From: Cytophagales bacterium
GTDB lineage: Bacteria > Bacteroidota > Bacteroidia > Cytophagales > 172606-1
Reading direction: 5' to 3'
DNA length: 64,000 bases
Assembly: GCA_030446715.1 (NCBI GenBank)
Contig: JAUJMU010000013.1
Span: 1-64,000, forward strand
Part shown: one piece after another, positions 1 to 64,000 of the stretch
How positions within the stretch are numbered: the stretch's first letter is position 1
Layout: every line of letters begins with the position of its first letter
Program-made: the position numbers and the translations under genes
Notes under the pieces: model-generated
Databases searched by the model: none
What the model was told of the DNA's origin: nothing
What the model saw: only the letters and a program-made list of their open reading frames with translations

Positions 1-4
1 CACA

Positions 5-38
5 GTGACTGGAGGTCAGACGTGCGCCCCTCCGCTCG
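5..38 (+). other. Illumina adapter-like sequence at contig end
   Basis: Bases 5-37 align without gaps to the common Illumina read-2 adapter that begins GTGACTGGAG and ends CCGATC, with five substitutions in 33 bases. Three of these read C where the adapter has T. The coding frame of the adjacent kinase stops matching its paralogue at about position 40, which fits a join between adapter and genome. This is best treated as untrimmed sequencing artefact and not biology. The mismatches suggest low-quality bases. Confidence 0.85.
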
Positions 39-1021
39 ACTGAGACGTCCCCGGTCAACCCCGGCCGGCGGGCTTTGGTAAATTTATCGAAGAGGAAGGG
101 CTGGTCTTCCTTTGGAATGCCGACTCCGTTGTCAATCACCGAAACCACAATGGTGCTCTTTTTCTTCCCGACGTGGATGCGGATCACACCGTTGTCGCGG
201 GTGAACTTAATGGCATTGGAGAGCAGGTTGTTGATCACCTGCATGAATTTCATGCCGTCGATCTGGGAAAATATTCTCTCCTGGGAATAGGTAAGTTCAA
301 ATACCTTCGAGAGGTTTTCCTGAGCGTTCCGGTAGTTTTCAACCACCTCGTTAATCTCCCAGACCAGGTCCAGCCGCTCCTTGCTTACTTCTACTTCCGC
401 AGACTCCAGAAATTCCTGGTGCACCAGGTCGCGGATCAGGTCAATGTTGCGCTTGCAGATCTGCTGAATCATCTGGAGCTGGTGGCGGGTAAAATCGTTG
501 TCCGGTTTTGGCAGCTTCTCTTCAATGGCTGCGGCAAGGTTGTGTACAATGCCGATCGGCCCCCGCAGATCGTGGGCGAGAATCTCCAGCATGGAATCCT
601 TGCGGGCATTGATTTTCTGCATGTTGAAAATATTTTTCTTACGGGGTGAATCATCCCGGACCATACCCGCCATCCACTGCGCCCCTCCGGCCTGCCCGAG
701 GGGAAACACCGTCAGCCAGACCCAGCGGTCAGTGGTATAGGGCCACTCGATGCGGAAGTCAAGGCTCATCTTCACCGGTTCCCTGACAAATTTCCGGTAA
801 TTGTCTTCCACGTAAGTGCGGTCTTCGGGATGAATCGTTCCCGGCAGGAAAGACGGATCGGCCATTGCCTCGGCTACCTTTTTTTGCCATACCGGTTCAA
901 AAGCTGCGTTCAGGTATACAAACTTTTCCGCCTCCAGGTCAAAGACAAAGCAGACATCATCGTGCTGGTCACCGACCTGCCGGAAAACGGTAATGTCTGG
1001 TTTTTGTAGAGCTGAAGCCAT
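39..1021 (-). CDS. PAS-domain sensor histidine kinase, 3'-truncated by contig end
   Basis: Soluble two-component sensor kinase. A PAS domain occupies about residues 15-125 (FDLEAEKFVYLN, IHPEDRTYVEDNY). It is followed by a HisKA helix with the phospho-acceptor in LEILAHDLRGP (His150) and an HATPase domain with an N box (NNLLSNAIKFT) and G1 box (VIDNGVGIP). The protein is cut at about residue 327, just after FDKFTKARRPGL, because the contig ends, so the G2 box is missing. No membrane segment is visible, so it probably senses a cytoplasmic signal. It is divergent from the similar kinase at 1531; both carry the acceptor His at residue 150. The ATG at 1021 is chosen because it directly precedes the PAS domain. 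No response regulator is in view. Confidence 0.85.
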
Positions 1022-1530
1022 AGCGGAGAGAGGAGAAGTAATAAAACGGGGTAAAACGGGTAACGCCCTGAGGGCTGGTTTCGGGGCAGCCCTGCCATTC
1101 CGCATTTACCCGGATAATAGGTCAAGGTAGGCATAAACAGGCAACCAGAATCAATCCGGTCTTTTAAAATCAGGACTTTTAAACAAAAAACCATAAGGAT
1201 CAACAGGGTAAATGAAAATTATTAATTATCAGATCCGCGTTGTCAGATTGCGCAGCGAAAAAGGGAAGGCTTTTGACCAGAAAATCAGCCCCGCCTGGAG
1301 GCCGGTTGCGCCAGCCGGCTAAGTATTTTTTGGTCAGGACCGGCAAGCCGGAGGAGACAGGGGTCTTTATACTGATTTTCAGGTATTTATACTTGTTATT
1401 GACACGCGTCTTATTCTGCCTGTTCTTCAGACTGTATCTTACACCTGCCAACGTCAACTTCTTTTGGTCTGAGGGAAATCTTCTGGTCGGGACTGGTTTT
1501 CGTTTTGTTTCCGCTAAACCTTTTCCCCGC

Positions 1531-2637
1531 ATGGGCCTTTCTTCAACTATACCGGACGCAGACATCCTGCGGCAAATCGCCGACCGCTCTCTGGCGGTTT
1601 TTTTTCTTTATGATCTCTGGGCGGAGGGTTTCGGGTACGTAAATCCGGCCTTTGAGGAGGTCTGGGGACGGGAAGAAGCAGAGCTCAACGAGCAACTGCC
1701 CTGGCTGCTGGCAACGGTTCATCCCGATGATCTGCCCCTCCTGAAAACGGGCTATCAGAAACTGATCACCGATAGTTTCCGCCAGCTCCTGGAATTCCGC
1801 ATCCGCACGGAAAACGACCGGGAGAAATGGATTCACCTGACGGCCTATGCCATCCTGCAAAACGGACAACGACACTCCATTGCCGGCTTTGCCGAAGACA
1901 TCACGCATCACAAGGAAAATGAGCTGATAGCCAACCGGTACAGTGTCCAGAAGAACGGAATTCTGGAAATGCTGGCTCACGACCTCAACGGACCACTGGG
2001 AGTAGCCCAGAAGCTGGCCGGGCGGATGGAGCAAAGAGCCCGGGAAAAGGGACTGGCTGACATCGGGGAAGATGCTGCCCTGATCAACAGAACCCTCGGC
2101 CACGGCATTCACCTGATTCATGATCTTCTGGAAAAGGAGTTTCTGGATTCATCCCAGACAGCACTCAAGTTTCAGCGGATCGAACTCATTGCACAGATCA
2201 CCGCCATGCTGGAGGGCTGCTTTGAGCGAATGGACCAGGACAATCACAAACATATCGAGTTGGAATCTGCCAGCCCCGAAGTTTTTGTGGAGGCAGATCA
2301 GACCAAATTCATGCAGGCCATTACCAACCTGGTGTCCAATGCCGTGAAGTTCACCCCTCCGGGCGGGCGCGTCCGGATTGGTGTGCAGCAGCCGCCGGGA
2401 AATCTGCTCATCCGTGTGACGGACAACGGGATCGGTATTCCCAAAGATCTGCAACCGCTCCTTTTTGAACGTTTCACCAAGGCCCGCCGGCCCGGCCTCC
2501 GGGGAGAAGTAACAACCGGCCTCGGCCTTTCCATTGTCAAACGCATCGTGGAGTTGCACAAGGGCAGGATTTGGGTAGAAAGCGAGGAAAATAAGGGTGC
2601 GGCCTTCTTCATCCGGATTCCCCAGCAGCAGGCATGA
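1531..2637 (+). CDS. PAS-domain sensor histidine kinase
   Basis: Complete 368-residue cytoplasmic histidine kinase. A PAS domain covers residues 15-125 (FGYVNPAFEEVWG, VHPDDLPLL), the acceptor His150 lies in LEMLAHDLNGPLG, and the ATPase domain has an N box (TNLVSNAVKFTPPGG), G1 box (VTDNGIGIP) and G2 box (TTGLGLSIVKRIVELH). The frame is open upstream to 1240, but that stretch reads as basic non-conserved sequence, so the ATG at 1531 is preferred. It is paralogous to the divergent kinase at 39-1021. The next gene overlaps its stop codon (ATGA), which suggests co-transcription with an esterase. No partner regulator is adjacent, so it may be an orphan kinase. Confidence 0.88.
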   Translation: MGLSSTIPDADILRQIADRSLAVFFLYDLWAEGFGYVNPAFEEVWGREEAELNEQLPWLLATVHPDDLPLLKTGYQKLITDSFRQLLEFRIRTENDREKWIHLTAYAILQNGQRHSIAGFAEDITHHKENELIANRYSVQKNGILEMLAHDLNGPLGVAQKLAGRMEQRAREKGLADIGEDAALINRTLGHGIHLIHDLLEKEFLDSSQTALKFQRIELIAQITAMLEGCFERMDQDNHKHIELESASPEVFVEADQTKFMQAITNLVSNAVKFTPPGGRVRIGVQQPPGNLLIRVTDNGIGIPKDLQPLLFERFTKARRPGLRGEVTTGLGLSIVKRIVELHKGRIWVESEENKGAAFFIRIPQQQA

Positions 2638-3326
2638 TCACCAGGAGAAACAGTTACAATACCGGGTGGCTGACGGCAAGGCCCTCGGATACTCCGGCAC
2701 CGGAAACCTCTGCCAGGGGTGAGCAGCCACTTGCCCTGGCCGGCAAAAGAGACGGTTTTATTTATGTTCCGGAATCATACACCCCGATGCGGCCGGCAGC
2801 CCTTGCCGTTATGCTGCACGGAGCCGGCGGCCAGGCCGGACACGGACTGTCGCTGCTGAGAACGTACGCGGATGAAAATAACATCATCCTGCTGGCTCCT
2901 GCTTCCCGTGCCCCAACCTGGGATATTATTGCCGGTGATGCATTCGGACCGGATGTCATTTTTATCGGCCAGGCGCTGGCCCTTGCCTTCGGACAGTATG
3001 CCATTGACGCTTCCCGCATTGCAATCGGCGGATTCTCCGACGGAGCTTCTTATGCGCTGTGCCTCGGGCTGATCAATGGTGACCTTTTTACTCATATCCT
3101 CGCATTCTCCCCCGGCTTTGTGTTTACCCGGCAAACAAAGGGAAAGCCTGTCGTATTTATTTCCCACGGTACGCTTGACCACGTATTACCGGTTGACCCC
3201 TGCAGCCGGCGCATTATTCCCCGGTTGCAGTCGCAGGGATATCAGGTAAATTACCAGGAGTTTGTGGGTGCCCACGAAATACCCGGCCGTATTTCCGCCG
3301 CCGGGGTTCAGTGGTTTGTCGGGTAA
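2634..3326 (+). CDS. alpha/beta-hydrolase (phospholipase/carboxylesterase type)
   Basis: A 230-residue alpha/beta-hydrolase fold protein without signal peptide. Visible elements are the oxyanion-hole region MLHGAGGQ (about residue 60), the nucleophile elbow GGFSDGAS (Ser135), an acid residue in SHGTLDHVLPV (Asp182) and the catalytic His in GAHEIP (about 214). This arrangement matches the PHB-depolymerase/phospholipase-carboxylesterase group. The exact substrate cannot be read from sequence. The start ATG overlaps the kinase stop codon as ATGA, typical of translational coupling. The first 30 residues are poorly conserved in character, so a downstream start is possible. Confidence 0.8.
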   Translation: MITRRNSYNTGWLTARPSDTPAPETSARGEQPLALAGKRDGFIYVPESYTPMRPAALAVMLHGAGGQAGHGLSLLRTYADENNIILLAPASRAPTWDIIAGDAFGPDVIFIGQALALAFGQYAIDASRIAIGGFSDGASYALCLGLINGDLFTHILAFSPGFVFTRQTKGKPVVFISHGTLDHVLPVDPCSRRIIPRLQSQGYQVNYQEFVGAHEIPGRISAAGVQWFVG

Positions 3327-3491
3327 ATGAGCAAGCAGCGTTCCCAATTACCCGGCCACCTGATCCCGCCCTTTTAGCTGACCAAACGGGGAGCGCAGCA
3401 GGCATCTTCCCTCAACCCGCACTGTCGCCGGGTACCTGCACAATCCGGCCGGCTGATAATCCGGCAGGGGCATTCTTGCGTATATCCCAAA

Positions 3492-4430
3492 ATGCTGCCC
3501 CGCAAAATGGTAAAATTTATTATGATCGCTGCGGCAGGCCTTTCCGGCCTGTTTTTACTGAATGGTTGTGCTTTTCAAAGGATTACCCGCACTAAAAATC
3601 TGGCTTACATTGCACCGGAGACTCCGGGTTCTGATTCACTGCGCCACCGGCTGGACATTTACGCACCGGCGGGCAGGAAAAAACCCCGGCAGGTACTCGT
3701 TTTTATTCACGGCGGCAACTGGGTGTCAGGCGATAAGGACCTCTACAAATTTTTAGGAGCCCGGCTGGCCCGCAAAGGGGTCGTGGCCGCAGTGATCAAT
3801 TACCGCCTCGCGGCCGGACTGACCTACCGGGAAATGGCCGCTGATGCGGCAAGTGCGGTTACATGGGTCAGCAAACACATTGCTGACTACGGCGGCGACC
3901 CGGGGGCGATTTTTGTGGCGGGTCATTCGGCCGGAGGCCACCTGGGGGCCCTGATAGCCACCGACCAGCAGTACTTTGATTCCCTGCGGGTGGAGAATCC
4001 CATCCGGGGGGTGGTGCTCATTGACGCCGGCGGGCTGGATATGTACTCCTATCTGATGGAACATCAGGCAGGAGAAGGCAAAAGGTACCTCTCCACGTTT
4101 ACTGACCGGCCGGAGGAATGGAAAGCCGCCTCCCCGTTGTATCATTTGAGTACCAATGCTCCGCCCCTGCTTATTTACCGGGGAGGTAAAACGTATCCTT
4201 CCATCATTAAAAGTCATCAGAATTTCCTGCAGGCGCTGAAAGTATACGTGCCGCAGCCTTTTTACAAAGTACAAAAGAAACTGGGACACATTGCCATGAT
4301 CGTCCAGTTTGTCTATTCGCCCAATCCACGCTACCGGGAGATCAAGCGGTTCATGCGGCGTCCGGACCGGCAGCCTTTCAAAACCGGAAGACTGCCGCCC
4401 GCCGGGCAGGCGCAAACCGGCAACTTCTAA
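3492..4430 (+). CDS. lipoprotein alpha/beta-hydrolase esterase (BD-FAE-like)
   Basis: A 312-residue esterase anchored as a lipoprotein. The N-terminus is hydrophobic and ends in a lipobox (LLNGC, Cys at about residue 26). The body has the HGGNW oxyanion motif of the hormone-sensitive lipase/BD-FAE family and a nucleophile elbow GHSAGG (about residue 150). The tail contains LGHIAM, which supplies the probable catalytic His. These enzymes cleave short-chain or sugar acyl esters; here it would act in the cell envelope. Alternative starts at 3507 and 3522 would leave the lipobox intact. It follows another esterase on the same strand at 166 bases' distance and may share its transcript. Confidence 0.82.
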   Translation: MLPRKMVKFIMIAAAGLSGLFLLNGCAFQRITRTKNLAYIAPETPGSDSLRHRLDIYAPAGRKKPRQVLVFIHGGNWVSGDKDLYKFLGARLARKGVVAAVINYRLAAGLTYREMAADAASAVTWVSKHIADYGGDPGAIFVAGHSAGGHLGALIATDQQYFDSLRVENPIRGVVLIDAGGLDMYSYLMEHQAGEGKRYLSTFTDRPEEWKAASPLYHLSTNAPPLLIYRGGKTYPSIIKSHQNFLQALKVYVPQPFYKVQKKLGHIAMIVQFVYSPNPRYREIKRFMRRPDRQPFKTGRLPPAGQAQTGNF

Positions 4431-5018
4431 CCCGGTAATCTCCTATCCCAGACCAGCGGCAGAAGAGTCATTACAAAGCCCTGTTATTAGTAATATTAAA
4501 ATTTTTCTTTAACAGGCCACATTTCTCAAGGGGCTTTCCTAAATCCTCCATCTTCAAGCCAATACATTCACACGTAACTTTTCTGTAAAGATTACCCTTG
4601 CTTCCTGATCCCCCTTCGCCGGCAAGCCCGGTAGGTCAGGCAACCGCCATAAGCTATGTATCCAGAATACTAAAAGGGGAAATTCTGAGATCTGCCCGCT
4701 CCTTCCGGCAGCATAACCGAAAACCAGATTTTTGCAATTTTTTAAGGTCTGGTGCGTAACCACTCAGTCTGCACCGGAAAACTTCCGACAAAAGGAAACA
4801 CCTGCTGCTGTCAGGCAAAATCAAGCAAAACACCCATGTACGGTTTATGCGAATTTTGAGCCTGTATCCAATTGCAAATCAACTAATTTGGTGTTTTCGT
4901 ACATTGAAATGTACCCTTAACATAAAATTATACAATTTTTTCGGCAGGAGAACCATCCTCGATTGTGCCTGATTCATCATTACTTCCCGGAACTATCGGA
5001 AAACCAATACCAACCGCT
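4431..5018. other. intergenic region without recognisable gene
   Basis: About 590 bases with no credible ORF on either strand. A short inverted repeat (GTACAT, four-base loop, ATGTAC) lies at 4899-4914, and the last 100 bases are A/T-rich, as expected for the promoter region of the secreted hydrolase that follows. No terminator with a clear T run was found after the esterase. Confidence 0.5.
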
Positions 5019-6581
5019 ATGCATATGAACCAAAAACTTTTTACCCTGTCAAACTTTTACTTTTATCTTTTAGTCTGCCTGTCCACCTTTGGCCTCGCCG
5101 GCCTCCGGGCATCACCGGCAGAAGCGCACACCGGGTCCAGCCTCAGCAATAAGACAACGGCTGTTTTTCAGACTTCCCCCGCCCGGATCATGCCACTGGG
5201 CAACTCGATTACCCAGGCAAGAGCCGGTCGCAACAGCTACCGCAGACCCCTGTGGCACCGCCTGACGGAGGCCGGTTATCAGGTTGACTTTGTGGGCTCC
5301 CAGAACACCAACCACGAAGGACCACCGGCCAATGCGGACTTTGATCAGGACCACGAAGGCCACTGGGGCTGGCGGGCTGATCAGCTGCTGGGCGGCATCC
5401 CGGGCTGGGTACAGGCGCACCAGCCCGACATCGTGCTCATGCACGCGGGCTCCAACGACATGTTTCAGGGGCAGGACATAAACAGCACCGTCAGCGAGCT
5501 GGAACAGATTATCGACCAGCTGCGGGCAGTTAACCCGCAGGTGAAGATCCTGCTGGCAAAGCTGATCGAGCCCACCGAGTGGAACGGCCGCTGGGAGCGC
5601 ATCAGAGAGCTCAATCAGGCCATTCCGGCCATTGCCTCCCGCAAGCACACGGACCAGTCGCCGGTGATCCTGGTGGATCAGACCCAGGGCTTCAACGCTG
5701 ACTACGATACTTACGACGGGGTGCACCCAAACTCCGCCGGCGAGAGCAAGATGGCCGACCGCTGGTTTGAAGCCCTTGCCCGGATCCTTGCCCCGGATAC
5801 GCCTGCTCCGGCTCCGGTTCTTCCCCCCCCAACGGCAAGCACCCCTCCTCCGGTAAGTGGTAGTTTTCCGGGTTATTACCAGCTCATTGCCAGACACAGC
5901 GGAAAAGCGGTGGATGTCGTGGCTGCCTCTTATGATGACGGTGCCCGCGTGATCCAGTATACGCCGCACTCCAATGGAAACCAGCAGTGGTCTTTTGAGT
6001 CTGCAGGCGATAGTTATTACTGGATCAAAGCCCGCCATAGCGGCAAAGCCCTCAGCATCAACCAGTCGGACAACAGCCTTGCCGAGCAGGCGGACTACCG
6101 GGGCTCGGATTCGCAGCAATGGCGGATTGAACCTGCCGACGGCGGATATTACCGGATTTCAAACAAAGCCAACGGACACGCGCTGGACGTGGAGGGTGCC
6201 TTTACCCGCGACGGGGCGGCACTACTGATCTGGTCGTTTCACGGCGGACATAACCAGCACTGGCAGTTGCAGCCGGTGCAGTCGTCCGGGCGGGTGGCTT
6301 CTGCGCCGGAGGACCGGCAGGAAATGGTACAATCCCTTTCTCTTTACCCGAATCCGGCTGCCGGAAAAACGCACCTGCGTTACCAGTCTGACTACGAACA
6401 GGTAGTCAGGATCGTAGTAGTCACTACCCGGGGGCAGGAAGTCTCAACCACTTCTCAACAGGCAGTGAAAGGTGAGAATGAAGCAGAAATCAACCTGTCG
6501 GGACTCAGCAAAGGAATGTATTCCCTGAAAGTTATGAAGGACAACAAAGTGTTTACCCGGAAGCTGGCAATAGCCCGGTAA
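5019..6581 (+). CDS. secreted SGNH/GDSL hydrolase with ricin-type lectin domain and T9SS sorting tail
   Basis: Secreted carbohydrate-active esterase, about 520 residues. From the ATG at 5019 there is a signal peptide ending near SPAEA. An SGNH hydrolase domain follows, with the nucleophile block MPLGNSITQ, the Gly/Asn blocks (HAGSNDMF) and the acid/base block YDGVHPNSAG. A proline-rich linker leads to three ricin-type beta-trefoil repeats, each opening YYxL/I-x-ARHSGKA or similar and closing QQW or QHW. The C-terminal ~75 residues (SLYPNPAAGKTHL to the end) are a type A T9SS sorting domain, so export across the outer membrane is expected. The family deacetylates polysaccharides; the actual substrate is inferred only. 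An in-frame ATG at 4965 would bury the signal peptide and is less likely. Confidence 0.88.
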   Translation: MHMNQKLFTLSNFYFYLLVCLSTFGLAGLRASPAEAHTGSSLSNKTTAVFQTSPARIMPLGNSITQARAGRNSYRRPLWHRLTEAGYQVDFVGSQNTNHEGPPANADFDQDHEGHWGWRADQLLGGIPGWVQAHQPDIVLMHAGSNDMFQGQDINSTVSELEQIIDQLRAVNPQVKILLAKLIEPTEWNGRWERIRELNQAIPAIASRKHTDQSPVILVDQTQGFNADYDTYDGVHPNSAGESKMADRWFEALARILAPDTPAPAPVLPPPTASTPPPVSGSFPGYYQLIARHSGKAVDVVAASYDDGARVIQYTPHSNGNQQWSFESAGDSYYWIKARHSGKALSINQSDNSLAEQADYRGSDSQQWRIEPADGGYYRISNKANGHALDVEGAFTRDGAALLIWSFHGGHNQHWQLQPVQSSGRVASAPEDRQEMVQSLSLYPNPAAGKTHLRYQSDYEQVVRIVVVTTRGQEVSTTSQQAVKGENEAEINLSGLSKGMYSLKVMKDNKVFTRKLAIAR

Positions 6582-6602
6582 CTACTTCAATTAAAGGCTA
6601 TT

Positions 6603-6646
6603 AAAAAGCACGGTCCGCAGATACAAATTCTGCGGACCGTGCTTTT
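6603..6646. terminator. bidirectional 17-bp stem-loop terminator
   Basis: Perfect inverted repeat: arms 6604-6620 and 6630-6646 with a 9-base loop. A-rich and T-rich tracts flank the stem on both sides, so it can stop the hydrolase transcript from the left and any minus-strand transcript from the right. Confidence 0.85.
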
Positions 6647-6669
6647 AAGTTTTCAGCTGTATGGAAATG

Positions 6670-6912
6670 TTATCGCTGGTTCATCGGAGTGCCTGCGCTT
6701 GAACCGGGAGCAGGGGCCGTATCTGCCTGAGCCGTGCTGCCAGAAGCACCTTCCGGCACAGACTGCTCAAGGAGCTCATATAGCAAGCCAAACGGAAACA
6801 ACTCGGTACAATCGCTTTCTGAACAGTTTAAGCCTTGAGCAGATCGGGATGAACGGGAAATGGAAGTAACGGCCTTCGCCTTCCGCTGGAGGCGGGACAT
6901 GTGGTCTGACAT
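6670..6912 (-). CDS. possible small hypothetical protein
   Basis: An 80-codon minus-strand ORF that ends 24 bases before the shared stem-loop terminator. The product is basic at the N-terminus, has a central patch with two cysteines (GLNCSESDCTEL) followed by FPFGLLYELLEQ, and ends in a small-residue, proline-rich tail. I do not recognise a family. Support is limited to its position ahead of a terminator and reasonable residue composition. It could be a chance ORF. Confidence 0.3.
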   Translation of the reverse strand: MSDHMSRLQRKAKAVTSISRSSRSAQGLNCSESDCTELFPFGLLYELLEQSVPEGASGSTAQADTAPAPGSSAGTPMNQR

Positions 6913-7317
6913 AGAAAAATTAAGTTTTGTAAGTGGTTTGTTTACTGAAAAGCGAAATTACCTTGTCTTGACCGGCTTTGCATTGTATAAATGCGAACTC
7001 TTTCAGGGAAAGAGATTTACTGTTGGTAAATGGCCTGTGACTGGAAGAACGAAAAAGTTTTCCTTTTATGATCACCGGAACAGATGCCGGCCCCATTTTA
7101 TTTCCTCTCAGTGCTTTTGCAAACCTTCTCTGCTGCTGATCTGTACGGAAATGGCCGGTAATGGTTTCTGGCTTTTGTGAATTTTTATCCGGCTGCCAAT
7201 ATCCGGCCTCCGTAAAAATAATGTTAATTTTCAGCATAATTAATTATTGATCCGGCAAAAAATCATAAATTCAATACATTTTTAAGCCTCCGGCGGTAGG
7301 CAGCATTTTCGGTTTGC
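6913..7317. other. intergenic region, no supported gene
   Basis: About 400 bases that are A/T-richer than their surroundings. ORFs exist on both strands but none has a recognisable domain or convincing composition. It probably holds upstream sequence for the flanking loci. Confidence 0.4.
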
Positions 7318-7840
7318 ATGAACATATTTATCCCAATACCATTTTTCTCTTTTTCTGCTCCCTGCCGGAAGCGCATGCTGCGTTTTTTGTCCCGGCTGGC
7401 AGTTGTGTTCCTCCTTTGCGCCAGTCCGGCCTTTTCGCAATTCACCCATCCGCAAGCCGGCGAGGGGCTGATGGCGGGCAAGGGTACCTGCATATTGCAG
7501 GACCAGCGATCTGATGATGCCGCGTATGGACGGCATGGAACTGTGCCGCCGCCTGAAAACCGACGAACGCACCAGCCACATTCCGTTAATCCTGCTGACT
7601 GCCCGCGCCTCCGGGGAGAGCCGGCTCGGCGGCCCCGACACCGGAGCGGATGACTACATTACCATGCCTTTTCACATCCACGAACTCCTGTTGCGGGTCC
7701 GGAATCTGGTAGCCAGCCGCCAGCTCCGCGAACGGTTTACGCGCGAAGTAAAATTACAGCCAAAGGACATTGCCATCACTTCGGCCGATAATAAGTCTCT
7801 GATGGCAGCCATCGGCACCGTGGAGAATTACGTTCCGTAA
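7318..7840 (+). pseudogene. remnant of a hybrid two-component regulator (Reg_prop...REC), internally deleted
   Basis: Two pieces of one large gene are joined. The first part, from the ATG at 7375 (or 7318), is a signal peptide (LAVVFLLCASPAFSQ) followed by GEGLMAGKGTCILQD, the usual opening of a Reg_prop beta-propeller sensor. At about 7503-7507 the frame jumps into the middle of a receiver domain: SDLMMPRMDGMEL, then LLTARASGE and GADDYITMPF. The receiver's conserved TKPF lysine reads M. A stop after VENYVP removes the AraC-type DNA-binding domain. Most of the sensor, the kinase and the output domain, normally well over 1000 residues in total, is absent. The gene cannot encode a working regulator. 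Confidence 0.8.
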
Positions 7841-7917
7841 GTATCCCCTGCCCCGGCAACACTTTCCGGCGGCAGGGAATTTTTTGGTTAATGCTCCAGC
7901 ACCTGACAACCGCCCGA

Positions 7918-8847
7918 ATGACGTACCTGAAGTCACTATTTTTTTGTTTACCTTTTATGACCTTTTCATCCGCTATGCCTGACTTTTCCCAACCCTCGCA
8001 GGACCGGCTTTACCGCGACGTTGAAACACTTACTTCCATTCAACCGGCCCGGAATTACGAAAACCCTGGCTCCCTCAACAAAGCCGCCGGCTACATCCAG
8101 TCGGAATTTGAAAAGCTGAACTGCCGGGTGGAAGTGCAGCACTTTACCGCCGGCGGCCGGCCGTACAAAAATATCATTGCCTCCTTCGGGAAGGCAGATG
8201 CGGAAAGAGTCGTCATCGGTGCGCATTACGATGTTTGCGGCGACCAGCCCGGTGCCGACGACAATGCCAGTGCCGTGGCCGGTATGCTCGAAACGGCCCG
8301 TCTGCTGGATGCCCGGAAACCCAACCTCCCCTACCGGATTGACTTTGTGGCGTATAGTCTGGAGGAGCCACCCTTTTTCGCCACCGAAGGGATGGGCAGC
8401 GCGGTTCACGCCAAATCCCTGCACGACAAAGGGGTAAAAGTGAAGGCCATGATTTGCTTCGAAATGATCGGGTATTTTTCCGACAAGCCCGGTTCGCAAG
8501 GGTTTCCTGACCCCGCCCTGAGCCGCATCTACCCCAACACCGGCAACTTCATCATTGTGGTGGGCAAACAGGGGCAGGAAAGTTTTTCCGGAAAAATTAC
8601 CGCGCTGATGAAAGCCCATTCCTCGGTTGATGTACAGACGATCAGCTTTCCGTCTTCACAAGGCCTGGGCGGACTTTCCGATCACCGCAATTACTGGCAC
8701 TACGGCTACCCCGCCGTCATGATCAACGATACATCTTTTCTGAGAAATCCCAATTACCACCAGAAATCCGACACCATTGATACACTGGACTTTTCCAAAA
8801 TGGCCGAAGTAGTCCGCGGCGTCTACGCGGCAATTATCCGGCTGTAG
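7918..8847 (+). CDS. secreted M28-family zinc aminopeptidase-like protein
   Basis: A 309-residue metallopeptidase from the preferred ATG at 7918, which gives an N-terminal hydrophobic export signal (YLKSLFFCLPFMTF). Metal-binding motifs of family M28 are visible in order: GAHYD, PGADDNASAV, the general-base pair in SLEEPP, an acidic residue in CFEMIG, and a late His in NPNYHQKSDT. The family removes N-terminal residues from peptides in the envelope or outside. A start at 7891 is possible but places extra residues before the signal. It lies directly downstream of the decayed regulator and may once have belonged to its regulon; that link is inference. Confidence 0.85.
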   Translation: MTYLKSLFFCLPFMTFSSAMPDFSQPSQDRLYRDVETLTSIQPARNYENPGSLNKAAGYIQSEFEKLNCRVEVQHFTAGGRPYKNIIASFGKADAERVVIGAHYDVCGDQPGADDNASAVAGMLETARLLDARKPNLPYRIDFVAYSLEEPPFFATEGMGSAVHAKSLHDKGVKVKAMICFEMIGYFSDKPGSQGFPDPALSRIYPNTGNFIIVVGKQGQESFSGKITALMKAHSSVDVQTISFPSSQGLGGLSDHRNYWHYGYPAVMINDTSFLRNPNYHQKSDTIDTLDFSKMAEVVRGVYAAIIRL

Positions 8848-8924
8848 GGGCAGTGGCCAGCAGGCAGTCAGCAGTAGGCTGTATGCAGAAAATTACCGTC
8901 AGCAAGAGTCAGGCCAACTGCTAA

Positions 8925-9027
8925 CTGTACTGACAAATGAGGTTGTTAATTATTCAGTAAACAAAAACCCACCCCTAACCCCTCCCTGGAGGGGAACCTG
9001 TTGCAACAACCTTACTTGTCAGTACAG
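8925..9027. repeat. small inverted-repeat element
   Basis: Arms of 23 bases at 8925-8947 and 9005-9027 match as inverted repeats with two mismatches. They enclose a C-rich core containing an internal CCCCTCC..GGAGGGG hairpin (about 8968-8995). The unit is about 100 bases and has no coding capacity. It sits between convergent genes and resembles a MITE- or REP-type element. Confidence 0.6.
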
Positions 9028-9051
9028 CTGACTGCTGACTGCCACTCCATT

Positions 9052-10998
9052 TTAATCAAACAGCAGCCAGTTGGCGCCGAAGGCAAAGGTGCGGAGCTGG
9101 CCGGGGAAGTACGGCGAGATAAAATAGCCGGGACCAAAAGCCAGCCCCTGATTGACATGCGCAAACTTGACAAACAGCCGGACCCGGTTGATCCGCGCAT
9201 TGGCAAATACTTCTATGATGGGATATGTCCGCAGCGGAAACTCGTTCTGGAGATGAAACTGACCGATGGCCGGCATGTAAGCATCGCCGTAGTAGTCCGA
9301 TTTCAGGTGCATTTCTGCGCCCAGCTGCATGTAAAGCGCCTTTTTGAAAAGCGGCCCCTCGGCGAAAAGCCGGGAAGTGACAAAAAAGTCGGGAATCCGG
9401 ATGACGTTGTTCGGGTCGTTGCGCAGGGTATAAATGACTTCGTTCTGGGTCCGTAAAAACTTCCACCGGTAATCCAGATTTACGCCGGCGTAAATCAGCT
9501 GGATGGGTGCCGCCAACTGTTTCGGTTCAATCTTCTCCTGCCAGGTGTCAAAGTAGATGTAATTGTCAAGGTTGGTGACTGTCAGGGAGGGCCTGAAATC
9601 AAGATTGCCGGTTTTGAGAATAATGGTGCCGAACAGTTGCAGGGCATTGGTATTGACAAAGCCACCGTTGTCGCGGTCAGAATTATCGTACTGGAAGTGG
9701 TTTCCGTAGGCCCGCTGGGCAATCAGACTGGGCGAATAAGAAATATTATATACGCCGCCCGTAAACCAGGGCGTTTCGATGGTGCCCCGCAGCCGGTAAT
9801 CCCGCACCAGCATCAGTTCGCCCTCAGCCTGCAGCCGGAACTTCCTGCTGAACTCATACTGGGTCCAGAGACCGAGAAAGTTTTCGCTCCGGCGTATCCG
9901 CTGCTGCGGCAGGGAATCCGGCTGATAGAGGCCGCTCCAGTCGCGCCGCCGGGCATAGAGCCGGTAATTCCAGCCGGATAGTGAACCCTTCAGCCCCACT
10001 TTGTTTTCCCAAACTGCGAACCTTGTCCGGTCATTGGTAAGCGAATCTTGGATGTAATACGCATCCCGGGCATTGTCCGGAAACACATCGGGATAAAACA
10101 GGCGGCCCAGTCCGGCTATGAGCGTGGTATCGAAGGGATTGCTGTCCTGGTAAGTATACCGCTGCATCTGCCGGTCCAGCATGTGGTACACCTGAAAACC
10201 TTCGGCAAACTTGTACTGGTGGTACAGGTGATAGTTCATGCGCAGGTCAATGGAGCGGGCCGTCCGCCGGATCTGCGCCTGCCCGTTGGCGGCAAAGTCA
10301 ACCAGCAGCGTGTCGTAATTGCCGTTGCTGAAATCAACATTGTCCAGCGGCCGCAATCCGCCAAGGTCATTGGAAGTGTGGTTGAGGTGGGAAAGGTGGG
10401 CCAGCAGGTGATATGCACTGTCGGGAGACTCATAACGGGTGTAAAACGAAAACGCATGACCGTCAATGGCCCGGCTATCCTCCCGACTACGATTAAAATC
10501 AAACTGCATGGGGGCCGTGGTGCGTGCGTAGTTGAAGCCGGCGTTCCAGTCTTTGGTGATGTTGCGGCTGAAATCAACCTTCAGCAGTTGCTGGAGCAAT
10601 CCGCCCTGCACGTAATAAAGGCTGGAATACGGTGACTTGGTATCGTAATAACGGATGTCGTCGGGATAATAAAAATATGAATTATACGCATTAAAGCCGG
10701 AGTAGACACCGATCTGGGCGGGGGGGGTATAGAACACCGGCCGCAGGGCTGACCCAAGGTTACCAAGGTCCACGAACCGGTAGCGGTTCCGGCTCAGGAA
10801 ATCGTAGTTGTGAAAATTGTTGAGCGAAGTATCCACGTAATTGTATTCCTCCCGGTCCGTCAGCAGGTCTCTTTCGTACAGAAACCGGGTAGTAGTCGGT
10901 CCGTACACCTGTTTCGTAGAATCGTCCAGAATCTGTGCCTGGGCAATCAGGGAAAACAGCAGAAACAGACCGGCAAATAGTAGTTTTTGGGGATTCAC
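9052..10998 (-). CDS. putative outer-membrane porin (Bacteroidota putative-porin family)
   Basis: About 648 residues. Translation from the GTG at 10998 gives a signal peptide (LLFAGLFLLFSLIAQAQ) and then a long series of alternating aromatic and polar segments typical of an outer-membrane beta barrel, ending in an aromatic-rich strand FAFGANWLLFD. The overall pattern, including YGPTTTRFLYE near the N-terminus, fits the 'putative porin' family of Bacteroidota. Its physiological substrate is unknown. The frame is open to an ATG at 11097, but the signal peptide would then be internal. A TACCTTTG -7 box lies five bases upstream of the GTG, implying an almost leaderless mRNA, which argues for the GTG start. 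Confidence 0.8.
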   Translation of the reverse strand: MNPQKLLFAGLFLLFSLIAQAQILDDSTKQVYGPTTTRFLYERDLLTDREEYNYVDTSLNNFHNYDFLSRNRYRFVDLGNLGSALRPVFYTPPAQIGVYSGFNAYNSYFYYPDDIRYYDTKSPYSSLYYVQGGLLQQLLKVDFSRNITKDWNAGFNYARTTAPMQFDFNRSREDSRAIDGHAFSFYTRYESPDSAYHLLAHLSHLNHTSNDLGGLRPLDNVDFSNGNYDTLLVDFAANGQAQIRRTARSIDLRMNYHLYHQYKFAEGFQVYHMLDRQMQRYTYQDSNPFDTTLIAGLGRLFYPDVFPDNARDAYYIQDSLTNDRTRFAVWENKVGLKGSLSGWNYRLYARRRDWSGLYQPDSLPQQRIRRSENFLGLWTQYEFSRKFRLQAEGELMLVRDYRLRGTIETPWFTGGVYNISYSPSLIAQRAYGNHFQYDNSDRDNGGFVNTNALQLFGTIILKTGNLDFRPSLTVTNLDNYIYFDTWQEKIEPKQLAAPIQLIYAGVNLDYRWKFLRTQNEVIYTLRNDPNNVIRIPDFFVTSRLFAEGPLFKKALYMQLGAEMHLKSDYYGDAYMPAIGQFHLQNEFPLRTYPIIEVFANARINRVRLFVKFAHVNQGLAFGPGYFISPYFPGQLRTFAFGANWLLFD

Positions 10999-11002
10999 GG
11001 CG

Positions 11003-11010
11003 CAAAGGTA
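11003..11010 (-). promoter_or_regulatory. TAnnTTTG -7 promoter box for the porin gene
   Basis: Minus-strand TACCTTTG matches the Bacteroidota -7 consensus exactly and ends five bases before the GTG start. No convincing TTTG -33 element was found at the usual spacing. Confidence 0.45.
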
Positions 11011-11238
11011 GCAAAAAGAAAGACCTGCCCCGAAGGTCACAAACATTCTGCCAGAAGCAGCCGGCAGACCGGGAAAACTTAGGACTACCTCCGGCAAATA
11101 TCTGCCGGGCTACAGCCGGATCAGAAATGCCGGTACTGATCGCGCGAAACTTTGCTTCCGTATTTGATTGGCGTTTAACGCCATTAGACTTGTCTGCTAT
11201 TGATTTTCAGGTAAGTCATACTTATTCCCAAAGATAAC

Positions 11239-11362
11239 CACCCCTGTCCGTTGGCTACGCCGATTCCTCCGGAATTCTTGAAAAAGGAGGGGAACCGTGC
11301 CGGCCCCTGATCCGGAGAGGGTGGTGCTCACTCCTCTCCTTATCACGGAGGGGACAGGGGTG
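11239..11362. repeat. inverted-repeat element with CACCCCTGTCC ends
   Basis: The sequence CACCCCTGTCC at 11239-11249 is repeated in inverse at 11352-11362, with further complementary purine/pyrimidine stretches (CCTCC / GGAGG) inside. It is non-coding. It looks like a short palindromic mobile element or its remnant in the 600-base gap between the porin and amidohydrolase genes. Confidence 0.5.
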
Positions 11363-11436
11363 TTTTAAGTAATTCATTGATTTTCAATAACCAACAGGTC
11401 TGTTGATTTTCCGACCCAAAAGGGGATGGGTATCAA

Positions 11437-11537
11437 CAGCCCACGGTTTTAACCGTGGGAAAAGAGGCAAGAAAAACCGTTTAAACGGTTTCGGCATAAG
11501 CCGCAATCTCCCACCCACGGTTAAAACCGTGGGCTGT
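11437..11537. repeat. paired REP-like palindromes
   Basis: Two copies of a palindrome of the form CCCACGGTT..AACCGTGGG (11440-11459 and 11514-11533) lie in inverted orientation with identical flanks (ACAGCCCACGG and its complement). Between them is a perfect 18-base palindrome AAACCGTTTAAACGGTTT (11474-11491). A further 10-bp hairpin (AGCGCGAAGC, TTT loop) follows at 11645-11667. The layout matches a bacterial interspersed mosaic element made of two REP units. Confidence 0.7.
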
Positions 11538-11709
11538 TTATCGCCCTTCACTTGCTTCGTGCTTCTTGTCTGCAAACCTCCGGTTTGAGAACCTTGCTTT
11601 GGTTCCTGTCCCATCCAGGGCCGCCGGAGGCGGGAAGAATGAAAAGCGCGAAGCTTTGCTTCGCGCTATCGGAGTAATCGAACAACGAACAACCAACAAC
11701 TACCCCGGA

Positions 11710-13293
11710 TCACTTCCTCCGGATCGCCCGGCCCGGCATGGTGCCCGTCCAATTGCCTTCCGCTACAACGGCCCTGCCGTTTACAATCACGTAGTCAAAG
11801 CCAACCGCGTACTGGTGGGGCTCCTCGAAGGTGGCCCGGTCGCCGACCGTGGTTTCGTCAATGAGCAGCAGGTCAGCCACAAAACCTTCCCGGATCAGCC
11901 CCCGGTCGCGGAGGCCGAACGTCTGCGCCGGCAGAGAGGTCATCTTGCGGATTGCGTCTTCGAGGGCAATGATTTTCTTTTCCCGCACGTAGCGGCCCAA
12001 CACCCGGGCATTGTTGCCATAGCCCCTCGGGTGCGGCACCCCCGACCGGTAAATACCCGGCCCGGCATCGGAGGCAAACATGGTGAAAGGCTCGCGCATG
12101 ATCCGCTCCACGTCGGGTTCGTCCATTTTATGATACACCATCTGCGCGTCGCCGCCCTGGTACATTTCGAGGATCTGCGCCACCTGGCTGTCCGGGTCGC
12201 TGTTGCCTTTGAGCTGCTGTGTGATCTGCAGAATAGATTTGCCGTTGAGGGTGGTGTCCGCTTTATAATTAGCCACGACCGCAAAGGAATAATCCGTGAA
12301 ACCGTCCTCAGCAAGACCATCTTTCATATCAGCTACTAGTTTGCGCAGCGTATCGGGGTCGGCAATGCGTCTTTTCCCCTCCGTCAGCCCACCGGCAAGG
12401 GCCCACGACGGAATCAGGTTGGACGACAGTCTGGTGGAGGAAGCCGTGTAGGCGTACTGATCTACCGTGACCTGCAAGCCGTTGCGCCGGGCTTCGCGCA
12501 CCATTTCCAGGGTTTTGTCGCTGTTGCCCCACATGGTGCGGCTGCTTACTTTAAAATGTGAAATTTCCACGGGCATGCCGGTTTCGCGGCCGATTTGAAT
12601 CGCCTCCCGGATGGCATCGTACACCTTGTTTTCTTCGCTCCGGATGTGCGAAGCGTACACACCGCCGTACTTCGCCGCGGCTTTGGCAAGGGCTACCACC
12701 TCGTCGGTTTTGGCGTAAGTGCCGGGCACGTAAATCAGGCCGGTGGAGAGCCCCACGGCCCCGTCGCGCATGCCTTTTTCCACCAGAGCCTCCATTTGCC
12801 GGAGTTCATCGGCGGTGGGGTGGCGGTTGTCCTCCCCCATTACTTTACGCCGCACGGAGTTGTGCCCGATCAGCGTGGCAATGTTGAGGGCGATGGGCGT
12901 GTTGTTGGCCAGATTGAGAAAAGTATCCACCGCCGTAACCGAACTGCCGCAGTTGCCGGTCACCAGCGTGGTCACGCCCATCCGGACGAAGCGTTCACTG
13001 GAGTTTTCGTACACGTTTTCGGCGTGGGCATGCACATCAATGAAGCCGGGAGCCAGAATGCGGTTCCGGGCATCAACCGTTTGCCGGGCATTGCCGGTGA
13101 TGCCCCGTTCTACCCGTACGATCCGGTCGCCGGTTACGGCCACGTCGGCGTAAAACCACGGATTACCGGTGCCGTCCACCACGCGGGCATTGCGGATCAG
13201 CAGGTCGTAGGGTTTGCTGGCGGCGTTGCGGTTGGCGCAGGCGGACAGGAACAGAAAAAGGCAAAGTGCAGTAAAGGCGGTAAAGCGGTTCAT
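11710..13293 (-). CDS. lipoprotein N-acyl-D-amino-acid deacylase (amidohydrolase family)
   Basis: A 527-residue envelope amidohydrolase. The N-terminus is a lipoprotein signal (LFLFLSAC, Cys19). The body opens with YDLLIRNARVVDGTGNP and has the metal-binding GFIDVHAHAE, then ASHIRSE, EISHFK, and FASDAGPG near the C-terminus, in the order seen in D-aminoacylases and N-acyl-D-glutamate deacylases. These enzymes hydrolyse N-acylated D-amino acids, for example from peptidoglycan or D-amino-acid turnover. The C-terminus (ADLLLIDETTVGD) is the second half of the small beta-sandwich domain. The gene is intact. It stands alone, with the VOC gene upstream on the same strand. Confidence 0.88.
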   Translation of the reverse strand: MNRFTAFTALCLFLFLSACANRNAASKPYDLLIRNARVVDGTGNPWFYADVAVTGDRIVRVERGITGNARQTVDARNRILAPGFIDVHAHAENVYENSSERFVRMGVTTLVTGNCGSSVTAVDTFLNLANNTPIALNIATLIGHNSVRRKVMGEDNRHPTADELRQMEALVEKGMRDGAVGLSTGLIYVPGTYAKTDEVVALAKAAAKYGGVYASHIRSEENKVYDAIREAIQIGRETGMPVEISHFKVSSRTMWGNSDKTLEMVREARRNGLQVTVDQYAYTASSTRLSSNLIPSWALAGGLTEGKRRIADPDTLRKLVADMKDGLAEDGFTDYSFAVVANYKADTTLNGKSILQITQQLKGNSDPDSQVAQILEMYQGGDAQMVYHKMDEPDVERIMREPFTMFASDAGPGIYRSGVPHPRGYGNNARVLGRYVREKKIIALEDAIRKMTSLPAQTFGLRDRGLIREGFVADLLLIDETTVGDRATFEEPHQYAVGFDYVIVNGRAVVAEGNWTGTMPGRAIRRK

Positions 13294-13354
13294 GGCAGAA
13301 ATGGTCTTCCGCTAAAAGTAATCAGCTTCACGCAACCGGGCAACAGCAACAGGC

Positions 13355-13720
13355 TTATTTTACTTCGCAGAGTTCAATATAATGCCCGTCGGGGTCCTGC
13401 ACGAAAATCTGCCAGATGCCGTCGGGCCGCATTTTCGGACCATAAAAGGGAATATTCTTCCCGCGAAGTTCGTCTTCCGCGCCACGGATGTCAGTTACGT
13501 GCAGGGCAAAGTGGGTGCCGCGGTGATGGGAGCTCACCTCCGCTTTGCGGTCACCGATCAGGTGCAGCTCCTGCCCGGTACCGATGCGGAACCACGCCCC
13601 CGGAAAATCAAAAGCGGGCCTCTCCATCGGTTGCAGCCCGATGACTTGTTCGTAAAAAACAACGCTCTTCGTTACGTCGGCAACGTGCAGGGCTACGTGG
13701 TTGACGGCTTTTATTTCCAT
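13355..13720 (-). CDS. VOC-family (glyoxalase/dioxygenase-fold) protein
   Basis: A 121-residue single-domain VOC protein from the ATG at 13720: MEIKAVNHVALHVADV opens the first beta-alpha-beta-beta-beta module and THFALHVTDI opens the second. Metal ligands typical of the fold are suggested by NHVALH, THFALH and HYIELCEV. The family includes lactoylglutathione lyases, fosfomycin/bleomycin-resistance proteins and ring-cleaving dioxygenases; the substrate cannot be assigned. The frame remains open further upstream, but that region is an intergenic repeat, so the internal ATG is used. Confidence 0.8.
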   Translation of the reverse strand: MEIKAVNHVALHVADVTKSVVFYEQVIGLQPMERPAFDFPGAWFRIGTGQELHLIGDRKAEVSSHHRGTHFALHVTDIRGAEDELRGKNIPFYGPKMRPDGIWQIFVQDPDGHYIELCEVK

Positions 13721-13741
13721 ATAACAGGAGGCAGTGATTTC

Positions 13742-13831
13742 TTGCAGATTTACGCAGATAAGGGCGCAGATTACCGCTGATTTTCTGATCTGCGCAAATC
13801 TGCGAAAAAATCTGCGCATATCTGCGGGAAC
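13742..13831. repeat. ATCTGCG-type inverted intergenic repeat
   Basis: The stretch is built from degenerate copies of ATCTGCGNAA on both strands: GCAGATTTACGCAGATAA at the left and CTGCGCAAATCTGCGAAA and related units at the right, so the two halves can pair. It is non-coding and lies directly upstream of the VOC gene. Confidence 0.6.
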
Positions 13832-14021
13832 TGACTGCGGGAAACTTCCGCGGGAAACCCTTGTCACCGCCTGCACAATCACTTTCTCTTTCTGCTGCAA
13901 GCCGCAGCGTTCCATAAACCCGTTGCAGAATACTTTTTCACTTCCTGAGCATCCTGTACGCGGGCAAACAGCCGGGGAAGGTTAACAAATTGTTAAATGA
14001 ACTCTTTTTTACCGGCTGCCT

Positions 14022-14054
14022 CTTGCGCCGTATCGGGCGGCCGTTATATCTTCG
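14022..14054 (+). promoter_or_regulatory. candidate Bacteroidota promoter for the 39-codon ORF
   Basis: A TTG -33 core at 14023-14025 and a -7 box TATCTTCG at 14047-14054 (one mismatch to TAnnTTTG) are separated by 21 bases. The predicted start of transcription lies just ahead of the ATG at 14074. Confidence 0.4.
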
Positions 14055-14073
14055 CCCACAAAAAATAAATACA

Positions 14074-14193
14074 ATGCGCCGCCCGAATACATATCAGCAA
14101 CCCCTTGCTTCCGCAGCACTGCCCATTGTGAGCAGTAAGCTGGGTGGCACGCCGGTTCCGGGTGTTTTGGAATGGACGCATACGACGACTTAG
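14074..14193 (+). CDS. putative 39-residue peptide, no known family
   Basis: A short ORF beginning MRRPNTYQQPLASAALP and ending EWTHTTT, rich in Thr, Pro and Ala, with no transmembrane segment or signal peptide. I do not recognise it. Its credibility comes from context: a plausible promoter 20 bases upstream and a clean intrinsic terminator 30 bases downstream define a ~190-base transcription unit that contains little else. The transcript could equally be a small RNA whose ORF is incidental. Confidence 0.4.
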   Translation: MRRPNTYQQPLASAALPIVSSKLGGTPVPGVLEWTHTTT

Positions 14194-14222
14194 CATTTTC
14201 GTGTAGCACCTACCCCATATAC

Positions 14223-14250
14223 ACCCGGGCCTCCAGAGTCCGGGTTTTTT
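14223..14250 (+). terminator. intrinsic terminator of the small transcription unit
   Basis: A six-bp GC stem (ACCCGG 14223-14228 with CCGGGT 14240-14245) is followed by a run of six T. Confidence 0.75.
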
Positions 14251-14412
14251 ATTTTCCGCCGCCCGGGTCATTTTTTCGTATGGATGCAATACGTTTAAAA
14301 CCCGATAGACAAGACAGTAAGAGGAAAGACTTAATGGACGCAAACACCTGATATTCTGACTTTGGATACTCTCCCATTGTCAATTATCAATTTTCAATTG
14401 TCAATTAATAAC

Positions 14413-15873
14413 ATGGCTAATAAGATCAATAATAACGAACTGAAGGGAATCGGCTTCTACGACATCGAAGTGCTGAAGGAAGCCGGCATGCTGGCCAAGA
14501 AACTCATCAAACGCGGCGAACTGGAAAAGGACGAAGTGCTGGACGTGTACCGCAACCTGATGGAACACCCCGACAAGTACCTGACCAACGGCACCTTTGG
14601 CACCATTGCCAGCCTGGTGAAGGAAAAGCAGCCTTTCAAACGCAAGCAGATGCGGCTGGGTGCCGACGCCTATGACCTCAAGCCGGTGCCTGGGCCGTAC
14701 GAAATATACGGAGAGGACCAGATTGAACCTTCCGCCAGGGAGCAGATGAACGTGGCCATGAAACTGCCCGTGTCGGCGGCCGGTGCCCTCATGCCCGATG
14801 CGCACCACGGCTACGGCCTGCCCATCGGCGGCGTGCTGGCTACTTCGCAGAACGCAGTGATTCCCTACGCCGTGGGCGTGGACATTGCCTGCCGCATGTG
14901 CCTGTCGGTATACGACATTGAAGGGTCCTACGTGGACCATAAAAAGGATCTGCTGAAAAGCTACGTGCTGAACAACACCCACTTCGGGCTGGACATGAAG
15001 GGTTACCAGCCCCTGCCCGACGAGGTGTTTGACCTGCCCGGGTGGAACGAAACCAAGCTGATCCGCAGCCTGCGCGGCAAAGCCGGGACGCAGGTGGGCA
15101 GTTCGGGTACCGGCAATCACTTCGTGGAGTGGGGCGTGCTGGAACTGACCGAAGAGAGCAAGGACCTGAAGCTTCCCAAGGGCAAGTATCTGGCGCTGCT
15201 GTCGCATTCCGGCTCCCGCGGGTTCGGGGCAGGAATTGCCAACCACTACTCGAAGCTGGCCATGGAAAAGACGAAGCTCCCGAAGGAAGCCCAGCACCTT
15301 GCCTGGCTGGACATGGATACCGAAGAAGGTCAGGAATACTGGATCGGAATGAATCTGGCCGGTGAATATGCTTCGGCCAACCACCACCAGATTCACCGCC
15401 GGATGGCGAAAGCCCTTGGCGTGAAACCGGTAGCGATGGTCGAAAACCACCACAACTTCGCCTGGAAGGAGACCCTGCCCGACGGTACGCCGGTAATCGT
15501 GCACCGCAAGGGGGCCACGCCAGCGGGTAAAGGTGTGCTGGGCATCATTCCGGGTTCTTCGGGGCAACCAGGTTTTGTGGTCAGCGGCAAGGGAAATGCG
15601 GCTTCGCTCCAGTCGGCGTCGCACGGGGCGGGCCGGCTGATGTCGCGGTCCAGGGCGATGAGTACGCTGGACAAAAAGGAAGTGAAGGCGTTTCTGGCGG
15701 AAAAAGGCGTGACCATGATCGGCGGCGACCTCGACGAGGCCCCGATGGTGTACAAGGACATTCACGGCGTGATTGCCGCCCAGCAGGACCTTGTGGACGT
15801 GCTGGCGAAATTCACGCCGCGGATCGTCCGGATGGCCGACCCCGACCGGCGGAGAGGATCACGGGAGGGGTAA
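14413..15873 (+). CDS. rtcB: RNA-splicing ligase RtcB
   Basis: GTP- and Mn2+-dependent RNA ligase that joins 2',3'-cyclic phosphate or 3'-phosphate ends to 5'-OH ends. At 486 residues it is full length. Signature blocks are all present: DAHHGYGLPIGGV, GVDIACRM with the metal-binding Cys, GSSGTGNHFVEWG, SHSGSRGFG, ASANHHQIHRRM, VENHHNFAW, HRKGATPAGKG, and ASHGAGRLMSR, which carries the His that is guanylylated in characterised family members. The ATG at 14413 is chosen; an in-frame ATG at 14362 would add residues encoded by an AT-rich intergenic repeat. It leads an RNA-repair neighbourhood with an RNA ligase and a polynucleotide kinase remnant 3-5 kb downstream, and thpR 13 kb away. No archease gene is seen in the window. 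Confidence 0.95.
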   Translation: MANKINNNELKGIGFYDIEVLKEAGMLAKKLIKRGELEKDEVLDVYRNLMEHPDKYLTNGTFGTIASLVKEKQPFKRKQMRLGADAYDLKPVPGPYEIYGEDQIEPSAREQMNVAMKLPVSAAGALMPDAHHGYGLPIGGVLATSQNAVIPYAVGVDIACRMCLSVYDIEGSYVDHKKDLLKSYVLNNTHFGLDMKGYQPLPDEVFDLPGWNETKLIRSLRGKAGTQVGSSGTGNHFVEWGVLELTEESKDLKLPKGKYLALLSHSGSRGFGAGIANHYSKLAMEKTKLPKEAQHLAWLDMDTEEGQEYWIGMNLAGEYASANHHQIHRRMAKALGVKPVAMVENHHNFAWKETLPDGTPVIVHRKGATPAGKGVLGIIPGSSGQPGFVVSGKGNAASLQSASHGAGRLMSRSRAMSTLDKKEVKAFLAEKGVTMIGGDLDEAPMVYKDIHGVIAAQQDLVDVLAKFTPRIVRMADPDRRRGSREG

Positions 15874-16463
15874 AAAAGCCCCCATCCCCGGCCCTTCCCC
15901 CGAAATGGGAAGGGAGGCCGTGCACGCCGTTGCTTCTGGAAAGGAAGCAAGTAGTACCTCTGGTTATTACCTGAAAGGGCTGCCGCCTGCAAAGAGAGCC
16001 GTGTCCAGTCCACGCCTTTTTGTGGGCTAAGGGTTACCCACCAATAATAAACAGCTAACCGGGCAAGGTTGGTAACAGTCGGCGAAGCGGGTGCGGCTGG
16101 GGTGCAGCAACGGCGCGGCTGGTTCCGGGCTTTTGTGCGGTGGCCGGCGGATTGCAGGGACGGCCTTCACAAAGCGAAGGAACCGGCTGTGTTGCTGCTG
16201 CCTTTTTCTTTTGTTACCCGTCATGGCACAGGCTGGCTCAAAGCTTCGCTTTGCCCTCTTTTGGGCAAGCAAAAGAAAAGTAAGACGCACAAGTATGTTT
16301 ACTTGAACCGGATGTGGTGGGAATTTCTACCTAAGAGGAAGATAACAGCATTTAATTTGTCGGCAATCCTGGTGCAAAATGAGGGGACAGAGATGGTACC
16401 TTGCCGGAACTAATTTAAAAGTCAGCAACAAAAAAATCAATAAACTTCTATCCACTTTCTCCC
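15874..16463. other. non-coding or decayed region downstream of rtcB
   Basis: About 590 bases. The ORFs here have low-complexity, arginine-rich products typical of chance reading of GC-rich sequence. Bases 16195-16290 contain partly complementary tracts (CTTTTTCTTTTG and CAAAAGAAAAG) of an intergenic-repeat character. No domain is recognisable on either strand. Confidence 0.45.
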
Positions 16464-16948
16464 ATGAAACTCCTCAGTAAACCCGATTTGGCGGACCTCC
16501 CGTTCATCGCTATGCCGACGGCATGTACAGGCGGATAACCCGACTCTTTTCCGAATCAAAGGAGCGGGTCCGGAACCACTGGTTTTTCAAGGATTCGGGA
16601 CGGTCGTACGGACGGTTCCGGCAGTACCACGAAAAAGTGCTGCAGCCGTACGCGGAGATCTGGGACGAGGCCATGCTGGCGGCTACGGTTCAGTTTGTGC
16701 GGCAGGAACTCGGCATCCGGAAGGTGTATTACCATACGTTTGAATCAGGCAACCGGCTCAAGCACATCACCGAAGAGCTGCCGCCGAAGTCGTTGTACAC
16801 AAAACTGCCCCGGCGCTTTGGGTTCAAAGAGACCGACACGGCCCCGCAGTTCATCCGGAACACCCGGTACCTGAAAAGAAAGCTGGCCGGGATGGAAGGG
16901 CTGAGCTGGTACTTGCTGGATCTGAACACTCCTGCAAGCCGGAACTGA
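16464..16948 (+). pseudogene. uncharacterised rtcB-neighbour protein, 5' frameshift
   Basis: A start at 16464 gives MKLLSKPDLADLP and then an early stop. The next frame carries HRYADGMYRRITRLF and continues without interruption to 16948 (…GLSWYLLDLNTPASRN). Dropping one base near 16500 would explain the break, so the ancestral product was probably about 160 residues. The sequence is rich in Arg, Tyr and Phe and has no signal or membrane segment. I do not recognise a family. Translation from the internal ATG at 16523 would still give 141 residues, so partial function cannot be excluded. The position after rtcB suggests a role linked to RNA repair, which is inference only. Confidence 0.55.
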
Positions 16949-17066
16949 AAGAATTGACCAAAACAGAAGCAGGAGCCATGTATCCGGATTCAGCCGGGTA
17001 CATGCCTTTGCTAAAATTCAAAAAAGGAGTCAAATGGAGCGGGTGAAGGAAGAGGCAAGGTCTTCT

Positions 17067-17309
17067 TTATCTGAAAAGAGAATCCACTAATTCTTCTTTA
17101 GTAATTGCCAAATGACCGGCTACCTCTGACAGTATGGAGTTGAGGGTCCCGATGCGTAATGGATTATGAGCAGGAATAGTTATGTGATGCTGTGAGGGTT
17201 CAGTTGTGGTAAGTCTGATGTGACTGCCCGACTGGCGGGTAACCTGGTAACCAAACTTCGCTAATTTCTTTATCAGGTCGGTTCCGGAAACATCGCGCGG
17301 CAATCTCAT
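17067..17309 (-). CDS. hicA: HicA-type mRNA interferase toxin
   Basis: An 80-residue HicA/YcfA-like toxin, a small double-stranded-RNA-binding-fold ribonuclease that cleaves mRNA. The family core is clear: GTDLIKKLAKFGYQVTRQSGSH with the catalytic His in SGSH, then HHITIPAHNPLRIGTLNSIL. Its ATG overlaps the stop of the upstream antitoxin gene (ATGA at 17306-17309), so the two are translationally coupled. It is the downstream gene of a hicBA pair on the minus strand, between the rtcB-associated ORF and a GNAT gene. The length is normal for chromosomal HicA. Confidence 0.9.
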   Translation of the reverse strand: MRLPRDVSGTDLIKKLAKFGYQVTRQSGSHIRLTTTEPSQHHITIPAHNPLRIGTLNSILSEVAGHLAITKEELVDSLFR

Positions 17310-17512
17310 AAGGCAATTATTTCTTCCTTTACGAAATGGAGGCGAATCAATTTAGGCGTATTTCCTTCCTCAAAATGGCACAGTACGGCGTCTTTTACCA
17401 TCTCGCGCAACTGAGGCAAATCATCAGCCTCGGTGAGAATGCTTTCACCAAGCGCCCTTGCGGTATAACCACCTTCAGGGGATTCTTCCACTATAAAGAT
17501 TAATTCAACCAT
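17306..17512 (-). CDS. hicB: HicB-type antitoxin
   Basis: A 68-residue HicB-like antitoxin with the partial RNase H fold (MVELIFIVEESPEGGYTARAL) followed by DLPQLREMVKDAVLCHF. It lacks a C-terminal helix-turn-helix or ribbon-helix-helix domain, as in the short HicB class, so DNA binding and autoregulation may depend on the complex. It is encoded upstream of hicA with a four-base overlap, the antitoxin-first order. The start is divergent from the GNAT gene, with a 43-base gap that must contain both promoters. Confidence 0.88.
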   Translation of the reverse strand: MVELIFIVEESPEGGYTARALGESILTEADDLPQLREMVKDAVLCHFEEGNTPKLIRLHFVKEEIIAL

Positions 17513-17555
17513 ATTATTGAGAGTGATATTTCAATATAGCTAAAACATCCTGAAC

Positions 17556-18092
17556 ATGACCATCCGCATCAATAACCAGTTCCACCTTTCCCAGCCCGTC
17601 AAAGGTGACGAAGAAGCCCTCGTCCGCTGGCTGAACGACCCGGTCATCCAGCGGAACACGCTGCGCATCCCCTACCCCTACCGGCCGGAGCATGCCCGGG
17701 ACTTTATCGGCTACGTGCAGGCCATGAAGAGCGAACACAGCAAACTCACCGAGTGGGCCATCCGGGACGGAGACGGGCAAATGATCGGCGGTATCGGCTT
17801 CAGCCGCATTTACGGCAAATACAGCCACAAGGACGAAGTGGGCTACTGGCTGGGCGAACCGTTCCGCGGCAAGGGCATCATGACGGAGGCAGTCGCGAAA
17901 GTCTGCGAAGTTGGGTTTACCCAATACAGGCTGCTCCGGATTGAGGCACCGGTATTTGAGTTCAACACCGCGTCCGGACGGGTACTGGAGAAGAACGGGT
18001 TCCGGGCGGAAGGCATCCTGCGCAGCTACTTCCTCAAAAACGAAAAACCGGCAGACGTAAAAATGTACGCCAGAATCAGCACGGATAAGTAG
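17556..18092 (+). CDS. GNAT acetyltransferase, RimJ/RimL type
   Basis: A 178-residue GNAT-fold acetyltransferase with the acetyl-CoA loop in EPFRGKGIMTEAV (about residues 109-121), preceded by VGYWLG and followed by RIEAPVFEFNTASGRVLEKNGF, the block shared by RimJ/RimL-like enzymes acting on protein N-termini or small amines. The substrate is unknown. It is divergent from hicBA. The next gene starts 27 bases after its stop codon. Confidence 0.85.
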   Translation: MTIRINNQFHLSQPVKGDEEALVRWLNDPVIQRNTLRIPYPYRPEHARDFIGYVQAMKSEHSKLTEWAIRDGDGQMIGGIGFSRIYGKYSHKDEVGYWLGEPFRGKGIMTEAVAKVCEVGFTQYRLLRIEAPVFEFNTASGRVLEKNGFRAEGILRSYFLKNEKPADVKMYARISTDK

Positions 18093-18097
18093 GTTTG
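18090..18097 (+). promoter_or_regulatory. TAnnTTTG -7 box upstream of the small lipoprotein gene
   Basis: TAGGTTTG matches the consensus exactly and overlaps the stop codon of the GNAT gene, 21 bases before the lipoprotein ATG at 18119. No clear -33 element is present. Confidence 0.35.
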
Positions 18098-18118
18098 CAC
18101 CAGATCCATACACTCAAA

Positions 18119-18592
18119 ATGCGAAACCTGACTGCCGCGTTCGCGCTGCTCCTCCTCTCCTTTTCTGCCTGCGACAAGCCTGCTGAATCATCGCAGCCTG
18201 ACCTGCAAGGGGAAAACCGGCAACTCCGGGCTAGAGCCGACAGCCTCGAACAGCAACTGGCCATTGCCCGGCAGGAAAGCAGCCGTGATTCGGTGCGGGC
18301 GGCTTCGGCTACTATGCTGGATGAAGCCGACCTTGCCTGGTTAAAGAGCCGGGGCCTCAACAATCCGGAGGATGACCTGAAGCGGGACCTGCTGCAAAGC
18401 CGGAACATCCTTCCGCAGAAAGGCGTACTGGGCGGTACCATGCGGTTTACTGAGGATGGAATCCGGGTGCTCAACCGCAAATGGGTGCTGGCATATTTTG
18501 AAGATGGTCACAACGCCGGCAATGCCCTGCTGACCTATAGAATCAATAATGGAAAAATCACCTGGAAAGTGATCCACTCGGAGCTGCTGTGA
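18119..18592 (+). CDS. small lipoprotein with coiled coil, unknown function
   Basis: A 157-residue product from the ATG at 18119. The signal peptide ends in a lipobox (LLLSFSACDK, Cys18). A predicted coiled coil follows (LQGENRQLRARADSLEQQLA), then a compact C-terminal domain (GGTMRFTEDGIRVLNRKWVLAYFEDGH…). I do not recognise the C-terminal domain. It would be tethered to a membrane facing the periplasm. The gene probably has its own promoter overlapping the end of the GNAT gene. Confidence 0.75.
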   Translation: MRNLTAAFALLLLSFSACDKPAESSQPDLQGENRQLRARADSLEQQLAIARQESSRDSVRAASATMLDEADLAWLKSRGLNNPEDDLKRDLLQSRNILPQKGVLGGTMRFTEDGIRVLNRKWVLAYFEDGHNAGNALLTYRINNGKITWKVIHSELL

Positions 18593-18634
18593 AGCAAAGC
18601 GAGGCAGCACTTTCCGGACCGGACGGAAAGATCT

Positions 18635-19338
18635 ATGCACTCCCGGAAATACCCCCGCACCTGCCATTTCCCCTTCAGTCCCGGCACCACCAGCGACGAC
18701 CGGATCGCCAAAAGTTTCGACCGGCTGCTGACTGAGCCAATCGTGTTTACCCAAAAGCTGGACGGCGAAAATACCTGCCTGAACGGGTACGGCGTGTTTG
18801 CCCGTTCGCACGCGGGCCTACCCGCAACCCGTGGGCCAGTTACCCGTGGGACCAGTGGAACACTTTGCACAAGCAACTGGGCGAACCCGAACTGTTCGGC
18901 GAAAGCCTGTACGCCGTCCATTCTATCGGGTACAGCCGGCCGGAAAGTTACTTCTACCTGTTTGCCATCCGGGAAGGCGGCCGCTGGCTGGCGTGGGACG
19001 AGGTTGAAGTTTACGCCGGCGTGCTGGGCCTGCCGACGGTGCCGGTGCTGTTCCGCGGCTCCGCCGGTGATTTGCCGGGAGAGTTAAAGTTGAGCCCGGA
19101 GCAGAAGCTGAAGGCTTTTATCCTGAAAACCGTATCCGGGCCGGGTTCGTTGTCCGGTCCGGATATTGCGGCCACCCCGCGCGAAGGCGTAGTAGCCCGC
19201 GTAGCCCGTTCGTTTGATACTGAAGAATTTCCGGAATGCGTGTTCAAATGGGTCCGCAAGAACCACGTACAAACCGATGAACACTGGACCCGCAACCGGA
19301 AACGGGCAAAGCTGCACTTTGAGTGGGGAAGGGAATAG
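18635..19338 (+). pseudogene. RNA ligase (ATP-dependent, RNA_ligase family), single-base frameshift
   Basis: The N-terminal part (MHSRKYPRTCHFPFSPGTTS) includes nucleotidyltransferase motif I, TQKLDGENT, whose Lys would be adenylylated. After FARSHA the frame changes at 18815-18816; the next frame begins PTRNPWASYPWDQWNTLHKQ and continues SIGYSRPESYFYLFAI, REGVVARVARSF (motif IV) and FKWVRKNHVQ (motif V) to the stop. Adding one base restores a ~235-residue ligase with all core motifs. Such enzymes seal 3'-OH/5'-phosphate RNA breaks, complementary to RtcB. The gene is either freshly inactivated or affected by a consensus error. Confidence 0.8.
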
Positions 19339-19432
19339 TTGTTCGTTGTCCGTTGTTGGTTGTTCGTGGTCAGACCGGAAATTGTGGCTGGCTCATATCC
19401 GGTACTTTAAACTCGTCCGCATGTGCCTTTGG

Positions 19433-19452
19433 TTCAAGCGTGGACGCTTGAA
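19433..19452. repeat. dispersed palindrome TTCAAGCGT-GG-ACGCTTGAA
   Basis: A perfect palindrome with nine-base arms and a GG centre. Related copies lie at 27951, 30383 and 41709. Here it sits within about five bases of the point where the polynucleotide-kinase homology begins. Confidence 0.6.
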
Positions 19453-19456
19453 TCAG

Positions 19457-19812
19457 CATGGCATTGACCCGAAAGACAACCAGGGCCGGTGTTGCAGCGC
19501 ACGAAGGAATACGCCAGGGAACTGATGCGCCGCCAGCGGTCCTTCGTCTGGAACGCGACTAACGTGACCCGCCACACCCGCGACGAACTGATTGATCTGT
19601 TTACGGTCTACAAAGGAAAAACGACCATCGTGTACCTCGACACCCCGATCCAGCGGGTCATTGCCCAGAACCGTGGGCGAATCCGGCAGGTTCCCGAAAA
19701 CGTCATTTACCGCTTTCCCGAAAAGATGGAACCGCCCGGCCTCACGGAGGCGCACCGGCTGATTGTGGTGGAAGCGGAAAAAGAAGCAGCCCATTCAGGT
19801 CCGGAGGCATAG
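19457..19812 (+). pseudogene. C-terminal stump of polynucleotide kinase/AAA ATPase of the RNA-repair cluster
   Basis: Homology begins with HGIDPKDNQG in one frame and, after loss of one base near 19484-19486, continues PVLQRTKEYARELMRR, SFVWNATNVTRHTRDELIDLF, TTIVYLDTPIQRVIAQN and EKMEPPGLTEAHR. This is the C-terminal half of the P-loop kinase module found beside bacterial RNA ligases, where it is often fused to an HD phosphohydrolase domain. The P-loop and everything upstream are missing, so it cannot bind ATP. A GTG start at 19489 would give 107 residues, but that would not be a functional kinase. The truncation point lies at a dispersed palindromic repeat. Confidence 0.7.
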
Positions 19813-20066
19813 TACATCTCCGGTTTGAGTAGCTGCGCAATTTTAAATTGTGAATTTTAAATTTTGAATGTCAAAACAATTTTCTGACAGTCAGACCTTT
19901 TTAGCCAAAAAGCTAAAATCCAATACGCCCTGTAATTTTGCCCGCTTACTTTGTTGGTAGCCTTCAAGAACGGATTCCATTCCTCTGGCATGTGATCAGC
20001 TTTGAACAGGGCTGATTCTCTGGCCCAAAACATGATTGCCATGCAGCCATTCGGCCATATAGCCAT

Positions 20067-21311
20067 TCATCCCTTCAACACCGCCCGCACCATCTCCATA
20101 ATGACCCCCGTAGCACCGGTATGCTCAAGCACGTACTGGCGGGTTACCAGCGAAGCTTGCCTGCGGAGATCATGGTTGTGGTACAGGCGGTTGAATATTT
20201 CCGTCAGTTCCCCGGTAGTTGAAATGCCATACGCGCCGCCCAGCCGGATCATGTCCAGGGCTTCCTGAAATTTGCCGTGCCGGGGGCCGAAAAAGACCGG
20301 CATGCCGAACGTAGCCGCCTCCAGCGTGTTGTGAATTCCCTTGCCGAAGCCGCCGCCGATCCAGGCAAAGTCCCCGTAAGCGTACAGCGAAGAAAGCATG
20401 CCGATGTTGTCAATGATCAGCACGTCGAAGGACCCGACGGTAGCCTCAACAGCCTTTGAGTAGCGGATTGTTTTCCGTGTCAGCTCCCTTTCCATTTGCT
20501 GCATCCATTCTTCGTGCAGTTCGTGGGGGGCAATGATTACTTTCAGCGGGGAAGTAAAACTATTTAGAAATGGGGCAATGACGGCCATGTCCGGCAACCA
20601 GGCGCTGCCGATCACCAGCAGTGGCTGCCCCTGCCGGAAAGCAGCCGCAACCGGTATTTCTTTACGCCCGGCCACCACTGCCACCACGCGGTCGAAACGG
20701 GTATCGCCGGCCAGCGTGACTTCCTTCAGGCCGATGCCGGCCAGCAGACGGGCAGATTCTTCATTTTGTACGAAAATGTGGGTAAAGTTTTGCAGGATGC
20801 GCCGGAAAAAACCACCCCAGGGTTTGAAAAAAAGCTGGCCCGGACGAAAAATGGCTGAAAAAGAAATGACCGGCACCTGCCGGCGGTTGAGTCCGGTCAG
20901 GTAGTGGTGCCAGAATTCATATTTGGCAAAAAAGGCAAGGGAAGGATTTACCAGTTCCAGAAATCTCCGGGCATTGCGCCGGGTGTCTGCCGGGAGGTAA
21001 AACACGTAATCGGCCCCCGCGTAATTTTTCCGCACTTCATAACCCGAAGGCGAGAAAAAGGTGAGCACAATGCGGAAGGCCGGGTGATCTTTTCTAAACT
21101 GCTCAATCACCGGGCGGGCCTGCTCAAATTCGCCCAGCGAAGCCACGTGAAACCACACCACCGGAGCGGAATTGCCCCGCAACTTTTCTTCAATCTGCCG
21201 GAAAATACCTTTTCTCCCCTCCGCAAACTGCCGGGCTTTGGGGTTCCAGAGCGCCGCCACCCGGATCAGCAGGACGTACAATTGAAGGGAAAGTGTATAC
21301 AAAAGGATCAT
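20067..21311 (-). CDS. waaA: 3-deoxy-D-manno-octulosonic acid (Kdo) transferase
   Basis: Inner-membrane GT30 glycosyltransferase that adds Kdo to the lipid A precursor during LPS synthesis; 414 residues, the usual length. A hydrophobic N-terminal anchor (LYTLSLQLYVLLIRVAALW) is followed by FHVASLGEFEQARP, which contains the family's catalytic Glu, then TFFSPSGYEV, FAKYEFWHHYL and the C-terminal nucleotide-sugar region GGGFGKGIHNTLEAATFGMPVF. The start at 21311 is supported by a TAATTTTG promoter box 32 bases upstream. It implies an outer membrane with Kdo-containing LPS. Confidence 0.93.
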   Translation of the reverse strand: MILLYTLSLQLYVLLIRVAALWNPKARQFAEGRKGIFRQIEEKLRGNSAPVVWFHVASLGEFEQARPVIEQFRKDHPAFRIVLTFFSPSGYEVRKNYAGADYVFYLPADTRRNARRFLELVNPSLAFFAKYEFWHHYLTGLNRRQVPVISFSAIFRPGQLFFKPWGGFFRRILQNFTHIFVQNEESARLLAGIGLKEVTLAGDTRFDRVVAVVAGRKEIPVAAAFRQGQPLLVIGSAWLPDMAVIAPFLNSFTSPLKVIIAPHELHEEWMQQMERELTRKTIRYSKAVEATVGSFDVLIIDNIGMLSSLYAYGDFAWIGGGFGKGIHNTLEAATFGMPVFFGPRHGKFQEALDMIRLGGAYGISTTGELTEIFNRLYHNHDLRRQASLVTRQYVLEHTGATGVIMEMVRAVLKG

Positions 21312-21342
21312 ATCTGACCGGGGACAGCGACCCGCAGGCGGG

Positions 21343-21350
21343 CAAAATTA
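21343..21350 (-). promoter_or_regulatory. TAnnTTTG -7 box of waaA
   Basis: Minus-strand TAATTTTG, an exact match, 31 bases before the waaA ATG. The stretch where a -33 box would lie is taken up by the strong hairpin at 21364-21406. Confidence 0.5.
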
Positions 21351-21363
21351 GGGCAATTCCGGA

Positions 21364-21406
21364 GTATTGGCCCGCTCCGTGGCCGGCCCGCGGAGCGGGC
21401 CAATAC
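21364..21406. repeat. perfect 16-bp GC-rich hairpin upstream of waaA
   Basis: Arms GTATTGGCCCGCTCCG (21364-21379) and its complement (21391-21406) enclose an 11-base loop. No T run follows in either direction, so it is not a canonical terminator. It lies immediately upstream of the waaA -7 box. Confidence 0.7.
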
Positions 21407-21934
21407 CGTATTGTAATAAAATTGTTAAATTTTTAACAGGGACTTGAACAGCAATGTAATAATTATGTAATTGCAACACATTTTCCCGGCTGTGCGGTAC
21501 ATATTCTGACACTAAAAATACAAAAGGTAACACCACTATTGCCCGTATAATCAGCGGTCAGCGTCTCCACCGGTGATTTCTGCTCAGCGGCCAACTTATC
21601 CATTGAATTCACGTAGGATTCTTAACTTCAGACCTATACTTTCCTGCATGCGTCAGCCATCAACCAGTTGATCCCCCCTGCGATGAAGGGCAATTTTGTT
21701 GCCGCCGGCGGACGCCCTGAATCAGCCGGGCTTCGCGGTTGGTTCCAGTCTTTTACCCGCTTCGGTCAGGTGCCGCCTGTGTATCTTTTTTTCATCATTT
21801 AACCCATTAAACCATTCCGTCACCAAAACCATCCGTTGCATTGGCTGCCGGCCCATCCGTCCGGAACGAAACCACTCACCTGTTTCTCATTCATTTAACC
21901 AAATTAACCAAACAACCCCTTTTCCTTCACTTTT
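21407..21934. other. intergenic region upstream of the ELWxxDGT protein gene
   Basis: About 530 bases between divergent genes. The first 130 bases are A/T-rich. The last ~130 contain repeated CATTTAACC / AATTAACC tracts. No credible ORF, RNA gene or terminator was seen. It presumably holds the promoter of the large secreted protein downstream. Confidence 0.4.
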
Positions 21935-24481
21935 ATGCAACACACTTACGGATTCCGACCCCGAAAACCGGAGTTTTCCCGTTGGCTGCTGGCATGGTTA
22001 CTCTTCGCCTCTCTCGGAGTAGTCGCCCAGCCCACCCTGGTAAAGGACATTAACCCGGGCGCGGCTAGCTCGAACCCCGCCGCTTCAGCTGCCGTCATCA
22101 ACGGAATTATGTACTTCAGTGCGACTACCGCCGCCAACGGTACCGAACTCTGGCGGAGCGACGGCACCACCGCCGGTACGGTACTGGTAAAGGACATCAA
22201 TCCCGGTACGGGCAGCTCATTCCCTTCCGGGTTCGTAAACTTCAATGGCTTGCTGTACTTCACTGCCAACGACGGCACCAGCGGCAGTGAACTCTGGAAA
22301 AGCGATGGTACGGCCGCCGGCACAGTCAGGGTGCTGGATCTGATTCCCGGCCCAGGCAGTGTGTTTGTTAATGAGTTAACGGTTGTAAACGGAGCATTGT
22401 ACTTCGCTACCAGTTTCTCCGGTTCCAGCCCGGCAACCAGCTTCCGGATCTTCAGGAGCGACGGCACCGCCGCCGGAACGGCACCGGTTGAAGACCCTGC
22501 CGGTCTTTTGGCTTCGGGGGCGCGGCGGCCGGCGCTTCTGGAGGAACTCAATGGCAACCTGATTTTCACGGTGCTGGCATCGGGAAGTTTCGGAAGCATA
22601 CCAGAACTCTGGCGGAGCGACGGTACTACGGCCGGAACCACCCGGCTCGCTGACCGGGTGGGCGACCCGGGTGAACTGACCAGCGACTTCACCCGTTCGG
22701 GGAATAAACTCTTTTTTACTTCATTCGCCAGCCGGCAACACCAGGTATGGCAAACCGACGGCATAAGTGCCGGCATTCTGGTCGGTGGCGGTACCCGTCT
22801 GCAGGCAACAGGTGGACTCACGGACGTAAACGGAACCCTCTTCTTCGTGAATCTTGGTACGGGTTTGTATAAAAGCGAGGGCACCAGCAGCAGTCTCGTG
22901 AAGTCTTTCCCGTCCGGTGGTCCGGGTCCGGCCCGCCTGACCAACGTGAACGGTACGCTGTTTTTCGTGCTGGGCAACGAGTTGTACAAGAGTGACGGCA
23001 CGAATGCCGGCACGGTACCCGTCAGGAGTTTCAGCGCCCCGCCGTCCGCTTTGGCAAACATGAACGGCACTTTGTACTTATCAGCCACCGGCGATGCGGG
23101 CGGCGTTGAACTCTGGAAGAGTGACGGCACCGCCGCCGGTACGATCCAGGTGGGCGACATCAATCCCGGTGCGCCGGACTCCAATCCGGCCCGGTTCGTG
23201 ACGCTGAATAACCTTTTGCTCTTTTCGGCAACCAACGTCAGCACCGGTACGGAACTCTGGAAGGTCGAGCCGGCGGCTCCGGTAACTACTTTCCGCCTCA
23301 ATGCCGGCGGGGGAGCCTTTGCCGCGTCGGACAACCGTGCGTTCAGTGCCGATAACTTCGTTACGGAGGGTAATTTCCACGGCATTTCCGGCTCCGACAT
23401 TCTGAACACCACAGATGATGAGTTGTATCACAGTGAACGGTGGGGATCCTTCAGCTACAACATTCCCGTCACCAGCGGCAGCTATCAGGTAGTACTGCAC
23501 TTTGCCGAAATCTGGTGGGGTACGTCCGCTGCCGGAACGGGAGGCGCCGGATCAAGGAAGTTCAACGTAGACATCGAAGGCAGCCGGAAGCTTACCGAAT
23601 ACGATATTTTCGCCAAAGCCGGCGGTGCCCTCAGAGCCATTCAGGAGACTTTCCAGGTAACTGTTACCGATGGCATCTTATCCATTGATTTTCTAAACGG
23701 CAGTGCTGATAACGCCAAAGTATCGGCCATCGAAGTCGTGCCGGCGGATTCCGGCATTGGCAGTGGTTATTACACCCTCAAAGCCCGCCACAGCGGCAAA
23801 GTGCTCGACGTATCCGGGGAATCCACTGATGAGGGAGCGGCCATCATTCAGTATGCCCTCAAAAGCCCCCTGACCGGCAACCAGGTCTGGCAGATCGAGC
23901 CTGCCGGGGAGGGCTACTACACGCTCACGGCCACTCACAGCGGCAAAGTGCTCGACGTACCCGGGGGATCCACTGATGAGGAAACGGCCGTCATTCAGTA
24001 CCAGGCCAACGGGGGACTCAATCAGCAGTGGCAGATTGAGCTTACCACGGATGGCTACTACAAACTCACGGCCCGCCACAGCGGCAAGGCCCTGCAGGTA
24101 GCCGGTGCTTCGCCGGCCGACGGGGCCCTTATCGGGCAGGGCACCTTCACGGGAGCCGACCATCAGCAGTGGCAACTGGAAGTTGTGCCAGTCCCGGCCC
24201 GGCAGGTGGCCCAAAGCAAGCCTGCCCCCGGTGACGCTTCGCTGCGGCTCTACCCCAACCCGGTGCAGGATCAGCTCACCGTCCGGCTTCCCTTCGCGGC
24301 CGGCCAGGTACGCGGTACGGCCGTGGTGGACGCTGTGGGTAAACTGCAGTTGCAGAACCTCCACCGGATGACCGGCGAACGGGAATTGGTCATTCCGGTG
24401 ACTCAACTGAAGCAAGGCCTTTATCTGCTGCGGCTGGATACGCAGCAGGGCTCCCGCGTCGTCCGGTTTCTCAGGCAGTAA
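21935..24481 (+). CDS. secreted T9SS protein: ELWxxDGT repeats, malectin, ricin-type lectin, sorting domain
   Basis: An 848-residue cell-surface or secreted protein. A signal peptide near the N-terminus ends at about VVAQ. About eight repeats carry ELWKSDGTAAGT-like cores (residues 35-450) and probably form a beta-propeller. A malectin-like domain follows (TTFRLNAGGGAF to SAIEVVPAD), then three ricin-type repeats (ARHSGKVLDV, ATHSGKVLDV, ARHSGKALQV, each closing VWQ or QQWQ). The tail SLRLYPNPVQDQLTV onward is a type A T9SS sorting domain. Malectin and ricin modules suggest binding to polysaccharides, without any visible catalytic domain. The lectin and sorting part closely resembles that of the SGNH hydrolase at 5019. 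Confidence 0.87.
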   Translation: MQHTYGFRPRKPEFSRWLLAWLLFASLGVVAQPTLVKDINPGAASSNPAASAAVINGIMYFSATTAANGTELWRSDGTTAGTVLVKDINPGTGSSFPSGFVNFNGLLYFTANDGTSGSELWKSDGTAAGTVRVLDLIPGPGSVFVNELTVVNGALYFATSFSGSSPATSFRIFRSDGTAAGTAPVEDPAGLLASGARRPALLEELNGNLIFTVLASGSFGSIPELWRSDGTTAGTTRLADRVGDPGELTSDFTRSGNKLFFTSFASRQHQVWQTDGISAGILVGGGTRLQATGGLTDVNGTLFFVNLGTGLYKSEGTSSSLVKSFPSGGPGPARLTNVNGTLFFVLGNELYKSDGTNAGTVPVRSFSAPPSALANMNGTLYLSATGDAGGVELWKSDGTAAGTIQVGDINPGAPDSNPARFVTLNNLLLFSATNVSTGTELWKVEPAAPVTTFRLNAGGGAFAASDNRAFSADNFVTEGNFHGISGSDILNTTDDELYHSERWGSFSYNIPVTSGSYQVVLHFAEIWWGTSAAGTGGAGSRKFNVDIEGSRKLTEYDIFAKAGGALRAIQETFQVTVTDGILSIDFLNGSADNAKVSAIEVVPADSGIGSGYYTLKARHSGKVLDVSGESTDEGAAIIQYALKSPLTGNQVWQIEPAGEGYYTLTATHSGKVLDVPGGSTDEETAVIQYQANGGLNQQWQIELTTDGYYKLTARHSGKALQVAGASPADGALIGQGTFTGADHQQWQLEVVPVPARQVAQSKPAPGDASLRLYPNPVQDQLTVRLPFAAGQVRGTAVVDAVGKLQLQNLHRMTGERELVIPVTQLKQGLYLLRLDTQQGSRVVRFLRQ

Positions 24482-24487
24482 GCAACC

Positions 24488-24552
24488 CGCAGCTATTTAC
24501 GTAAAAACCCGGCTATTTTCTCAATAGCCGGGTTTTTACGTAAATAGCTGCG
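24488..24552. terminator. 30-bp perfect stem-loop, likely terminator
   Basis: Arms 24488-24517 and 24523-24552 are perfectly complementary around a five-base loop. The stem includes AAAAACCCGG / CCGGGTTTTT, so a T run lies inside the 3' arm. It starts seven bases after the stop codon of the large T9SS gene. The length is well beyond a normal terminator. Confidence 0.75.
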
Positions 24553-24895
24553 CAATTGTAAATTTTGAATTCTGAATTGTGGATGAGGGTTCTTGGAGAC
24601 ATTTAAGGATTGATCCTTCAAAGGCCTCATCCCCGGCCCGTTAGCTTCGCTAAACTACGTTCGGTACGTTCGGCTCCCGCCTCCGTACTCTGCAGGATTG
24701 GCTTCGCCGGGCTAAAGGTTCTCCAAGGGAGAAGGGGAGTTAAGGTCCCTCTCATTGGGAGAGGGATTTAGGGTGAGCTTCCCTGGTAACTTTCCCTAAA
24801 TGTCTCCAGGAACCTGAATGAGAAGACAACCGATTGAATCTTAGTACATTGTAAAGTCATTCAGAATTCACAATCTTAAAATTACGCAACTGCGG
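24546..24895. repeat. nested inverted-repeat element (~350 bp)
   Basis: The outer arms (about 24546-24576 and 24860-24895) share GCGNAATTNTAA…GAATTCTGAA in inverted orientation. The inner arms GGTTCTTGGAGACATTTAAGG (24588-24608) and 24794-24814 are inverted with two mismatches. The core carries CCCTCTC…GAGAGGG hairpins and no ORF. A similar outer end (GCTGCGCAATTTTAAATTGTG) occurs at about 19830. It resembles a non-autonomous palindromic element. Confidence 0.6.
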
Positions 24896-24905
24896 ACTCT
24901 GTCCC

Positions 24906-26495
24906 CTACCCTGCATCCGGATCGAAGTCCTTGAAGGTCTTCTGGAGCTGACTGTCAGTGGCTTTATTCTTGTTCTGCCAGCCGGCGTTCAGTTCCAGCG
25001 CCACTAGTCCCTTCAGGTTCATCAGCCCCACAAACTCATCCAGGTCCCTGATGAATTCCGGCCGGCGGCGCTGAGACTTGAGGGTGTATTTGCGGGCAAA
25101 AATGTCGCCCCGCAATTGCAGTTCGTTTTTCTTGTCCATAATGTAGTTCAGCCTTTCCACCAGATCTTTGGTTGATTTCCCGATTACCTCAGTGGCTTCG
25201 AGGGTTCCCAGGGTCATTACACTGGTGCCACCGATGGTAGAAATCATCTTGGCCGTTGACGGCGTCTGAATCGTTACCGGCGCCAGACCAGAGGCGGCTC
25301 CAAGTGATGCATTGACCACCGAGCGACCTTTTTTCCCCTTCCGGGCCCGGCGGTAGTCGCGTTTCAGTTTCTCCTCCGACTCCTTCAGTTGCTCAATCAA
25401 GTCCCAGGCCCGTACGAGGGCAGTCCGGTATTGGGTGTAGAGTTGCAGGTCTTTCTGGACTTCATTAACGGCATTGCTGATCGTAAATTTTATCCTGATC
25501 TCGTCGCGCTTCTGAGCCTTGTCCAGCACGAAAAAGCTCACGTTGAAGGCAAGGGAATCCAGCGGATCACGTACAAAGTCATAGCCGGGCGTCCAGATAA
25601 ACTCGTATTGAGTACTGGTGTTTTTCACCAGAGCCGTTTTGGGCACATTGGGGTTTTCAGACACAAAACCGAAGCTTGCAATGTCGTCGTCGCCGTTGGG
25701 GTCGGTAAGGTAAAACTTCAGGTTAATGGCGGCACTTTCGGGGTAGCGGATGGAGTTGCCGCCGGGTACCATCGATACGGTTGGTGGCAGGTCAAGGGAG
25801 GTCGCCTCTACCTTAAACTTACCCCGGCTGCGGGTTTTGGCCGGTTGATCTTCCACGAAAAACTCAATGTACAGGGGCTTGTTTTTCACCTGATTGAATT
25901 GCGCCACGGATGGCTTCCAGGTAAACTCACCACCCGAACTCAGCCTTGCCCCTTCGGGCATCTGGTCAATTATGGGATAAAACACAATCGGGTCGCCGTC
26001 CTCATCCCTGACCGCGTTGGGGTCAATCTGGTACACGTTCGGCTTGTTGTACTGCACGTAAAAAGGCTTCAGTTCGCCCACTTCAGGCTGCCGGTTGGTG
26101 TGAAATACCTTGAAATCCACCGTCCGGCTACCGCTCTCTTCCTTTTCGTTGGTCACTTTGAATACAACCTGCACGGTCTGGTTCACATTCAGGCGGTCCA
26201 CCAGGTCGTAGCCGGGCGTCCATACGAAGCGGCCGGTTGAATCGAGGGTCATGCCTTTCTGTTCGCCGGAGCCAACCGAAAACCGGTAGTCGCTGCCGGT
26301 TCCCCCGGTTACGCCCAGCAAAACTTCCAGCGGATGACCTTCTTCAAGCGAGTTCCAGCCCGGTTTGTCCGGAAGGATCAGCTGCAGAGCAGAAGCCTTG
26401 CCATCGGGTGCAGTGGCAGTTGCCTGTTCCTGCGCCCACCCGGCCAGCGCTGCGCAGGCAGACATCAAAAAAGTAAGAAATGTGCTTTTAAACAT
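24906..26495 (-). CDS. periplasmic protein with Ig/cadherin-like domains, unknown function
   Basis: A 529-residue exported protein. The signal peptide ends at about AGWAQ. Three Ig-like or cadherin-like domains are marked by recurring end motifs (RFVWTPGYDLV, EFTWKPSVAQF, EFIWTPGYDFV) and by DEDGDP / DPNGDDD calcium-type loops. From about residue 360 there is a long charged helical segment (LIEQLKESEEKLKRDYRRARKG), a small-residue hydrophobic stretch (STIGGTSVMTLGTLEA) and more helices. The family is not one I can name. Domain content suggests an envelope adhesion or scaffold role. It is transcribed alone and faces the repeat element at 24546-24895. Confidence 0.72.
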   Translation of the reverse strand: MFKSTFLTFLMSACAALAGWAQEQATATAPDGKASALQLILPDKPGWNSLEEGHPLEVLLGVTGGTGSDYRFSVGSGEQKGMTLDSTGRFVWTPGYDLVDRLNVNQTVQVVFKVTNEKEESGSRTVDFKVFHTNRQPEVGELKPFYVQYNKPNVYQIDPNAVRDEDGDPIVFYPIIDQMPEGARLSSGGEFTWKPSVAQFNQVKNKPLYIEFFVEDQPAKTRSRGKFKVEATSLDLPPTVSMVPGGNSIRYPESAAINLKFYLTDPNGDDDIASFGFVSENPNVPKTALVKNTSTQYEFIWTPGYDFVRDPLDSLAFNVSFFVLDKAQKRDEIRIKFTISNAVNEVQKDLQLYTQYRTALVRAWDLIEQLKESEEKLKRDYRRARKGKKGRSVVNASLGAASGLAPVTIQTPSTAKMISTIGGTSVMTLGTLEATEVIGKSTKDLVERLNYIMDKKNELQLRGDIFARKYTLKSQRRRPEFIRDLDEFVGLMNLKGLVALELNAGWQNKNKATDSQLQKTFKDFDPDAG

Positions 26496-26712
26496 GGCTG
26501 CTGAAAATGAATCCGAAAGTTAACGTAAAAAAAGGGCCTAGTGGTATTTACCGCCGCTGAGCCGCCTCCTTATGCGGAAAGCCGGTGTATATTCCAAAAA
26601 GTATGCCGCTCCTTTGCACCCCGAAATGCCTCCTTCCGTTATGTACCTTACTTGGCTGCAGCACCGGAAACGACGGGTGTATGGGCAAAATACAAATTTA
26701 ACCGAACTACTT

Positions 26713-27705
26713 ATGGAATACCGCAGATTAGGGAACAGCAACTTACAGATTACCCCTATTGCCTTTGGCGCATGGGCGGCCGGTGGCTGGATGTGGGGCG
26801 GCACCGATCAGCAGGAAGCCGTGGCGGCCATCCGGCGGTCCGTGGAACTGGGCGTCACCACCATTGATACGGCACCGGTTTATGGCTTCGGGCTCAGCGA
26901 ACAGATTGTGGGCGAAGCCATCCGGGGCATGCGCGACAAGGTCCAGATCCTGACCAAATTCGGCATGCGCTGGGACTCAGCGAAAGGGCAGTTTGCCTTC
27001 GATTCGGAGGATGCCGACGGAAAACCCACAAAAATTTACAAATACGCCGGCCGCGAAAGCGTGATCCGGGAATGTGAGGAGAGTCTGCAGCGCCTCCGCA
27101 CCGACTACCTTGACCTGCTCCAGATCCACTGGCCTGACCCTACTACGCCCATCGACGAAACTTTTGAAGCGGTGGCGAAACTGCTGAAAGATGGAAAAAT
27201 ACGGGCGGCCGGAGTCAGCAACTACGACGCGGCGCAGATGGAAGCTGCCCACCGCACGGTGCCGCTGGCTTCCAACCAGGTTCCTTACAGCATGGTAAAA
27301 CGAGACATTGAAGCCGACGTGGTGCCGTGGTGCCGGGAACATAACGTGGGCATCCTGGCCTACAGCCCCCTGCAGCGCGGCTTGCTCACCGGCAAGATGA
27401 AACCCGGCTATACCTTCAGCCCCGGCGACCACCGGGCGGGCCTCCATTTTTTCAAAAACGAAAACCTTGCCCGTACCGCCCGGTTTCTGGAACAAATCAG
27501 GCCACTGGCTGACGACAAGGGCTGCACCCTTTCGCAACTCGTAATCGCCTGGACGATCCGGCAACCGGGCATTACCTGCGCCCTTGTAGGTGCCCGCAAT
27601 CCGAAGCAGGCCGAAGAAAACGCTGCCGCGGCAGATGTGCAGCTGACCGGTGCCGAGATCGGGCAGATCAATTTACAATTGAATGAACTGGAATTGGTGG
27701 CGTGA
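26713..27705 (+). CDS. aldo/keto reductase
   Basis: A 330-residue NADPH-dependent aldo/keto reductase with a (beta/alpha)8 barrel. The ATG at 26713 gives the standard opening MEYRRLGNSNLQITPIAFGA. The catalytic tetrad is visible: Asp and Tyr in DTAPVYGFG, Lys in ILTKFG and His in QIHWPDP. The C-terminal cofactor-binding segment reads LSQLVIAWTIRQPGITCALVGARNP. The overall form is that of the YhdN/IolS-like group. The substrate is not predictable. The frame continues upstream to 26572, but those residues are not family-like. The gene is followed by a 24-bp palindrome. Confidence 0.9.
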   Translation: MEYRRLGNSNLQITPIAFGAWAAGGWMWGGTDQQEAVAAIRRSVELGVTTIDTAPVYGFGLSEQIVGEAIRGMRDKVQILTKFGMRWDSAKGQFAFDSEDADGKPTKIYKYAGRESVIRECEESLQRLRTDYLDLLQIHWPDPTTPIDETFEAVAKLLKDGKIRAAGVSNYDAAQMEAAHRTVPLASNQVPYSMVKRDIEADVVPWCREHNVGILAYSPLQRGLLTGKMKPGYTFSPGDHRAGLHFFKNENLARTARFLEQIRPLADDKGCTLSQLVIAWTIRQPGITCALVGARNPKQAEENAAAADVQLTGAEIGQINLQLNELELVA

Positions 27706-27733
27706 GAAGCTTCCCGGCGGACTTCAGGCGGAC

Positions 27734-27782
27734 CGGACAGGAGGCGTGCCACGGTTCGGAACCGTGGCACGCCTCCTGTCCG
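27734..27782. repeat. 24-bp perfect GC-rich palindrome after the aldo/keto reductase gene
   Basis: Arms 27734-27757 and 27759-27782 are perfectly complementary about a single central base (GGTTC-G-GAACC). It starts 28 bases after the stop codon. There is no T run, so it could act as an mRNA-stabilising or REP-type element, or as a weak terminator. Confidence 0.7.
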
Positions 27783-27950
27783 ACAATTCAGTTTGCGCAA
27801 AATAGTTTTCAATCCTTCGCGAAAGCAAATTTTACATTCTGCCGGACTGAACCAAATCCGCCCCTTCTCCCGTTCAGGCGTCCACCATTATTCCACATTG
27901 CTGCAATGCATCCGCCAAAACCTTCCCGGCGGGTTCCGGCTCCACACGCC

Positions 27951-28030
27951 GTTCAACCGCGGACGCTTGAACCAGTGCGATGGTTATCCGATGTCCGATG
28001 TTTGATGTCCGATGTTCGTTATCTGATGTC
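27951..28030. repeat. dispersed palindrome plus GATGTCCGATGT tandem filler
   Basis: GTTCAACC..GGACGCTTGAAC at 27951-27972 is a diverged copy of the palindrome at 19433. It is followed by imperfect repeats of ATCCGATGTCCGATGTTTG up to about 28030. The remainder of the 357-base gap between genes shows nothing else. Confidence 0.5.
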
Positions 28031-28062
28031 AAAAGGCATTCAGGGAAAAAGTAATTCGTAAT

Positions 28063-28749
28063 TCAGTTCTCCACCAGATTCTCCCGGAAGAACTTCAGCG
28101 TCCGCTCCCAGGCATCTTCGGCGGCGGTTTTGTTGTATACGGTGGGGCGGGTATCGTTGAAGAAGGCGTGGTCTGCGTTGGGGTACACGTAAATGTCGCA
28201 GGTTTTGCCGGCCGCCCGTATTTCCTTCTGCAATCCCTGAATGGCTTCCTGCGGCACCGACTTGTCCTTTTCGGCAAACAGCCCCAGCACCGGACCTTCC
28301 AGCTTGGTGAAATCGGGCTTTACGTGGGGATGGATGCCGTAGAAATCCACGACTGCGCCTACATTGCGGTTGACGGCGGCTGTATACAGGGCCAGCTGGC
28401 CGCCCATGCAGAAACCCACCACGCCTGCTTTCACCGAATCAACGTTTTCCAGCCGCATGAGGTGGTCAACTGCACCACGCAGCTTTTTCCCGGCCTCGCT
28501 GATGTTGAGGGCCATCATCATTTTGCCGGCTTCGTCCGGCGATTTAGTGGCCTGCCCGTCATAAAGGTCGGGGGCAAGGGCGGTGAAACCTTCGGCTGCA
28601 AACCGGTTGCATACGTCTTTGATGTGGTCTACCAGTCCCCACCATTCCTGGATCACAATCACACCGGGGCCTTTGCCTGAATCGGGTACTGCCAGATAGC
28701 CTTGTGCGTTGCTGCCATTGGATGGAAAAGTGATCATGTTGCCTGACAT
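28063..28749 (-). CDS. dienelactone hydrolase-family protein
   Basis: A 228-residue cytoplasmic alpha/beta-hydrolase from the ATG at 28749 (MSGNMITFPSNGSNAQGYL). The nucleophile is a Cys in GFCMGGQ, as in dienelactone hydrolases. The acid residue is in FAEKDKSVP and the His in NADHAFF. Known members open dienelactones in aromatic degradation, but many are general esterases, and no aromatic-degradation genes are nearby. An upstream in-frame ATG at 28791 adds 14 unconserved residues. The next minus-strand gene upstream of it, thpR, ends downstream at 28832 and is probably co-directional only. Confidence 0.85.
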   Translation of the reverse strand: MSGNMITFPSNGSNAQGYLAVPDSGKGPGVIVIQEWWGLVDHIKDVCNRFAAEGFTALAPDLYDGQATKSPDEAGKMMMALNISEAGKKLRGAVDHLMRLENVDSVKAGVVGFCMGGQLALYTAAVNRNVGAVVDFYGIHPHVKPDFTKLEGPVLGLFAEKDKSVPQEAIQGLQKEIRAAGKTCDIYVYPNADHAFFNDTRPTVYNKTAAEDAWERTLKFFRENLVEN

Positions 28750-28831
28750 AGGGATTTCGGAGTTTGGATGTATGGGAGTTTGATAGTTCATGAATTGAAT
28801 GTTTCCTGCTGCTTACTTATACTGCCAACTG

Positions 28832-29374
28832 CTACAATCTTTTCAGTTCGAACCGCTCCAGTGCATGGTAGTGCGCGCCATGGGGAAGCAGTTGCGACTC
28901 CCACAGTTCAAATCCGCTCACTTCCCACTCCACCGGGCTTACCTCCGGAAACTGACTGTCGTCAATCCGGCCCCGGAAGTCTCTGCGCGTACGGGCCAGT
29001 GTCACGTGCGGCAGTGGCTCCCGGTCGGGCACCCGGTCCAGCGCCTGGGCCACCTGGTAGCAGAGCCGGGCAAAAGGCAGACTCTGTTCAAAGGCCGCCC
29101 AGATCATTTCGGTGCGCCCCCGGCGGTTCACGACCCTGATTTTACTTTGCAGCCTCATCCGGAACGGGGACGGCAGACCGGCTTCCCGGATTCTGTCCAC
29201 CACCGGGGGAATCAGCTGGCTATCGGTATTTCCCAGAAAAAGGACTGTCAGGTGCCGGTTTTCAGCCGCAACCCACTGCAGGGCATCGGATTGCATCCAT
29301 CCGGGCAAGGCCGCCAAAGCATTTTCAATTTCTGCCGGCAACGGCACCGCCACGAACAGCCTCTTCTCCTGCAT
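28832..29374 (-). CDS. thpR: RNA 2',3'-cyclic phosphodiesterase (2H family)
   Basis: A 180-residue 2H phosphoesterase that opens 2',3'-cyclic phosphate RNA ends to 2'-phosphates. Both HxT motifs are present: RHLTVLFLG (about residue 40) and PHVTLART (about 123). The N-terminus RLFVAVPLP is typical of the ThpR/LigT group. It lies 13 kb from rtcB and could act on the same class of RNA ends, though in characterised bacteria the two need not be linked. It is divergent from sodC; a 12-base palindrome ATAACATGTTAT (29373-29384) overlaps its start codon. Confidence 0.88.
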   Translation of the reverse strand: MQEKRLFVAVPLPAEIENALAALPGWMQSDALQWVAAENRHLTVLFLGNTDSQLIPPVVDRIREAGLPSPFRMRLQSKIRVVNRRGRTEMIWAAFEQSLPFARLCYQVAQALDRVPDREPLPHVTLARTRRDFRGRIDDSQFPEVSPVEWEVSGFELWESQLLPHGAHYHALERFELKRL

Positions 29375-29439
29375 AACATGTTATCGGTTTATTTCGTAAT
29401 ATTCGGGCAACCCAATCATTCAACCTTTCATTTAACCTT

Positions 29440-30093
29440 ATGAAGAAATCCCCATTAGTTGCCTGCCTCGCCGGCACTCTCCTCCTGCTGAACGCCTGTG
29501 ACGGGGGCAGCAATAAAAATGCCTCCGGTGTAGACACCGTCATGACTGAGGGCAGCGACACAGTTACGGTAGTTGGTCAATCCGCCGATGATGTAAGCAA
29601 TTCTCCAACGGGAATGCGGGGTGGTGACCGGGCTGTGGCTACCATCAACGGGAAGAGTGGCAGTTCGGTTACCGGTACTGCTACCTTTACCCAGACCGGC
29701 GACAACAAAGTCCGGATGATCCTTGATATTCAGCAGGCTCCGCAAGGCGTCCATGCCATCCATCTGCACCAGAACGGCGACTGCTCGGCTGCTGACGCTA
29801 CCTCGGCCGGGCCGCACTGGAACCCGACCAAACAACCGCACGGCAACCGCGAGTCGAAGGAGGCGCACCACATGGGCGACTTACCTAACCTGACTATCGG
29901 CGCCGACGGACGCGGCCGGACCGAAATGGTCGTTGAAGGCTGGACCATCGGGGGCAGCGATACCACCACCAGCATCGTGAACCGCGCCATTATCATCCAC
30001 GCCAGGGCCGACGATTATAAAAGCCAGCCGGCCGGTAATGCCGGTGACCGCATCGGCTGCGGCGTGATTGTGCTCCAGGCGGCAGCCAACTGA
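29440..30093 (+). CDS. sodC: Cu/Zn superoxide dismutase, lipoprotein
   Basis: A 217-residue periplasmic lipoprotein (LLLLNACDG lipobox, Cys20) with a complete Cu/Zn SOD domain. Copper ligands are in HAIHLHQNGDC, the bridging and zinc His residues in AGPHWNPTKQPHG and AHHMGDLPN, and the last copper His in IIIHARADDY. The disulfide Cys pair is in GDC and RIGCGVI. It converts superoxide to peroxide and oxygen in the envelope. A Ser/Thr/Val-rich linker of about 45 residues separates the anchor from the domain. No regulatory motif was found apart from the shared 65-base divergent region with thpR. Confidence 0.93.
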   Translation: MKKSPLVACLAGTLLLLNACDGGSNKNASGVDTVMTEGSDTVTVVGQSADDVSNSPTGMRGGDRAVATINGKSGSSVTGTATFTQTGDNKVRMILDIQQAPQGVHAIHLHQNGDCSAADATSAGPHWNPTKQPHGNRESKEAHHMGDLPNLTIGADGRGRTEMVVEGWTIGGSDTTTSIVNRAIIIHARADDYKSQPAGNAGDRIGCGVIVLQAAAN

Positions 30094-30462
30094 GGCAGTT
30101 TTTTCCTGAATAAGGCCGATAGCCGGCCCGGCCGCCTGAGGGGTGCAGGCTTAAACGCCGGGACTGCCTGGGCGGCTGATCATTTTGCGCGTCTCGCTGC
30201 GATGACCGTAATTCAAGGAAGAACCAAATGAAAGAAATCCGACAATGACAAAAGATATCAAGCTACCCTGTATTCTGGCCGGCTACGGCTTGTTTGCCAG
30301 CGAAGGTCCCAAAGGACTCAAGGTTGAAGTCATTGCAACGGGACTTTCTCAGAATGCCGATTCGGGTGACTCCGGAGCAGGGGGTCCAGGCGTGGACACC
30401 TGAACCAGTACAACAATAGCCAGATTTTAAGAAAGTCCTGATGCTCATGATCCGTCCGGCAG
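30094..30462. other. intergenic region with dispersed palindrome
   Basis: This 369-base gap between convergent genes holds a diverged copy of the dispersed palindrome (GGTCCAGGCGT-GG-ACACCTGAACC, 30383-30406). A 52-codon ORF from the ATG at 30245 ends inside the palindrome; it has no recognisable family and is probably chance. No clear terminator was seen for sodC. Confidence 0.45.
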
Positions 30463-32823
30463 TTACTGTGCCGGATACTCTTTCAGGGTGACGTAAAATG
30501 TGGTACCAGTGTCGGGTTCGCTCTCTACCCGGATGCTGCCCCCGTCTTTCTCCACCATGTTTCTTACCAGGTGGAGGCCCAGGCCCTTGCCGTAGGCCTG
30601 GGTGGTGAAACGCGAGAAGGGATTAAAAAGATCTTTGCCGTATTTGTTGAGGTTGATGCCAATGCCGTTGTCCGATACTTCGAGCATAACCAGGCCTGTC
30701 CCGCGGCGGCTGCTCACCTTCACCACAAGGTCGCGGTGCGGACTCCGGTATTTGATGGCATTCGACAAAAAATTACGGACAATGCTGTAGAGATATGCCT
30801 CCACGTATTGAATGGACGGGCATTGGGAAAAATCGGTTTCTATCCTGCCCCGGCATTTTTCCAACTCTGCTGAGTAATCCTTGACAATATAATCCACGAC
30901 CTCACCGAAACGGACTTCGCGGGCCGGCACCCGGCTGCTGTTCTGAACTTCAAGGACTTCAATCAAACTGTGAACCGTATTGTCCAGCCGGCGCACTGAC
31001 TCCTCCATAGCCTGGTAGATGGTGGCGGATTCTTCGGGGCTGCGAGCCTGGTCATGCAGCCCGAAAAGGAGTTTCAGGTTGTTTACCGGTGACCGCAGGT
31101 CGTGGGCGGCCATGTGCACAAAGTTGTCGAGGGCCGCATTTACCTCCGTCAGATTCTCAAGTGCCATTTTCAGATCGTGGGTGTCGGTGGAAGTGCCCGT
31201 CCACAGTCTGATTTCACCCCCGGCGTTGCGGATGGGCAAAGCGCGGTTCAGATGCCACCGCCAGCTCCCGTCAGAGGCGCGTCGCATCCGGTTTTCCTGC
31301 TCAAATGGCTCACCTGTTTCTACGGAATGCATCCATCGTTGTCCTGTTTCAGATAAATCTTCCGGATGGATTACCAGTGGCGCGTAGCCATCTGAGAGCG
31401 CATGCGGATCAACGCCGGTGTAATTGTACCACTGCTGGTTGTAATAATCTATAGTTCCGTCGGGCTGGGCAGTCCAGGTCATCTGCGGCATTGCCTCCAG
31501 GAGCATCCGGAACCGCCCGGCACTCTCCGCGAGTTCCTGCGTGCGGATCTGCACGCGTTCTTCAAGCTGGTTGTTCAGGTTACACAGGGTTTCCTGCTGG
31601 ATTTTCAGTTCCTTGTTGGCTTGCCTGAGTTGCCGCTGGTTTTCTTTTTTATCGGTTACGTCCTGACCAACAATGATGATCTGCCACACCCGGCCATCGG
31701 GCAGCCGGCGGAATACTTTCCCCCGCGTCCAGATCCAGCGCCAGTTTCCGTGGGCATCCTTCACGCGGTACTCCATTTCCCGCACTTCGTTGTCGTGCGT
31801 CTGGGTAAACCCCCGCATAAAGGCAGTCCGCTTGAACAGGTCCTGCTCCAGCACCCAGCGGCGGCGTTCGGCATCGTCCTTAGCAGAAAATTTATTGCCA
31901 GCTTTATCCGGATTCGGGGAAACCAGGTGGTTTGCGTATATCACCCGGTCTTCGATTACGTCTACCAGCAGAATAGTGTCAGGAGTGGCATCGGCGATGG
32001 TAGTCAGCAGGAGTTGCTGCCGGCGCAGTTCTTCCTCTGTCTCCTTGCGTTTGGTAATATCCCGGGCTGACCCCAGTATCTGCAGGGGCTTCCCTTCGGA
32101 ATTACGCCGGAACACCACTGACCGCACGTACAGCCACCGCCAGCGGTTGTCGGCGGTCTTAATCCGGAACTCACTTTCCACCACATCCGAATCAGATACC
32201 TGCTCATACATCCGGAAGCGGTTCCGGACCACGTCCAGATCATCCGGATGAACCAGTGTTTCAAAAGAAAAATCCTTCGCCTGGCTGACCGGATAGCCAA
32301 GCACTTCTTCGAGTTGCCGGTTTACGTACACATTGCGGCCGGCCGGCAGATCAAACACGTAGATAATTTCGGGCGCAGTATCAGCAACGGACTGAAGAAA
32401 ATGCTGATTTTCGCGCAGTTTCACCTCAGCCCGCTTTTGTTCGCTGATGTCTTCAAAAGTAGTAAGTATGCCCTCTTCAAACCGGACGCAATGCACCCGG
32501 AACCAGCGGCGGCGGTCTTTGCAGGTGTTTTCGTATTCCAGTACCTGTCCCTTTCCGGACTCCAGTACCTGTCCATACCTGGTGAAAATACCGTTGGCCA
32601 TGTGGTCGGGTAAGAGTTGCAGCAGGGTTTTATCCCGCAGATCGCTGAAACGGAATCCGGTGATCCCTTCCCCGGCCGGGTTCAGGTACACAAAGGAGAA
32701 ATCCGTGACTCTGCCACTACCGTCCCGGAGTGGCATCATGACCACCACTCCATTCGGCAGGTGACCAAGCAATTTCATATACAGTCCGTATGGACCAGAA
32801 GCGCGGTTTGTCGTTGAAAACAT
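30463..32823 (-). CDS. multi-PAS sensor histidine kinase
   Basis: A 786-residue cytoplasmic kinase with four PAS domains: residues ~15-130 (FSFVYLNPAGEGITGF), ~140-265 (NVYVNRQLEEVLGY, VHPDDLDVV), ~270-400 (AHGNWRWIWTRGKVF) and ~440-565 (MPQMTWTAQPDGTIDYYNQQW, IHPEDLSETG). PAC-type WRW segments recur. The third and fourth PAS are joined by a coiled coil (NKELKIQQETLCNLNNQLEE). The HisKA acceptor is in VHMAAHDLRSPVNNL, and the ATPase has FLSNAIKYRSP, VSDNGIGIN and GKGLGLHLV. No membrane segment or receiver domain is present, and no regulator is adjacent. Several PAS modules suggest integration of redox or small-ligand signals; the signal is unknown. Confidence 0.9.
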   Translation of the reverse strand: MFSTTNRASGPYGLYMKLLGHLPNGVVVMMPLRDGSGRVTDFSFVYLNPAGEGITGFRFSDLRDKTLLQLLPDHMANGIFTRYGQVLESGKGQVLEYENTCKDRRRWFRVHCVRFEEGILTTFEDISEQKRAEVKLRENQHFLQSVADTAPEIIYVFDLPAGRNVYVNRQLEEVLGYPVSQAKDFSFETLVHPDDLDVVRNRFRMYEQVSDSDVVESEFRIKTADNRWRWLYVRSVVFRRNSEGKPLQILGSARDITKRKETEEELRRQQLLLTTIADATPDTILLVDVIEDRVIYANHLVSPNPDKAGNKFSAKDDAERRRWVLEQDLFKRTAFMRGFTQTHDNEVREMEYRVKDAHGNWRWIWTRGKVFRRLPDGRVWQIIIVGQDVTDKKENQRQLRQANKELKIQQETLCNLNNQLEERVQIRTQELAESAGRFRMLLEAMPQMTWTAQPDGTIDYYNQQWYNYTGVDPHALSDGYAPLVIHPEDLSETGQRWMHSVETGEPFEQENRMRRASDGSWRWHLNRALPIRNAGGEIRLWTGTSTDTHDLKMALENLTEVNAALDNFVHMAAHDLRSPVNNLKLLFGLHDQARSPEESATIYQAMEESVRRLDNTVHSLIEVLEVQNSSRVPAREVRFGEVVDYIVKDYSAELEKCRGRIETDFSQCPSIQYVEAYLYSIVRNFLSNAIKYRSPHRDLVVKVSSRRGTGLVMLEVSDNGIGINLNKYGKDLFNPFSRFTTQAYGKGLGLHLVRNMVEKDGGSIRVESEPDTGTTFYVTLKEYPAQ

Positions 32824-33250
32824 AATAAAAAAAGCTAACCCCAGGGTGAAATGCAGGGGCGGAAAAACCTGTCACCGCAGTGTCCGGACGTTTGGCGGAA
32901 GACCTGCAGCGATTCGGATCAACCGGGTTGCTGTTTTCTGATAAAGCTCCTTTGCGGCAGTTTCTTTGGCCTGCCTTCGTTCCGCTACAACGAAAAACAG
33001 TGCCTGCCGGGTTGCGCGGAATCTGTTTGCAAGGTTGTTGGCAATTGTCAAATTAATAAAAACGCACAGAAACAGTAAATAAAACCACCCAAAGTCATAT
33101 AACTTTAACACCTTGAAGGCGGGCCGGTAAGCCCCGGCGGGAGTCTTTTTTCTTTTCTCCGGGAGCTAACCCTGCACCGGCTCCAGTCGTACATATTCCC
33201 GACCTGCCAGTAGCCATCCGGGATAGATATACATCAAACACGCGTTTTGG
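32824..33250. other. intergenic region between divergent genes
   Basis: About 430 bases with no recognisable protein on either strand. A minus-strand ORF (32872-33111) begins with a short hydrophobic segment but its rest looks like chance sequence. The region ends in a clear plus-strand terminator at 33251, although no plus-strand gene precedes it. Confidence 0.4.
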
Positions 33251-33284
33251 CCCGCATAAGCTTAACTATCTTATGCGGGTTTTT
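33251..33284 (+). terminator. intrinsic terminator without an upstream gene
   Basis: CCCGCATAAG (33251-33260) pairs with CTTATGCGGG (33270-33279), followed by a run of T to 33284. It lies just before the hydrolase start and downstream of a ~430-base region with no plus-strand gene. Confidence 0.75.
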
Positions 33285-33314
33285 GCTGACTGCCTTGCCT
33301 TTTCAATCTGTCTT

Positions 33315-34178
33315 TTGAAAACTTTCCGGTTACAATCCTTACATGCTGATCTTCAGGTAAAAGTCCGCGGAACGGAGCACCGGGAAACTATCCTTTTGCT
33401 GCACGGCGGTCCGGGTACGCCCGATTACCTTGACGAGGTGGCGGCCTGCCTTGCCGGGCGGTTCCGGGCCGTCACCTTCGACCAGCGGGGCACCGGTCAA
33501 TCCCTTGCCCATAACCGGTCCTACGCTCCGGCTGATTATCTGGCCGATATCAACGCCATTGCCGACCATCTGGGTGCCCATACCTTCCACCTGTTCGGCC
33601 ATTCCTGGGGCGGTCTGCTGGCGCAGTGGTACGCCAGACATCATGCGCCGCGGCTCCGGAGCCTTTTTCTCTGCAACTCAGTGCCCGGTCCGGGGCAGCA
33701 GTGGGCTGCCATGATTCTGGAGGAGTCGGTTTTTATCATCCGGAAAGCTACTCTCCGGGATCTGCTGCGAATCAGCTCCGGCTGGCTGCGCGGCGAACTG
33801 CTCGGTTCGGATACCGGCTGGCAGCAGTTCTACAAAACAGTCTGGAAATATTATTTTTCGCCGCCAACGGCTGTCCCGCCCTTAGCGTCCGACTGGGTAG
33901 CGGGTATCCGGGCGGAGCCGGTCCGGGGAACGGTGCGGGCGGTACTGAAAGCGCCGGCTTCCTTGCTGGCAGGCCTGGGCGACGACCTGCAGGTTCCGGT
34001 AGGTGTGCTGTATGGCGAGAGAGATTTCCTGCAACGCAGTCAGAAACCGGTTGTGGAGCGCTTCCCGGCGGCGGCGGTGTACGGGATCAAAGGTGCAGGA
34101 CACGTTTCCTGGACCGACAATCCGGCGGCATTCCGGGCAGTAATGGATGTTTTCTACGGAAAATTCAAAACCGGATGA
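33315..34178 (+). CDS. alpha/beta-hydrolase (proline iminopeptidase-like)
   Basis: A 287-residue hydrolase. LLLHGGPGTPDYL is the oxyanion/HGGPG motif of prolyl iminopeptidases and related enzymes. FDQRGTGQS follows, then the nucleophile elbow LFGHSWGGLLA (Ser), YGERDFL (Asp) and GAGHVSW (His). The HGGPG and DQRGxGxS pair points to the proline-iminopeptidase branch, but other members act on esters. Start choice: the first ATG in frame (33273) lies inside the terminator stem, so the TTG at 33315, giving KTFRLQSLHADLQVKV, is preferred. Confidence 0.75.
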   Translation: MKTFRLQSLHADLQVKVRGTEHRETILLLHGGPGTPDYLDEVAACLAGRFRAVTFDQRGTGQSLAHNRSYAPADYLADINAIADHLGAHTFHLFGHSWGGLLAQWYARHHAPRLRSLFLCNSVPGPGQQWAAMILEESVFIIRKATLRDLLRISSGWLRGELLGSDTGWQQFYKTVWKYYFSPPTAVPPLASDWVAGIRAEPVRGTVRAVLKAPASLLAGLGDDLQVPVGVLYGERDFLQRSQKPVVERFPAAAVYGIKGAGHVSWTDNPAAFRAVMDVFYGKFKTG

Positions 34179-34293
34179 GGTTGGAACATCCCTATCCGGT
34201 TTGAAGGGAAAGTCAGCGTCTCACAAAAAAAGATTTCATCCCTGCGGAGAGATGGAACCGGAAAAGATTTTGGGTTACTGCGCTGAATAAGTC

Positions 34294-34635
34294 CTAACCT
34301 ACGAATAAATTATCCAGCAGAGATCCCGTAAGGGCCATTACAATAGCCAGTACCAATGCCGGCCAGAAACCCTTTACTTCGAACCCCCGGAAAAGTTTAT
34401 CCGCCAGTTTGATGATAACTGCCGTTACCAGCAGCCGGACAATAAAGCTGATCAGCCCCAGCGTGACCACGTTCAGAATCAGCTTGAGCAGAAGGCCGAT
34501 AGTCGCATTGAGCAATCCGATTACAATAGCAACCATAATGGCTACTCCATAGTTACGGATGTGAATCTGAGGCATTATATACGCCACCACAAAGATGATG
34601 GCCGCGTTGATCAATAAGTGAATGATAAAGTCCAT
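34294..34635 (-). CDS. phage holin family 4 (four-TM) membrane protein
   Basis: A 113-residue integral membrane protein with four hydrophobic helices (IIHLLINAAIIFVVAYIM, YGVAIMVAIVIGLLNATIG, VVTLGLISFIVRLLVTAVII, FWPALVLAIVMALTGSLL). This matches the 'phage holin family, superfamily IV' proteins, which in Bacteroidota are ordinary chromosomal proteins of unknown role, not phage lysis proteins. No phage genes are nearby. Confidence 0.8.
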   Translation of the reverse strand: MDFIIHLLINAAIIFVVAYIMPQIHIRNYGVAIMVAIVIGLLNATIGLLLKLILNVVTLGLISFIVRLLVTAVIIKLADKLFRGFEVKGFWPALVLAIVMALTGSLLDNLFVG

Positions 34636-34799
34636 ACAGAGAGAAAATTGTTTATAGAATAGCTTCTACGAAGCGACCGGCAAAGGGTTCCCCCGACCGG
34701 ATGAAGGCTTTTTTTAGTGAATCCAAGCCCACGCCTCCGGCATTCCGGAAAGTGCCCGCAACCGTACAAGACCATTTTCCTGAAAACAGGATACCCCAT

Positions 34800-35648
34800 T
34801 CAAAGTCTTGTTATCCGACGGCTCATTTCCCATAACTCTTTGGCAAAGTAGTCACTTCGGGCGTCGGCATTGGGAGTTTTGGGCTTTTTCCTGTCGAAAT
34901 ATAAGCCGGTTTTTCCGTTCACTTCTGGTGATGAAGCCAGAAAGACCGTTGTCTCGGCCCCCTGCTCAGCCGTAAGCATCAAGGGGCGGGCCAGCCCGAA
35001 AAGCAGGGCAAACACACCGTTGTTGTCCGCACCGAAACTGGTCTTGACCGCACCCGGATGCAGACTGTTGGAGGTGATGCCGCCGGCACTCACCTGCCTG
35101 GCCAGTTCACTGGCAAAGAGGATATTGGCAAGCTTGGAGTTGCCATATGCCCGGATCGGACTGAATTTTTTGGGTGCCACCAGATCATCCAGATCAAACC
35201 GGGCAAACCGGTGGGCTTCCGAAGACACCGAAACAACCCGTGGTTCCCGGCCTTTGCGGAGCAGGCCGAGCAGGAGATTGGTGAGCAGAAAGGGGCCAAG
35301 GTGATTGGTGGCAAAAGTTGTTTCCACGCCCTGCGGTGAGGCACTGTATTTACCGGCAATCAGGCCGGCGTTGTTGATCAGCACGTCCAGGTGGTCGTAC
35401 CGGCGGTTTACCTCCTCCGCAAGTTTCCGGACCGAAAGAAAATCCGAAAGGTCGCAGAGCAGCAGATCCACCTTTTTGGTCCGGCTGGCAGCCATGATCT
35501 CCTGCCGGGCCTGTTCCCCTTTTTGCCCGTTGCGGCAAACCATGATTATGTCCATTCCCTGCCGGGCCAGTTCGCGGGCGGTCACCTGACCGATACCGGA
35601 ATTTGCGCCGGTGATCAGGCAGAGGCGGTTGGAGGAGGCGGTATTCAT
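34800..35648 (-). CDS. short-chain dehydrogenase/reductase (retinol dehydrogenase-like)
   Basis: A 282-residue SDR. The cofactor motif is LITGANSGIGQVTAREL; DLLLCDLSDF and LINNAGLIAG follow; the active site is YGNSKLAN with Ser in VVSVSSEAH. The Arg in MVCRNGQKG next to the second beta strand suggests NADP(H) preference. The form is closest to the retinol dehydrogenase/WWOX-like classical SDRs, which reduce or oxidise varied alcohols and ketones. The substrate is unknown. It stands alone between the holin-like gene and the divergent comEC. Confidence 0.88.
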   Translation of the reverse strand: MNTASSNRLCLITGANSGIGQVTARELARQGMDIIMVCRNGQKGEQARQEIMAASRTKKVDLLLCDLSDFLSVRKLAEEVNRRYDHLDVLINNAGLIAGKYSASPQGVETTFATNHLGPFLLTNLLLGLLRKGREPRVVSVSSEAHRFARFDLDDLVAPKKFSPIRAYGNSKLANILFASELARQVSAGGITSNSLHPGAVKTSFGADNNGVFALLFGLARPLMLTAEQGAETTVFLASSPEVNGKTGLYFDRKKPKTPNADARSDYFAKELWEMSRRITRL

Positions 35649-35760
35649 AGGCAGCGTGTTAAATTTTTAAGGTAAAAACTGGGTTGGGTAGGGTTTTCTT
35701 TATTTAACTCCGGATTCAGGGTTTGGTTATCATTAGTTTCGGAAGCAAAAACTACCTTGA

Positions 35761-37932
35761 ATGGCTCTGACTACCCACCGGACCGCTTTCGCGGATAAAT
35801 TTTTCAAAACCACCTGGTACCCGGACGCACCGATTGGCTGGGCGCCCTACGTATTTGTCCGGCTGTTAGTGTACCTGGCTGCCGGCATCGGCTGGGCACT
35901 GTGCAGGTTACCCTTCGATCCGGCGTTTGCGTGGTGGTGCCTGATTGATTTTATCGTCATTTACCTGATCCTGTGGTGCGTGCGATTTTTTTCCGGAGCC
36001 GGATTAAGGTTCATGCTGCCCCTGGGACTGCTGGCAGCGGGCATTGTGGCAGTGTCGGGTGCTCTGCTTGTGCATAGCCATACCGCTACCAACGCGCCTG
36101 GGCACCTGATCCATACCAACGGGCCGGTGGGGTATTTTACCGGCACCCTTACTTCTGAAGTGCAGGACCGCCCGGGCAATTACAAAGCCGAACTGGAAGT
36201 CAGCCGCATCCGGACGGGGAATACCTGGCAGCCTGCTGCCGGCAAAGTGCTTGTTTATCTGGCAAAACCAGCTCCGCGTCCGGCCTATGGCGATGTACTG
36301 CTGATCAAAGGGGCTCCGCGGCGGGTACCGGCTCCCGCCAATCCGGGAGAGTTCGACTACCGCAGCTACCTCGCCATTGGTCAGGTTTACCACCAGTGCT
36401 TTGCCCGGGAGGGCCGGTTCCGGGTGCTCCGGCGGGAGGTGCCCAACCCCCTATACGCTGCTTCCGTTCGGGTGCGGCAGTGGGCCGATGGGGTGCTGCG
36501 GCAGTTTGTGCCCGGCAAACAGGAATACGCCATTGCCACCGGGCTCGTGCTGGGCATCCGCGATGTGCTGGACGAAGATTTGAAAACTGCCTACGCCAGT
36601 GCCGGTGCCATGCACGTACTGGCGGTTTCAGGTGCTCACGTGGTGATTGTTTTTATGGTCATTCAGTTTTTGCTGGGCAGGCTGAAAAATGTACGGTACG
36701 GAAATTTTCTTTTTGCGGTTATTTCGCTGGGGCTGCTCTGGTTCTATGCCTTCGTCACGGGTCTCTCCTCCTCCGTGCTCCGGGCCGTGGTGATGTTTTC
36801 GTTCGTCATCGTTGCTGAGGTTTTCAGGCGGGACAAAAGCACCTACAATTTTATTGCGGCTTCGGCCTTTTTCCTGCTCCTCTGGAACCCACATCTGGTC
36901 CTCGATGTCGGATTTCAGCTTTCGTACGCCGCAATTCTGGGCATTGTATACCTGCAACCCAGATTTTACCGGGGTTTTGAATTCAACAACTGGCTGGTGG
37001 ATAAAGTGTGGGGCATGAGTACCACCTGCCTCGCCGCGCAGATCGCCGTTGCGCCGTTCAGTCTGTTTTACTTTCACCAGTTCCCGGTGTACTTCCTGCT
37101 TGCCAATCCGGCGGTGATCCTGTTGTCATCCATGATCCTGTACGGCGGCATGGTGCTGCTGGTCCTTTCGGCGGTGCCTCATGTGGCTGTCCTGGCCGGA
37201 TGGGTACTTTATTCCTTTATCTGGTTGCTCAACCAGATTGCGTTCCTCACCGAAAAATTACCTTATGCCATCATCAGTGGTTTCGCCCTTACCCGTTACG
37301 AACTTGTCCTGATGTGCTTCCTGCTGATTTCTATTCTCCTGTTCCTGCACTACAACAAGCTGTGGCAACTGGGGGTGGCGGCTGCCGCATTGGCCCTGCT
37401 GGTGGTGAGCAATACCGCAGCAGAGAGCCGGCAGCAGACCCAGACACGCATGGCCATTTATGCCATCAACGGCTATTCGACCTGCGATCTGATTGAAGGC
37501 AATACGCACCTGCTGGTAGCTGATCCGGCGCTGCTGGCGAACAGCAACAAGATAAAATTTCACCTGATCAACGACTGGTGCCAACGCGGCGTCAGTGACC
37601 ATACCTACGCCAGCTTTTCCGGAATCACACCGTCCGCCGGGCAGGCTTGGCGAAGCGGGAAAGACTTTTCCTTGCTGTGCTGGAGAGGAAAAAAGTTTAT
37701 TTTCCTTCACCAGCGGGTTTCGGAACAAGTACTCCGGCGGCTGGAGGCCGATTACCTGGTGGTGCAGCGCAACGCTCTGTGGAATCCGGAGGAACTCGCC
37801 GGCAAAGTCGGTCAGATCATTATTGATTCGTCTAACAAGTATCACCGCGGCCTGAAATTGAGGGATAAAGCACTGGCCGCCGGGATTCCCTGCCACTGGG
37901 CCGCTGAAGACGGTGCGTGGTTGTGGGAATAG
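35761..37932 (+). CDS. comEC: ComEC/Rec2 family DNA-uptake channel protein
   Basis: A 723-residue inner-membrane protein. After N-terminal helices there is a soluble OB-like (DUF4131) domain (residues ~100-220, GYFTGTLTSEVQD, PAPANPGEFDYRSYLA). The competence domain follows: AIATGLVLGIRDVLDEDL, HVLAVSGAHVVIV, VTGLSSSVLRAVVMFS, LDVGFQLSYAAILGI, with about ten membrane helices. The C-terminal ~170 residues lack the zinc-binding HxHxDH of the metallo-beta-lactamase domain found in many ComEC proteins, as is usual for the short Bacteroidota type. The family transports single-stranded DNA into the cytoplasm. No other competence genes are in the window. Confidence 0.88.
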   Translation: MALTTHRTAFADKFFKTTWYPDAPIGWAPYVFVRLLVYLAAGIGWALCRLPFDPAFAWWCLIDFIVIYLILWCVRFFSGAGLRFMLPLGLLAAGIVAVSGALLVHSHTATNAPGHLIHTNGPVGYFTGTLTSEVQDRPGNYKAELEVSRIRTGNTWQPAAGKVLVYLAKPAPRPAYGDVLLIKGAPRRVPAPANPGEFDYRSYLAIGQVYHQCFAREGRFRVLRREVPNPLYAASVRVRQWADGVLRQFVPGKQEYAIATGLVLGIRDVLDEDLKTAYASAGAMHVLAVSGAHVVIVFMVIQFLLGRLKNVRYGNFLFAVISLGLLWFYAFVTGLSSSVLRAVVMFSFVIVAEVFRRDKSTYNFIAASAFFLLLWNPHLVLDVGFQLSYAAILGIVYLQPRFYRGFEFNNWLVDKVWGMSTTCLAAQIAVAPFSLFYFHQFPVYFLLANPAVILLSSMILYGGMVLLVLSAVPHVAVLAGWVLYSFIWLLNQIAFLTEKLPYAIISGFALTRYELVLMCFLLISILLFLHYNKLWQLGVAAAALALLVVSNTAAESRQQTQTRMAIYAINGYSTCDLIEGNTHLLVADPALLANSNKIKFHLINDWCQRGVSDHTYASFSGITPSAGQAWRSGKDFSLLCWRGKKFIFLHQRVSEQVLRRLEADYLVVQRNALWNPEELAGKVGQIIIDSSNKYHRGLKLRDKALAAGIPCHWAAEDGAWLWE

Positions 37933-37939
37933 TCGCTAG

Positions 37940-37959
37940 AGACGCAATGCATTGCGTCT
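37940..37959. repeat. palindrome AGACGCAATGCATTGCGTCT, copy 1
   Basis: A perfect 20-base palindrome just after comEC. With its flanks (27 bases, through GTCTGTACC) it is repeated in inverted orientation at 38924, on the other side of the enoyl-CoA hydratase gene. Short tandem TATTTGC repeats follow at about 37990-38025. Confidence 0.75.
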
Positions 37960-38044
37960 GTACCAATTCGCAAGGGATAGCCAGGATGGTTTATCTGCTA
38001 TCCGCTATTTGCTATTTGCTATTTGTTAAGTGATATTTGGCAGC

Positions 38045-38818
38045 ATGGACTCACTCCTTTACCAAGCCACCGACCGGGTCGCCTGGCTGACGCTCAACCG
38101 CCCCGATAAGCGAAATGCACTGGACGCCCATCTGGTGGCAGAACTAAAGGAAGCCTTTCACCAGGCTGGTCTGGACCCTGACATTAAGGTAGTTGTGCTG
38201 AAGGCAAACGGAAAGGCCTTCTGTGCCGGCGCCGACCTGGAAACCCTTCAGCAACTCCGGCAAAACAGCTACCAGGAGAATCTGGCCGATTCTGAAAGTC
38301 TTGCCGGACTATTTGAGCAAATTTATACCTTTCCCAAGCCGGTCATTGCCCAGATTCAGGGCCACGCCCTTGCCGGTGGTTGCGGCCTTGCGGCCATCTG
38401 CGATTTTTCGTTTGCAGTACCCGCTGCCAGGTTTGGCTACACGGAAGTGAAAATCGGTTTTGTGCCCGCCATTGTCAGCGCCTTTCTGGTACGCAAAGTG
38501 GGAGAAGGCCGGGCCCGCCAACTGCTGCTTACCGGGGAAATCATTACGGCCGCGGAAGCCCGGAATCTCGGGTTGATCAACTATGTGGTGGAAGAACCTG
38601 AACTGAAGAGCAGGGTTACTGCATTTGCCCGGCAACTCTGCTCCGACACGTCGGGCCAGTCAATAGCCGCCACCAAAAAGCTGCTCTCGCAGCTTGCCGG
38701 CATGAGCCTCTCCCATAGCCTGCAACTCGCCGCTGAAGTCAATGCCCGTGCCCGTTCCACCGATGACTGCCACCGCGGCATCACTGCGTTTCTCAATAAG
38801 CAGGATCTGAAGTGGTAG
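38045..38818 (+). CDS. enoyl-CoA hydratase/isomerase family protein
   Basis: A 257-residue crotonase-fold enzyme from the ATG at 38045 (MDSLLYQATDRVAWLTLNRP). The CoA-binding and oxyanion segments are KAFCAGADLETLQQL and IQGHALAGGCGLAAICDF. FGYTEVKIGFVPAIVS carries the Glu that serves as a catalytic residue in hydratases. The reaction is hydration of an enoyl-CoA, or possibly methylglutaconyl-CoA in leucine breakdown; the sequence alone does not decide. No other beta-oxidation genes are adjacent. The gene is flanked by inverted copies of a 20-base palindrome. Confidence 0.87.
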   Translation: MDSLLYQATDRVAWLTLNRPDKRNALDAHLVAELKEAFHQAGLDPDIKVVVLKANGKAFCAGADLETLQQLRQNSYQENLADSESLAGLFEQIYTFPKPVIAQIQGHALAGGCGLAAICDFSFAVPAARFGYTEVKIGFVPAIVSAFLVRKVGEGRARQLLLTGEIITAAEARNLGLINYVVEEPELKSRVTAFARQLCSDTSGQSIAATKKLLSQLAGMSLSHSLQLAAEVNARARSTDDCHRGITAFLNKQDLKW

Positions 38819-38923
38819 GTAATAGTCATAAGTCCGGAGTCGGGAGTCGTAAGGGACAGGGTCGGGAGTGGGCAGTGGGCAGTAGCTGCCCGAAATGTTT
38901 ACTTCCGCCACTTACTCCGGTAC

Positions 38924-38943
38924 AGACGCAATGCATTGCGTCT
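38924..38943. repeat. palindrome AGACGCAATGCATTGCGTCT, copy 2
   Basis: An exact second copy, in inverted orientation relative to 37940 when the flanking GGTAC and CTCT are included. It lies just downstream of the last codons of the convergent phosphatase gene. Confidence 0.75.
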
Positions 38944-38962
38944 CTGCTTACGACTGGCGACT

Positions 38963-40123
38963 TTAATCTTCTATCAGCTGCTCAATATCCGACGGGGCTT
39001 CTTCGTCGTGGCGCTTGTCGGCGCGGATGTCCGGAAGGGCATCCGGATCAATCAGGCCCAGGCCAACGGCATGTTCGGCTGCTTCTACCGTGTCTTCTAC
39101 CAGCAGGAGCGGCACATTCAATGCTTTTGCTTCTTTGGCCAGCCGCAGCACCTGCTGGCGGCGTCTTTGCCTGGTCACCTCCCGGATGTATATAGCCCTG
39201 ATGCGGGTCGGGTAATCCTTCAGCACCTGCAGGTAAATTTCCGGGTCGTGCTGGCCGCTGTCGCCGATCAGTACGAAGGGCAAGCCGGAGCAGACGCGCA
39301 TGATGTGCTCAATCTGGATGGTCTTGTGGCCGGCATGAGTGCCCGACAAAACCTTATCCTCATCAATTCCAATGTCGCGGAGCATGAAGGGGCCTTTCGG
39401 AATGCCCTGCACGGCGCAAAAGTCAGTCAGCAGGTCGTACAGGTTCCACGGGCTGCTGGAAACGTAAAATACCGGGTTAAACAAAGTACTCTCCGGGCCA
39501 CTCTGCAAGGCCCGGTAAAAAGCCGATACTCCCGCAAACGGCAGGCGGGTGCGGGCATTGTTAAGAAAGGCCAGCCGTGCCATCCGCAGCAGATTGGTCA
39601 CACCTGACACCAATATTGTGTCATCTACATCGGAAATCACGCCAAACCGGCTCGATGCCGGCGGCACCAGAATGTGTCCGGCGGCTGAGAGATTCAACTG
39701 CTCTGCCACAAAGGGTTCGATCAGCTTGACTTCAGCCTTGTGCCAGGCACGGGTACCGGGCAATGGGGCCGTAACGGGCAACCGGAATTCAAAATACCCT
39801 TCCCGGTCAGTGGTGACAATCTGAACGTTTTCTCCCAGCAGCATCTGCACCTGAATGCCCGGCACCTCCTGGCTATTGAACCGCTGATACATGGAAAGCA
39901 TATTCCGCCAGACCGAATCTTTGTCGGTAGGCTCAGGAATATATTTGTCCTCCAGCACCCGGCCTCTTAAGTAGACTTCACTGGCATTGCCAAAGCCCCG
40001 GTACGGGACAATCTGCAAAGGACGCAGCCGCCCTGTTCTGCGGCGGTACTGCATCAGAAGCTGATCAAAATAATCATCCGTATTGCTGGCCAGTTTTCCG
40101 ACTACTCTTTTCCAGTGTGCCAT
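38963..40123 (-). CDS. App1-family phosphatidate phosphatase-like protein
   Basis: A 386-residue HAD-superfamily protein of the App1 (DUF2183) type. The catalytic DxDxT motif is SDVDDTILVSG (about residue 187). SSSPWNLYDLL, GPFMLRDIG and the Lys in GHKTIQIEHI follow, then FVLIGDSGQHDPEIY. An N-terminal ~150-residue beta-rich region (PYRGFGNASEVYLRGRVL) is typical of the family. In yeast, App1 dephosphorylates phosphatidic acid. Bacterial substrates are not established. There is no signal peptide. The gene is intact and transcribed alone. Confidence 0.85.
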   Translation of the reverse strand: MAHWKRVVGKLASNTDDYFDQLLMQYRRRTGRLRPLQIVPYRGFGNASEVYLRGRVLEDKYIPEPTDKDSVWRNMLSMYQRFNSQEVPGIQVQMLLGENVQIVTTDREGYFEFRLPVTAPLPGTRAWHKAEVKLIEPFVAEQLNLSAAGHILVPPASSRFGVISDVDDTILVSGVTNLLRMARLAFLNNARTRLPFAGVSAFYRALQSGPESTLFNPVFYVSSSPWNLYDLLTDFCAVQGIPKGPFMLRDIGIDEDKVLSGTHAGHKTIQIEHIMRVCSGLPFVLIGDSGQHDPEIYLQVLKDYPTRIRAIYIREVTRQRRRQQVLRLAKEAKALNVPLLLVEDTVEAAEHAVGLGLIDPDALPDIRADKRHDEEAPSDIEQLIED

Positions 40124-40269
40124 ATCTTTTCCTCTGAAGGGATTCTGCTGTTGCTAAGATATATTACGAAAAAGTAAAAAATACTACGCAGGAGGGGTGT
40201 CCTTTTCTTAAAAACATTCAGGGAAGCTTTTTCGCCATTACTTAGTGGCACCTTTTAGCCCAAAAGCCA

Positions 40270-40818
40270 ATGCGCAAAAAAAATATACCTGTTTACCTGC
40301 TGGGCCTGTTGCTGCTGCTGCTGACGGCAACATCCTGCGGAAAAAAAGAGAAGCAAAAGCCAGAAATCGCCAATGAAGCAGAGGCAGAGGATGCCGCCGA
40401 TGTTACAGAAGACTTTTTCGAGGCACTGGAAGACCAGGACTTTGAAAGAGCCGAACAATTAGTTACTCCCGAAACCCGGCCCGTGTTGGAAATAGTCATG
40501 AACGACGCCCGTCAACAGGAAAGGCAGCAGGATGAGAAGCCGGAAATCAAAGTGGTAATTCTGGAAAAAAAGCCTCTGCCCGGGCGGGTAAACCTGAAAG
40601 TACAGATCACGGTCGGAAAGAAGGTACGGAAAGAAACACTTAAGCTGGTACCGGTAGACGGCGACTGGCGGATTGTATTGCCCCGCACACAGATTGCCCT
40701 TGTGAGGCTGGTGGTTTTATACGAACCAATCCGAATCGTACTGGTGGAGGGAAAGGGTAAAAAACACAGGCACCATCCGCGGGGCCATGCCTATGGCCAC
40801 CGGAAGCATGACGATTAG
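40270..40818 (+). CDS. lipoprotein with NTF2-like region and His-rich tail
   Basis: A 182-residue lipoprotein (LLLLTATSCGKK, Cys23). After an acidic linker, DAADVTEDFFEALEDQDFERAEQLVTP reads like the first helices of a DUF4878/NTF2-like domain, and DGDWRIVLP like its last strand. The final 20 residues are strongly basic and carry six histidines (KKHRHHPRGHAYGHRKHDD), which could bind metal or simply be a charged tail. The function is unknown. It is divergent from the App1 gene. Confidence 0.65.
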   Translation: MRKKNIPVYLLGLLLLLLTATSCGKKEKQKPEIANEAEAEDAADVTEDFFEALEDQDFERAEQLVTPETRPVLEIVMNDARQQERQQDEKPEIKVVILEKKPLPGRVNLKVQITVGKKVRKETLKLVPVDGDWRIVLPRTQIALVRLVVLYEPIRIVLVEGKGKKHRHHPRGHAYGHRKHDD

Positions 40819-41179
40819 TAGTTTGTAAAGGCAAATTTTGAATTATGAATGACCGGAGCCTGGTAACGCTTTGGGTAAGGCGTTCGCTTTGAATTATCCC
40901 ATAAGCAGATTCCGGTAATCAAGGTGATCCGGTACCGGTAAATGACTGGTACGGACTCAGGAAGTTCATTTTGGCCGAAAGGCACCAGGTGATTCCTCCT
41001 AATAGCCAATGAAAAATACTATTCTGTTTTAAAACAATAAATTCACCCTAAACCCAAATTGTATCAACAAAAGCTGCTTAAATAAGAAATAGAATGATGC
41101 CCATTGCCTTTAGTGACATTGAATGCCTCCGAAGATGAAATTTGCCAAATAATCAGATCAACTTCAAAAGAACAAGACT
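40819..41179. other. intergenic region, no supported gene
   Basis: This 361-base gap becomes A/T-rich towards the downstream secreted protein gene. No terminator, RNA gene or credible ORF was recognised. Confidence 0.4.
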
Positions 41180-41503
41180 ATGAAATCCCTTATCACTGCT
41201 TTACTGATTGCCGCCTCCCTGCAGGCAAATGCTACCGAAAAACCTGCCACCGTTAATCCTATGGCGGTTGGCATGTACCAGCTTGCGCAGGGCAATGCCA
41301 TTCAGGTTTTTGTTACCAATAACAATGACGAAAAAGTAACCGTACAGATCAAAGACGTGAACGGCAATGTAGTTTTCACCGATGTGGTAAGAAACTACAA
41401 CAAGTTTGGCCGTAAATACGTACTTTCTTCCCTTCGCAAAGGCGATTACACCATCGAAATCAGCAATACCAGCACAGTCGTAACTCAGAATATTTCAATC
41501 TGA
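41180..41503 (+). CDS. small secreted protein with Ig-like fold
   Basis: A 107-residue exported protein. The signal peptide is MKSLITALLIAASLQANA. The mature part (MYQLAQGNAIQVFVTNN, VTVQIKDVNGNVVFTDVV, KYVLSSLRKGDYTIEIS) has the alternating-strand pattern of a single Ig-like beta sandwich, similar to the C-terminal modules used for sorting or to DUF3244-type proteins. A T9SS sorting function is not indicated, as there is no upstream domain. The function is unknown. It is followed by a strong terminator, so it is a monocistronic unit. Confidence 0.75.
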   Translation: MKSLITALLIAASLQANATEKPATVNPMAVGMYQLAQGNAIQVFVTNNNDEKVTVQIKDVNGNVVFTDVVRNYNKFGRKYVLSSLRKGDYTIEISNTSTVVTQNISI

Positions 41504-41532
41504 TATTTATTCTCTTTGTCCTTTACGGCCAG

Positions 41533-41562
41533 ATAGCAGACCTCCGGGTCTGCTATTTTTTT
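41533..41562 (+). terminator. intrinsic terminator of the small secreted protein gene
   Basis: ATAGCAGACC (41533-41542) pairs with GGTCTGCTAT (41547-41556) around a four-base loop and is followed by seven T. Confidence 0.88.
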
Positions 41563-41619
41563 GGAGGTTCCCGGAGACTTGCGGGAATGATATGGCAAAA
41601 GTTTATTGGCTGTGGTACC

Positions 41620-41823
41620 AAACCCGCAAGGTTTTGGAAACCTTGCGGGTTTCAGAATAAACGTTACTACAAATGGGGTATTTCTGCTATATAAACAGAA
41701 CTTTTACTGGTCCAGGCGTCCGCACCTGATCCGGTAAAAGTTCTGTAAAAGGCTTTCTGACTCCCGGAAAACGAGGTTGCCCGGCCAACTTTGTCAGCCC
41801 GGCCTCACCAGAGGGGCCGGGCT
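41620..41823. repeat. cluster of three palindromic repeats
   Basis: Three hairpins lie in a row. AAACCCGCAAGGTTT and its complement (41620-41634, 41638-41652) have a three-base loop. ACAGAACTTTTACTGG (41695-41710) pairs with 41731-41746 with one mismatch; its loop is a diverged copy of the dispersed palindrome GGTCCAGGCGT. AGCCCGGCC (41796-41804) pairs with GGCCGGGCT (41815-41823). None has a T run. The stretch is non-coding. Confidence 0.65.
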
Positions 41824-41858
41824 TCCGTTTATTCCCCTGCGTATTAAACCTGAGCCGT

Positions 41859-41884
41859 AATTGTGCGTATTAATACGCACAATT
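41859..41884. promoter_or_regulatory. 26-bp perfect palindrome upstream of a stress-type lipoprotein gene
   Basis: AATTGTGCGTATTAATACGCACAATT is completely self-complementary and ends 33 bases before the ATG at 41917. Symmetry of this type without a loop is typical of a binding site for a dimeric regulator. No regulator is known for it. Confidence 0.45.
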
Positions 41885-41916
41885 GATTCTTTTTAAACTA
41901 CTTAATGCCCAAAGCC

Positions 41917-42507
41917 ATGAAAACCAATAAGCGCAATACAATCACCTCATTCTTTCCCAAAGGTGCCGCAGTGGTGGTCTTGTCTGTCTGGTTTGCCGCT
42001 TGCGACAACCCCGGTAACCGTGAAACTGCCACTGAACGCGAACTGGAACAGGAATCCGCGGAAGTGCGGGACAACACCCGTGATGCGGCCAATGATCCGG
42101 AAAATTCAGTCAAATCAGCCGGCAAGGATCCCGAACGGGCAGGCGACCGTGTGGCCAAAGATCTGAAGCAGGCAGGTGACGGCGCTGACAAAGAAATCAG
42201 AGAAGAGAAAAGTGAGTTTATCGCCGGCACCCGCACTACCATGCGTGACCTTGACCGCCGGATTGAAGAACTGCGTGGGCGGATTAACCATGCCGGCGAC
42301 AACGCCAGATCCGGCATGCAAACAGAACTGAATGAACTGGAAAAAAATCGGGAAGGCCTTGACGTTCAACTGGATAAAGTTGAAAAGTCCTCAGAAAATG
42401 CCTGGCAGGACATCAAAGGGGGCTTGAAGGAAGCCGCCAATGATGCAGAAGAAGCCTTTGACCGGGCCGAAACTAAATTCAACCGCAACTACAACCAGAA
42501 AAATTAG
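41917..42507 (+). CDS. coiled-coil lipoprotein, unknown function
   Basis: A 196-residue lipoprotein from the ATG at 41917, with the lipobox WFAACDN (Cys at about residue 29). The rest is highly charged and almost entirely helical: an acidic/basic segment with repeated DP-x-x-A/S patterns (NDPENSVKSAGKDPERAGD), then a long coiled coil (MRDLDRRIEELRGRIN, ELNELEKNREGLDVQLD) and an LEA-like tail (DIKGGLKEAANDAEEAFDRA). Such proteins are often associated with envelope or desiccation stress, but that is inference. A 26-bp palindrome upstream may be its operator. Confidence 0.75.
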   Translation: MKTNKRNTITSFFPKGAAVVVLSVWFAACDNPGNRETATERELEQESAEVRDNTRDAANDPENSVKSAGKDPERAGDRVAKDLKQAGDGADKEIREEKSEFIAGTRTTMRDLDRRIEELRGRINHAGDNARSGMQTELNELEKNREGLDVQLDKVEKSSENAWQDIKGGLKEAANDAEEAFDRAETKFNRNYNQKN

Positions 42508-42605
42508 TAATCTGTCCTGATCTTATAACGAAGATGCCCGGGGCGCAACCCATTCGCGGGTTGAACCGTATTTGACTTACCTTACTTTCCTCTGGATCTG
42601 AACTT

Positions 42606-42974
42606 ATGGGAACAATAGCATATAATTATACCGGATTGGTAGATGCCCTCAACGATATGAAGGCCCGTGGATACGCCGGCGATTTCCGCATTATTGACTG
42701 CGAAGGGCCGGACGAAAGCAGTCCGTGCCGCCTGCAGTCTGATACTTCGGGTAAAATGTACAAAAACGACCAGTTGATCATCCGGGAGCATTACCGCTTT
42801 GAGGGTCCGTCCAACCCGGATGATATGTCCGTGGCCTACGGTATTGAATGCGAGGGAGGCGAAAAAGGCGTCCTCGTAGATGCCTATGGCACGTACTCCA
42901 GCCGCAGGGTAGCGGAGTTTCTCCGCGATATTCCGATTATCATGGACCCCGGCAAGGGTATTTCAAACGGATAA
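42606..42974 (+). CDS. small conserved protein (misnamed phosphoribosylpyrophosphate synthetase family)
   Basis: A 122-residue cytoplasmic protein. The pattern LVDALNDMKARGYAGDF at the N-terminus and HYRFEGPSNPDDMSVAYGI…KGVLVDAYG in the middle recalls a small Bacteroidota family that databases often label 'phosphoribosylpyrophosphate synthetase' although it lacks PRPP synthase motifs. The real function is unknown. It is a single gene with its own terminator. Confidence 0.7.
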   Translation: MGTIAYNYTGLVDALNDMKARGYAGDFRIIDCEGPDESSPCRLQSDTSGKMYKNDQLIIREHYRFEGPSNPDDMSVAYGIECEGGEKGVLVDAYGTYSSRRVAEFLRDIPIIMDPGKGISNG

Positions 42975-42995
42975 CGGAAGTAAAAACACTGCCAG

Positions 42996-43038
42996 ACAAA
43001 CAGCCAGCTGTCGGAGACAGGCTGGCTGTTTGTTTTGA
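42996..43038 (+). terminator. intrinsic terminator, 13-bp stem
   Basis: ACAAACAGCCAGC (42996-43008) pairs with GCTGGCTGTTTGT (43021-43033); a T-rich tail follows (TTTG). It closes the unit of the 122-residue protein. Confidence 0.75.
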
Positions 43039-43148
43039 CTACAATACAGATTGCGGCACAGCACCCTGGAAGGCCGGGGCAGATCACAATAGTTTTGGCA
43101 GATTCTGTAACCTTTCCTGCTTTCCTGCCGCCATCTTAATTTTGATGT

Positions 43149-43439
43149 TCACGCTTTCTCCGCGTACACGGTGATGCTGTAAATTCCGGTACCTGAATTT
43201 CTCAAGGTGCGTATTTCGCCGGCTGTCAGAAAAATGCCCAGTTTTTTCAGCTCCTGCAGGTGCTGCGAGACAGTGGTGCGGCTGAGGGGTAATTCCCGGG
43301 AAATATCACCGGATATGCACGTCTTCCGGGCAGCCAGCAGCCGGATAATAGCCACCCGGGCCGGATGGGAAAAAGCCCTTGCAAACCGGGCCAGTTCCTG
43401 ATCTGCAGGACTGAAGCCTTCTGTTTTGGAGTACGTCAT
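43149..43439 (-). CDS. ArsR-family transcriptional regulator
   Basis: A 96-residue winged-helix repressor from the ATG at 43439 (TTG at 43442 is possible). The helix-turn-helix is ISGDISRELPLSRTTVSQHLQELKKLGIF, preceded by FARAFSHPARVAIIRLLAA, typical of ArsR/SmtB. One Cys (KTCISGD) lies near the position of metal-sensing ELCVC motifs, but the full motif is absent, so metal sensing is doubtful. An 18-bp inverted repeat lies directly upstream and is the likely autoregulatory operator. No transporter or metal-resistance gene is adjacent; xseA is divergent. Confidence 0.88.
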   Translation of the reverse strand: MTYSKTEGFSPADQELARFARAFSHPARVAIIRLLAARKTCISGDISRELPLSRTTVSQHLQELKKLGIFLTAGEIRTLRNSGTGIYSITVYAEKA

Positions 43440-43442
43440 CAA

Positions 43443-43482
43443 GCCTGGAAGTATGACGTATGTTTACGTCATACTTCCAGGC
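43443..43482. promoter_or_regulatory. 18-bp inverted repeat, probable ArsR operator
   Basis: GCCTGGAAGTATGACGTA (43443-43460) and its exact complement (43465-43482) are separated by four bases. The site begins four bases upstream of the regulator's ATG and lies between it and the divergent xseA promoter, the usual place for an ArsR autoregulatory operator. Confidence 0.65.
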
Positions 43483-43519
43483 GATGCAAGTGAAAAACAG
43501 AAATGTGGGGAGGGTTTGC

Positions 43520-43527
43520 TAATTTTG
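43520..43527 (+). promoter_or_regulatory. TAnnTTTG -7 box of xseA
   Basis: TAATTTTG is an exact match and ends 12 bases before the xseA ATG at 43540. Confidence 0.5.
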
Positions 43528-43539
43528 ACCTAAACTCCG

Positions 43540-44676
43540 ATGCCCGTGTTCAATAGTCCCAACGATCTGCTGACCGTCAGCGACCTTACCTACCGGATCA
43601 GGGAAGTGCTGGAATACGAGCCGGAACTGCAGGACGTAACGGTGCAGGGAGAGATTTCCAACTGCACCGTCCACGGTTCGGGTCACGCCTATTTCACGCT
43701 GAAAGACGAAGAAGCCCAGCTGAGTTGTGTGATGTTCAGGCGTTACGTGGAAGGCAGCAACCGGGGCATTCTGAAGCATGGGATCCGGGTGGTAGCCCAG
43801 GGCAGCGTGAGCGTTTACCCGCAGCGTGGCAGCTACCAGCTGATGGTGACCAGCCTGAAAGCCGACGGACAGGGAGATTTGCACCGGGAGTTTCTGCGAC
43901 TGAAGGAAAAACTCCTGAACGAAGGTTTATTTGACCCATCCCATAAAAAGCCCCTTCCTTCCTATCCCACCACCATTGGCGTGATTACTTCGCCCACCGG
44001 CGCGGTGATCCAGGACATTCTGCGTACCCTGCAGCGGCGTTATCCCTGCGCCCAGGTGCTGCTGGCACCGGCATTGGTGCAGGGCGAAACGGGAGCTTTA
44101 TCCGTGAAAAATTCGCTGGCGCGTCTGGTGGCGCAGGGTCATCCGGATCTGATCATCATTGCCCGGGGGGGCGGCTCAGCCGAGGATCTATGGTGCTTTA
44201 ATGATGAAGATCTTGCCAGGGCTGTATTTGCCTGCCCTATTCCGGTGGTTTCGGCCATCGGGCACGAAACCGATTTTACCATTCTGGACTTTGTAGCCGA
44301 CGTCCGGGCGGCCACGCCTACGGCGGCTGCCGAACTGGCGGCACCCGACCATCAGGAGCTGCTGGCGGCGCTTTCGGGTACGCGACAGCAGCTTTTCACC
44401 CACCTGCAATACCGCCTCAATCATCAGTTGCAACTGCTCGATGACCTCAGCGACCGGGTGGGTTGGCAGAAAAAATTGTTGATCGAACGGCAGAAAAACC
44501 AACTGGCCCTGCTGGAGGCGACGCTGAGGCAGCACGATCCCCGGCTGTTTCTGGAAAAAGGCTTTACCTTAACCCTGAAAAATGGAAAAGTGGTGAAGTC
44601 GGTCACCCAAACGCAGACTGGTGATACCATTGAAACCGTACTGGCCGACGGACGCATCGAGTCAGTAGTAAAGTGA
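43540..44676 (+). CDS. xseA: exodeoxyribonuclease VII large subunit
   Basis: Catalytic subunit of ExoVII, which degrades single-stranded DNA from both ends; 378 residues. The N-terminal OB-fold is VTVQGEISNCTVHGSGHAYFTLKDEEAQLSC (seen at residues 30-65). The conserved catalytic-domain blocks are IGVITSPTGAVIQDIL, IIIARGGGSAEDLWCFND and VVSAIGHETDFTILDFVADVRAATP. A coiled-coil region follows (HQLQLLDDLSDR…RQKNQLALLEATLRQ). It is shorter than the enterobacterial protein but normal for Bacteroidota. xseB follows 26 bases later, so both subunits come from one operon. Confidence 0.95.
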   Translation: MPVFNSPNDLLTVSDLTYRIREVLEYEPELQDVTVQGEISNCTVHGSGHAYFTLKDEEAQLSCVMFRRYVEGSNRGILKHGIRVVAQGSVSVYPQRGSYQLMVTSLKADGQGDLHREFLRLKEKLLNEGLFDPSHKKPLPSYPTTIGVITSPTGAVIQDILRTLQRRYPCAQVLLAPALVQGETGALSVKNSLARLVAQGHPDLIIIARGGGSAEDLWCFNDEDLARAVFACPIPVVSAIGHETDFTILDFVADVRAATPTAAAELAAPDHQELLAALSGTRQQLFTHLQYRLNHQLQLLDDLSDRVGWQKKLLIERQKNQLALLEATLRQHDPRLFLEKGFTLTLKNGKVVKSVTQTQTGDTIETVLADGRIESVVK

Positions 44677-44702
44677 GTTATTGAGTTATTGGCAAATAAA
44701 AT

Positions 44703-44906
44703 ATGACAAGGAAAAAGGACGCATTTGTGCTGGAAGAAGCAATTGAGCGGATCAAGGAAATCGGGCAGCGCCTGCAGGACGGCCAGGTTTCATTTGATCA
44801 GTCATTGCAACTGTTCGAAGAGGCGGATGGCCTGATTAAACGCAGTCAGGAATACCTGCAGGCGGCGGAGCTACGGCTTCAGGTGCTGGGAGAAAAGGAA
44901 GAGTAA
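44703..44906 (+). CDS. xseB: exodeoxyribonuclease VII small subunit
   Basis: A 67-residue helical partner of XseA. The family pattern is evident: FVLEEAIERIKEIGQRLQDG, SFDQSLQLFEEADGLIK. It is required for assembly of the nuclease. It is directly downstream of xseA in the same orientation. Confidence 0.93.
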   Translation: MTRKKDAFVLEEAIERIKEIGQRLQDGQVSFDQSLQLFEEADGLIKRSQEYLQAAELRLQVLGEKEE

Positions 44907-44952
44907 CCAGCCGGGTACCGCACACCAGACAATAAAAATAAGCTCCTGCTCC

Positions 44953-45474
44953 TCACCCCTGCCCGGCCACTGCCCGGCGCATCATCAGCCGGACCGGCAG
45001 GTACACCGCCCAGGCTGCAATCGCGGCCAGCGCCCCTATAAACACCCACCCGTAGTTACCGATGCTGGCGTCCAGATCAGTATTGATTTTGAAAACTACA
45101 AACAAAGTCAGCGCCATAACGAGGTTGATCAGGGCCATAAAGCCGTTCAGCCAGTTACGGAGCAGGTAATTGAGTTGGGTACGGAGTTCCGGCGTAGCCG
45201 CCCAGAAGTCGCGGTTGGGCACGGGCAGCAGGCTGGCAGGCATGGCAGCCAGAAAACGGCCCAGAATGGAAATGGCAACATTGAAGAAAATCAGAAACAA
45301 GCCAGCAGTGTAGAAAAACTGGCTTCGGGTCAGGTAATTGTCTGCCTGACCAAACTGGTTGAAATGAATGCCAATCTGTTCGGGAAGCATAAAGTACAGG
45401 TACAGCAGTAAACCAATAAACAGGAGCAGCGTAATTACTTTAGCGGCGCGGAAGAGCAAATAGACAGGCTTCAT
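44953..45474 (-). CDS. DUF1648-type membrane protein
   Basis: A 173-residue inner-membrane protein with four or five hydrophobic helices. The DUF1648 signature follows the first: LPEQIGIHFNQFGQADNYLTR. Further helices are FFYTAGLFLIFFNVAISIL, FMALINLVMALTLFVVF and WVFIGALAAIAAWAVYLPV. DUF1648 proteins are uncharacterised; some are linked to cell-wall or antimicrobial peptide immunity in Gram-positives, which does not transfer here. It converges on xseB. Confidence 0.78.
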   Translation of the reverse strand: MKPVYLLFRAAKVITLLLFIGLLLYLYFMLPEQIGIHFNQFGQADNYLTRSQFFYTAGLFLIFFNVAISILGRFLAAMPASLLPVPNRDFWAATPELRTQLNYLLRNWLNGFMALINLVMALTLFVVFKINTDLDASIGNYGWVFIGALAAIAAWAVYLPVRLMMRRAVAGQG

Positions 45475-45726
45475 AAGGATAAGGGGCCACTCGTCATGAT
45501 CCGTTCAGGCCTGAGCGAATCCATCGGGAACAATCATGCGGAGCAATAGGTTGTAAAATGCAAATGTACGGAAACACAGGCAAGCACCCGGCACTTGGGC
45601 CACCCGCCCATTTACTTTCCGTTGATTTATTACAGCAAAAAAGGAACGGTCTTTGCAACTGTCCGGACAGGTACTTTTCCGGAAGCGGAACCTGCCGATA
45701 TTTGTCACAAAGAGAAAAATTCATTT

Positions 45727-46458
45727 ATGAAAAAAGCAACCCTTCTGGTCGTTATCTTCCTGATTGCCAGCTCCCATACATTTGCGCAGATCAGTCTCAA
45801 AAAGCTCAGGGAAAGAGCAGCTACCGTTGCAAGCGGCGCAACCCCACTTTCTGAGAGTGAAATTGACCGGGGGCTGCGGGAAGCCCGTACGGTTGGTTCG
45901 CGCAATGCTGCTGCGCACCTAAACAAGCAGGATGGCTTCCTGCTGAACCCCAAAGTCCGGATTCCTTTTCCCGAAGATGCCCAGCGCGTAGCCACAAAAT
46001 TGCGGGAAATGGGTTTTGGTAAGAAAGTAGATGAGTTTGAACTGACGCTGAACCGCGCCGCCGAAGATGCAGCCAAAGAAGCAGCCCCGATCTTCCTGAA
46101 CGCCATTACTTCCATGACCATCACCGATGCCAAAAACATCCTGACAGGGCCCGACAATGCGGCGACTACCTACCTGCAGGGCCGCACATCAGACCCGCTG
46201 GGGCAGGCTTTTTCGCCGCATATCAAAAAGGCGCTGGATGCTACTTCGGCAACCCGGCTGTGGGGCGAATTAACCACACTTTACAACCGGATTCCGCTGG
46301 TGAAAAAGGTAGAAACAAACCTGACCAAATACACCACTGACAAGGCGCTGAAGGGAATGTTCGTGGTCGTAGCCGAAGAAGAAATGAAAATACGCAAAGA
46401 TCCGGCGGCCCGGGTCAGTGATATCCTCAAGCGGGTTTTTGGTGGCAGTGCATCGTAA
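45727..46458 (+). CDS. DUF4197 periplasmic protein
   Basis: A 243-residue exported protein from the ATG at 45727, with signal peptide LLVVIFLIASSHTFAQ. The mature part is the helical DUF4197 domain: EIDRGLREARTVGSRNAA, RIPFPEDAQRVATKLREMG, LNRAAEDAAKEAAPIFLNAI, SMTITDAKNILTG, and near the end KALKGMFVVVAEEEMKIR. The family is widespread in Bacteroidota and Proteobacteria and has no known function. A terminator follows. Confidence 0.87.
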   Translation: MKKATLLVVIFLIASSHTFAQISLKKLRERAATVASGATPLSESEIDRGLREARTVGSRNAAAHLNKQDGFLLNPKVRIPFPEDAQRVATKLREMGFGKKVDEFELTLNRAAEDAAKEAAPIFLNAITSMTITDAKNILTGPDNAATTYLQGRTSDPLGQAFSPHIKKALDATSATRLWGELTTLYNRIPLVKKVETNLTKYTTDKALKGMFVVVAEEEMKIRKDPAARVSDILKRVFGGSAS

Positions 46459-46512
46459 ATTGCAGATATAGATATAAGACAGGAGACTTCAGACTGAAGC
46501 TTAAGATTGAAC

Positions 46513-46547
46513 AAAAAAGGCGCTGGTATTGCCACCAGCGCTTTTTT
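46513..46547 (+). terminator. intrinsic terminator of the DUF4197 gene
   Basis: GCGCTGGT (46520-46527) pairs with ACCAGCGC (46534-46541), flanked by an A run before and six T after. It could act in both directions. Confidence 0.88.
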
Positions 46548-46631
46548 GTTTAAGGGTGCAGCTGAAAGAGGTCCGTGCGAAAGTAAGCGAAAAATATTAA
46601 TACCAACACTTGCTCAAAACGCTTCCAGGTT

Positions 46632-46699
46632 GCCGTTTGTGAGACACAAACGGCAGTCCATACCCTACACGTGACCGTGGTCAGTGTCACACTGACCAC
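46632..46699. repeat. two adjacent perfect palindromes
   Basis: GCCGTTTGTG-AGA-CACAAACGGC (46632-46654) and GTGGTCAGTGT-C-ACACTGACCAC (46677-46699) are perfect hairpins with 10- and 11-base arms. They lie in the ~280-base gap between convergent genes; no coding potential is evident. Confidence 0.6.
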
Positions 46700-46822
46700 T
46701 TTTGAGAAAGTCCTGAATACAATATTTTGAATTCCAGCATTGTGATCAAAAGTATTTAACCTTCGGCAGGTTGTCTTAAACATTTAAAATCTGAAATTCA
46801 CCATCTAAACCTGCGCGGTTAC

Positions 46823-48480
46823 CTACAGGCCGGCTACTCTGTCTCCTGCGCGGTTGTACATTTCCCTGCCGCCGATATAAGTCTTCTTCACTTTTACGTT
46901 CCGCAGCCGGGCCGCCTCTGCTTTCATAATGTCGGCGTCCAGCATTACAAAATCAGCAAACTTCCCCCGCCCGATACTGCCTTTCTCCTGCTCCTCAAAA
47001 TTGCTCCATGCGGCCCAGATCGTCATGCCCCGCAGGGCTTCTTCGCGGGAGAGGGCATTTTCGGGCTGAAAGCCACCGGCCGGGTATCCTTTTTCGTCCT
47101 GCCGGGCTACCGCCGAATGGAATCCGTACAGCGGGTTGATATCTTCCACCGGAAAATCGCTGCCCAAGGCCACCATCCCGTTTTGCCGAAGCAGATTCTT
47201 GTAGGCGTAAGCCGTTTTGACGCGTTCCGGTCCGAGGCGGTCGCCGGCCCAGTACATATCCGATGTGGCATGGGTAGGCTGCACGGATGGAATGATGCTG
47301 AACCGGCTGAACTTTGCCACATCCGGCGCGGATACGACCTGGGCGTGTTCGATCCGCCAGCGCCGGTCATTTTTACCCTTCAGCAGCTGGCCGTAATAGT
47401 CCAGCAGGAGGCGGTTGGCGGAGTCACCGATGCAATGCGTATTCATCTGAAAGCCATGCTGATAGATGCCGGCCGCCAACTCTTTCAACGCTTCCGGTGA
47501 ACTCAGCAGAAAACCCGTTTTTCCGGACTGGTCGTGGTAATCGTTCAGCAGGCACGCCCCCTCGACCCCAGGGCCCCGTCGGCATACACCTTGAAAGCCC
47601 GCACATTCAGCTGATCTGTTTTGTAGGGCCCGCTTTGGAAATAATATTCCCGCGTTTCGGGAGAGGGATTGAGCATAACGTACGTGCGGATGAACAGCTG
47701 ACCGGCCCGGTACAGCGAATCCAGAATCGCTACTTCGTTGCGGCTCAGGCCGGCATCATCAACGGTGGTGAGGCCGACGGCAAGGCAGTTCTGCTCGGCG
47801 GCTTTCAGGCCGGCAACGGTTTCTTCCCGGCTGGCTGCCGGCACGAAGCGCCGCACCAGCCCGATGGCATTGTCCACCAGAATACCCGTAAGGCGGCCGT
47901 TTTTCACCTCCACTACGCCACCCGAGACCTTGGACTTATTCGTCAGGCCGGCCAGCTGCAAAGCTTTGCCATTCGCCAGCGCCGCGTGGCCGTCTACCCG
48001 GGTGAGCAGCACCGGCGTATCGGGAAAAAGCTTGTCCAGCGTATCGCGGTCCGGAAACTGCTTTACCGGCCAGTCGTTCTGGTCCCAGCCCCGCCCGATG
48101 ATCCACTCCGCCACCGGGTACTTCCGGCGGTGCGCAGACAGCCTTTCCACGGCTTCGGCAAAGGACTGCGTGCCAGTCAGGTCGGCCTGTTGCAGCCCGA
48201 GGCCGTACCGGAGAAAATGGCAATGGGCGTCAATAAAGCCGGGGTAGATGGGCCTGCCTTCCGCATCAAGGATTTGAGTGGACCGGTAACTTTTCAGTAT
48301 TTCGCTGCTGCTGCCAATTGCCAGAAACCTGCCATCTTTCACGGCAAAGGCTTCGGCAACGGTAAATGAACTATCCACCGTGTAAACCACCGCGTTGTGG
48401 ACGATCAGGTCAGCTTGTTCTTTTTTGGCGCAGGAAAATAACAGGCAGCCGATCAGGCAGAGAAGGGAAGTTTTTCGCAT
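46823..48480 (-). pseudogene. lipoprotein amidohydrolase (YtcJ-like, amidohydrolase 3), single-base frameshift
   Basis: The N-terminal part from the ATG at 48480 has a lipobox (LIGCLLFSC), QADLIVHNAVVYTVD, the metal-binding YPGFIDAHCHFLRYG and a run to VYADGALGSRG. In a stretch of five G on the coding strand (47557-47561) the frame changes. The next frame continues ACLLNDYHDQSGKTGF, FQMNTHCIGDSANR, RIEHAQVV, VALGSDFPVEDINP and ADFVMLDADIM to 46823. A sixth G would restore a ~552-residue amidohydrolase of the YtcJ/NfdA-like type, which hydrolyse N-substituted amides. Whether this is a real mutation or a homopolymer error cannot be told from one sequence. Confidence 0.82.
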
Positions 48481-48574
48481 GTGAAAATTACGCTTATTGA
48501 ACCGGGTGGAAAAGAAAAGCCTGCTTCTGGTGAAGAAACAGGCCGTAAGGTACAATTCAGCCGGAAAAGTCCGG

Positions 48575-49081
48575 TCAGCTTTTCCGTTTTGTGCGTGAGG
48601 CCAGTGTCACAATCACGCCTGCCCCCGCAAGGCCGGCCAGCCAATACGCCCAGTACGGTTTGCTCCGGGCAGGGTTCTTGCCAAAAAGACTTACCGTTGC
48701 CTTGTACAGCAGTGGCCGGTTACCGGCAATCATTCCGTACACACCGTCGCTGATCTGCCGGAAAAGCTCCCATTGCTGGTACAATTCCTCCGGGAAGCAG
48801 GTCTGTGGCTTGCCCACGCACAGGCTGTGGAATACGGTTGCCGCCCCCGGATATACGCGGCCATCCGTTTCGATCAGCTGTACCGCCTTCCTGAACTGAT
48901 CCCGGTCCATATCCGGAAACCGGGAGGCAGCAGTCTGGTACGGCTCGTAGTTCAGTTGGTCGCCGAAAAATTGCTCCCACCGCTGCACCCAGTACCTGCA
49001 AAATTCGCATTCACCATCCCACACCAGCAGGGGCTTATCTTCGGGTGGATGGGCGGTTTTCAATGTTTGGTTGGGTGCCAT
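48575..49081 (-). CDS. DCC-family (DUF393) thiol-disulfide oxidoreductase-like protein
   Basis: A 168-residue protein with the DCC signature LLVWDGECEFCRYWVQRW: a thioredoxin-like motif with CxxC, here CEFC (about residues 25-28). A hydrophobic C-terminal segment (WAYWLAGLAGAGVIVTLAS) suggests membrane attachment. DUF393 proteins are presumed oxidoreductases with unknown partners. It lies between the amidohydrolase and the tldE gene on the same strand, with gaps of about 95 and 115 bases. Confidence 0.83.
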   Translation of the reverse strand: MAPNQTLKTAHPPEDKPLLVWDGECEFCRYWVQRWEQFFGDQLNYEPYQTAASRFPDMDRDQFRKAVQLIETDGRVYPGAATVFHSLCVGKPQTCFPEELYQQWELFRQISDGVYGMIAGNRPLLYKATVSLFGKNPARSKPYWAYWLAGLAGAGVIVTLASRTKRKS

Positions 49082-49195
49082 AGAGTCAGGGTAAGGTAGC
49101 AGGAGGGCCTGAATATACGGCCTTTTATGCGAAGTTTGAAAAGAAAAGCGGTACCCGGAAAAGAGTACCGCTTCCCATAGGACTGAATTCTCCTT

Positions 49196-50533
49196 TTATA
49201 CTGCGTCGGAAAGGCTCGTAAAGGTAAAGTCGCGGATTTTCATCGGCGGGATCAGGTAATTGATGTTGGATTCAGTGCTGACCACGCGTTCCGGTTTGCC
49301 AAGCGCTTCAAGGTTGTTAAGCATGATGATCGGACTTTCATTGAACCGGAAATTCTTGACCGGATGCTTGATTTTACCGTTCTCGATGTAGAAAGTACCG
49401 TCGCGGGTAAGCCCGGTCAGGAGGAGCGTCTGCGGGTCTACGGACCGGATGTACCAAAGCTTGGTGACCAGAATGCCGCGCTGCGTGTTTTTGATCATGT
49501 CTTCCAGCGATGCCGTGCCACCGGCCATAATCACGTTGTTGGGCTGGGGCACCGCCTTTACCCCTTTCTTCTGCGCCCAGTACCGCGAGAAAGTCAGGTT
49601 TTTGACCACGCCTTTCTCTACCCAGTTTATTTTCTCCTGTGCCCGGCCGTCGCCGGACCAGGGCGAAACCGGCAGGTCGGGATGGGTGGGGTCAGAATAA
49701 AGCGTAACCCGTTCGTCCATCATCTTCTCCCCCATCCGCGTCTTGCCGCCCGGCTTGCTCATAAAGGACCGGCCTTCATCGGCACTGCGGGCCTCCATAT
49801 TGAAAAAAATATTTTCGAGCAGCACGGCGGCTGCCGTAGGCTCCAGAATCACGGTGTACTTGCCGGGCTCGATGGCTTTGGCCCCGGATGATCCGGCTGC
49901 CTTACCAATGGCCGTCCTGGTCGCTGAAGCCGTATCCAGCTTGCTGAAATCATTGAAGCCCTTTGCCACATAGCCGGAGCCGGTACCATCTTCCGTGCGC
50001 ACGGTCAGGGAAAAATTTACGCTGGTACCCGGGTAAAAGGCAAACAATCCTTTGGAGTTCATCATGGCGGAGTAGCCTTTCTGATCCTGCAGGTAGCCGG
50101 CGGCGGTCAGTTTCTGGTCGCGGACCAGTTGCAGGCTTTTAGCCACGGCCTCAGCCCGGGCGGCCGGTGTGATGTTGGCCGTAGACTGAAAAAACCCGTT
50201 CGACTTCAGGTATTGCTGCGGCCCCAGTACGCCCACAAATTCGGGGTTTTCAGGAGCCAGCCGGGCCAGCTCCTCCGAACGGCGCACCACTTTTTCGAGG
50301 GAGGCATCGTCAAATTCGTCGATGGTGGCGGTGCCGGACTTCTTGCCGAAAGAAGACTGCACCACCAGGTTCTGGTTGATCAGGGAGCCGCTGGTGGATA
50401 CGGCATTGCGGGCGTAGCGGATATTGCCCCGCTCCCCGCCCGAAAGATTCGCCTCGCATTCATCCGCTTTGGAGAATCTGAGCACCTTCTGCAGAAGGGC
50501 TTTTGCTTCGGCTTCAGACAATATGACTGACAT
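49196..50533 (-). CDS. pmbA: TldE/PmbA-like subunit of metalloprotease
   Basis: A 445-residue non-catalytic partner of TldD. The family pattern is seen in DECEANLSGGERGNIRYARN at the N-terminus, TVILEPTAAAVLLENIFF in the middle, DGRAQEKINWVEKGVVKNLTF, and GILVTKLWYIRSVDPQTLLLTGLTRDGTFYIENG near the end. It lacks the HExxxH zinc motif of TldD. In E. coli the TldD/TldE heterodimer degrades unfolded peptides and matures modified peptides such as microcin B17. It follows tldD on the same strand with a 102-base gap that contains CAACAACGAAC-type low-complexity sequence. No signal peptide is present, unlike its partner. Confidence 0.9.
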   Translation of the reverse strand: MSVILSEAEAKALLQKVLRFSKADECEANLSGGERGNIRYARNAVSTSGSLINQNLVVQSSFGKKSGTATIDEFDDASLEKVVRRSEELARLAPENPEFVGVLGPQQYLKSNGFFQSTANITPAARAEAVAKSLQLVRDQKLTAAGYLQDQKGYSAMMNSKGLFAFYPGTSVNFSLTVRTEDGTGSGYVAKGFNDFSKLDTASATRTAIGKAAGSSGAKAIEPGKYTVILEPTAAAVLLENIFFNMEARSADEGRSFMSKPGGKTRMGEKMMDERVTLYSDPTHPDLPVSPWSGDGRAQEKINWVEKGVVKNLTFSRYWAQKKGVKAVPQPNNVIMAGGTASLEDMIKNTQRGILVTKLWYIRSVDPQTLLLTGLTRDGTFYIENGKIKHPVKNFRFNESPIIMLNNLEALGKPERVVSTESNINYLIPPMKIRDFTFTSLSDAV

Positions 50534-50635
50534 TTTCGTTGTTCGTTGTGGGTTGATAGTTGTTCGAATTTGGTTACTGATTGTCCGTTGTCAGAATGTC
50601 ATGTTCACGAACAACCAGCAACGAATAGCCAATAA

Positions 50636-52279
50636 CTAAATTTTTCTGGCGGTGTTGATTACGTTTACGCCGTTGAAACGCGTGGTGGCGCTGCCGTGCG
50701 AAACGGCGCTTACCTGCTCGGGCTGCCCTTTGCCGTCGAAGAAGGTGCCGCCCAGCCGGAAGTCGCGTTCATCGCAAACTTTTACGCACGAATTCCAGAA
50801 CTCCTGCGTATTTGACTGGTAGGCGACATCCTTCAGCATCCCGGCAATCTGCCCGTCCCTGATTTCGTAGAACAACTGCCCTCCGAACTGGAAATTATAC
50901 CGCTGCTGATCAATGGAAAAAGAGCCCTCCCCTATTATATAAATACCTTTCCTGACATCTTTGATCAGTTCGGCCACCGAAAGCGGCTCCTTGCCCGGCG
51001 CCAGTGATACGTTGGGCATCCGCTGAAACTGCACATTGCTCCAGCTGTCGGCGTAGCAGCAGCCGTGCGATTCAGCCGCCCCGATGATATGCGCCTGATC
51101 GCGGATGGCCTGGTAATTGACCAGCGTGCCTTCCTTCACCAGGTCCCAGCGTTTGGTTTTTACGCCTTCATCGTCCCAGCCTACCGCCCCCAGGGAGCCT
51201 TCCTGCAACTTGTCGGCAAACAGGTTTACCTGCGGACTGCCGTATTTGAAGTTTTTGCTCTGCCACTTATCGAGGGTAGCGAAGGAAGTACCGGCAAAGT
51301 TGGCCTCGTAGCCCAGCACCCGGTCCAGCTCCAGCGGGTGACCCACCGATTCGTGAATGGTCAGCGACAGGTGCGAAGGGTCCAGCACAAGGTCGTATTT
51401 CCCCGCTTCCACGGACCTGGCCGTCAGTTTTTCTTTGGCTTGTTTTGCCGCCGCAATGGCGTCTTCCATCATGTCGTACCCCTTGTTGTAACGGGTAGTG
51501 ACGCCGGTCACTTTGTCTCTGGGATTGGCCTGCAGGTACTCGTAACCCATGCCCATGGGGGCACTCAGCGACTGCCGCGTTTCGAACTTACCGGTTTTCG
51601 GGTCTATGGCCGTGACTTGAAACAAGGGCCAGATCCGGTGGATGTCCTGGTCAATGTAGGAGCCGTCGGTGGAAGCAAAGTACTTCTGCTCATTGACCAG
51701 AAACATGTAGGAGTTAACGTAGTTGGCCCCGTTTTTCAGGGCTTCCGCGTTCACGGAAAGCAGCAGGTCCACCTTTTCCTTGATTGGCACCTCAAAGGCA
51801 TTTTTCTGAATGGGTGCTTTCCAGCTCACTTCGCCGAAGCCTTTCTGCGGCGCCAGCTTCACGGGTTCCTGCAGCAGCCGGGCATTTGCCCTGGCAATGG
51901 CTACGGCCCGTTCGGCGGCTTTAGCCGTTTCAGTTTCGCTTCTGGCGTCTACTACTGCCGCAAAGCCCCAGCAGCCATCGGCAATGACCCGTACCCCGGC
52001 CCCGTATGACTCGGTATTGACTATGCTCTCCACTTTGTCCTCGCGGGTGATTACGTACTGATTCAGGTAGCGGCCGATGCGGATGTCGGCGTACGAGGCG
52101 CCCCGCGATTTGGCAGCGTTGAGGGCAGCATCGGCCAGCCTTTTGCTCAAAACGGTGTCCAGACTCCGGTCCATGAGGGCTTCGGCAGCCACGGGTCGCC
52201 CCGCAACGGGTATTCCGCCGGGTAACATAAATGCACCGGCACTCAGGCCGGCCAGTTGAATAAAATCTCTGCGGTTCAA
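50636..52279 (-). CDS. tldD: TldD-like zinc metalloprotease with Tat-type signal
   Basis: A 547-residue catalytic subunit. The zinc-binding HExxxH is TIHESVGHPLEL (about residue 315), followed by GAVGWDDEGVKTKRWDLVKEG and AESHGCCYADSWSN. The N-terminus NRRDFIQLAGLSAGAFML has a twin-arginine motif followed by a hydrophobic stretch, so export by the Tat pathway is likely, while the TldE partner downstream has no signal. The start codon is TTG at 52279, supported by a strong Shine-Dalgarno sequence seven bases upstream; no ATG precedes it in frame. The gene leads the tldD-tldE pair. Confidence 0.9.
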   Translation of the reverse strand: MNRRDFIQLAGLSAGAFMLPGGIPVAGRPVAAEALMDRSLDTVLSKRLADAALNAAKSRGASYADIRIGRYLNQYVITREDKVESIVNTESYGAGVRVIADGCWGFAAVVDARSETETAKAAERAVAIARANARLLQEPVKLAPQKGFGEVSWKAPIQKNAFEVPIKEKVDLLLSVNAEALKNGANYVNSYMFLVNEQKYFASTDGSYIDQDIHRIWPLFQVTAIDPKTGKFETRQSLSAPMGMGYEYLQANPRDKVTGVTTRYNKGYDMMEDAIAAAKQAKEKLTARSVEAGKYDLVLDPSHLSLTIHESVGHPLELDRVLGYEANFAGTSFATLDKWQSKNFKYGSPQVNLFADKLQEGSLGAVGWDDEGVKTKRWDLVKEGTLVNYQAIRDQAHIIGAAESHGCCYADSWSNVQFQRMPNVSLAPGKEPLSVAELIKDVRKGIYIIGEGSFSIDQQRYNFQFGGQLFYEIRDGQIAGMLKDVAYQSNTQEFWNSCVKVCDERDFRLGGTFFDGKGQPEQVSAVSHGSATTRFNGVNVINTARKI

Positions 52280-52286
52280 GGTTGAC

Positions 52287-52296
52287 TCCTCCTTTT
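52287..52296 (-). promoter_or_regulatory. strong Shine-Dalgarno sequence of tldD
   Basis: Minus-strand AAAAGGAGGA lies seven bases before a TTG codon. Such an extended match to the anti-SD sequence is rare in this window, and it decides the start of tldD. Confidence 0.7.
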
Positions 52297-52500
52297 CGGG
52301 TTTGGTGGTAGATTAAGGATTGGCCCGTAAATTACCGGAAAAAGCCTTTCGGCACTTCCCCCGTTTTGCAGTACTCCGGCCAACTTTCCAATATAGCAAA
52401 GGGGTCAGCCAGCTACAAGGAATCGGAAAATGTTTTAAATAGCTGGCGGGTATCGGGGTTATGAGGTTGCCTGCAAGGATGGATGGCCCCGGCAGAAACG

Positions 52501-52526
52501 AAAAAGCCCTCCGGCGGGGAGGGCTT
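52501..52526 (-). terminator. intrinsic terminator of the PAS protein gene
   Basis: AAGCCCTCC (52504-52512) pairs with GGAGGGCTT (52518-52526). Read on the minus strand the stem is followed by five T. It lies about 35 bases after the end of the PAS protein gene. Confidence 0.8.
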
Positions 52527-52561
52527 CAGGCATTGCGCCAGGGCAGGAAAGCAGGCTCTGT

Positions 52562-52975
52562 TTATTCAGGCATTACAAAAGTGATCTTGTGGGGCTTGCC
52601 GTTGATCTTCTCGGTGTATCCGGCATCTATCTGTATTTTGACCAGTTCACCGGTTTTGGTAACAATCTGCCAGTTTCTCAGGATTTCGTACTTGTCCTGA
52701 ATGAATTTATCGTGAAGCTTTCTCAGTTCTTCTACATTGGCACCCGGCACTACAATGGAGAAATGCTTTCCGATCAGTTCATGCCGTTCGTACTTGTACA
52801 CGCGGCAGTAGTTGTCGTTTACGGCCACAAAAAAGCCCCTGGCATCTGTGATGCAGATACACAGATCAGTTGTTTCAATAATGCTCCTGAATTCAAGAGG
52901 TTTCTCATCAATGGCTTTTTTCAGACGCTTGGTTTCGAATAAGTCAATTGTTTTACGGTTTTTTACTTCTGACAT
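52562..52975 (-). CDS. stand-alone PAS-domain protein
   Basis: A 137-residue protein from the ATG at 52975 (SEVKNRKTIDLFETKRLKKA). A single PAS domain follows: SIIETTDLCICITDARGFFVAVNDNYCRVYKYERHELIGKHF is its first half by position (residues ~33-75), and RNWQIVTKTGELVKIQIDAGYTE its second. There is no output domain. It may act as a sensor module that binds another signalling protein, or sense a ligand directly. The conserved LOV cysteine motif NCRFL is absent, so flavin photochemistry is not expected. The frame is open to 53161, but upstream residues are not PAS-like. A terminator follows. Confidence 0.78.
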   Translation of the reverse strand: MSEVKNRKTIDLFETKRLKKAIDEKPLEFRSIIETTDLCICITDARGFFVAVNDNYCRVYKYERHELIGKHFSIVVPGANVEELRKLHDKFIQDKYEILRNWQIVTKTGELVKIQIDAGYTEKINGKPHKITFVMPE

Positions 52976-53495
52976 TAGGAAATATTGATTGAATTGAGGA
53001 ATGGATGATTCTTGGAAGAAGATAAGCGCCCCGGATGGGTGCTTTCTCATATTATTTTTCTGAATGACCCTGCAAAGCTGGGCCAGAAAGGCCTGAACAA
53101 AAATCCGATTCCCGGCTAAACCTTGCATGTCCATAAACCGGACGGATTTTAATTTGTTCAATAACCGGTGAGGGTTTTCCGGTTCAGTTGGCCTAGGTAA
53201 GGTTTTACACGAATTTTATTCCGGATAACGGAAAAAACCATTCAACCCAAGAGCATGAGCAGGGATCGAAAGGGAACTCCGGATCTCTGACGGCAGCGAA
53301 ATGCCACAAAGCCGGTTTCCGGCCTCGGAACTTCTTTAAGTTAAAATTGTTTGGACCAGCGTCGCTCAGGAAAGAAAATCACCCGAAAAGTTGATAGAAA
53401 GGAAAATCAGCTTGTATAAAGGTAACCATGAGGCCGAAAGTGGAGCCGCATGGTAATACCCATTTTTGCAATTTTTATATGATCCCGGTATAAAA
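52976..53495. other. intergenic region
   Basis: About 520 bases between the PAS gene start and the end of eda. It should hold the PAS gene promoter and the eda terminator, but I found no clear stem-loop with T run and no consensus promoter box. No credible ORF was recognised. Confidence 0.4.
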
Positions 53496-54140
53496 TCAAT
53501 TGTTTCTGGTTGCTTCAATTCTTCGGATAAACGCTTCGGCTCTGGCGGTGATTGCCGCAAAGTCTCCTGCCTCCAACGCTTTTTTGTCCAGCAGCGAACT
53601 ACCTGCCCCCACGGCACAGGCACCAGCCCGCAGCCAGTCGCCGACATTATCTACCGTGACGCCGCCGGTCGGCATCAGGCGGAGCTGGGGCATGGGTGCC
53701 AGCACTGCTTTCAGGTAAGGGATTCCCAGCACCTCCGCCGGAAAAACCTTTATTACGTCGGCTCCCTGCTCGAAGGCCGTCAGAATTTCGCCGGGACTGA
53801 AAGCACCCGAAAAAATGGGTGCATCGTAGCGGTGCGCCGTTTCGATGACTTCCTTCCGGGAAACCGGCGTTACGATAAATTTAGCCCCGGCAATCAGGGC
53901 AAGCCGGGCCGTTTCGGAGTCCAGCACCGAACCAACGCCGATCAGCACATCCGGCTTCCCGGCCGCTATCCTTTCAATATGCCGCAGCACGCCCGGCGTA
54001 CCCATGGTTATTTCAATGGCGTGGACGCCACCAGCCGTCAGCGCGTCTACCAGCGGCATGACCGACTTTTCATCATTCAGCCGCAGAATGGCGACCACGC
54101 CTTCCCGTAAGATCTGGTTCAGTACTTCGGGTCTGTTCAT
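53496..54140 (-). CDS. eda: 2-dehydro-3-deoxy-phosphogluconate (KDPG/KHG) aldolase
   Basis: A 214-residue class I aldolase that splits KDPG into pyruvate and glyceraldehyde 3-phosphate. Visible elements are the Arg/Glu region REGVVAILRLND and AIEITMGTPGVL, VLIGVGSVLDSE, the Schiff-base Lys in GADVIKVFPAE (about residue 132), and LMPTGGVTVDNVGDWLRAGACAVGAGS. It is intact. It is the last gene of a minus-strand group with the KDG kinase and GntP permease genes, so it would complete a pathway from 2-keto-3-deoxy sugar acids to central metabolism. Confidence 0.93.
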   Translation of the reverse strand: MNRPEVLNQILREGVVAILRLNDEKSVMPLVDALTAGGVHAIEITMGTPGVLRHIERIAAGKPDVLIGVGSVLDSETARLALIAGAKFIVTPVSRKEVIETAHRYDAPIFSGAFSPGEILTAFEQGADVIKVFPAEVLGIPYLKAVLAPMPQLRLMPTGGVTVDNVGDWLRAGACAVGAGSSLLDKKALEAGDFAAITARAEAFIRRIEATRNN

Positions 54141-54234
54141 GCCGGGGATTGGTGTGTTGGTTATTAGTTACTGGTTGTTTAATATCTGATGTTTAATATT
54201 TGATATTTGCGGCCTGGTAGCTCACTCCTCACCT

Positions 54235-55277
54235 CTACCTCTTCACCTTCCCCGTTACGTTTCCGCCGGCTACTTCCAGAATTTCGGCTTCCGAAAGAAT
54301 ATTGAGGTCTCAGGGAATGTTGTGCTTGAGGGCGGAGGCAGCCGTGGCAAACTCCACCATCTGGTTATGGTCCCAGCCCTGGCACAGCCCATGCAGCACC
54401 CCGGCCGTGAAAGCATCGCCGCCGCCCAGCCGCTCTACCAGTTCAAAATGATATTTTTTACTTTCAAAGAATTCCTTTGCATCAAACAACATTCCGGCGT
54501 AGTCATTTTGTGAAGCGGAAGGATGATCGCGGATGGTGAGGGCCAGCAAGTCAAAGTTTCCCAGCCCCGCCAACGCCTTTGCGGCACTGCGGGCGGCCTC
54601 CCGGTGCTCCTCCCAGGTGGCTGGATTGCCGGTCCGGATGCCGAATACATCGGCGGCGGCACCCGCGTTGGCAAACAGTACGTTTACGAAAGGCAGCAGT
54701 CCGGTAATGACGCTTCTGGCTTTTTCCCGGCTCCACAGGGTGCGGCGGTAGTTGGGATCGAAGCTTACCTGCACGCCCAGCCGCCGGGCGGTTTCCATCG
54801 CCGTACGGCATTCTGCCGCGCAGCTTTCCGACAGAGCCGGCGTAATGCCAGTCACGTGCAGCCACGTTTTTCCGCTCAGGATAGCTTCCCAGTCAAAAGT
54901 ACCGGGTTGTAGCCCGGCAATGGCTGACCCGGCCCGGTCGTAAACTACCTGCGTAGCCCGGATCGAAGCGCCGTACTCAATGAAATACGTGCCGATCCGG
55001 TTTCCGTCACGCCGGATAAAACCCGTATCCACGCCAAACTCCCGAAGGAATTTTCAGCGGCGTCACCTAATGGATTAGGCGGTAAAACGGTCACAAAAGA
55101 AACCCGCTGACCAAGAATAGCCAGCGAAACGGCAACATTGGATTCAGCCCCGGCAAAACCCATCTTCAGGGCGTTGGTTTTGGTCAGCCTTTCGTGCGCC
55201 GCCAGCGGCGACAAGCGCAGCATGATTTCCCCGAAACACACGATCTGGTTCTGCCCGGACATAGGGTTATTGGTCAT
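54235..55277 (-). pseudogene. kdgK: 2-dehydro-3-deoxygluconokinase, frameshift plus in-frame stop
   Basis: A PfkB/ribokinase-family sugar kinase. The N-terminus is IVCFGEIMLRLSPL, then GFAGAESNVAVSLAILG. After GDAAENS the frame shifts at about 55046-55050 (CC where CCC would restore LREFGVDTGFIRRDG). The C-terminal ATP/catalytic segment is ELVERLGGGDAFTAGVLHGL. A TGA at 54310-54312 follows HNIP, yet the same frame continues DLNILSEAEILEVAGGNVTG to a stop at 54235, the normal family end. So there are two lesions: one base loss and one substitution (GGA to TGA would fit). The kinase would phosphorylate KDG before cleavage by the adjacent aldolase. Confidence 0.82.
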
Positions 55278-55296
55278 TGGTTATCCGATATTCGCC

Positions 55297-56636
55297 TTAG
55301 CGGAGATCCACAAAGTTACCTGCCAGCCAGACCAGCACAGCCGCCGTAGTGCCGACAAGTGCCGTGCCGGTCGTGTGGTATTTGTAGCCGGATTTCACGT
55401 CCATGCCCGTCATCTGGGTCAGCACCCAGAAAAAGCTGTCGTTGGCGTGCGAAGCCACTGATGAACCCGCGCCGATGGAAAGCACCGCCAGCGCCTTGCC
55501 CAATTCGGACTGGATCCCCAGCGGGGCCAGCAGCGGAGCCACAATGGAAGCCGTAGTGACAATGGCTACCGTAGAGGAGCCCTGGGCGGTTTTCAACGCT
55601 GCTGCCAGCAAAAACGGGAGCCAGAGGCCAATGTTCAATCCGGACAGATTGTCGCCCAGCAGCGCTGCAATGCCCGAGTTTTGCAACACTTTGCCAAACG
55701 CGCCGCCTGCCCCGGTCACCATGATAATCAGTGCTGCATCCAACACGCCCTTGCCAACCCATCCGGTCCCGGAGAGCATCTCGGTGGAAAAACGCCGCGG
55801 GAGACTGAAGGACGCCAGAACCCCGATCAGCAGGGCGATAACCGGCGTACCGATAAAGCTCAGGAAATTCACTAAGCTCCCCTTCCCCAATGGCCTGGTC
55901 GGATAATCGACAACAGATTTAAAAATAATCAGCAGGATGGGAATCAGAATGGGTGTAAAAGCCCTGAGGGCAGCAGGCGCTTCGGTCGTTTTTGGGCAAT
56001 CTCCGCATCCGACCATTCGGGATTCGGATCAATGTAAAGCCGCGAGGCAAACCGTATCGCAAATATATAACCTACTACAGCGCCCATCAGGCTGATTGGA
56101 ATACCCAGGGCCAGCACCAGTCCGAGGTCGGCGCCGATAATGCCGGCGGCCGCAATGGGGCCTGGCGTAGGCGGCACCATGGTATGGGTGGTCATAAGCC
56201 CCAGTCCCAGTGCAATGCTGGACGTCGCCAGAGAGATGCCTGCTTTTTTTGAGAGGGCCCGGTTCAGGGGTGTGAGGATTACAAAGCCAGAATCCGCAAA
56301 CACGGGAATAGATACCATCCAGCCGAGGATGGCCATAGCCAGCGGAACCCGTTTTTCACCTATCCAGCGGAGGACCCGGTCCGCCATGGAAAAGGCCCCA
56401 CCCGAGTATTCAAGGAAAGTACCCATAATGGTGCCCAGCACGATCACAATGCCGATATTGCCGATGGTGCCTCCGAAGCCGGAGTTGACGGACTGCACAA
56501 TTTCATTGAGCGGCATACCCGAGAAAAAACCGAATCCGATGGCCGCAAGGAACAACGCCAGAAAGGGATGCAGCTTGAACCTGACCGTTGAGAGTATAAT
56601 AAACAACACACAGGCAAGGAGCAGGACAAAGCGCAT
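55297..56636 (-). pseudogene. GntP-family gluconate/sugar-acid permease, single-base frameshift
   Basis: The N-terminal part from the ATG at 56636 has the GntP features LHPFLALFLAAIGFGFFSG, SGFGGTIGNIGIVIVLGTIMG and GLMTTHTMVPPTPGPIAAAG. At a run of five A on the coding strand (55989-55993) the frame moves; the next frame continues TTEAPAALRAFTPILIPI, LMVTGAGGAFGKVL-like sequence, LKTAQGSSTVAIVTTAS and VASHANDSFFWVL to 55297. A sixth A would give one intact permease of about 446 residues and 12-14 helices. GntP proteins import gluconate and related acids, matching the kinase and aldolase genes downstream. It could be a homopolymer error. Confidence 0.83.
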
Positions 56637-56731
56637 GGAGCCGGGTTAGGTGTGGTGAATGCGGGTTTGGTATTGGATTAAGAGGGCAGGTTCAATACGG
56701 GGATTAGTGCCGACAGAAAAGCTTTACCCGG

Positions 56732-57223
56732 TTAATCAGAACCCCACCCCTCCGGATTTGAGCCGGATTCAGTGTTAAAAAGGCTATTTCTCGGGAACTC
56801 CCTGCCGTACTGTTCCTCGTACACGGCATACCCGACAAAACAGACCGATTCAGCTTCCGCGTCCATCGTGGCTTTGCGCGGGTTGGCGTTCACCATACGG
56901 TAGTATTTCTCTCCCATCCCGACAATAAAGCCCCGGCAATACAGAAAGCCACCATCAGAGCCATCCGTATATTTATGCACTTCTTCCCGGTCCAGCCTGT
57001 ACAGCTTTTCCTCCATGAGGTGATTAAACAGGGTCAGTTCCTCCTGACTAAGTTTCCGGAGCCTTTCTTCCATTGACTCCACAACTTCATCGTCCAGTCC
57101 GAAACTCAACCCCTCAAAGAGGCTGGCATCGTTGGTCTGCAAGGCCTGCTGCCGGAGGTCATTCAGCAAGGGGGAATCCTGCCATGCCTCTTCGATCAGT
57201 TCCCAGAATTTCTGCTCATTCAT
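56732..57223 (-). CDS. DUF4240 protein
   Basis: A 163-residue cytoplasmic protein from the ATG at 57223, which gives the usual opening MNEQKFWELIEEAW of DUF4240. SQEELTLFNHLMEEKLYRLD, GFLYCRGFIVGMGEKYY and ESVCFVGYAVYEEQYG follow, also in the order of the family. The function is unknown. In-frame ATGs at 57250 and 57283 are alternatives. It is placed between the Rpn-type gene and the GntP permease gene, on the same strand as the sugar-acid genes, but has no obvious link to them. Confidence 0.8.
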   Translation of the reverse strand: MNEQKFWELIEEAWQDSPLLNDLRQQALQTNDASLFEGLSFGLDDEVVESMEERLRKLSQEELTLFNHLMEEKLYRLDREEVHKYTDGSDGGFLYCRGFIVGMGEKYYRMVNANPRKATMDAEAESVCFVGYAVYEEQYGREFPRNSLFNTESGSNPEGWGSD

Positions 57224-57272
57224 GCCTGGTTGAATTTGTGGTTGAAACATGGCAAAAAGCCTTATGGGCTTC

Positions 57273-58174
57273 TTACAAACCATTCACCTGGTCCGGGGTG
57301 AGGCCGGTTGTTTTGACAATCATATCCGGTGAGATGCCGTTTCTTTTCATTTCCCTTGCCACCTCAATCTTGCCCTCTGATATTCCTTCCTGTCTGCCTT
57401 CCTGTCTGCCTTCTTGTCTCCCTTCCTGCCGTCCTTCAATCTTTGCTTCCTCCCGGGCTACCCGAATGGCATAATCCATAGCGTTCTTGTTGTCGCGGTA
57501 TACTTTTAAGCTTTCCTGATAGGTATTCATATCTTCTGGGGTTAATCTGGCTAATTCTGCTTCACTGAACAGCTTTTCAAATACTTTTTCCTGCAGCTTC
57601 TGCGGTCTTGCCTGCAAGCGGGGCAGGTTTTTCAATACGTACATCCACTTGTCGAAGCGGGAAAGCAGCTCTTCTTCCCCCTTCCGGAAGCGGGGCATTT
57701 CAAGATAAATAAACGTTAATTTTTCGTAAAAAACTTCAAATGTCTGGATATCCAGCAGTTGGACCTCCCGCAGGTACCTTTCCCCGCTGCTCAGATCGGG
57801 AAGAATAAAATTGAGTATCCCAATTGTGTAAACTGCCTTCAGGCAATAATCCCATTCCTTGCCCTTCGGTGCCTGCTCCTGAATCGGGAAGGTAGAATAA
57901 AACAAACTGCGGTCCTTGAAAAACTGCTGCCTGACGTTCTGGAGTTCAATGATAAACCGCTCACCACGCTCATTTTCGCAGTACAGATCAAACACCGCCT
58001 TCCGGTCGGATTCTGTTCTCCCCAGATTCTCCGTGTTCAGATAGGTCAGACTGCTGATCTGTTCCCGGTCGCCCAAAACCTGGTTGAGGAAATCAATCAG
58101 TAACTCCTTGTTGATAGGGTTCCGAACAATTTCTTGAACCCAAAATCGGTAAACGGATTGATGTATTTTTCCAT
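57273..58174 (-). pseudogene. Rpn/PD-(D/E)XK nuclease transposase-like protein, 5' frameshift
   Basis: The ATG at 58174 gives the family opening MEKYINPFTDFGFKKLFGT, after which the frame is lost. The main frame resumes at about 58120 with PINKELLIDFLNQVLG and runs to 57273. It contains the nuclease core VFDLYCENERGERFIIELQ (D…ExQ), then LSRFDKWMYVLKNL. The C-terminus ends in a tandem EGRQEGRQ repeat and MIVKTTGLTPDQV. These are PDDEXK_2-type proteins, proposed to promote recombination and often multicopy and mobile. The frameshift needs one base (or four) restored. It sits between ilvD-like and gntP genes and probably arrived by insertion. Confidence 0.75.
57385..57437. repeat. 12-bp tandem repeat coding for GRQE units
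   Basis: Four to five imperfect copies of CTTCCTGTCTGC (plus-strand sense) encode the EGRQEGRQEGRQEG tail of the nuclease. The tract can change length by slippage without breaking the frame because the unit is four codons. Confidence 0.75.
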
Positions 58175-58224
58175 TGCCTGAAGGCATTCCTGCTGACTTG
58201 TAATGAAACTGAACTGTATCCGCC

Positions 58225-59955
58225 TCAGTGCGAATCCCGGGTCACTTCCGAGCCGGAGTTACCCACCAGAAAATCCATGTCCGCCCCGAGGTGCGACTGC
58301 TGCACGTGGTTGATGTACAGCTGCACGTAGCCCCGGTCCGCCAGCGGCTGCGGCGGGTGCCAGGCCAGCATCCGGCGGGTCAGTTCTTCCTGCGGCACGT
58401 CGAGGTGCAGGCGGCGGTTCCGGACGTCCAGTTCGATCATGTCGCCGTTCTGCACCAGGGCAAGGGTGCCGCCAATGGCCGCTTCCGGCGAAACGTGCAG
58501 CACCACCGTACCATAAGCCGTGCCGCTCATGCGGCCGTCGGAAATACGAACCATATCGGTTACGCCTTTTTCCAGCAGTTTGCGGGGCAGGGACATATTT
58601 CCGACTTCGGGCATGCCCGGGTAGCCCTTCGGACCCACGTTTTTGAGCACCATTACGCAGGTTTCGTCAATGTCCAGGTCCGGGTCATCCACGCGGGCAT
58701 GGTAGTCTTCGATGGTTTCAAACACCACGGCCCGTCCGCGGTGCTGCATCAGTGCCAGTGTGGCAGCAGATGGCTTGATCACCGCCCCGTTTTCGGCAAG
58801 ATTTCCCTTGAGCACAGCAATTCCGGCCTCGGCGATCAGAGGTTTTTCGATACCGGCAATCACGTCGCGGTTGTAGCAGTTGCAGTTGTCCTCGGAGTTC
58901 TGGCGTTGCGTCAGCCCGTTCACGGTGACGGCGTCCATGTGCAGGTGATTGCGCAACTCATTGATGATGACCTGCAGGCCGCCGGCGTAGAAGAAATCTT
59001 CCATCAGGTACTTGCCGGAAGGCATCAGGTTGAGCAGCAGCGGAATTTTGCTGCCCAGTCTGTCAAAATCATCAAGCGTCAGCTCCACCCCTACCCGGCC
59101 GGCAATGGCGGTCAGGTGGATGATAAAGTTGGTGGAGCCTCCGACGGCGGCGTTTACCCTGATCGCATTTTCGAACGCCTGGCGGGTCAGAATCTTTGAA
59201 ATTTTCAGGCCCTCCCGTACCATTTCCACGATGCGGCGACCCGCCATGCGGGCCATTACCTTCTTGCGGGAATCCACGGCCGGAATGGCCGCGGCACCGG
59301 GCAGCGTCATGCCCAGTGATTCGACCATGCAGGCCATCGTGGAGGCAGTGCCCATCGTCATGCAGTGTCCGTTGCTGCGCGACATGCAACCCTCGGCAAA
59401 CAGATAATCTTTGGGTGTCATCTCGCCCCTTTTCAGGTCATCCGTAAATTTCCATACCGAAGTACCCGAGCCGATTTCCTGACCGCGGTACTTGCCGTTG
59501 AGCATGGGTCCGCCGGGCACTACAATCGTGGGCAGATCGACACTGGCCGCCCCCATGAGCGTAGACGGCGTGGTTTTGTCGCAGCCGGTCAGCAGCACCA
59601 CTCCATCAATGGGATTGCCCCGGATCGATTCCTCAGTGTCCATGCTGGCCAGGTTGCGGAACAGCATGGCCGTGGGCTTCAGCAGCGTTTCGCCCAGCGA
59701 CATCACCGGAAATTCGAGCGGAAAGCCACCGGCTTCGTACACGCCGCGTTTCACGATTTCGGCAAATTCGCGCAGGTGGGCGTTGCAGGGCGTCAGTTCG
59801 GACCAGGTGTTGCAGATGCCGATCACGGGCCGTCCGTCGAACATATCATCCGGGTGACCCTGATTCTTCATCCAGCTCCGGTAAATGAAGCCCATCTTAT
59901 CGGTTTTTCCGAACCATTCCTGGCTGCGGAGTTTAGGTTTCTCTGAAGATGACAT
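58225..59955 (-). CDS. IlvD/Edd-family sugar-acid dehydratase (L-arabinonate dehydratase-like)
   Basis: A 576-residue Fe-S dehydratase that removes water from an aldonic acid to give a 2-keto-3-deoxy acid. The N-terminus LRSQEWFGKTDKMGFIYRS and GHPDDMFDGRPVIGICNTW match the L-arabinonate/D-xylonate branch more than IlvD itself. Cluster-binding cysteines are in ICNTWSE, TGCDKTTPS and AEGCMSRSNGHC. VNAAVGGSTNFIIHL and RISDGRMSGTAYGTV follow. The product would be a substrate for KDG-type kinase/aldolase enzymes, both of which lie downstream. The exact sugar acid (arabonate, xylonate, fuconate or gluconate) is not resolved. The gene is intact. Confidence 0.9.
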   Translation of the reverse strand: MSSSEKPKLRSQEWFGKTDKMGFIYRSWMKNQGHPDDMFDGRPVIGICNTWSELTPCNAHLREFAEIVKRGVYEAGGFPLEFPVMSLGETLLKPTAMLFRNLASMDTEESIRGNPIDGVVLLTGCDKTTPSTLMGAASVDLPTIVVPGGPMLNGKYRGQEIGSGTSVWKFTDDLKRGEMTPKDYLFAEGCMSRSNGHCMTMGTASTMACMVESLGMTLPGAAAIPAVDSRKKVMARMAGRRIVEMVREGLKISKILTRQAFENAIRVNAAVGGSTNFIIHLTAIAGRVGVELTLDDFDRLGSKIPLLLNLMPSGKYLMEDFFYAGGLQVIINELRNHLHMDAVTVNGLTQRQNSEDNCNCYNRDVIAGIEKPLIAEAGIAVLKGNLAENGAVIKPSAATLALMQHRGRAVVFETIEDYHARVDDPDLDIDETCVMVLKNVGPKGYPGMPEVGNMSLPRKLLEKGVTDMVRISDGRMSGTAYGTVVLHVSPEAAIGGTLALVQNGDMIELDVRNRRLHLDVPQEELTRRMLAWHPPQPLADRGYVQLYINHVQQSHLGADMDFLVGNSGSEVTRDSH

Positions 59956-60349
59956 TGTAGTTTACAGGTTTAAGGGCAAAAAATCTGCGAAAGACAATTT
60001 TAATTTATAAATATTTGAATTTTGAATGATTCCTTATAAATATTCTGATATTACCGGCTCTTCCTCTACCTGCCGGCCTCGGCACCGTTTAATGAATGGA
60101 CGATTCGCGCGGCGATCAGTAGGGTTGGATGATCCCCTGGTGGCTCACTCACTTTGTAGCTCAGCCACGGAATCAGCAGCGTTTTGCTGCTCTTTATCAC
60201 TAAAGCGTAAAAAGTACCCGACCGAAGCGGTATACAATGTCATTTAACACTACTGCTTGTAAACATCTCATAACCAGATTGGTATCCGACCAAAAACAAT
60301 AACCGACCACTACTCAATACCAAGCTAACCTATAAATATCAACCCGGCC
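59956..60349. other. divergent promoter region of dehydratase and aldehyde dehydrogenase genes
   Basis: This 394-base region is A/T-rich at both ends. It must hold the promoters of the two divergent metabolic genes. I found no exact TAnnTTTG box and no convincing regulator palindrome. ORFs here are short and unsupported. Confidence 0.4.
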
Positions 60350-61762
60350 ATGCCTATTCAATCCATTAACCCCTACACCAATAAGGTTGTCAGATCCTTC
60401 GAAGAAGACTCGGACGAAAAGATCGAAAATGTACTGGAACTGGCCGGTTCTACTTTCGATTTCTGGAAAGATACGACCTTTGCCCACCGTCGGGACCTGA
60501 TGCAGCAGGTAGCCGCCGAACTGACCAAAAATGCCGGTGAATACGGTCGCCTGATGACGGAGGAAATGGGCAAACCCCTGAAGGACGCCATTGCCGAAGT
60601 AAAGAAATGTGCTTCTGCCTGCGTGTTCTACGCGGAAAACGCCGCCCATTTTCTGGCCGACGAAGAGGTAGTAACCGAGGCCACCAGCAGCTACATCAGT
60701 TATCATCCGCTGGGTGCGGTCCTGGCCGTGATGCCCTGGAATTTTCCATTCTGGCAGGTATTCCGCTTTGCGGCACCCGCATTGATGGCCGGCAACGTGG
60801 CCATCCTCAAACACGCGTCCAGCGTGCCCCAGTGCGCCCTTGCCATTGAACGGATCTTCCTCAAGGCAGGCTTTCCGCAGGGCGTTTTCCAGACCCTGCT
60901 GATCGGCCCTGAGCGGATCGAACGGATAATCTCCGATGACAGTGTGCAGGCCGTAACGCTTACGGGTAGTGAAGGTGCCGGTTCCAAAGTGGCTCAGCTG
61001 GCCGGTAAACACATCAAGAAGACGGTGATGGAACTGGGGGGCAGCGATCCGTTTATCGTGCTCAGCGATGCCGGTATTGAATCTACGGCTCAGGCTGCCG
61101 CCAAAGCCCGGATGATCAACACCGGCCAGAGCTGCATCGCGGCCAAGCGGTTTATTGTGTTGCAGTCAGTGGCACCGGCATTTACGGAGGCCATGAAAAA
61201 GTATATGCTCCGGATGAAAATGGGCAATCCGATGAGCGAGGAAGTAGACTACGGCCCGATGGCCCGCGAAGACCTCGCCGATGAACTGCTGGAACAGGTG
61301 CGTCGTTCGGTGGAACTGGGGGCAAAGATTGCGCTGGGCGGCGACCGGCCGGCGGGACCAGGGGCATTTTTCCACCCGACCATTCTCACGGATGTCCGCC
61401 CGGGGATGCCGGCCTACGACGAGGAGATGTTTGGTCCGGTGGCGAGCATTATTGCTGTCCGCGATGAAAACGATGCGGTGGAAGTCGCCAACGATAACCG
61501 CTACGGCTTGGGCGCATCCATCTGGACGCAGGACATCCGGAAGGCGCAGCAACTGGCCCGCCGGATTCAGTCGGGGGCGGTATTCATCAATGAAATCGTG
61601 AAGTCTGATCCGCGGATGCCGTTTGGCGGGGTGAAAAAATCGGGCTATGGCCGCGAATTGTCACATTTTGGCATCCGGGAGTTTGTAAACATCCAGTCGG
61701 TGTGGGTCAACGGAACGCAAAAAGCCTTACCCAATGCGACCAGATCGGGTAAGGCTGAATAA
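60350..61762 (+). CDS. NAD(P)-dependent aldehyde dehydrogenase, succinate-semialdehyde type
   Basis: A 470-residue ALDH, full length. Cofactor and active-site motifs are MPWNFPFWQVFR (Asn), AVTLTGSEGAGSKVA, VMELGGSDPFIV (general-base Glu) and NTGQSCIAAKRFIV (nucleophile Cys). EEMFGPVASII and MPFGGVKKSGYGRELS follow. It resembles succinate-semialdehyde dehydrogenases; related enzymes oxidise 2-ketoglutarate semialdehyde in the non-phosphorylating pentonate pathway, which would fit an arabinonate-type dehydratase next door. That assignment is inference. It is divergent from the dehydratase gene. Confidence 0.9.
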   Translation: MPIQSINPYTNKVVRSFEEDSDEKIENVLELAGSTFDFWKDTTFAHRRDLMQQVAAELTKNAGEYGRLMTEEMGKPLKDAIAEVKKCASACVFYAENAAHFLADEEVVTEATSSYISYHPLGAVLAVMPWNFPFWQVFRFAAPALMAGNVAILKHASSVPQCALAIERIFLKAGFPQGVFQTLLIGPERIERIISDDSVQAVTLTGSEGAGSKVAQLAGKHIKKTVMELGGSDPFIVLSDAGIESTAQAAAKARMINTGQSCIAAKRFIVLQSVAPAFTEAMKKYMLRMKMGNPMSEEVDYGPMAREDLADELLEQVRRSVELGAKIALGGDRPAGPGAFFHPTILTDVRPGMPAYDEEMFGPVASIIAVRDENDAVEVANDNRYGLGASIWTQDIRKAQQLARRIQSGAVFINEIVKSDPRMPFGGVKKSGYGRELSHFGIREFVNIQSVWVNGTQKALPNATRSGKAE

Positions 61763-61777
61763 GAGAAGAATCTGAGA

Positions 61778-61951
61778 TTACTCCCTGGTTTCGTTGGTGT
61801 TAGCGGCTTTAGCGGCGAATTCTGCTTTGATCGCCTCGATATCAACGTTCTTGATAATCGGCTTCTTGGTCAGTTGCTTGATCGCCTTTACGCGGTTATT
61901 TGCCTTTGCCCGGTTCCGCAGTTCTTTTCTTTTAAGTCTGGTGACAGCCAT
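61778..61951 (-). CDS. 57-residue basic conserved protein
   Basis: A short minus-strand ORF, MAVTRLKRKELRNRAKANN at the N-terminus and KKPIIKNVDIEAIKAEF in the middle, ending TNETRE. The first half is strongly basic and helical, suggesting nucleic-acid or ribosome binding. I recall similar small proteins in Cytophagales, but no function is known to me. A TTG/TAACTTCG promoter pair lies upstream. The size and codon choice (GTC ACC AGA CTT…) read like a genuine gene. It converges on the aldehyde dehydrogenase gene with a 15-base gap. Confidence 0.7.
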   Translation of the reverse strand: MAVTRLKRKELRNRAKANNRVKAIKQLTKKPIIKNVDIEAIKAEFAAKAANTNETRE

Positions 61952-61991
61952 TGTATTTTCAGTTAATCTCGGTTTTTCAAAAAATGAACCG

Positions 61992-62023
61992 CGAAGTTAA
62001 GCTTTTACCCACGGATGTGCAAG
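61992..62023 (-). promoter_or_regulatory. candidate promoter of the 57-residue protein gene
   Basis: On the minus strand a TTG core at about 62021-62023 and a -7 box TAACTTCG (61992-61999, one mismatch) are spaced by about 20 bases, 41 bases before the ATG. Confidence 0.4.
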
Positions 62024-62202
62024 AAATCGGAGGTAAAGAGTTGGATGGCTGGGTGGTTAAATTGCTGAATGGGTAAGCTGAATAGCTAAACTGTTGTCTG
62101 GCTATTGATTTACTCGTGTGGCAATGCTCCCGCAGAACTGCAATTGAACAACGTAAGCCTGCAGCCTTACAACTCTATCTAGCAATTCAACCATATAACC
62201 CT

Positions 62203-62210
62203 TAGCTTTG
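62203..62210 (+). promoter_or_regulatory. TAnnTTTG -7 box of hisS
   Basis: TAGCTTTG is an exact match to the -7 consensus and ends 19 bases before the hisS ATG. Confidence 0.5.
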
Positions 62211-62229
62211 CGCTTCTTTTCCACAATCC

Positions 62230-63615
62230 ATGCAAAAGCCTACCCTTCCGAAAGGAACCCGCGACTTTGGGCCGGTGCAGATGGCCCGGCGTAACTTCAT
62301 TTTTGATACCATAAAAAGTACCTTCCAGCAGTTTGGCTTCATGCCGCTTGAAACCCCGGCAATGGAAAATCTTTCCGTCCTGACGGGGAAATACGGGGAT
62401 GAAGGCGATCAGCTGCTGTTTAAAATTCTTAATTCCCGCCCCCATGAAGCAAAAGAAGTTGAAAAAGAGAAAATGCAGCAAGAATTCACCCGTTTGCTTG
62501 CGCAAAATTCCAATTCATCCTTATTAACCGAAAAAGGCCTGCGTTACGACCTGACTGTTCCTTTTGCCCGGTACGTGGTGATGAACCGCAACGACATTGC
62601 ATTTCCTTTTAAAAGGTATCAGATCCAGCCCGTGTGGCGGGCCGACCGGCCGCAGAGGGGCCGCTACCGCGAGTTTTACCAGTGCGATGCCGACGTGGTA
62701 GGCACCGATTCCCTGCTCTGCGAGGCTGAAATCGTCTGCATGATGAATCAGGTGCTGACCCAACTGGGCATTACCGACTTTACCATCAAGATCAACAACC
62801 GGAAAGTTTTGACGGCCCTTGCCGAAATGGCCGGGGCACCGGGTCAGGAGGGCCCGCTGTGCGTAGCCATTGATAAGCTGGATAAGATCGGCCGCGAAAA
62901 AGTGGAGCAGGAACTGGCGGAAAGAGGTTTTTCTCCGGAATCCATCGGCAAGCTGGATCCGGTGTTTACCATGCAGGGCACCTTTGGCGAAAAGATACAA
63001 CAACTGCAGCAGTTATTTGCATCTTCGGAAACCGGCCGCGAAGGGGTATCTGAACTGCAGGAAGTAATGGAACTGGTGAACGGCTTTGGCCTCCAAAATC
63101 CACGCCTCGAATTTGATGTGACGCTGGCCCGGGGCCTCTCCTACTACACCGGTGCCATCTTTGAAGTAAAAGTCAACAACGTGCAGATCGGCAGCATCAG
63201 CGGCGGCGGCCGTTACGACAACCTGACCGGAGCATTCGGCCTGCCGGGCGTATCGGGGGTAGGCTTTTCCTTTGGCGTTGACCGAATTTATGATGTAATG
63301 GAAGAACTCGGGATTTTTCCGGCTCATAATGCCGCTTCCACGCGGGTGCTGCTGGTGGCTTTTGACGCCGAGGCCCGAAAATATGCCTTGCCCGTGCTCC
63401 GGCAACTCCGGCAGGCAGGCATCAACAGCGAACTGTATCCCGACCAGACCAAAATGAAAAAGCAGCTGGATTATGCCAACGCCAAATCAATTCCCTGGGT
63501 GGTGCTGATCGGCTCTGATGAAATGGCTAGCGGCCAACTCGCCCTCAAAAACATGCAAACCGGCGAACAGCAATCTGTACCAGTAGAGGGGCTTATTGGA
63601 AAAGTATCCCAATAA
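62230..63615 (+). CDS. hisS: histidyl-tRNA synthetase
   Basis: A class II aminoacyl-tRNA synthetase that charges tRNA-His; 461 residues. The N-terminus is LPKGTRDFGPVQMARR. Motif 1 is in FGFMPLETPAMENLSVLTGKYG; motif 2 is RADRPQRGRYREFYQCDADVVG. The histidine-binding segment ARGLSYYTGAIFEVK and motif 3 (SGGGRYDNL, GVSGVGFSFGVDRI) follow. The C-terminal anticodon-binding domain is TRVLLVAFD…WVVLIGSDEM. The gene is intact with its own promoter, and essential. Confidence 0.96.
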   Translation: MQKPTLPKGTRDFGPVQMARRNFIFDTIKSTFQQFGFMPLETPAMENLSVLTGKYGDEGDQLLFKILNSRPHEAKEVEKEKMQQEFTRLLAQNSNSSLLTEKGLRYDLTVPFARYVVMNRNDIAFPFKRYQIQPVWRADRPQRGRYREFYQCDADVVGTDSLLCEAEIVCMMNQVLTQLGITDFTIKINNRKVLTALAEMAGAPGQEGPLCVAIDKLDKIGREKVEQELAERGFSPESIGKLDPVFTMQGTFGEKIQQLQQLFASSETGREGVSELQEVMELVNGFGLQNPRLEFDVTLARGLSYYTGAIFEVKVNNVQIGSISGGGRYDNLTGAFGLPGVSGVGFSFGVDRIYDVMEELGIFPAHNAASTRVLLVAFDAEARKYALPVLRQLRQAGINSELYPDQTKMKKQLDYANAKSIPWVVLIGSDEMASGQLALKNMQTGEQQSVPVEGLIGKVSQ

Positions 63616-63773
63616 ATAAACCCGTGTTTTCGTTTTATCACCGGGCAGCACTCAATTTACTGTTTTCACCGTTCCTGATGGGCAACCACTTTTGCCATGC
63701 TGATGCGATCCCCTTTCTCCAGTCGGGGGTAATCTCTCAAAATGACAAGAATTTTTGCCCGCCGGACGGCTTG

Positions 63774-64000
63774 GTGAAGCTAAGCCTTTTGTTCGGAATA
63801 CTGCTCTTTTTGCTACTTCCCTCCGCCGGCGCCAGTGCCCAGGCGTGCTTCGGCGCGAACATCACCCGGGGGTGCGCCCCGCTTACGGTCACTATTGACG
63901 ATAAATGCGCCGCTCTCCTGGTCCCTTTTTACAACTACGGCGACGGAACGGTATTTAATCCGAATGCTCCGGTTCCCGACCGGTTCCGGACTACGGCCAA
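63774..64000 (+). CDS. secreted PKD-domain protein, 3'-truncated by window end
   Basis: The frame is open to the right edge. From the GTG at 63774 it encodes a clear signal peptide (KLSLLFGILLFLLLPSAGASAQ) and then ACFGANITRGCAPLTVTIDD…FYNYGDGTVFNP, which matches the start of a PKD/gliding-motility type surface protein: paired cysteines and the YxYGDGT motif. An in-frame ATG at 63678 would add 32 residues ahead of the signal peptide and is less likely. Only about 75 residues are visible, so the rest of the architecture is unknown. Confidence 0.7.
   Translation, partial: MKLSLLFGILLFLLLPSAGASAQACFGANITRGCAPLTVTIDDKCAALLVPFYNYGDGTVFNPNAPVPDRFRTTA

Follow-up and report, generated by a model that had tools for sequence, protein, structure and literature searches.

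The locus described here lies in the genome of a Cytophagales bacterium, within a window of 64 kb, by which we mean the whole stretch of DNA that was analysed. A small ORF and the divergent gene xseA, which is followed by xseB, flank a perfect inverted repeat (Table 1). The repeat reads GCCTGGAAGTATGACGTA-tgtt-TACGTCATACTTCCAGGC and is the longest perfect arm pair between 42800 and 43700; by our own arithmetic, such a perfect, closely spaced pair is expected by chance about 1e-5 times per 64 kb. The full site, GTATGACGTA-N3-5-TACGTCATAC, has a single occurrence in the 6.43-Mb genome, in which the 22-bp operator consensus has no second copy with up to 3 mismatches allowed. The initial annotation had described an exact 18-bp inverted repeat four bases ahead of an ArsR start and about 40 bases before the xseA −7 box. 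The repeat itself was borne out, as was the second distance, which we measured as 37 bases to TAATTTTG. Its proximity to the start also stood, but the distance did not: the gap to the likely ATG at 43439, where the alignments of most relatives begin too, is three bases, and to the TTG at 43442 it would be none.

Table 1. Features of the arsR-xseA region, in window coordinates
Feature	Position	Strand	Basis or remark
Conserved neighbour (MGTIAYNY...) at the opposite border of the ars site	42606..42974	+	Synteny; no Pfam family
Fusion ORF	43149-43442	-	ORF list
arsM 3' end (27 codons and stop), in frame with arsR	43149..43232	-	blastn, tblastn, alignment
arsR codons 1-69 (HTH part) of the fusion ORF	43233..43439	-	Domain search, blastn, alignment
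Perfect inverted repeat, 18-bp arms, 4-nt loop	43443..43482	n/a	Repeat search
Arms of the repeat, 18 nt each, 100% complementary, 4 nt spacing	43443-43460 / 43465-43482		
ArsR-type operator core TATGACGTATGTTTACGTCATA, putative	43452..43473	+, read toward xseA	Comparison with relatives
-7-like centre TATGTTTA, putative	43459..43466	+, toward xseA	Centre faces arsR in relatives
TTG, 23 nt upstream of the centre in the arsR sense	43487..43489	-	Candidate old -33 element of arsR
-7 box TAATTTTG of xseA	43520..43527	+	Homologous-place comparison
xseA, exodeoxyribonuclease VII large subunit	43540..44676	+	TIGR00237, 439.4 bits (cut-off 180)
xseB, exodeoxyribonuclease VII small subunit	44703..44906	+	TIGR01280, 49.8 bits (cut-off 35)

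Relatives of the regulator were compared in 81 loci, namely the window and the best 80 of 342 confirmed relatives in the genome collection, and an operator was called where at least 18 of 22 positions matched the core TATGWCGTATRTTTRCGWCATA no more than 200 bp upstream of the start. The core was present upstream in 71 of these 81 loci (window plus best 80 of 342), a count that is not independent and that overstates the number of independent cases, because the consensus was derived from the very loci counted and the majority are Hymenobacter; in control blocks from the same loci it was found in 0 of 1803. Two sites were present in 39 loci, one in 32 and none in 10, and the nearest site lay mostly 33-40 bases ahead of the start (same 81, best 80 of 342 included). 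In the window, the palindromic core occupies this orthologous position upstream of arsR. In 64 of the 81 loci (again the window and the best 80 of 342), the fetched flank holds an ACR3-, ArsN- or ArsC-like gene downstream, in the orientation of arsR. When one representative per downstream cluster was scored against NCBIfam, acr3 (402.8 bits, cut-off 282.8) and ArsI/CadI (134.5 bits, cut-off 116) passed, and the ArsN1a-like (139.7 bits) and arsC-like (160.3 bits) proteins fell under their cut-offs of 170 and 174.3. Because the core is conserved and ars genes lie downstream of most relatives, the core of the repeat looks like the operator of an arsenic-type ArsR, which would bind it. The operator predicted by the initial annotation is supported by these counts, and the check that it had proposed, absence of the repeat upstream of orthologous regulators, has now been run and found the core in place.

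The small ORF is related to ArsR over residues 1-69 only, with no homology beyond. Its tail, FLTAGEIRTLRNSGTGIYSITVYAEKA, is identical at 16 of 26 residues to the end of the ArsM encoded at L015 (contig CADCTQ010000014.1 of AVDCRST_MAG56, of the same genus as the window), and in blastn the DNA of the tail matches L015 arsM at 81% over 47 bp. Against L015 as a whole, blastn finds an arsR 5' piece and then an arsM 3' piece, in preserved order, with about 1.1 kb missing between them on L015 coordinates, and a tblastn search of the 64-kb window with ArsM gave a single significant match, at 43232-43155 (E 8.9e-6; the next, 0.53). Given these ArsM matches in protein, in DNA and in tblastn, the ORF is, by alignment, arsR(1-69)::arsM(last 27), the product of an in-frame deletion. 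A frameshift behind the odd ArsR C-terminus was considered and rejected, the other two frames being free of the lost ArsR sequence. It is possible that the arsR/arsM join is a misassembly instead of a real fusion. Titles and abstract openings in the literature searched describe no ars pseudogene or fusion of this kind.

What the fusion has kept is the HTH core (PF01022, 39.8 bits, cut-off 22), with its recognition helix. Against the NCBIfam ArsR/SmtB model NF033788 it scores 44.6, below the cut-off of 55, whereas the intact L015 ArsR, of 110 codons, passes with 65.3. AlphaFold2 models L015 ArsR with wing strands at 70-75 and 78-83 and a helix at 85-102, and the fusion with helices at 11-22, 26-37 and 54-66 only; the wing hairpin and C-terminal helix are missing from the fusion in alignment and model alike. 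The pLDDT of the fusion is under 50 from residue 80, which is in part expected because the alignment behind its model holds zero ArsM rows. In ArsR/SmtB proteins the winged hairpin and the C-terminal helix make up the dimer interface, and the conserved cysteines of this ArsR subfamily would have a role in As(III) sensing. C41, C82 and C110 are invariant in 27 relatives, and the fusion retains C41 alone. Lacking the wing hairpin, the C-terminal helix and those conserved cysteines that lay in the missing part, the fused protein is probably a weak or dead regulator. Autoregulation, which the initial annotation had predicted, is very likely for the ancestral intact gene and doubtful for the present one, a truncated fusion that the operator centre no longer faces.

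Between the window and L015, arsR codons 1-69 show 31.5 synonymous and 11.5 nonsynonymous differences (dS 1.13, dN/dS 0.07), and the 352 codons of xseA give a dS of 0.98 and a dN/dS of 0.13. At 43 positions conserved in at least 95% of relatives the window departs at 4, and L015 departs at all 4 too. The ORF remains open, and its two parts are joined in frame, as would happen by chance in 1 case in 3. Since the HTH half has not drifted, these comparisons suggest either that the fusion is young or that the HTH half is still constrained.

Synteny points to the origin of the arrangement. In L015 the order is xseA, operator, arsR-arsM-arsC-arsN and then the MGTIAYNY-type neighbour gene; its ArsM scores 343.6 bits (cut-off 263), arsC-like and arsN-like genes follow arsM, and its xseA, 80% identical to that of the window, is divergent from arsR. 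This operon occupies the identical chromosomal site. The MGTIAYNY... protein, of about 120 aa and without a Pfam match, adjoins xseA in the genus, and is also encoded at L015:4069-4434. At L097 (G002:C222) and L098 (G001) the MGTIAYNY-type gene is followed by xseA with ars genes absent between. By tblastn across 94 loci, some of them overlapping, xseA and arsR adjoin each other in the window (L001, L002) and in MAG56 (L003, L015) and nowhere else. Downstream of the window's arsR, the arsM tail is all that is left of resistance genes, so that no functional operon is present, and the best match to ArsC or ArsN in the 64-kb window is no better than E 0.097. An ars operon at the window locus was gutted by deletion; the adjacency of xseA and arsR follows from the place of that operon, between xseA and the MGTIAYNY-type gene. 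The sole intact reference for this history is L015, which belongs to a MAG with 7% contamination and two xseA copies, and the sequence of events is for that reason loosely fixed. The ars operons of Hymenobacteraceae and relatives, in which ArsR/SmtB occurs with ACR3, ArsC, ArsM, ArsN and ArsI, have the regulator family in common with the window and carry the operator core at about −37, as in the window. The window differs from them in that arsR is cut at codon 69 and joined to an arsM tail, arsC and arsN are absent, and its operator, which has longer perfect arms, points the other way.

This reversal is seen in several comparisons. Among the 32 single-site loci (window plus best 80 of 342 sampled), the centre faces arsR in 31, and the window is the sole exception. 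The arsR-facing centres read TATRTTTR in 29 loci, CATATTTA in L044 and TAAGTTTG in L069, and resemble the Bacteroidota −7 box TAnnTTTG, which the available portion of a report on Flavobacterium psychrophilum places at −12 to −5 (PMC9723704). A TTG stands 22-24 bases upstream of the centre in 10 of the 31 arsR-facing loci; L015 is one of these, and its distance of 23 equals that found in the window in the arsR sense. Read in the arsR direction, the window's reversed centre is TAAACATA, and no TAnnTTT remains on the arsR strand between 43440 and 43700. When strict half-sites are required, the nearest strict site is reversed in 7 of 60 loci; six of the seven hold a looser arsR-facing site nearer the gene, and the window alone has none. 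In addition, the blastn alignment between the window core and L015 is itself reversed (96% over 25 bp). By these alignments the operator of the window is reversed, a change that probably leaves the arsR promoter weak or dead. The flip also probably turns toward xseA a −7-like element that lacks a corresponding −33 element, no TTG being found 22-24 bases upstream of the xseA-facing centre (43459).

The bases around the core suggest how the reversal may have come about. A right flank CTTC occurs in 30 of the 71 operators, and a left flank GAAG in 2, those of the window and L076; counted by eye, 6 of the 12 bases to the right of the core and 2 of the 12 to its left agree between the window and L015. 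Both the flip and the perfect outer arms would follow from a template switch in which the arm on the arsR side was copied to the opposite side, as a single copying of the right arm and centre accounts for the two together. The pattern expected of such an event, an inverted spacer and one arm that is the reverse complement of the conserved arm, is seen against the distant reference L015 only. There is a parallel at REG2 in yeast, where, in the available text of PMC8604942, a repeat with 5-bp arms became a perfect one with 16-bp arms and an inverted spacer; here, the L015 operator has 8-bp perfect arms and the window 18-bp arms, with the 4-nt spacer inverted. Unlike the yeast case, ours concerns a bacterial operator and one distant reference (dS about 1.1), so that the template switch is one we infer and leave undated. 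Titles and abstract openings in the literature searched held no matching template switching at operators or promoter inversion, and no flipped ars operator.

The candidate −7 box of xseA has a counterpart, TAAATTTG, at the corresponding place in the ars-free L097 and in L104, where ars genes are present; before the xseA of L098, TAnnTTTG was not found. Judged from sequence, xseAB most likely has its own promoter and is not under ArsR control, which is neither needed nor indicated given a −7 box that also occurs in an ars-free copy. The suggestion in the initial annotation that a DNA-repair nuclease might be under ArsR-type control is not supported: the adjacency comes from the ars operon, xseA has its own −7 box, and of the family's 8 genomes just the two that have this arsR contain the operator (at most 1 mismatch), with one copy apiece. 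A wider footprint of xseA promoters was not obtained, as just 8 of 118 genomes in the order, all of the family, reached E 1e-40 in the XseA search. Titles and abstract openings in the literature searched held nothing linking ArsR with exonuclease VII or xseA, and a search on ars operons in Bacteroidetes returned nothing matching. The window's genome also encodes a second, distant XseA-like protein, 33% identical, in a 582-aa open frame (L105, G000:C7:165487-166371).

Taken together, we consider it very probable that the palindrome represents the operator of an ArsR repressor of the arsenic type, a remnant left with a gutted ars operon, and that xseAB is a bystander. The ancestral state would have been that of the sister lineage L015, with arsR-arsM-arsC-arsN between the MGTIAYNY-type gene and xseA. 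As in intact relatives, the operator would have held a Bacteroidota-type −7 box (TATRTTTR) toward arsR, and since this box lies inside the operator, ArsR, once bound, would shut off the promoter of its own gene. A deletion in the lineage of the window would have fused arsR codon 69 with the final 27 codons of arsM, with loss of arsC and arsN. The template for the distal arm may have been, in one event, the arm proximal to arsR, which carries the common CTTC flank; this template switch would have left perfect 18-bp arms and an inverted 4-nt centre. Against a relic stand the arsR part without decay (dN/dS 0.07), the open in-frame ORF, the L098 xseA that lacks TAnnTTTG, and the dependence on one intact reference.

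Other histories can be proposed for the same features. The reversed site could be the leftover distal site of a two-site divergent arrangement whose proximal site was lost, without any template switch. The distal site is indeed reversed and the proximal one forward in 31 of the 39 two-site loci (sample of the window and the best 80 of 342), but the sister L015 has one forward site, the window's site lies at the proximal position (−34) with its TTG at the L015 distance, and the perfect outer 9 bp, GCCTGGAAG/CTTCCAGGC, would be left unexplained; we regard this origin as unlikely. Perhaps, instead, the fusion is a young and still functional autorepressor that controls itself alone, with xseAB a bystander. 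An open in-frame ORF, a conserved HTH and intact operator half-sites would suit such a protein, yet the loss of the wing and C-terminal helix, and the lack of any TAnnTTT-type box from 43440 to 43700 on the arsR strand, make it very unlikely.

It is harder still to credit a working ArsR that represses itself through the operator and also controls the divergent xseAB. The operator is conserved in relatives, its single genomic site adjoins both genes, the HTH half is strongly conserved and the −7-like centre points to xseA; however, the regulator is truncated, fused to an ArsM tail and short of the NCBIfam ArsR/SmtB cut-off that L015 passes, xseA has a −7 box that is kept in a copy without ars genes, and the xseA-facing centre has no TTG 22-24 bases before it. 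It is tempting to speculate that deletion and flip together made a new one-gene circuit, in which a minimal, selected ArsR HTH with an ArsM tail binds the perfected operator while its centre drives xseAB, and the level of exonuclease VII would then be tied to a former arsenic regulator. We give this idea hardly any weight, and keep it in view chiefly because of the undrifted HTH half. That the repeat is an RNA element, either a terminator or a 5' hairpin, has next to no probability, for although both strands would form a very stable hairpin (−35.6 / −37.2 kcal/mol, z −8.5 / −9.8), a T run is absent after either arm and the conserved part is the 22-bp core, whose half-sites are often imperfectly paired.

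Read as the remnant of an ars operon, the locus illustrates that a striking regulator and operator pair beside a repair gene can be a leftover and not a new circuit. It offers a small, readable case of two accidents: a deletion within an operon that left an in-frame fusion, and an operator that became both reversed and perfected. Provided that the template switch is true, promoters inside operators can be re-aimed in this way, and many two-site Hymenobacter ArsR operators are perhaps of the same origin.

Several further observations concern neighbouring systems. A second ArsR group in the window's genome (L012-L014) also belongs to the ArsR family and lies upstream of GNAT, arsC-like or arsM-like genes, but its proteins are just 48-50% identical and its operator is different, of the ATCGTAATATTGCGAT type; this group presumably makes up the genome's live ars systems. 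Across this second group (L004-L014) the operator is of the TATCGTAATATTGCGATA type, and in L014 it forms a perfect 26-bp palindrome. Hymenobacter arsR genes (L036, L054, L059, L078, L079) frequently carry a pair of oppositely oriented operators, 23 bp apart, and some of these blocks make one large palindrome with perfect 18-22-bp arms. Paired Hymenobacter operators are slightly more alike within a locus (mean 17.0 vs 16.7 of 22 identical, permutation p 0.0098, a statistic that ignores relatedness), and 6 of 42 pairs have at least 20 identical positions. Finally, a DUF6428 protein is encoded near arsR in 29 fetched loci (Hymenobacter ars cluster c3); in L068, for example, it lies 372 bases after the arsR start, and the protein ends in GGGCC.
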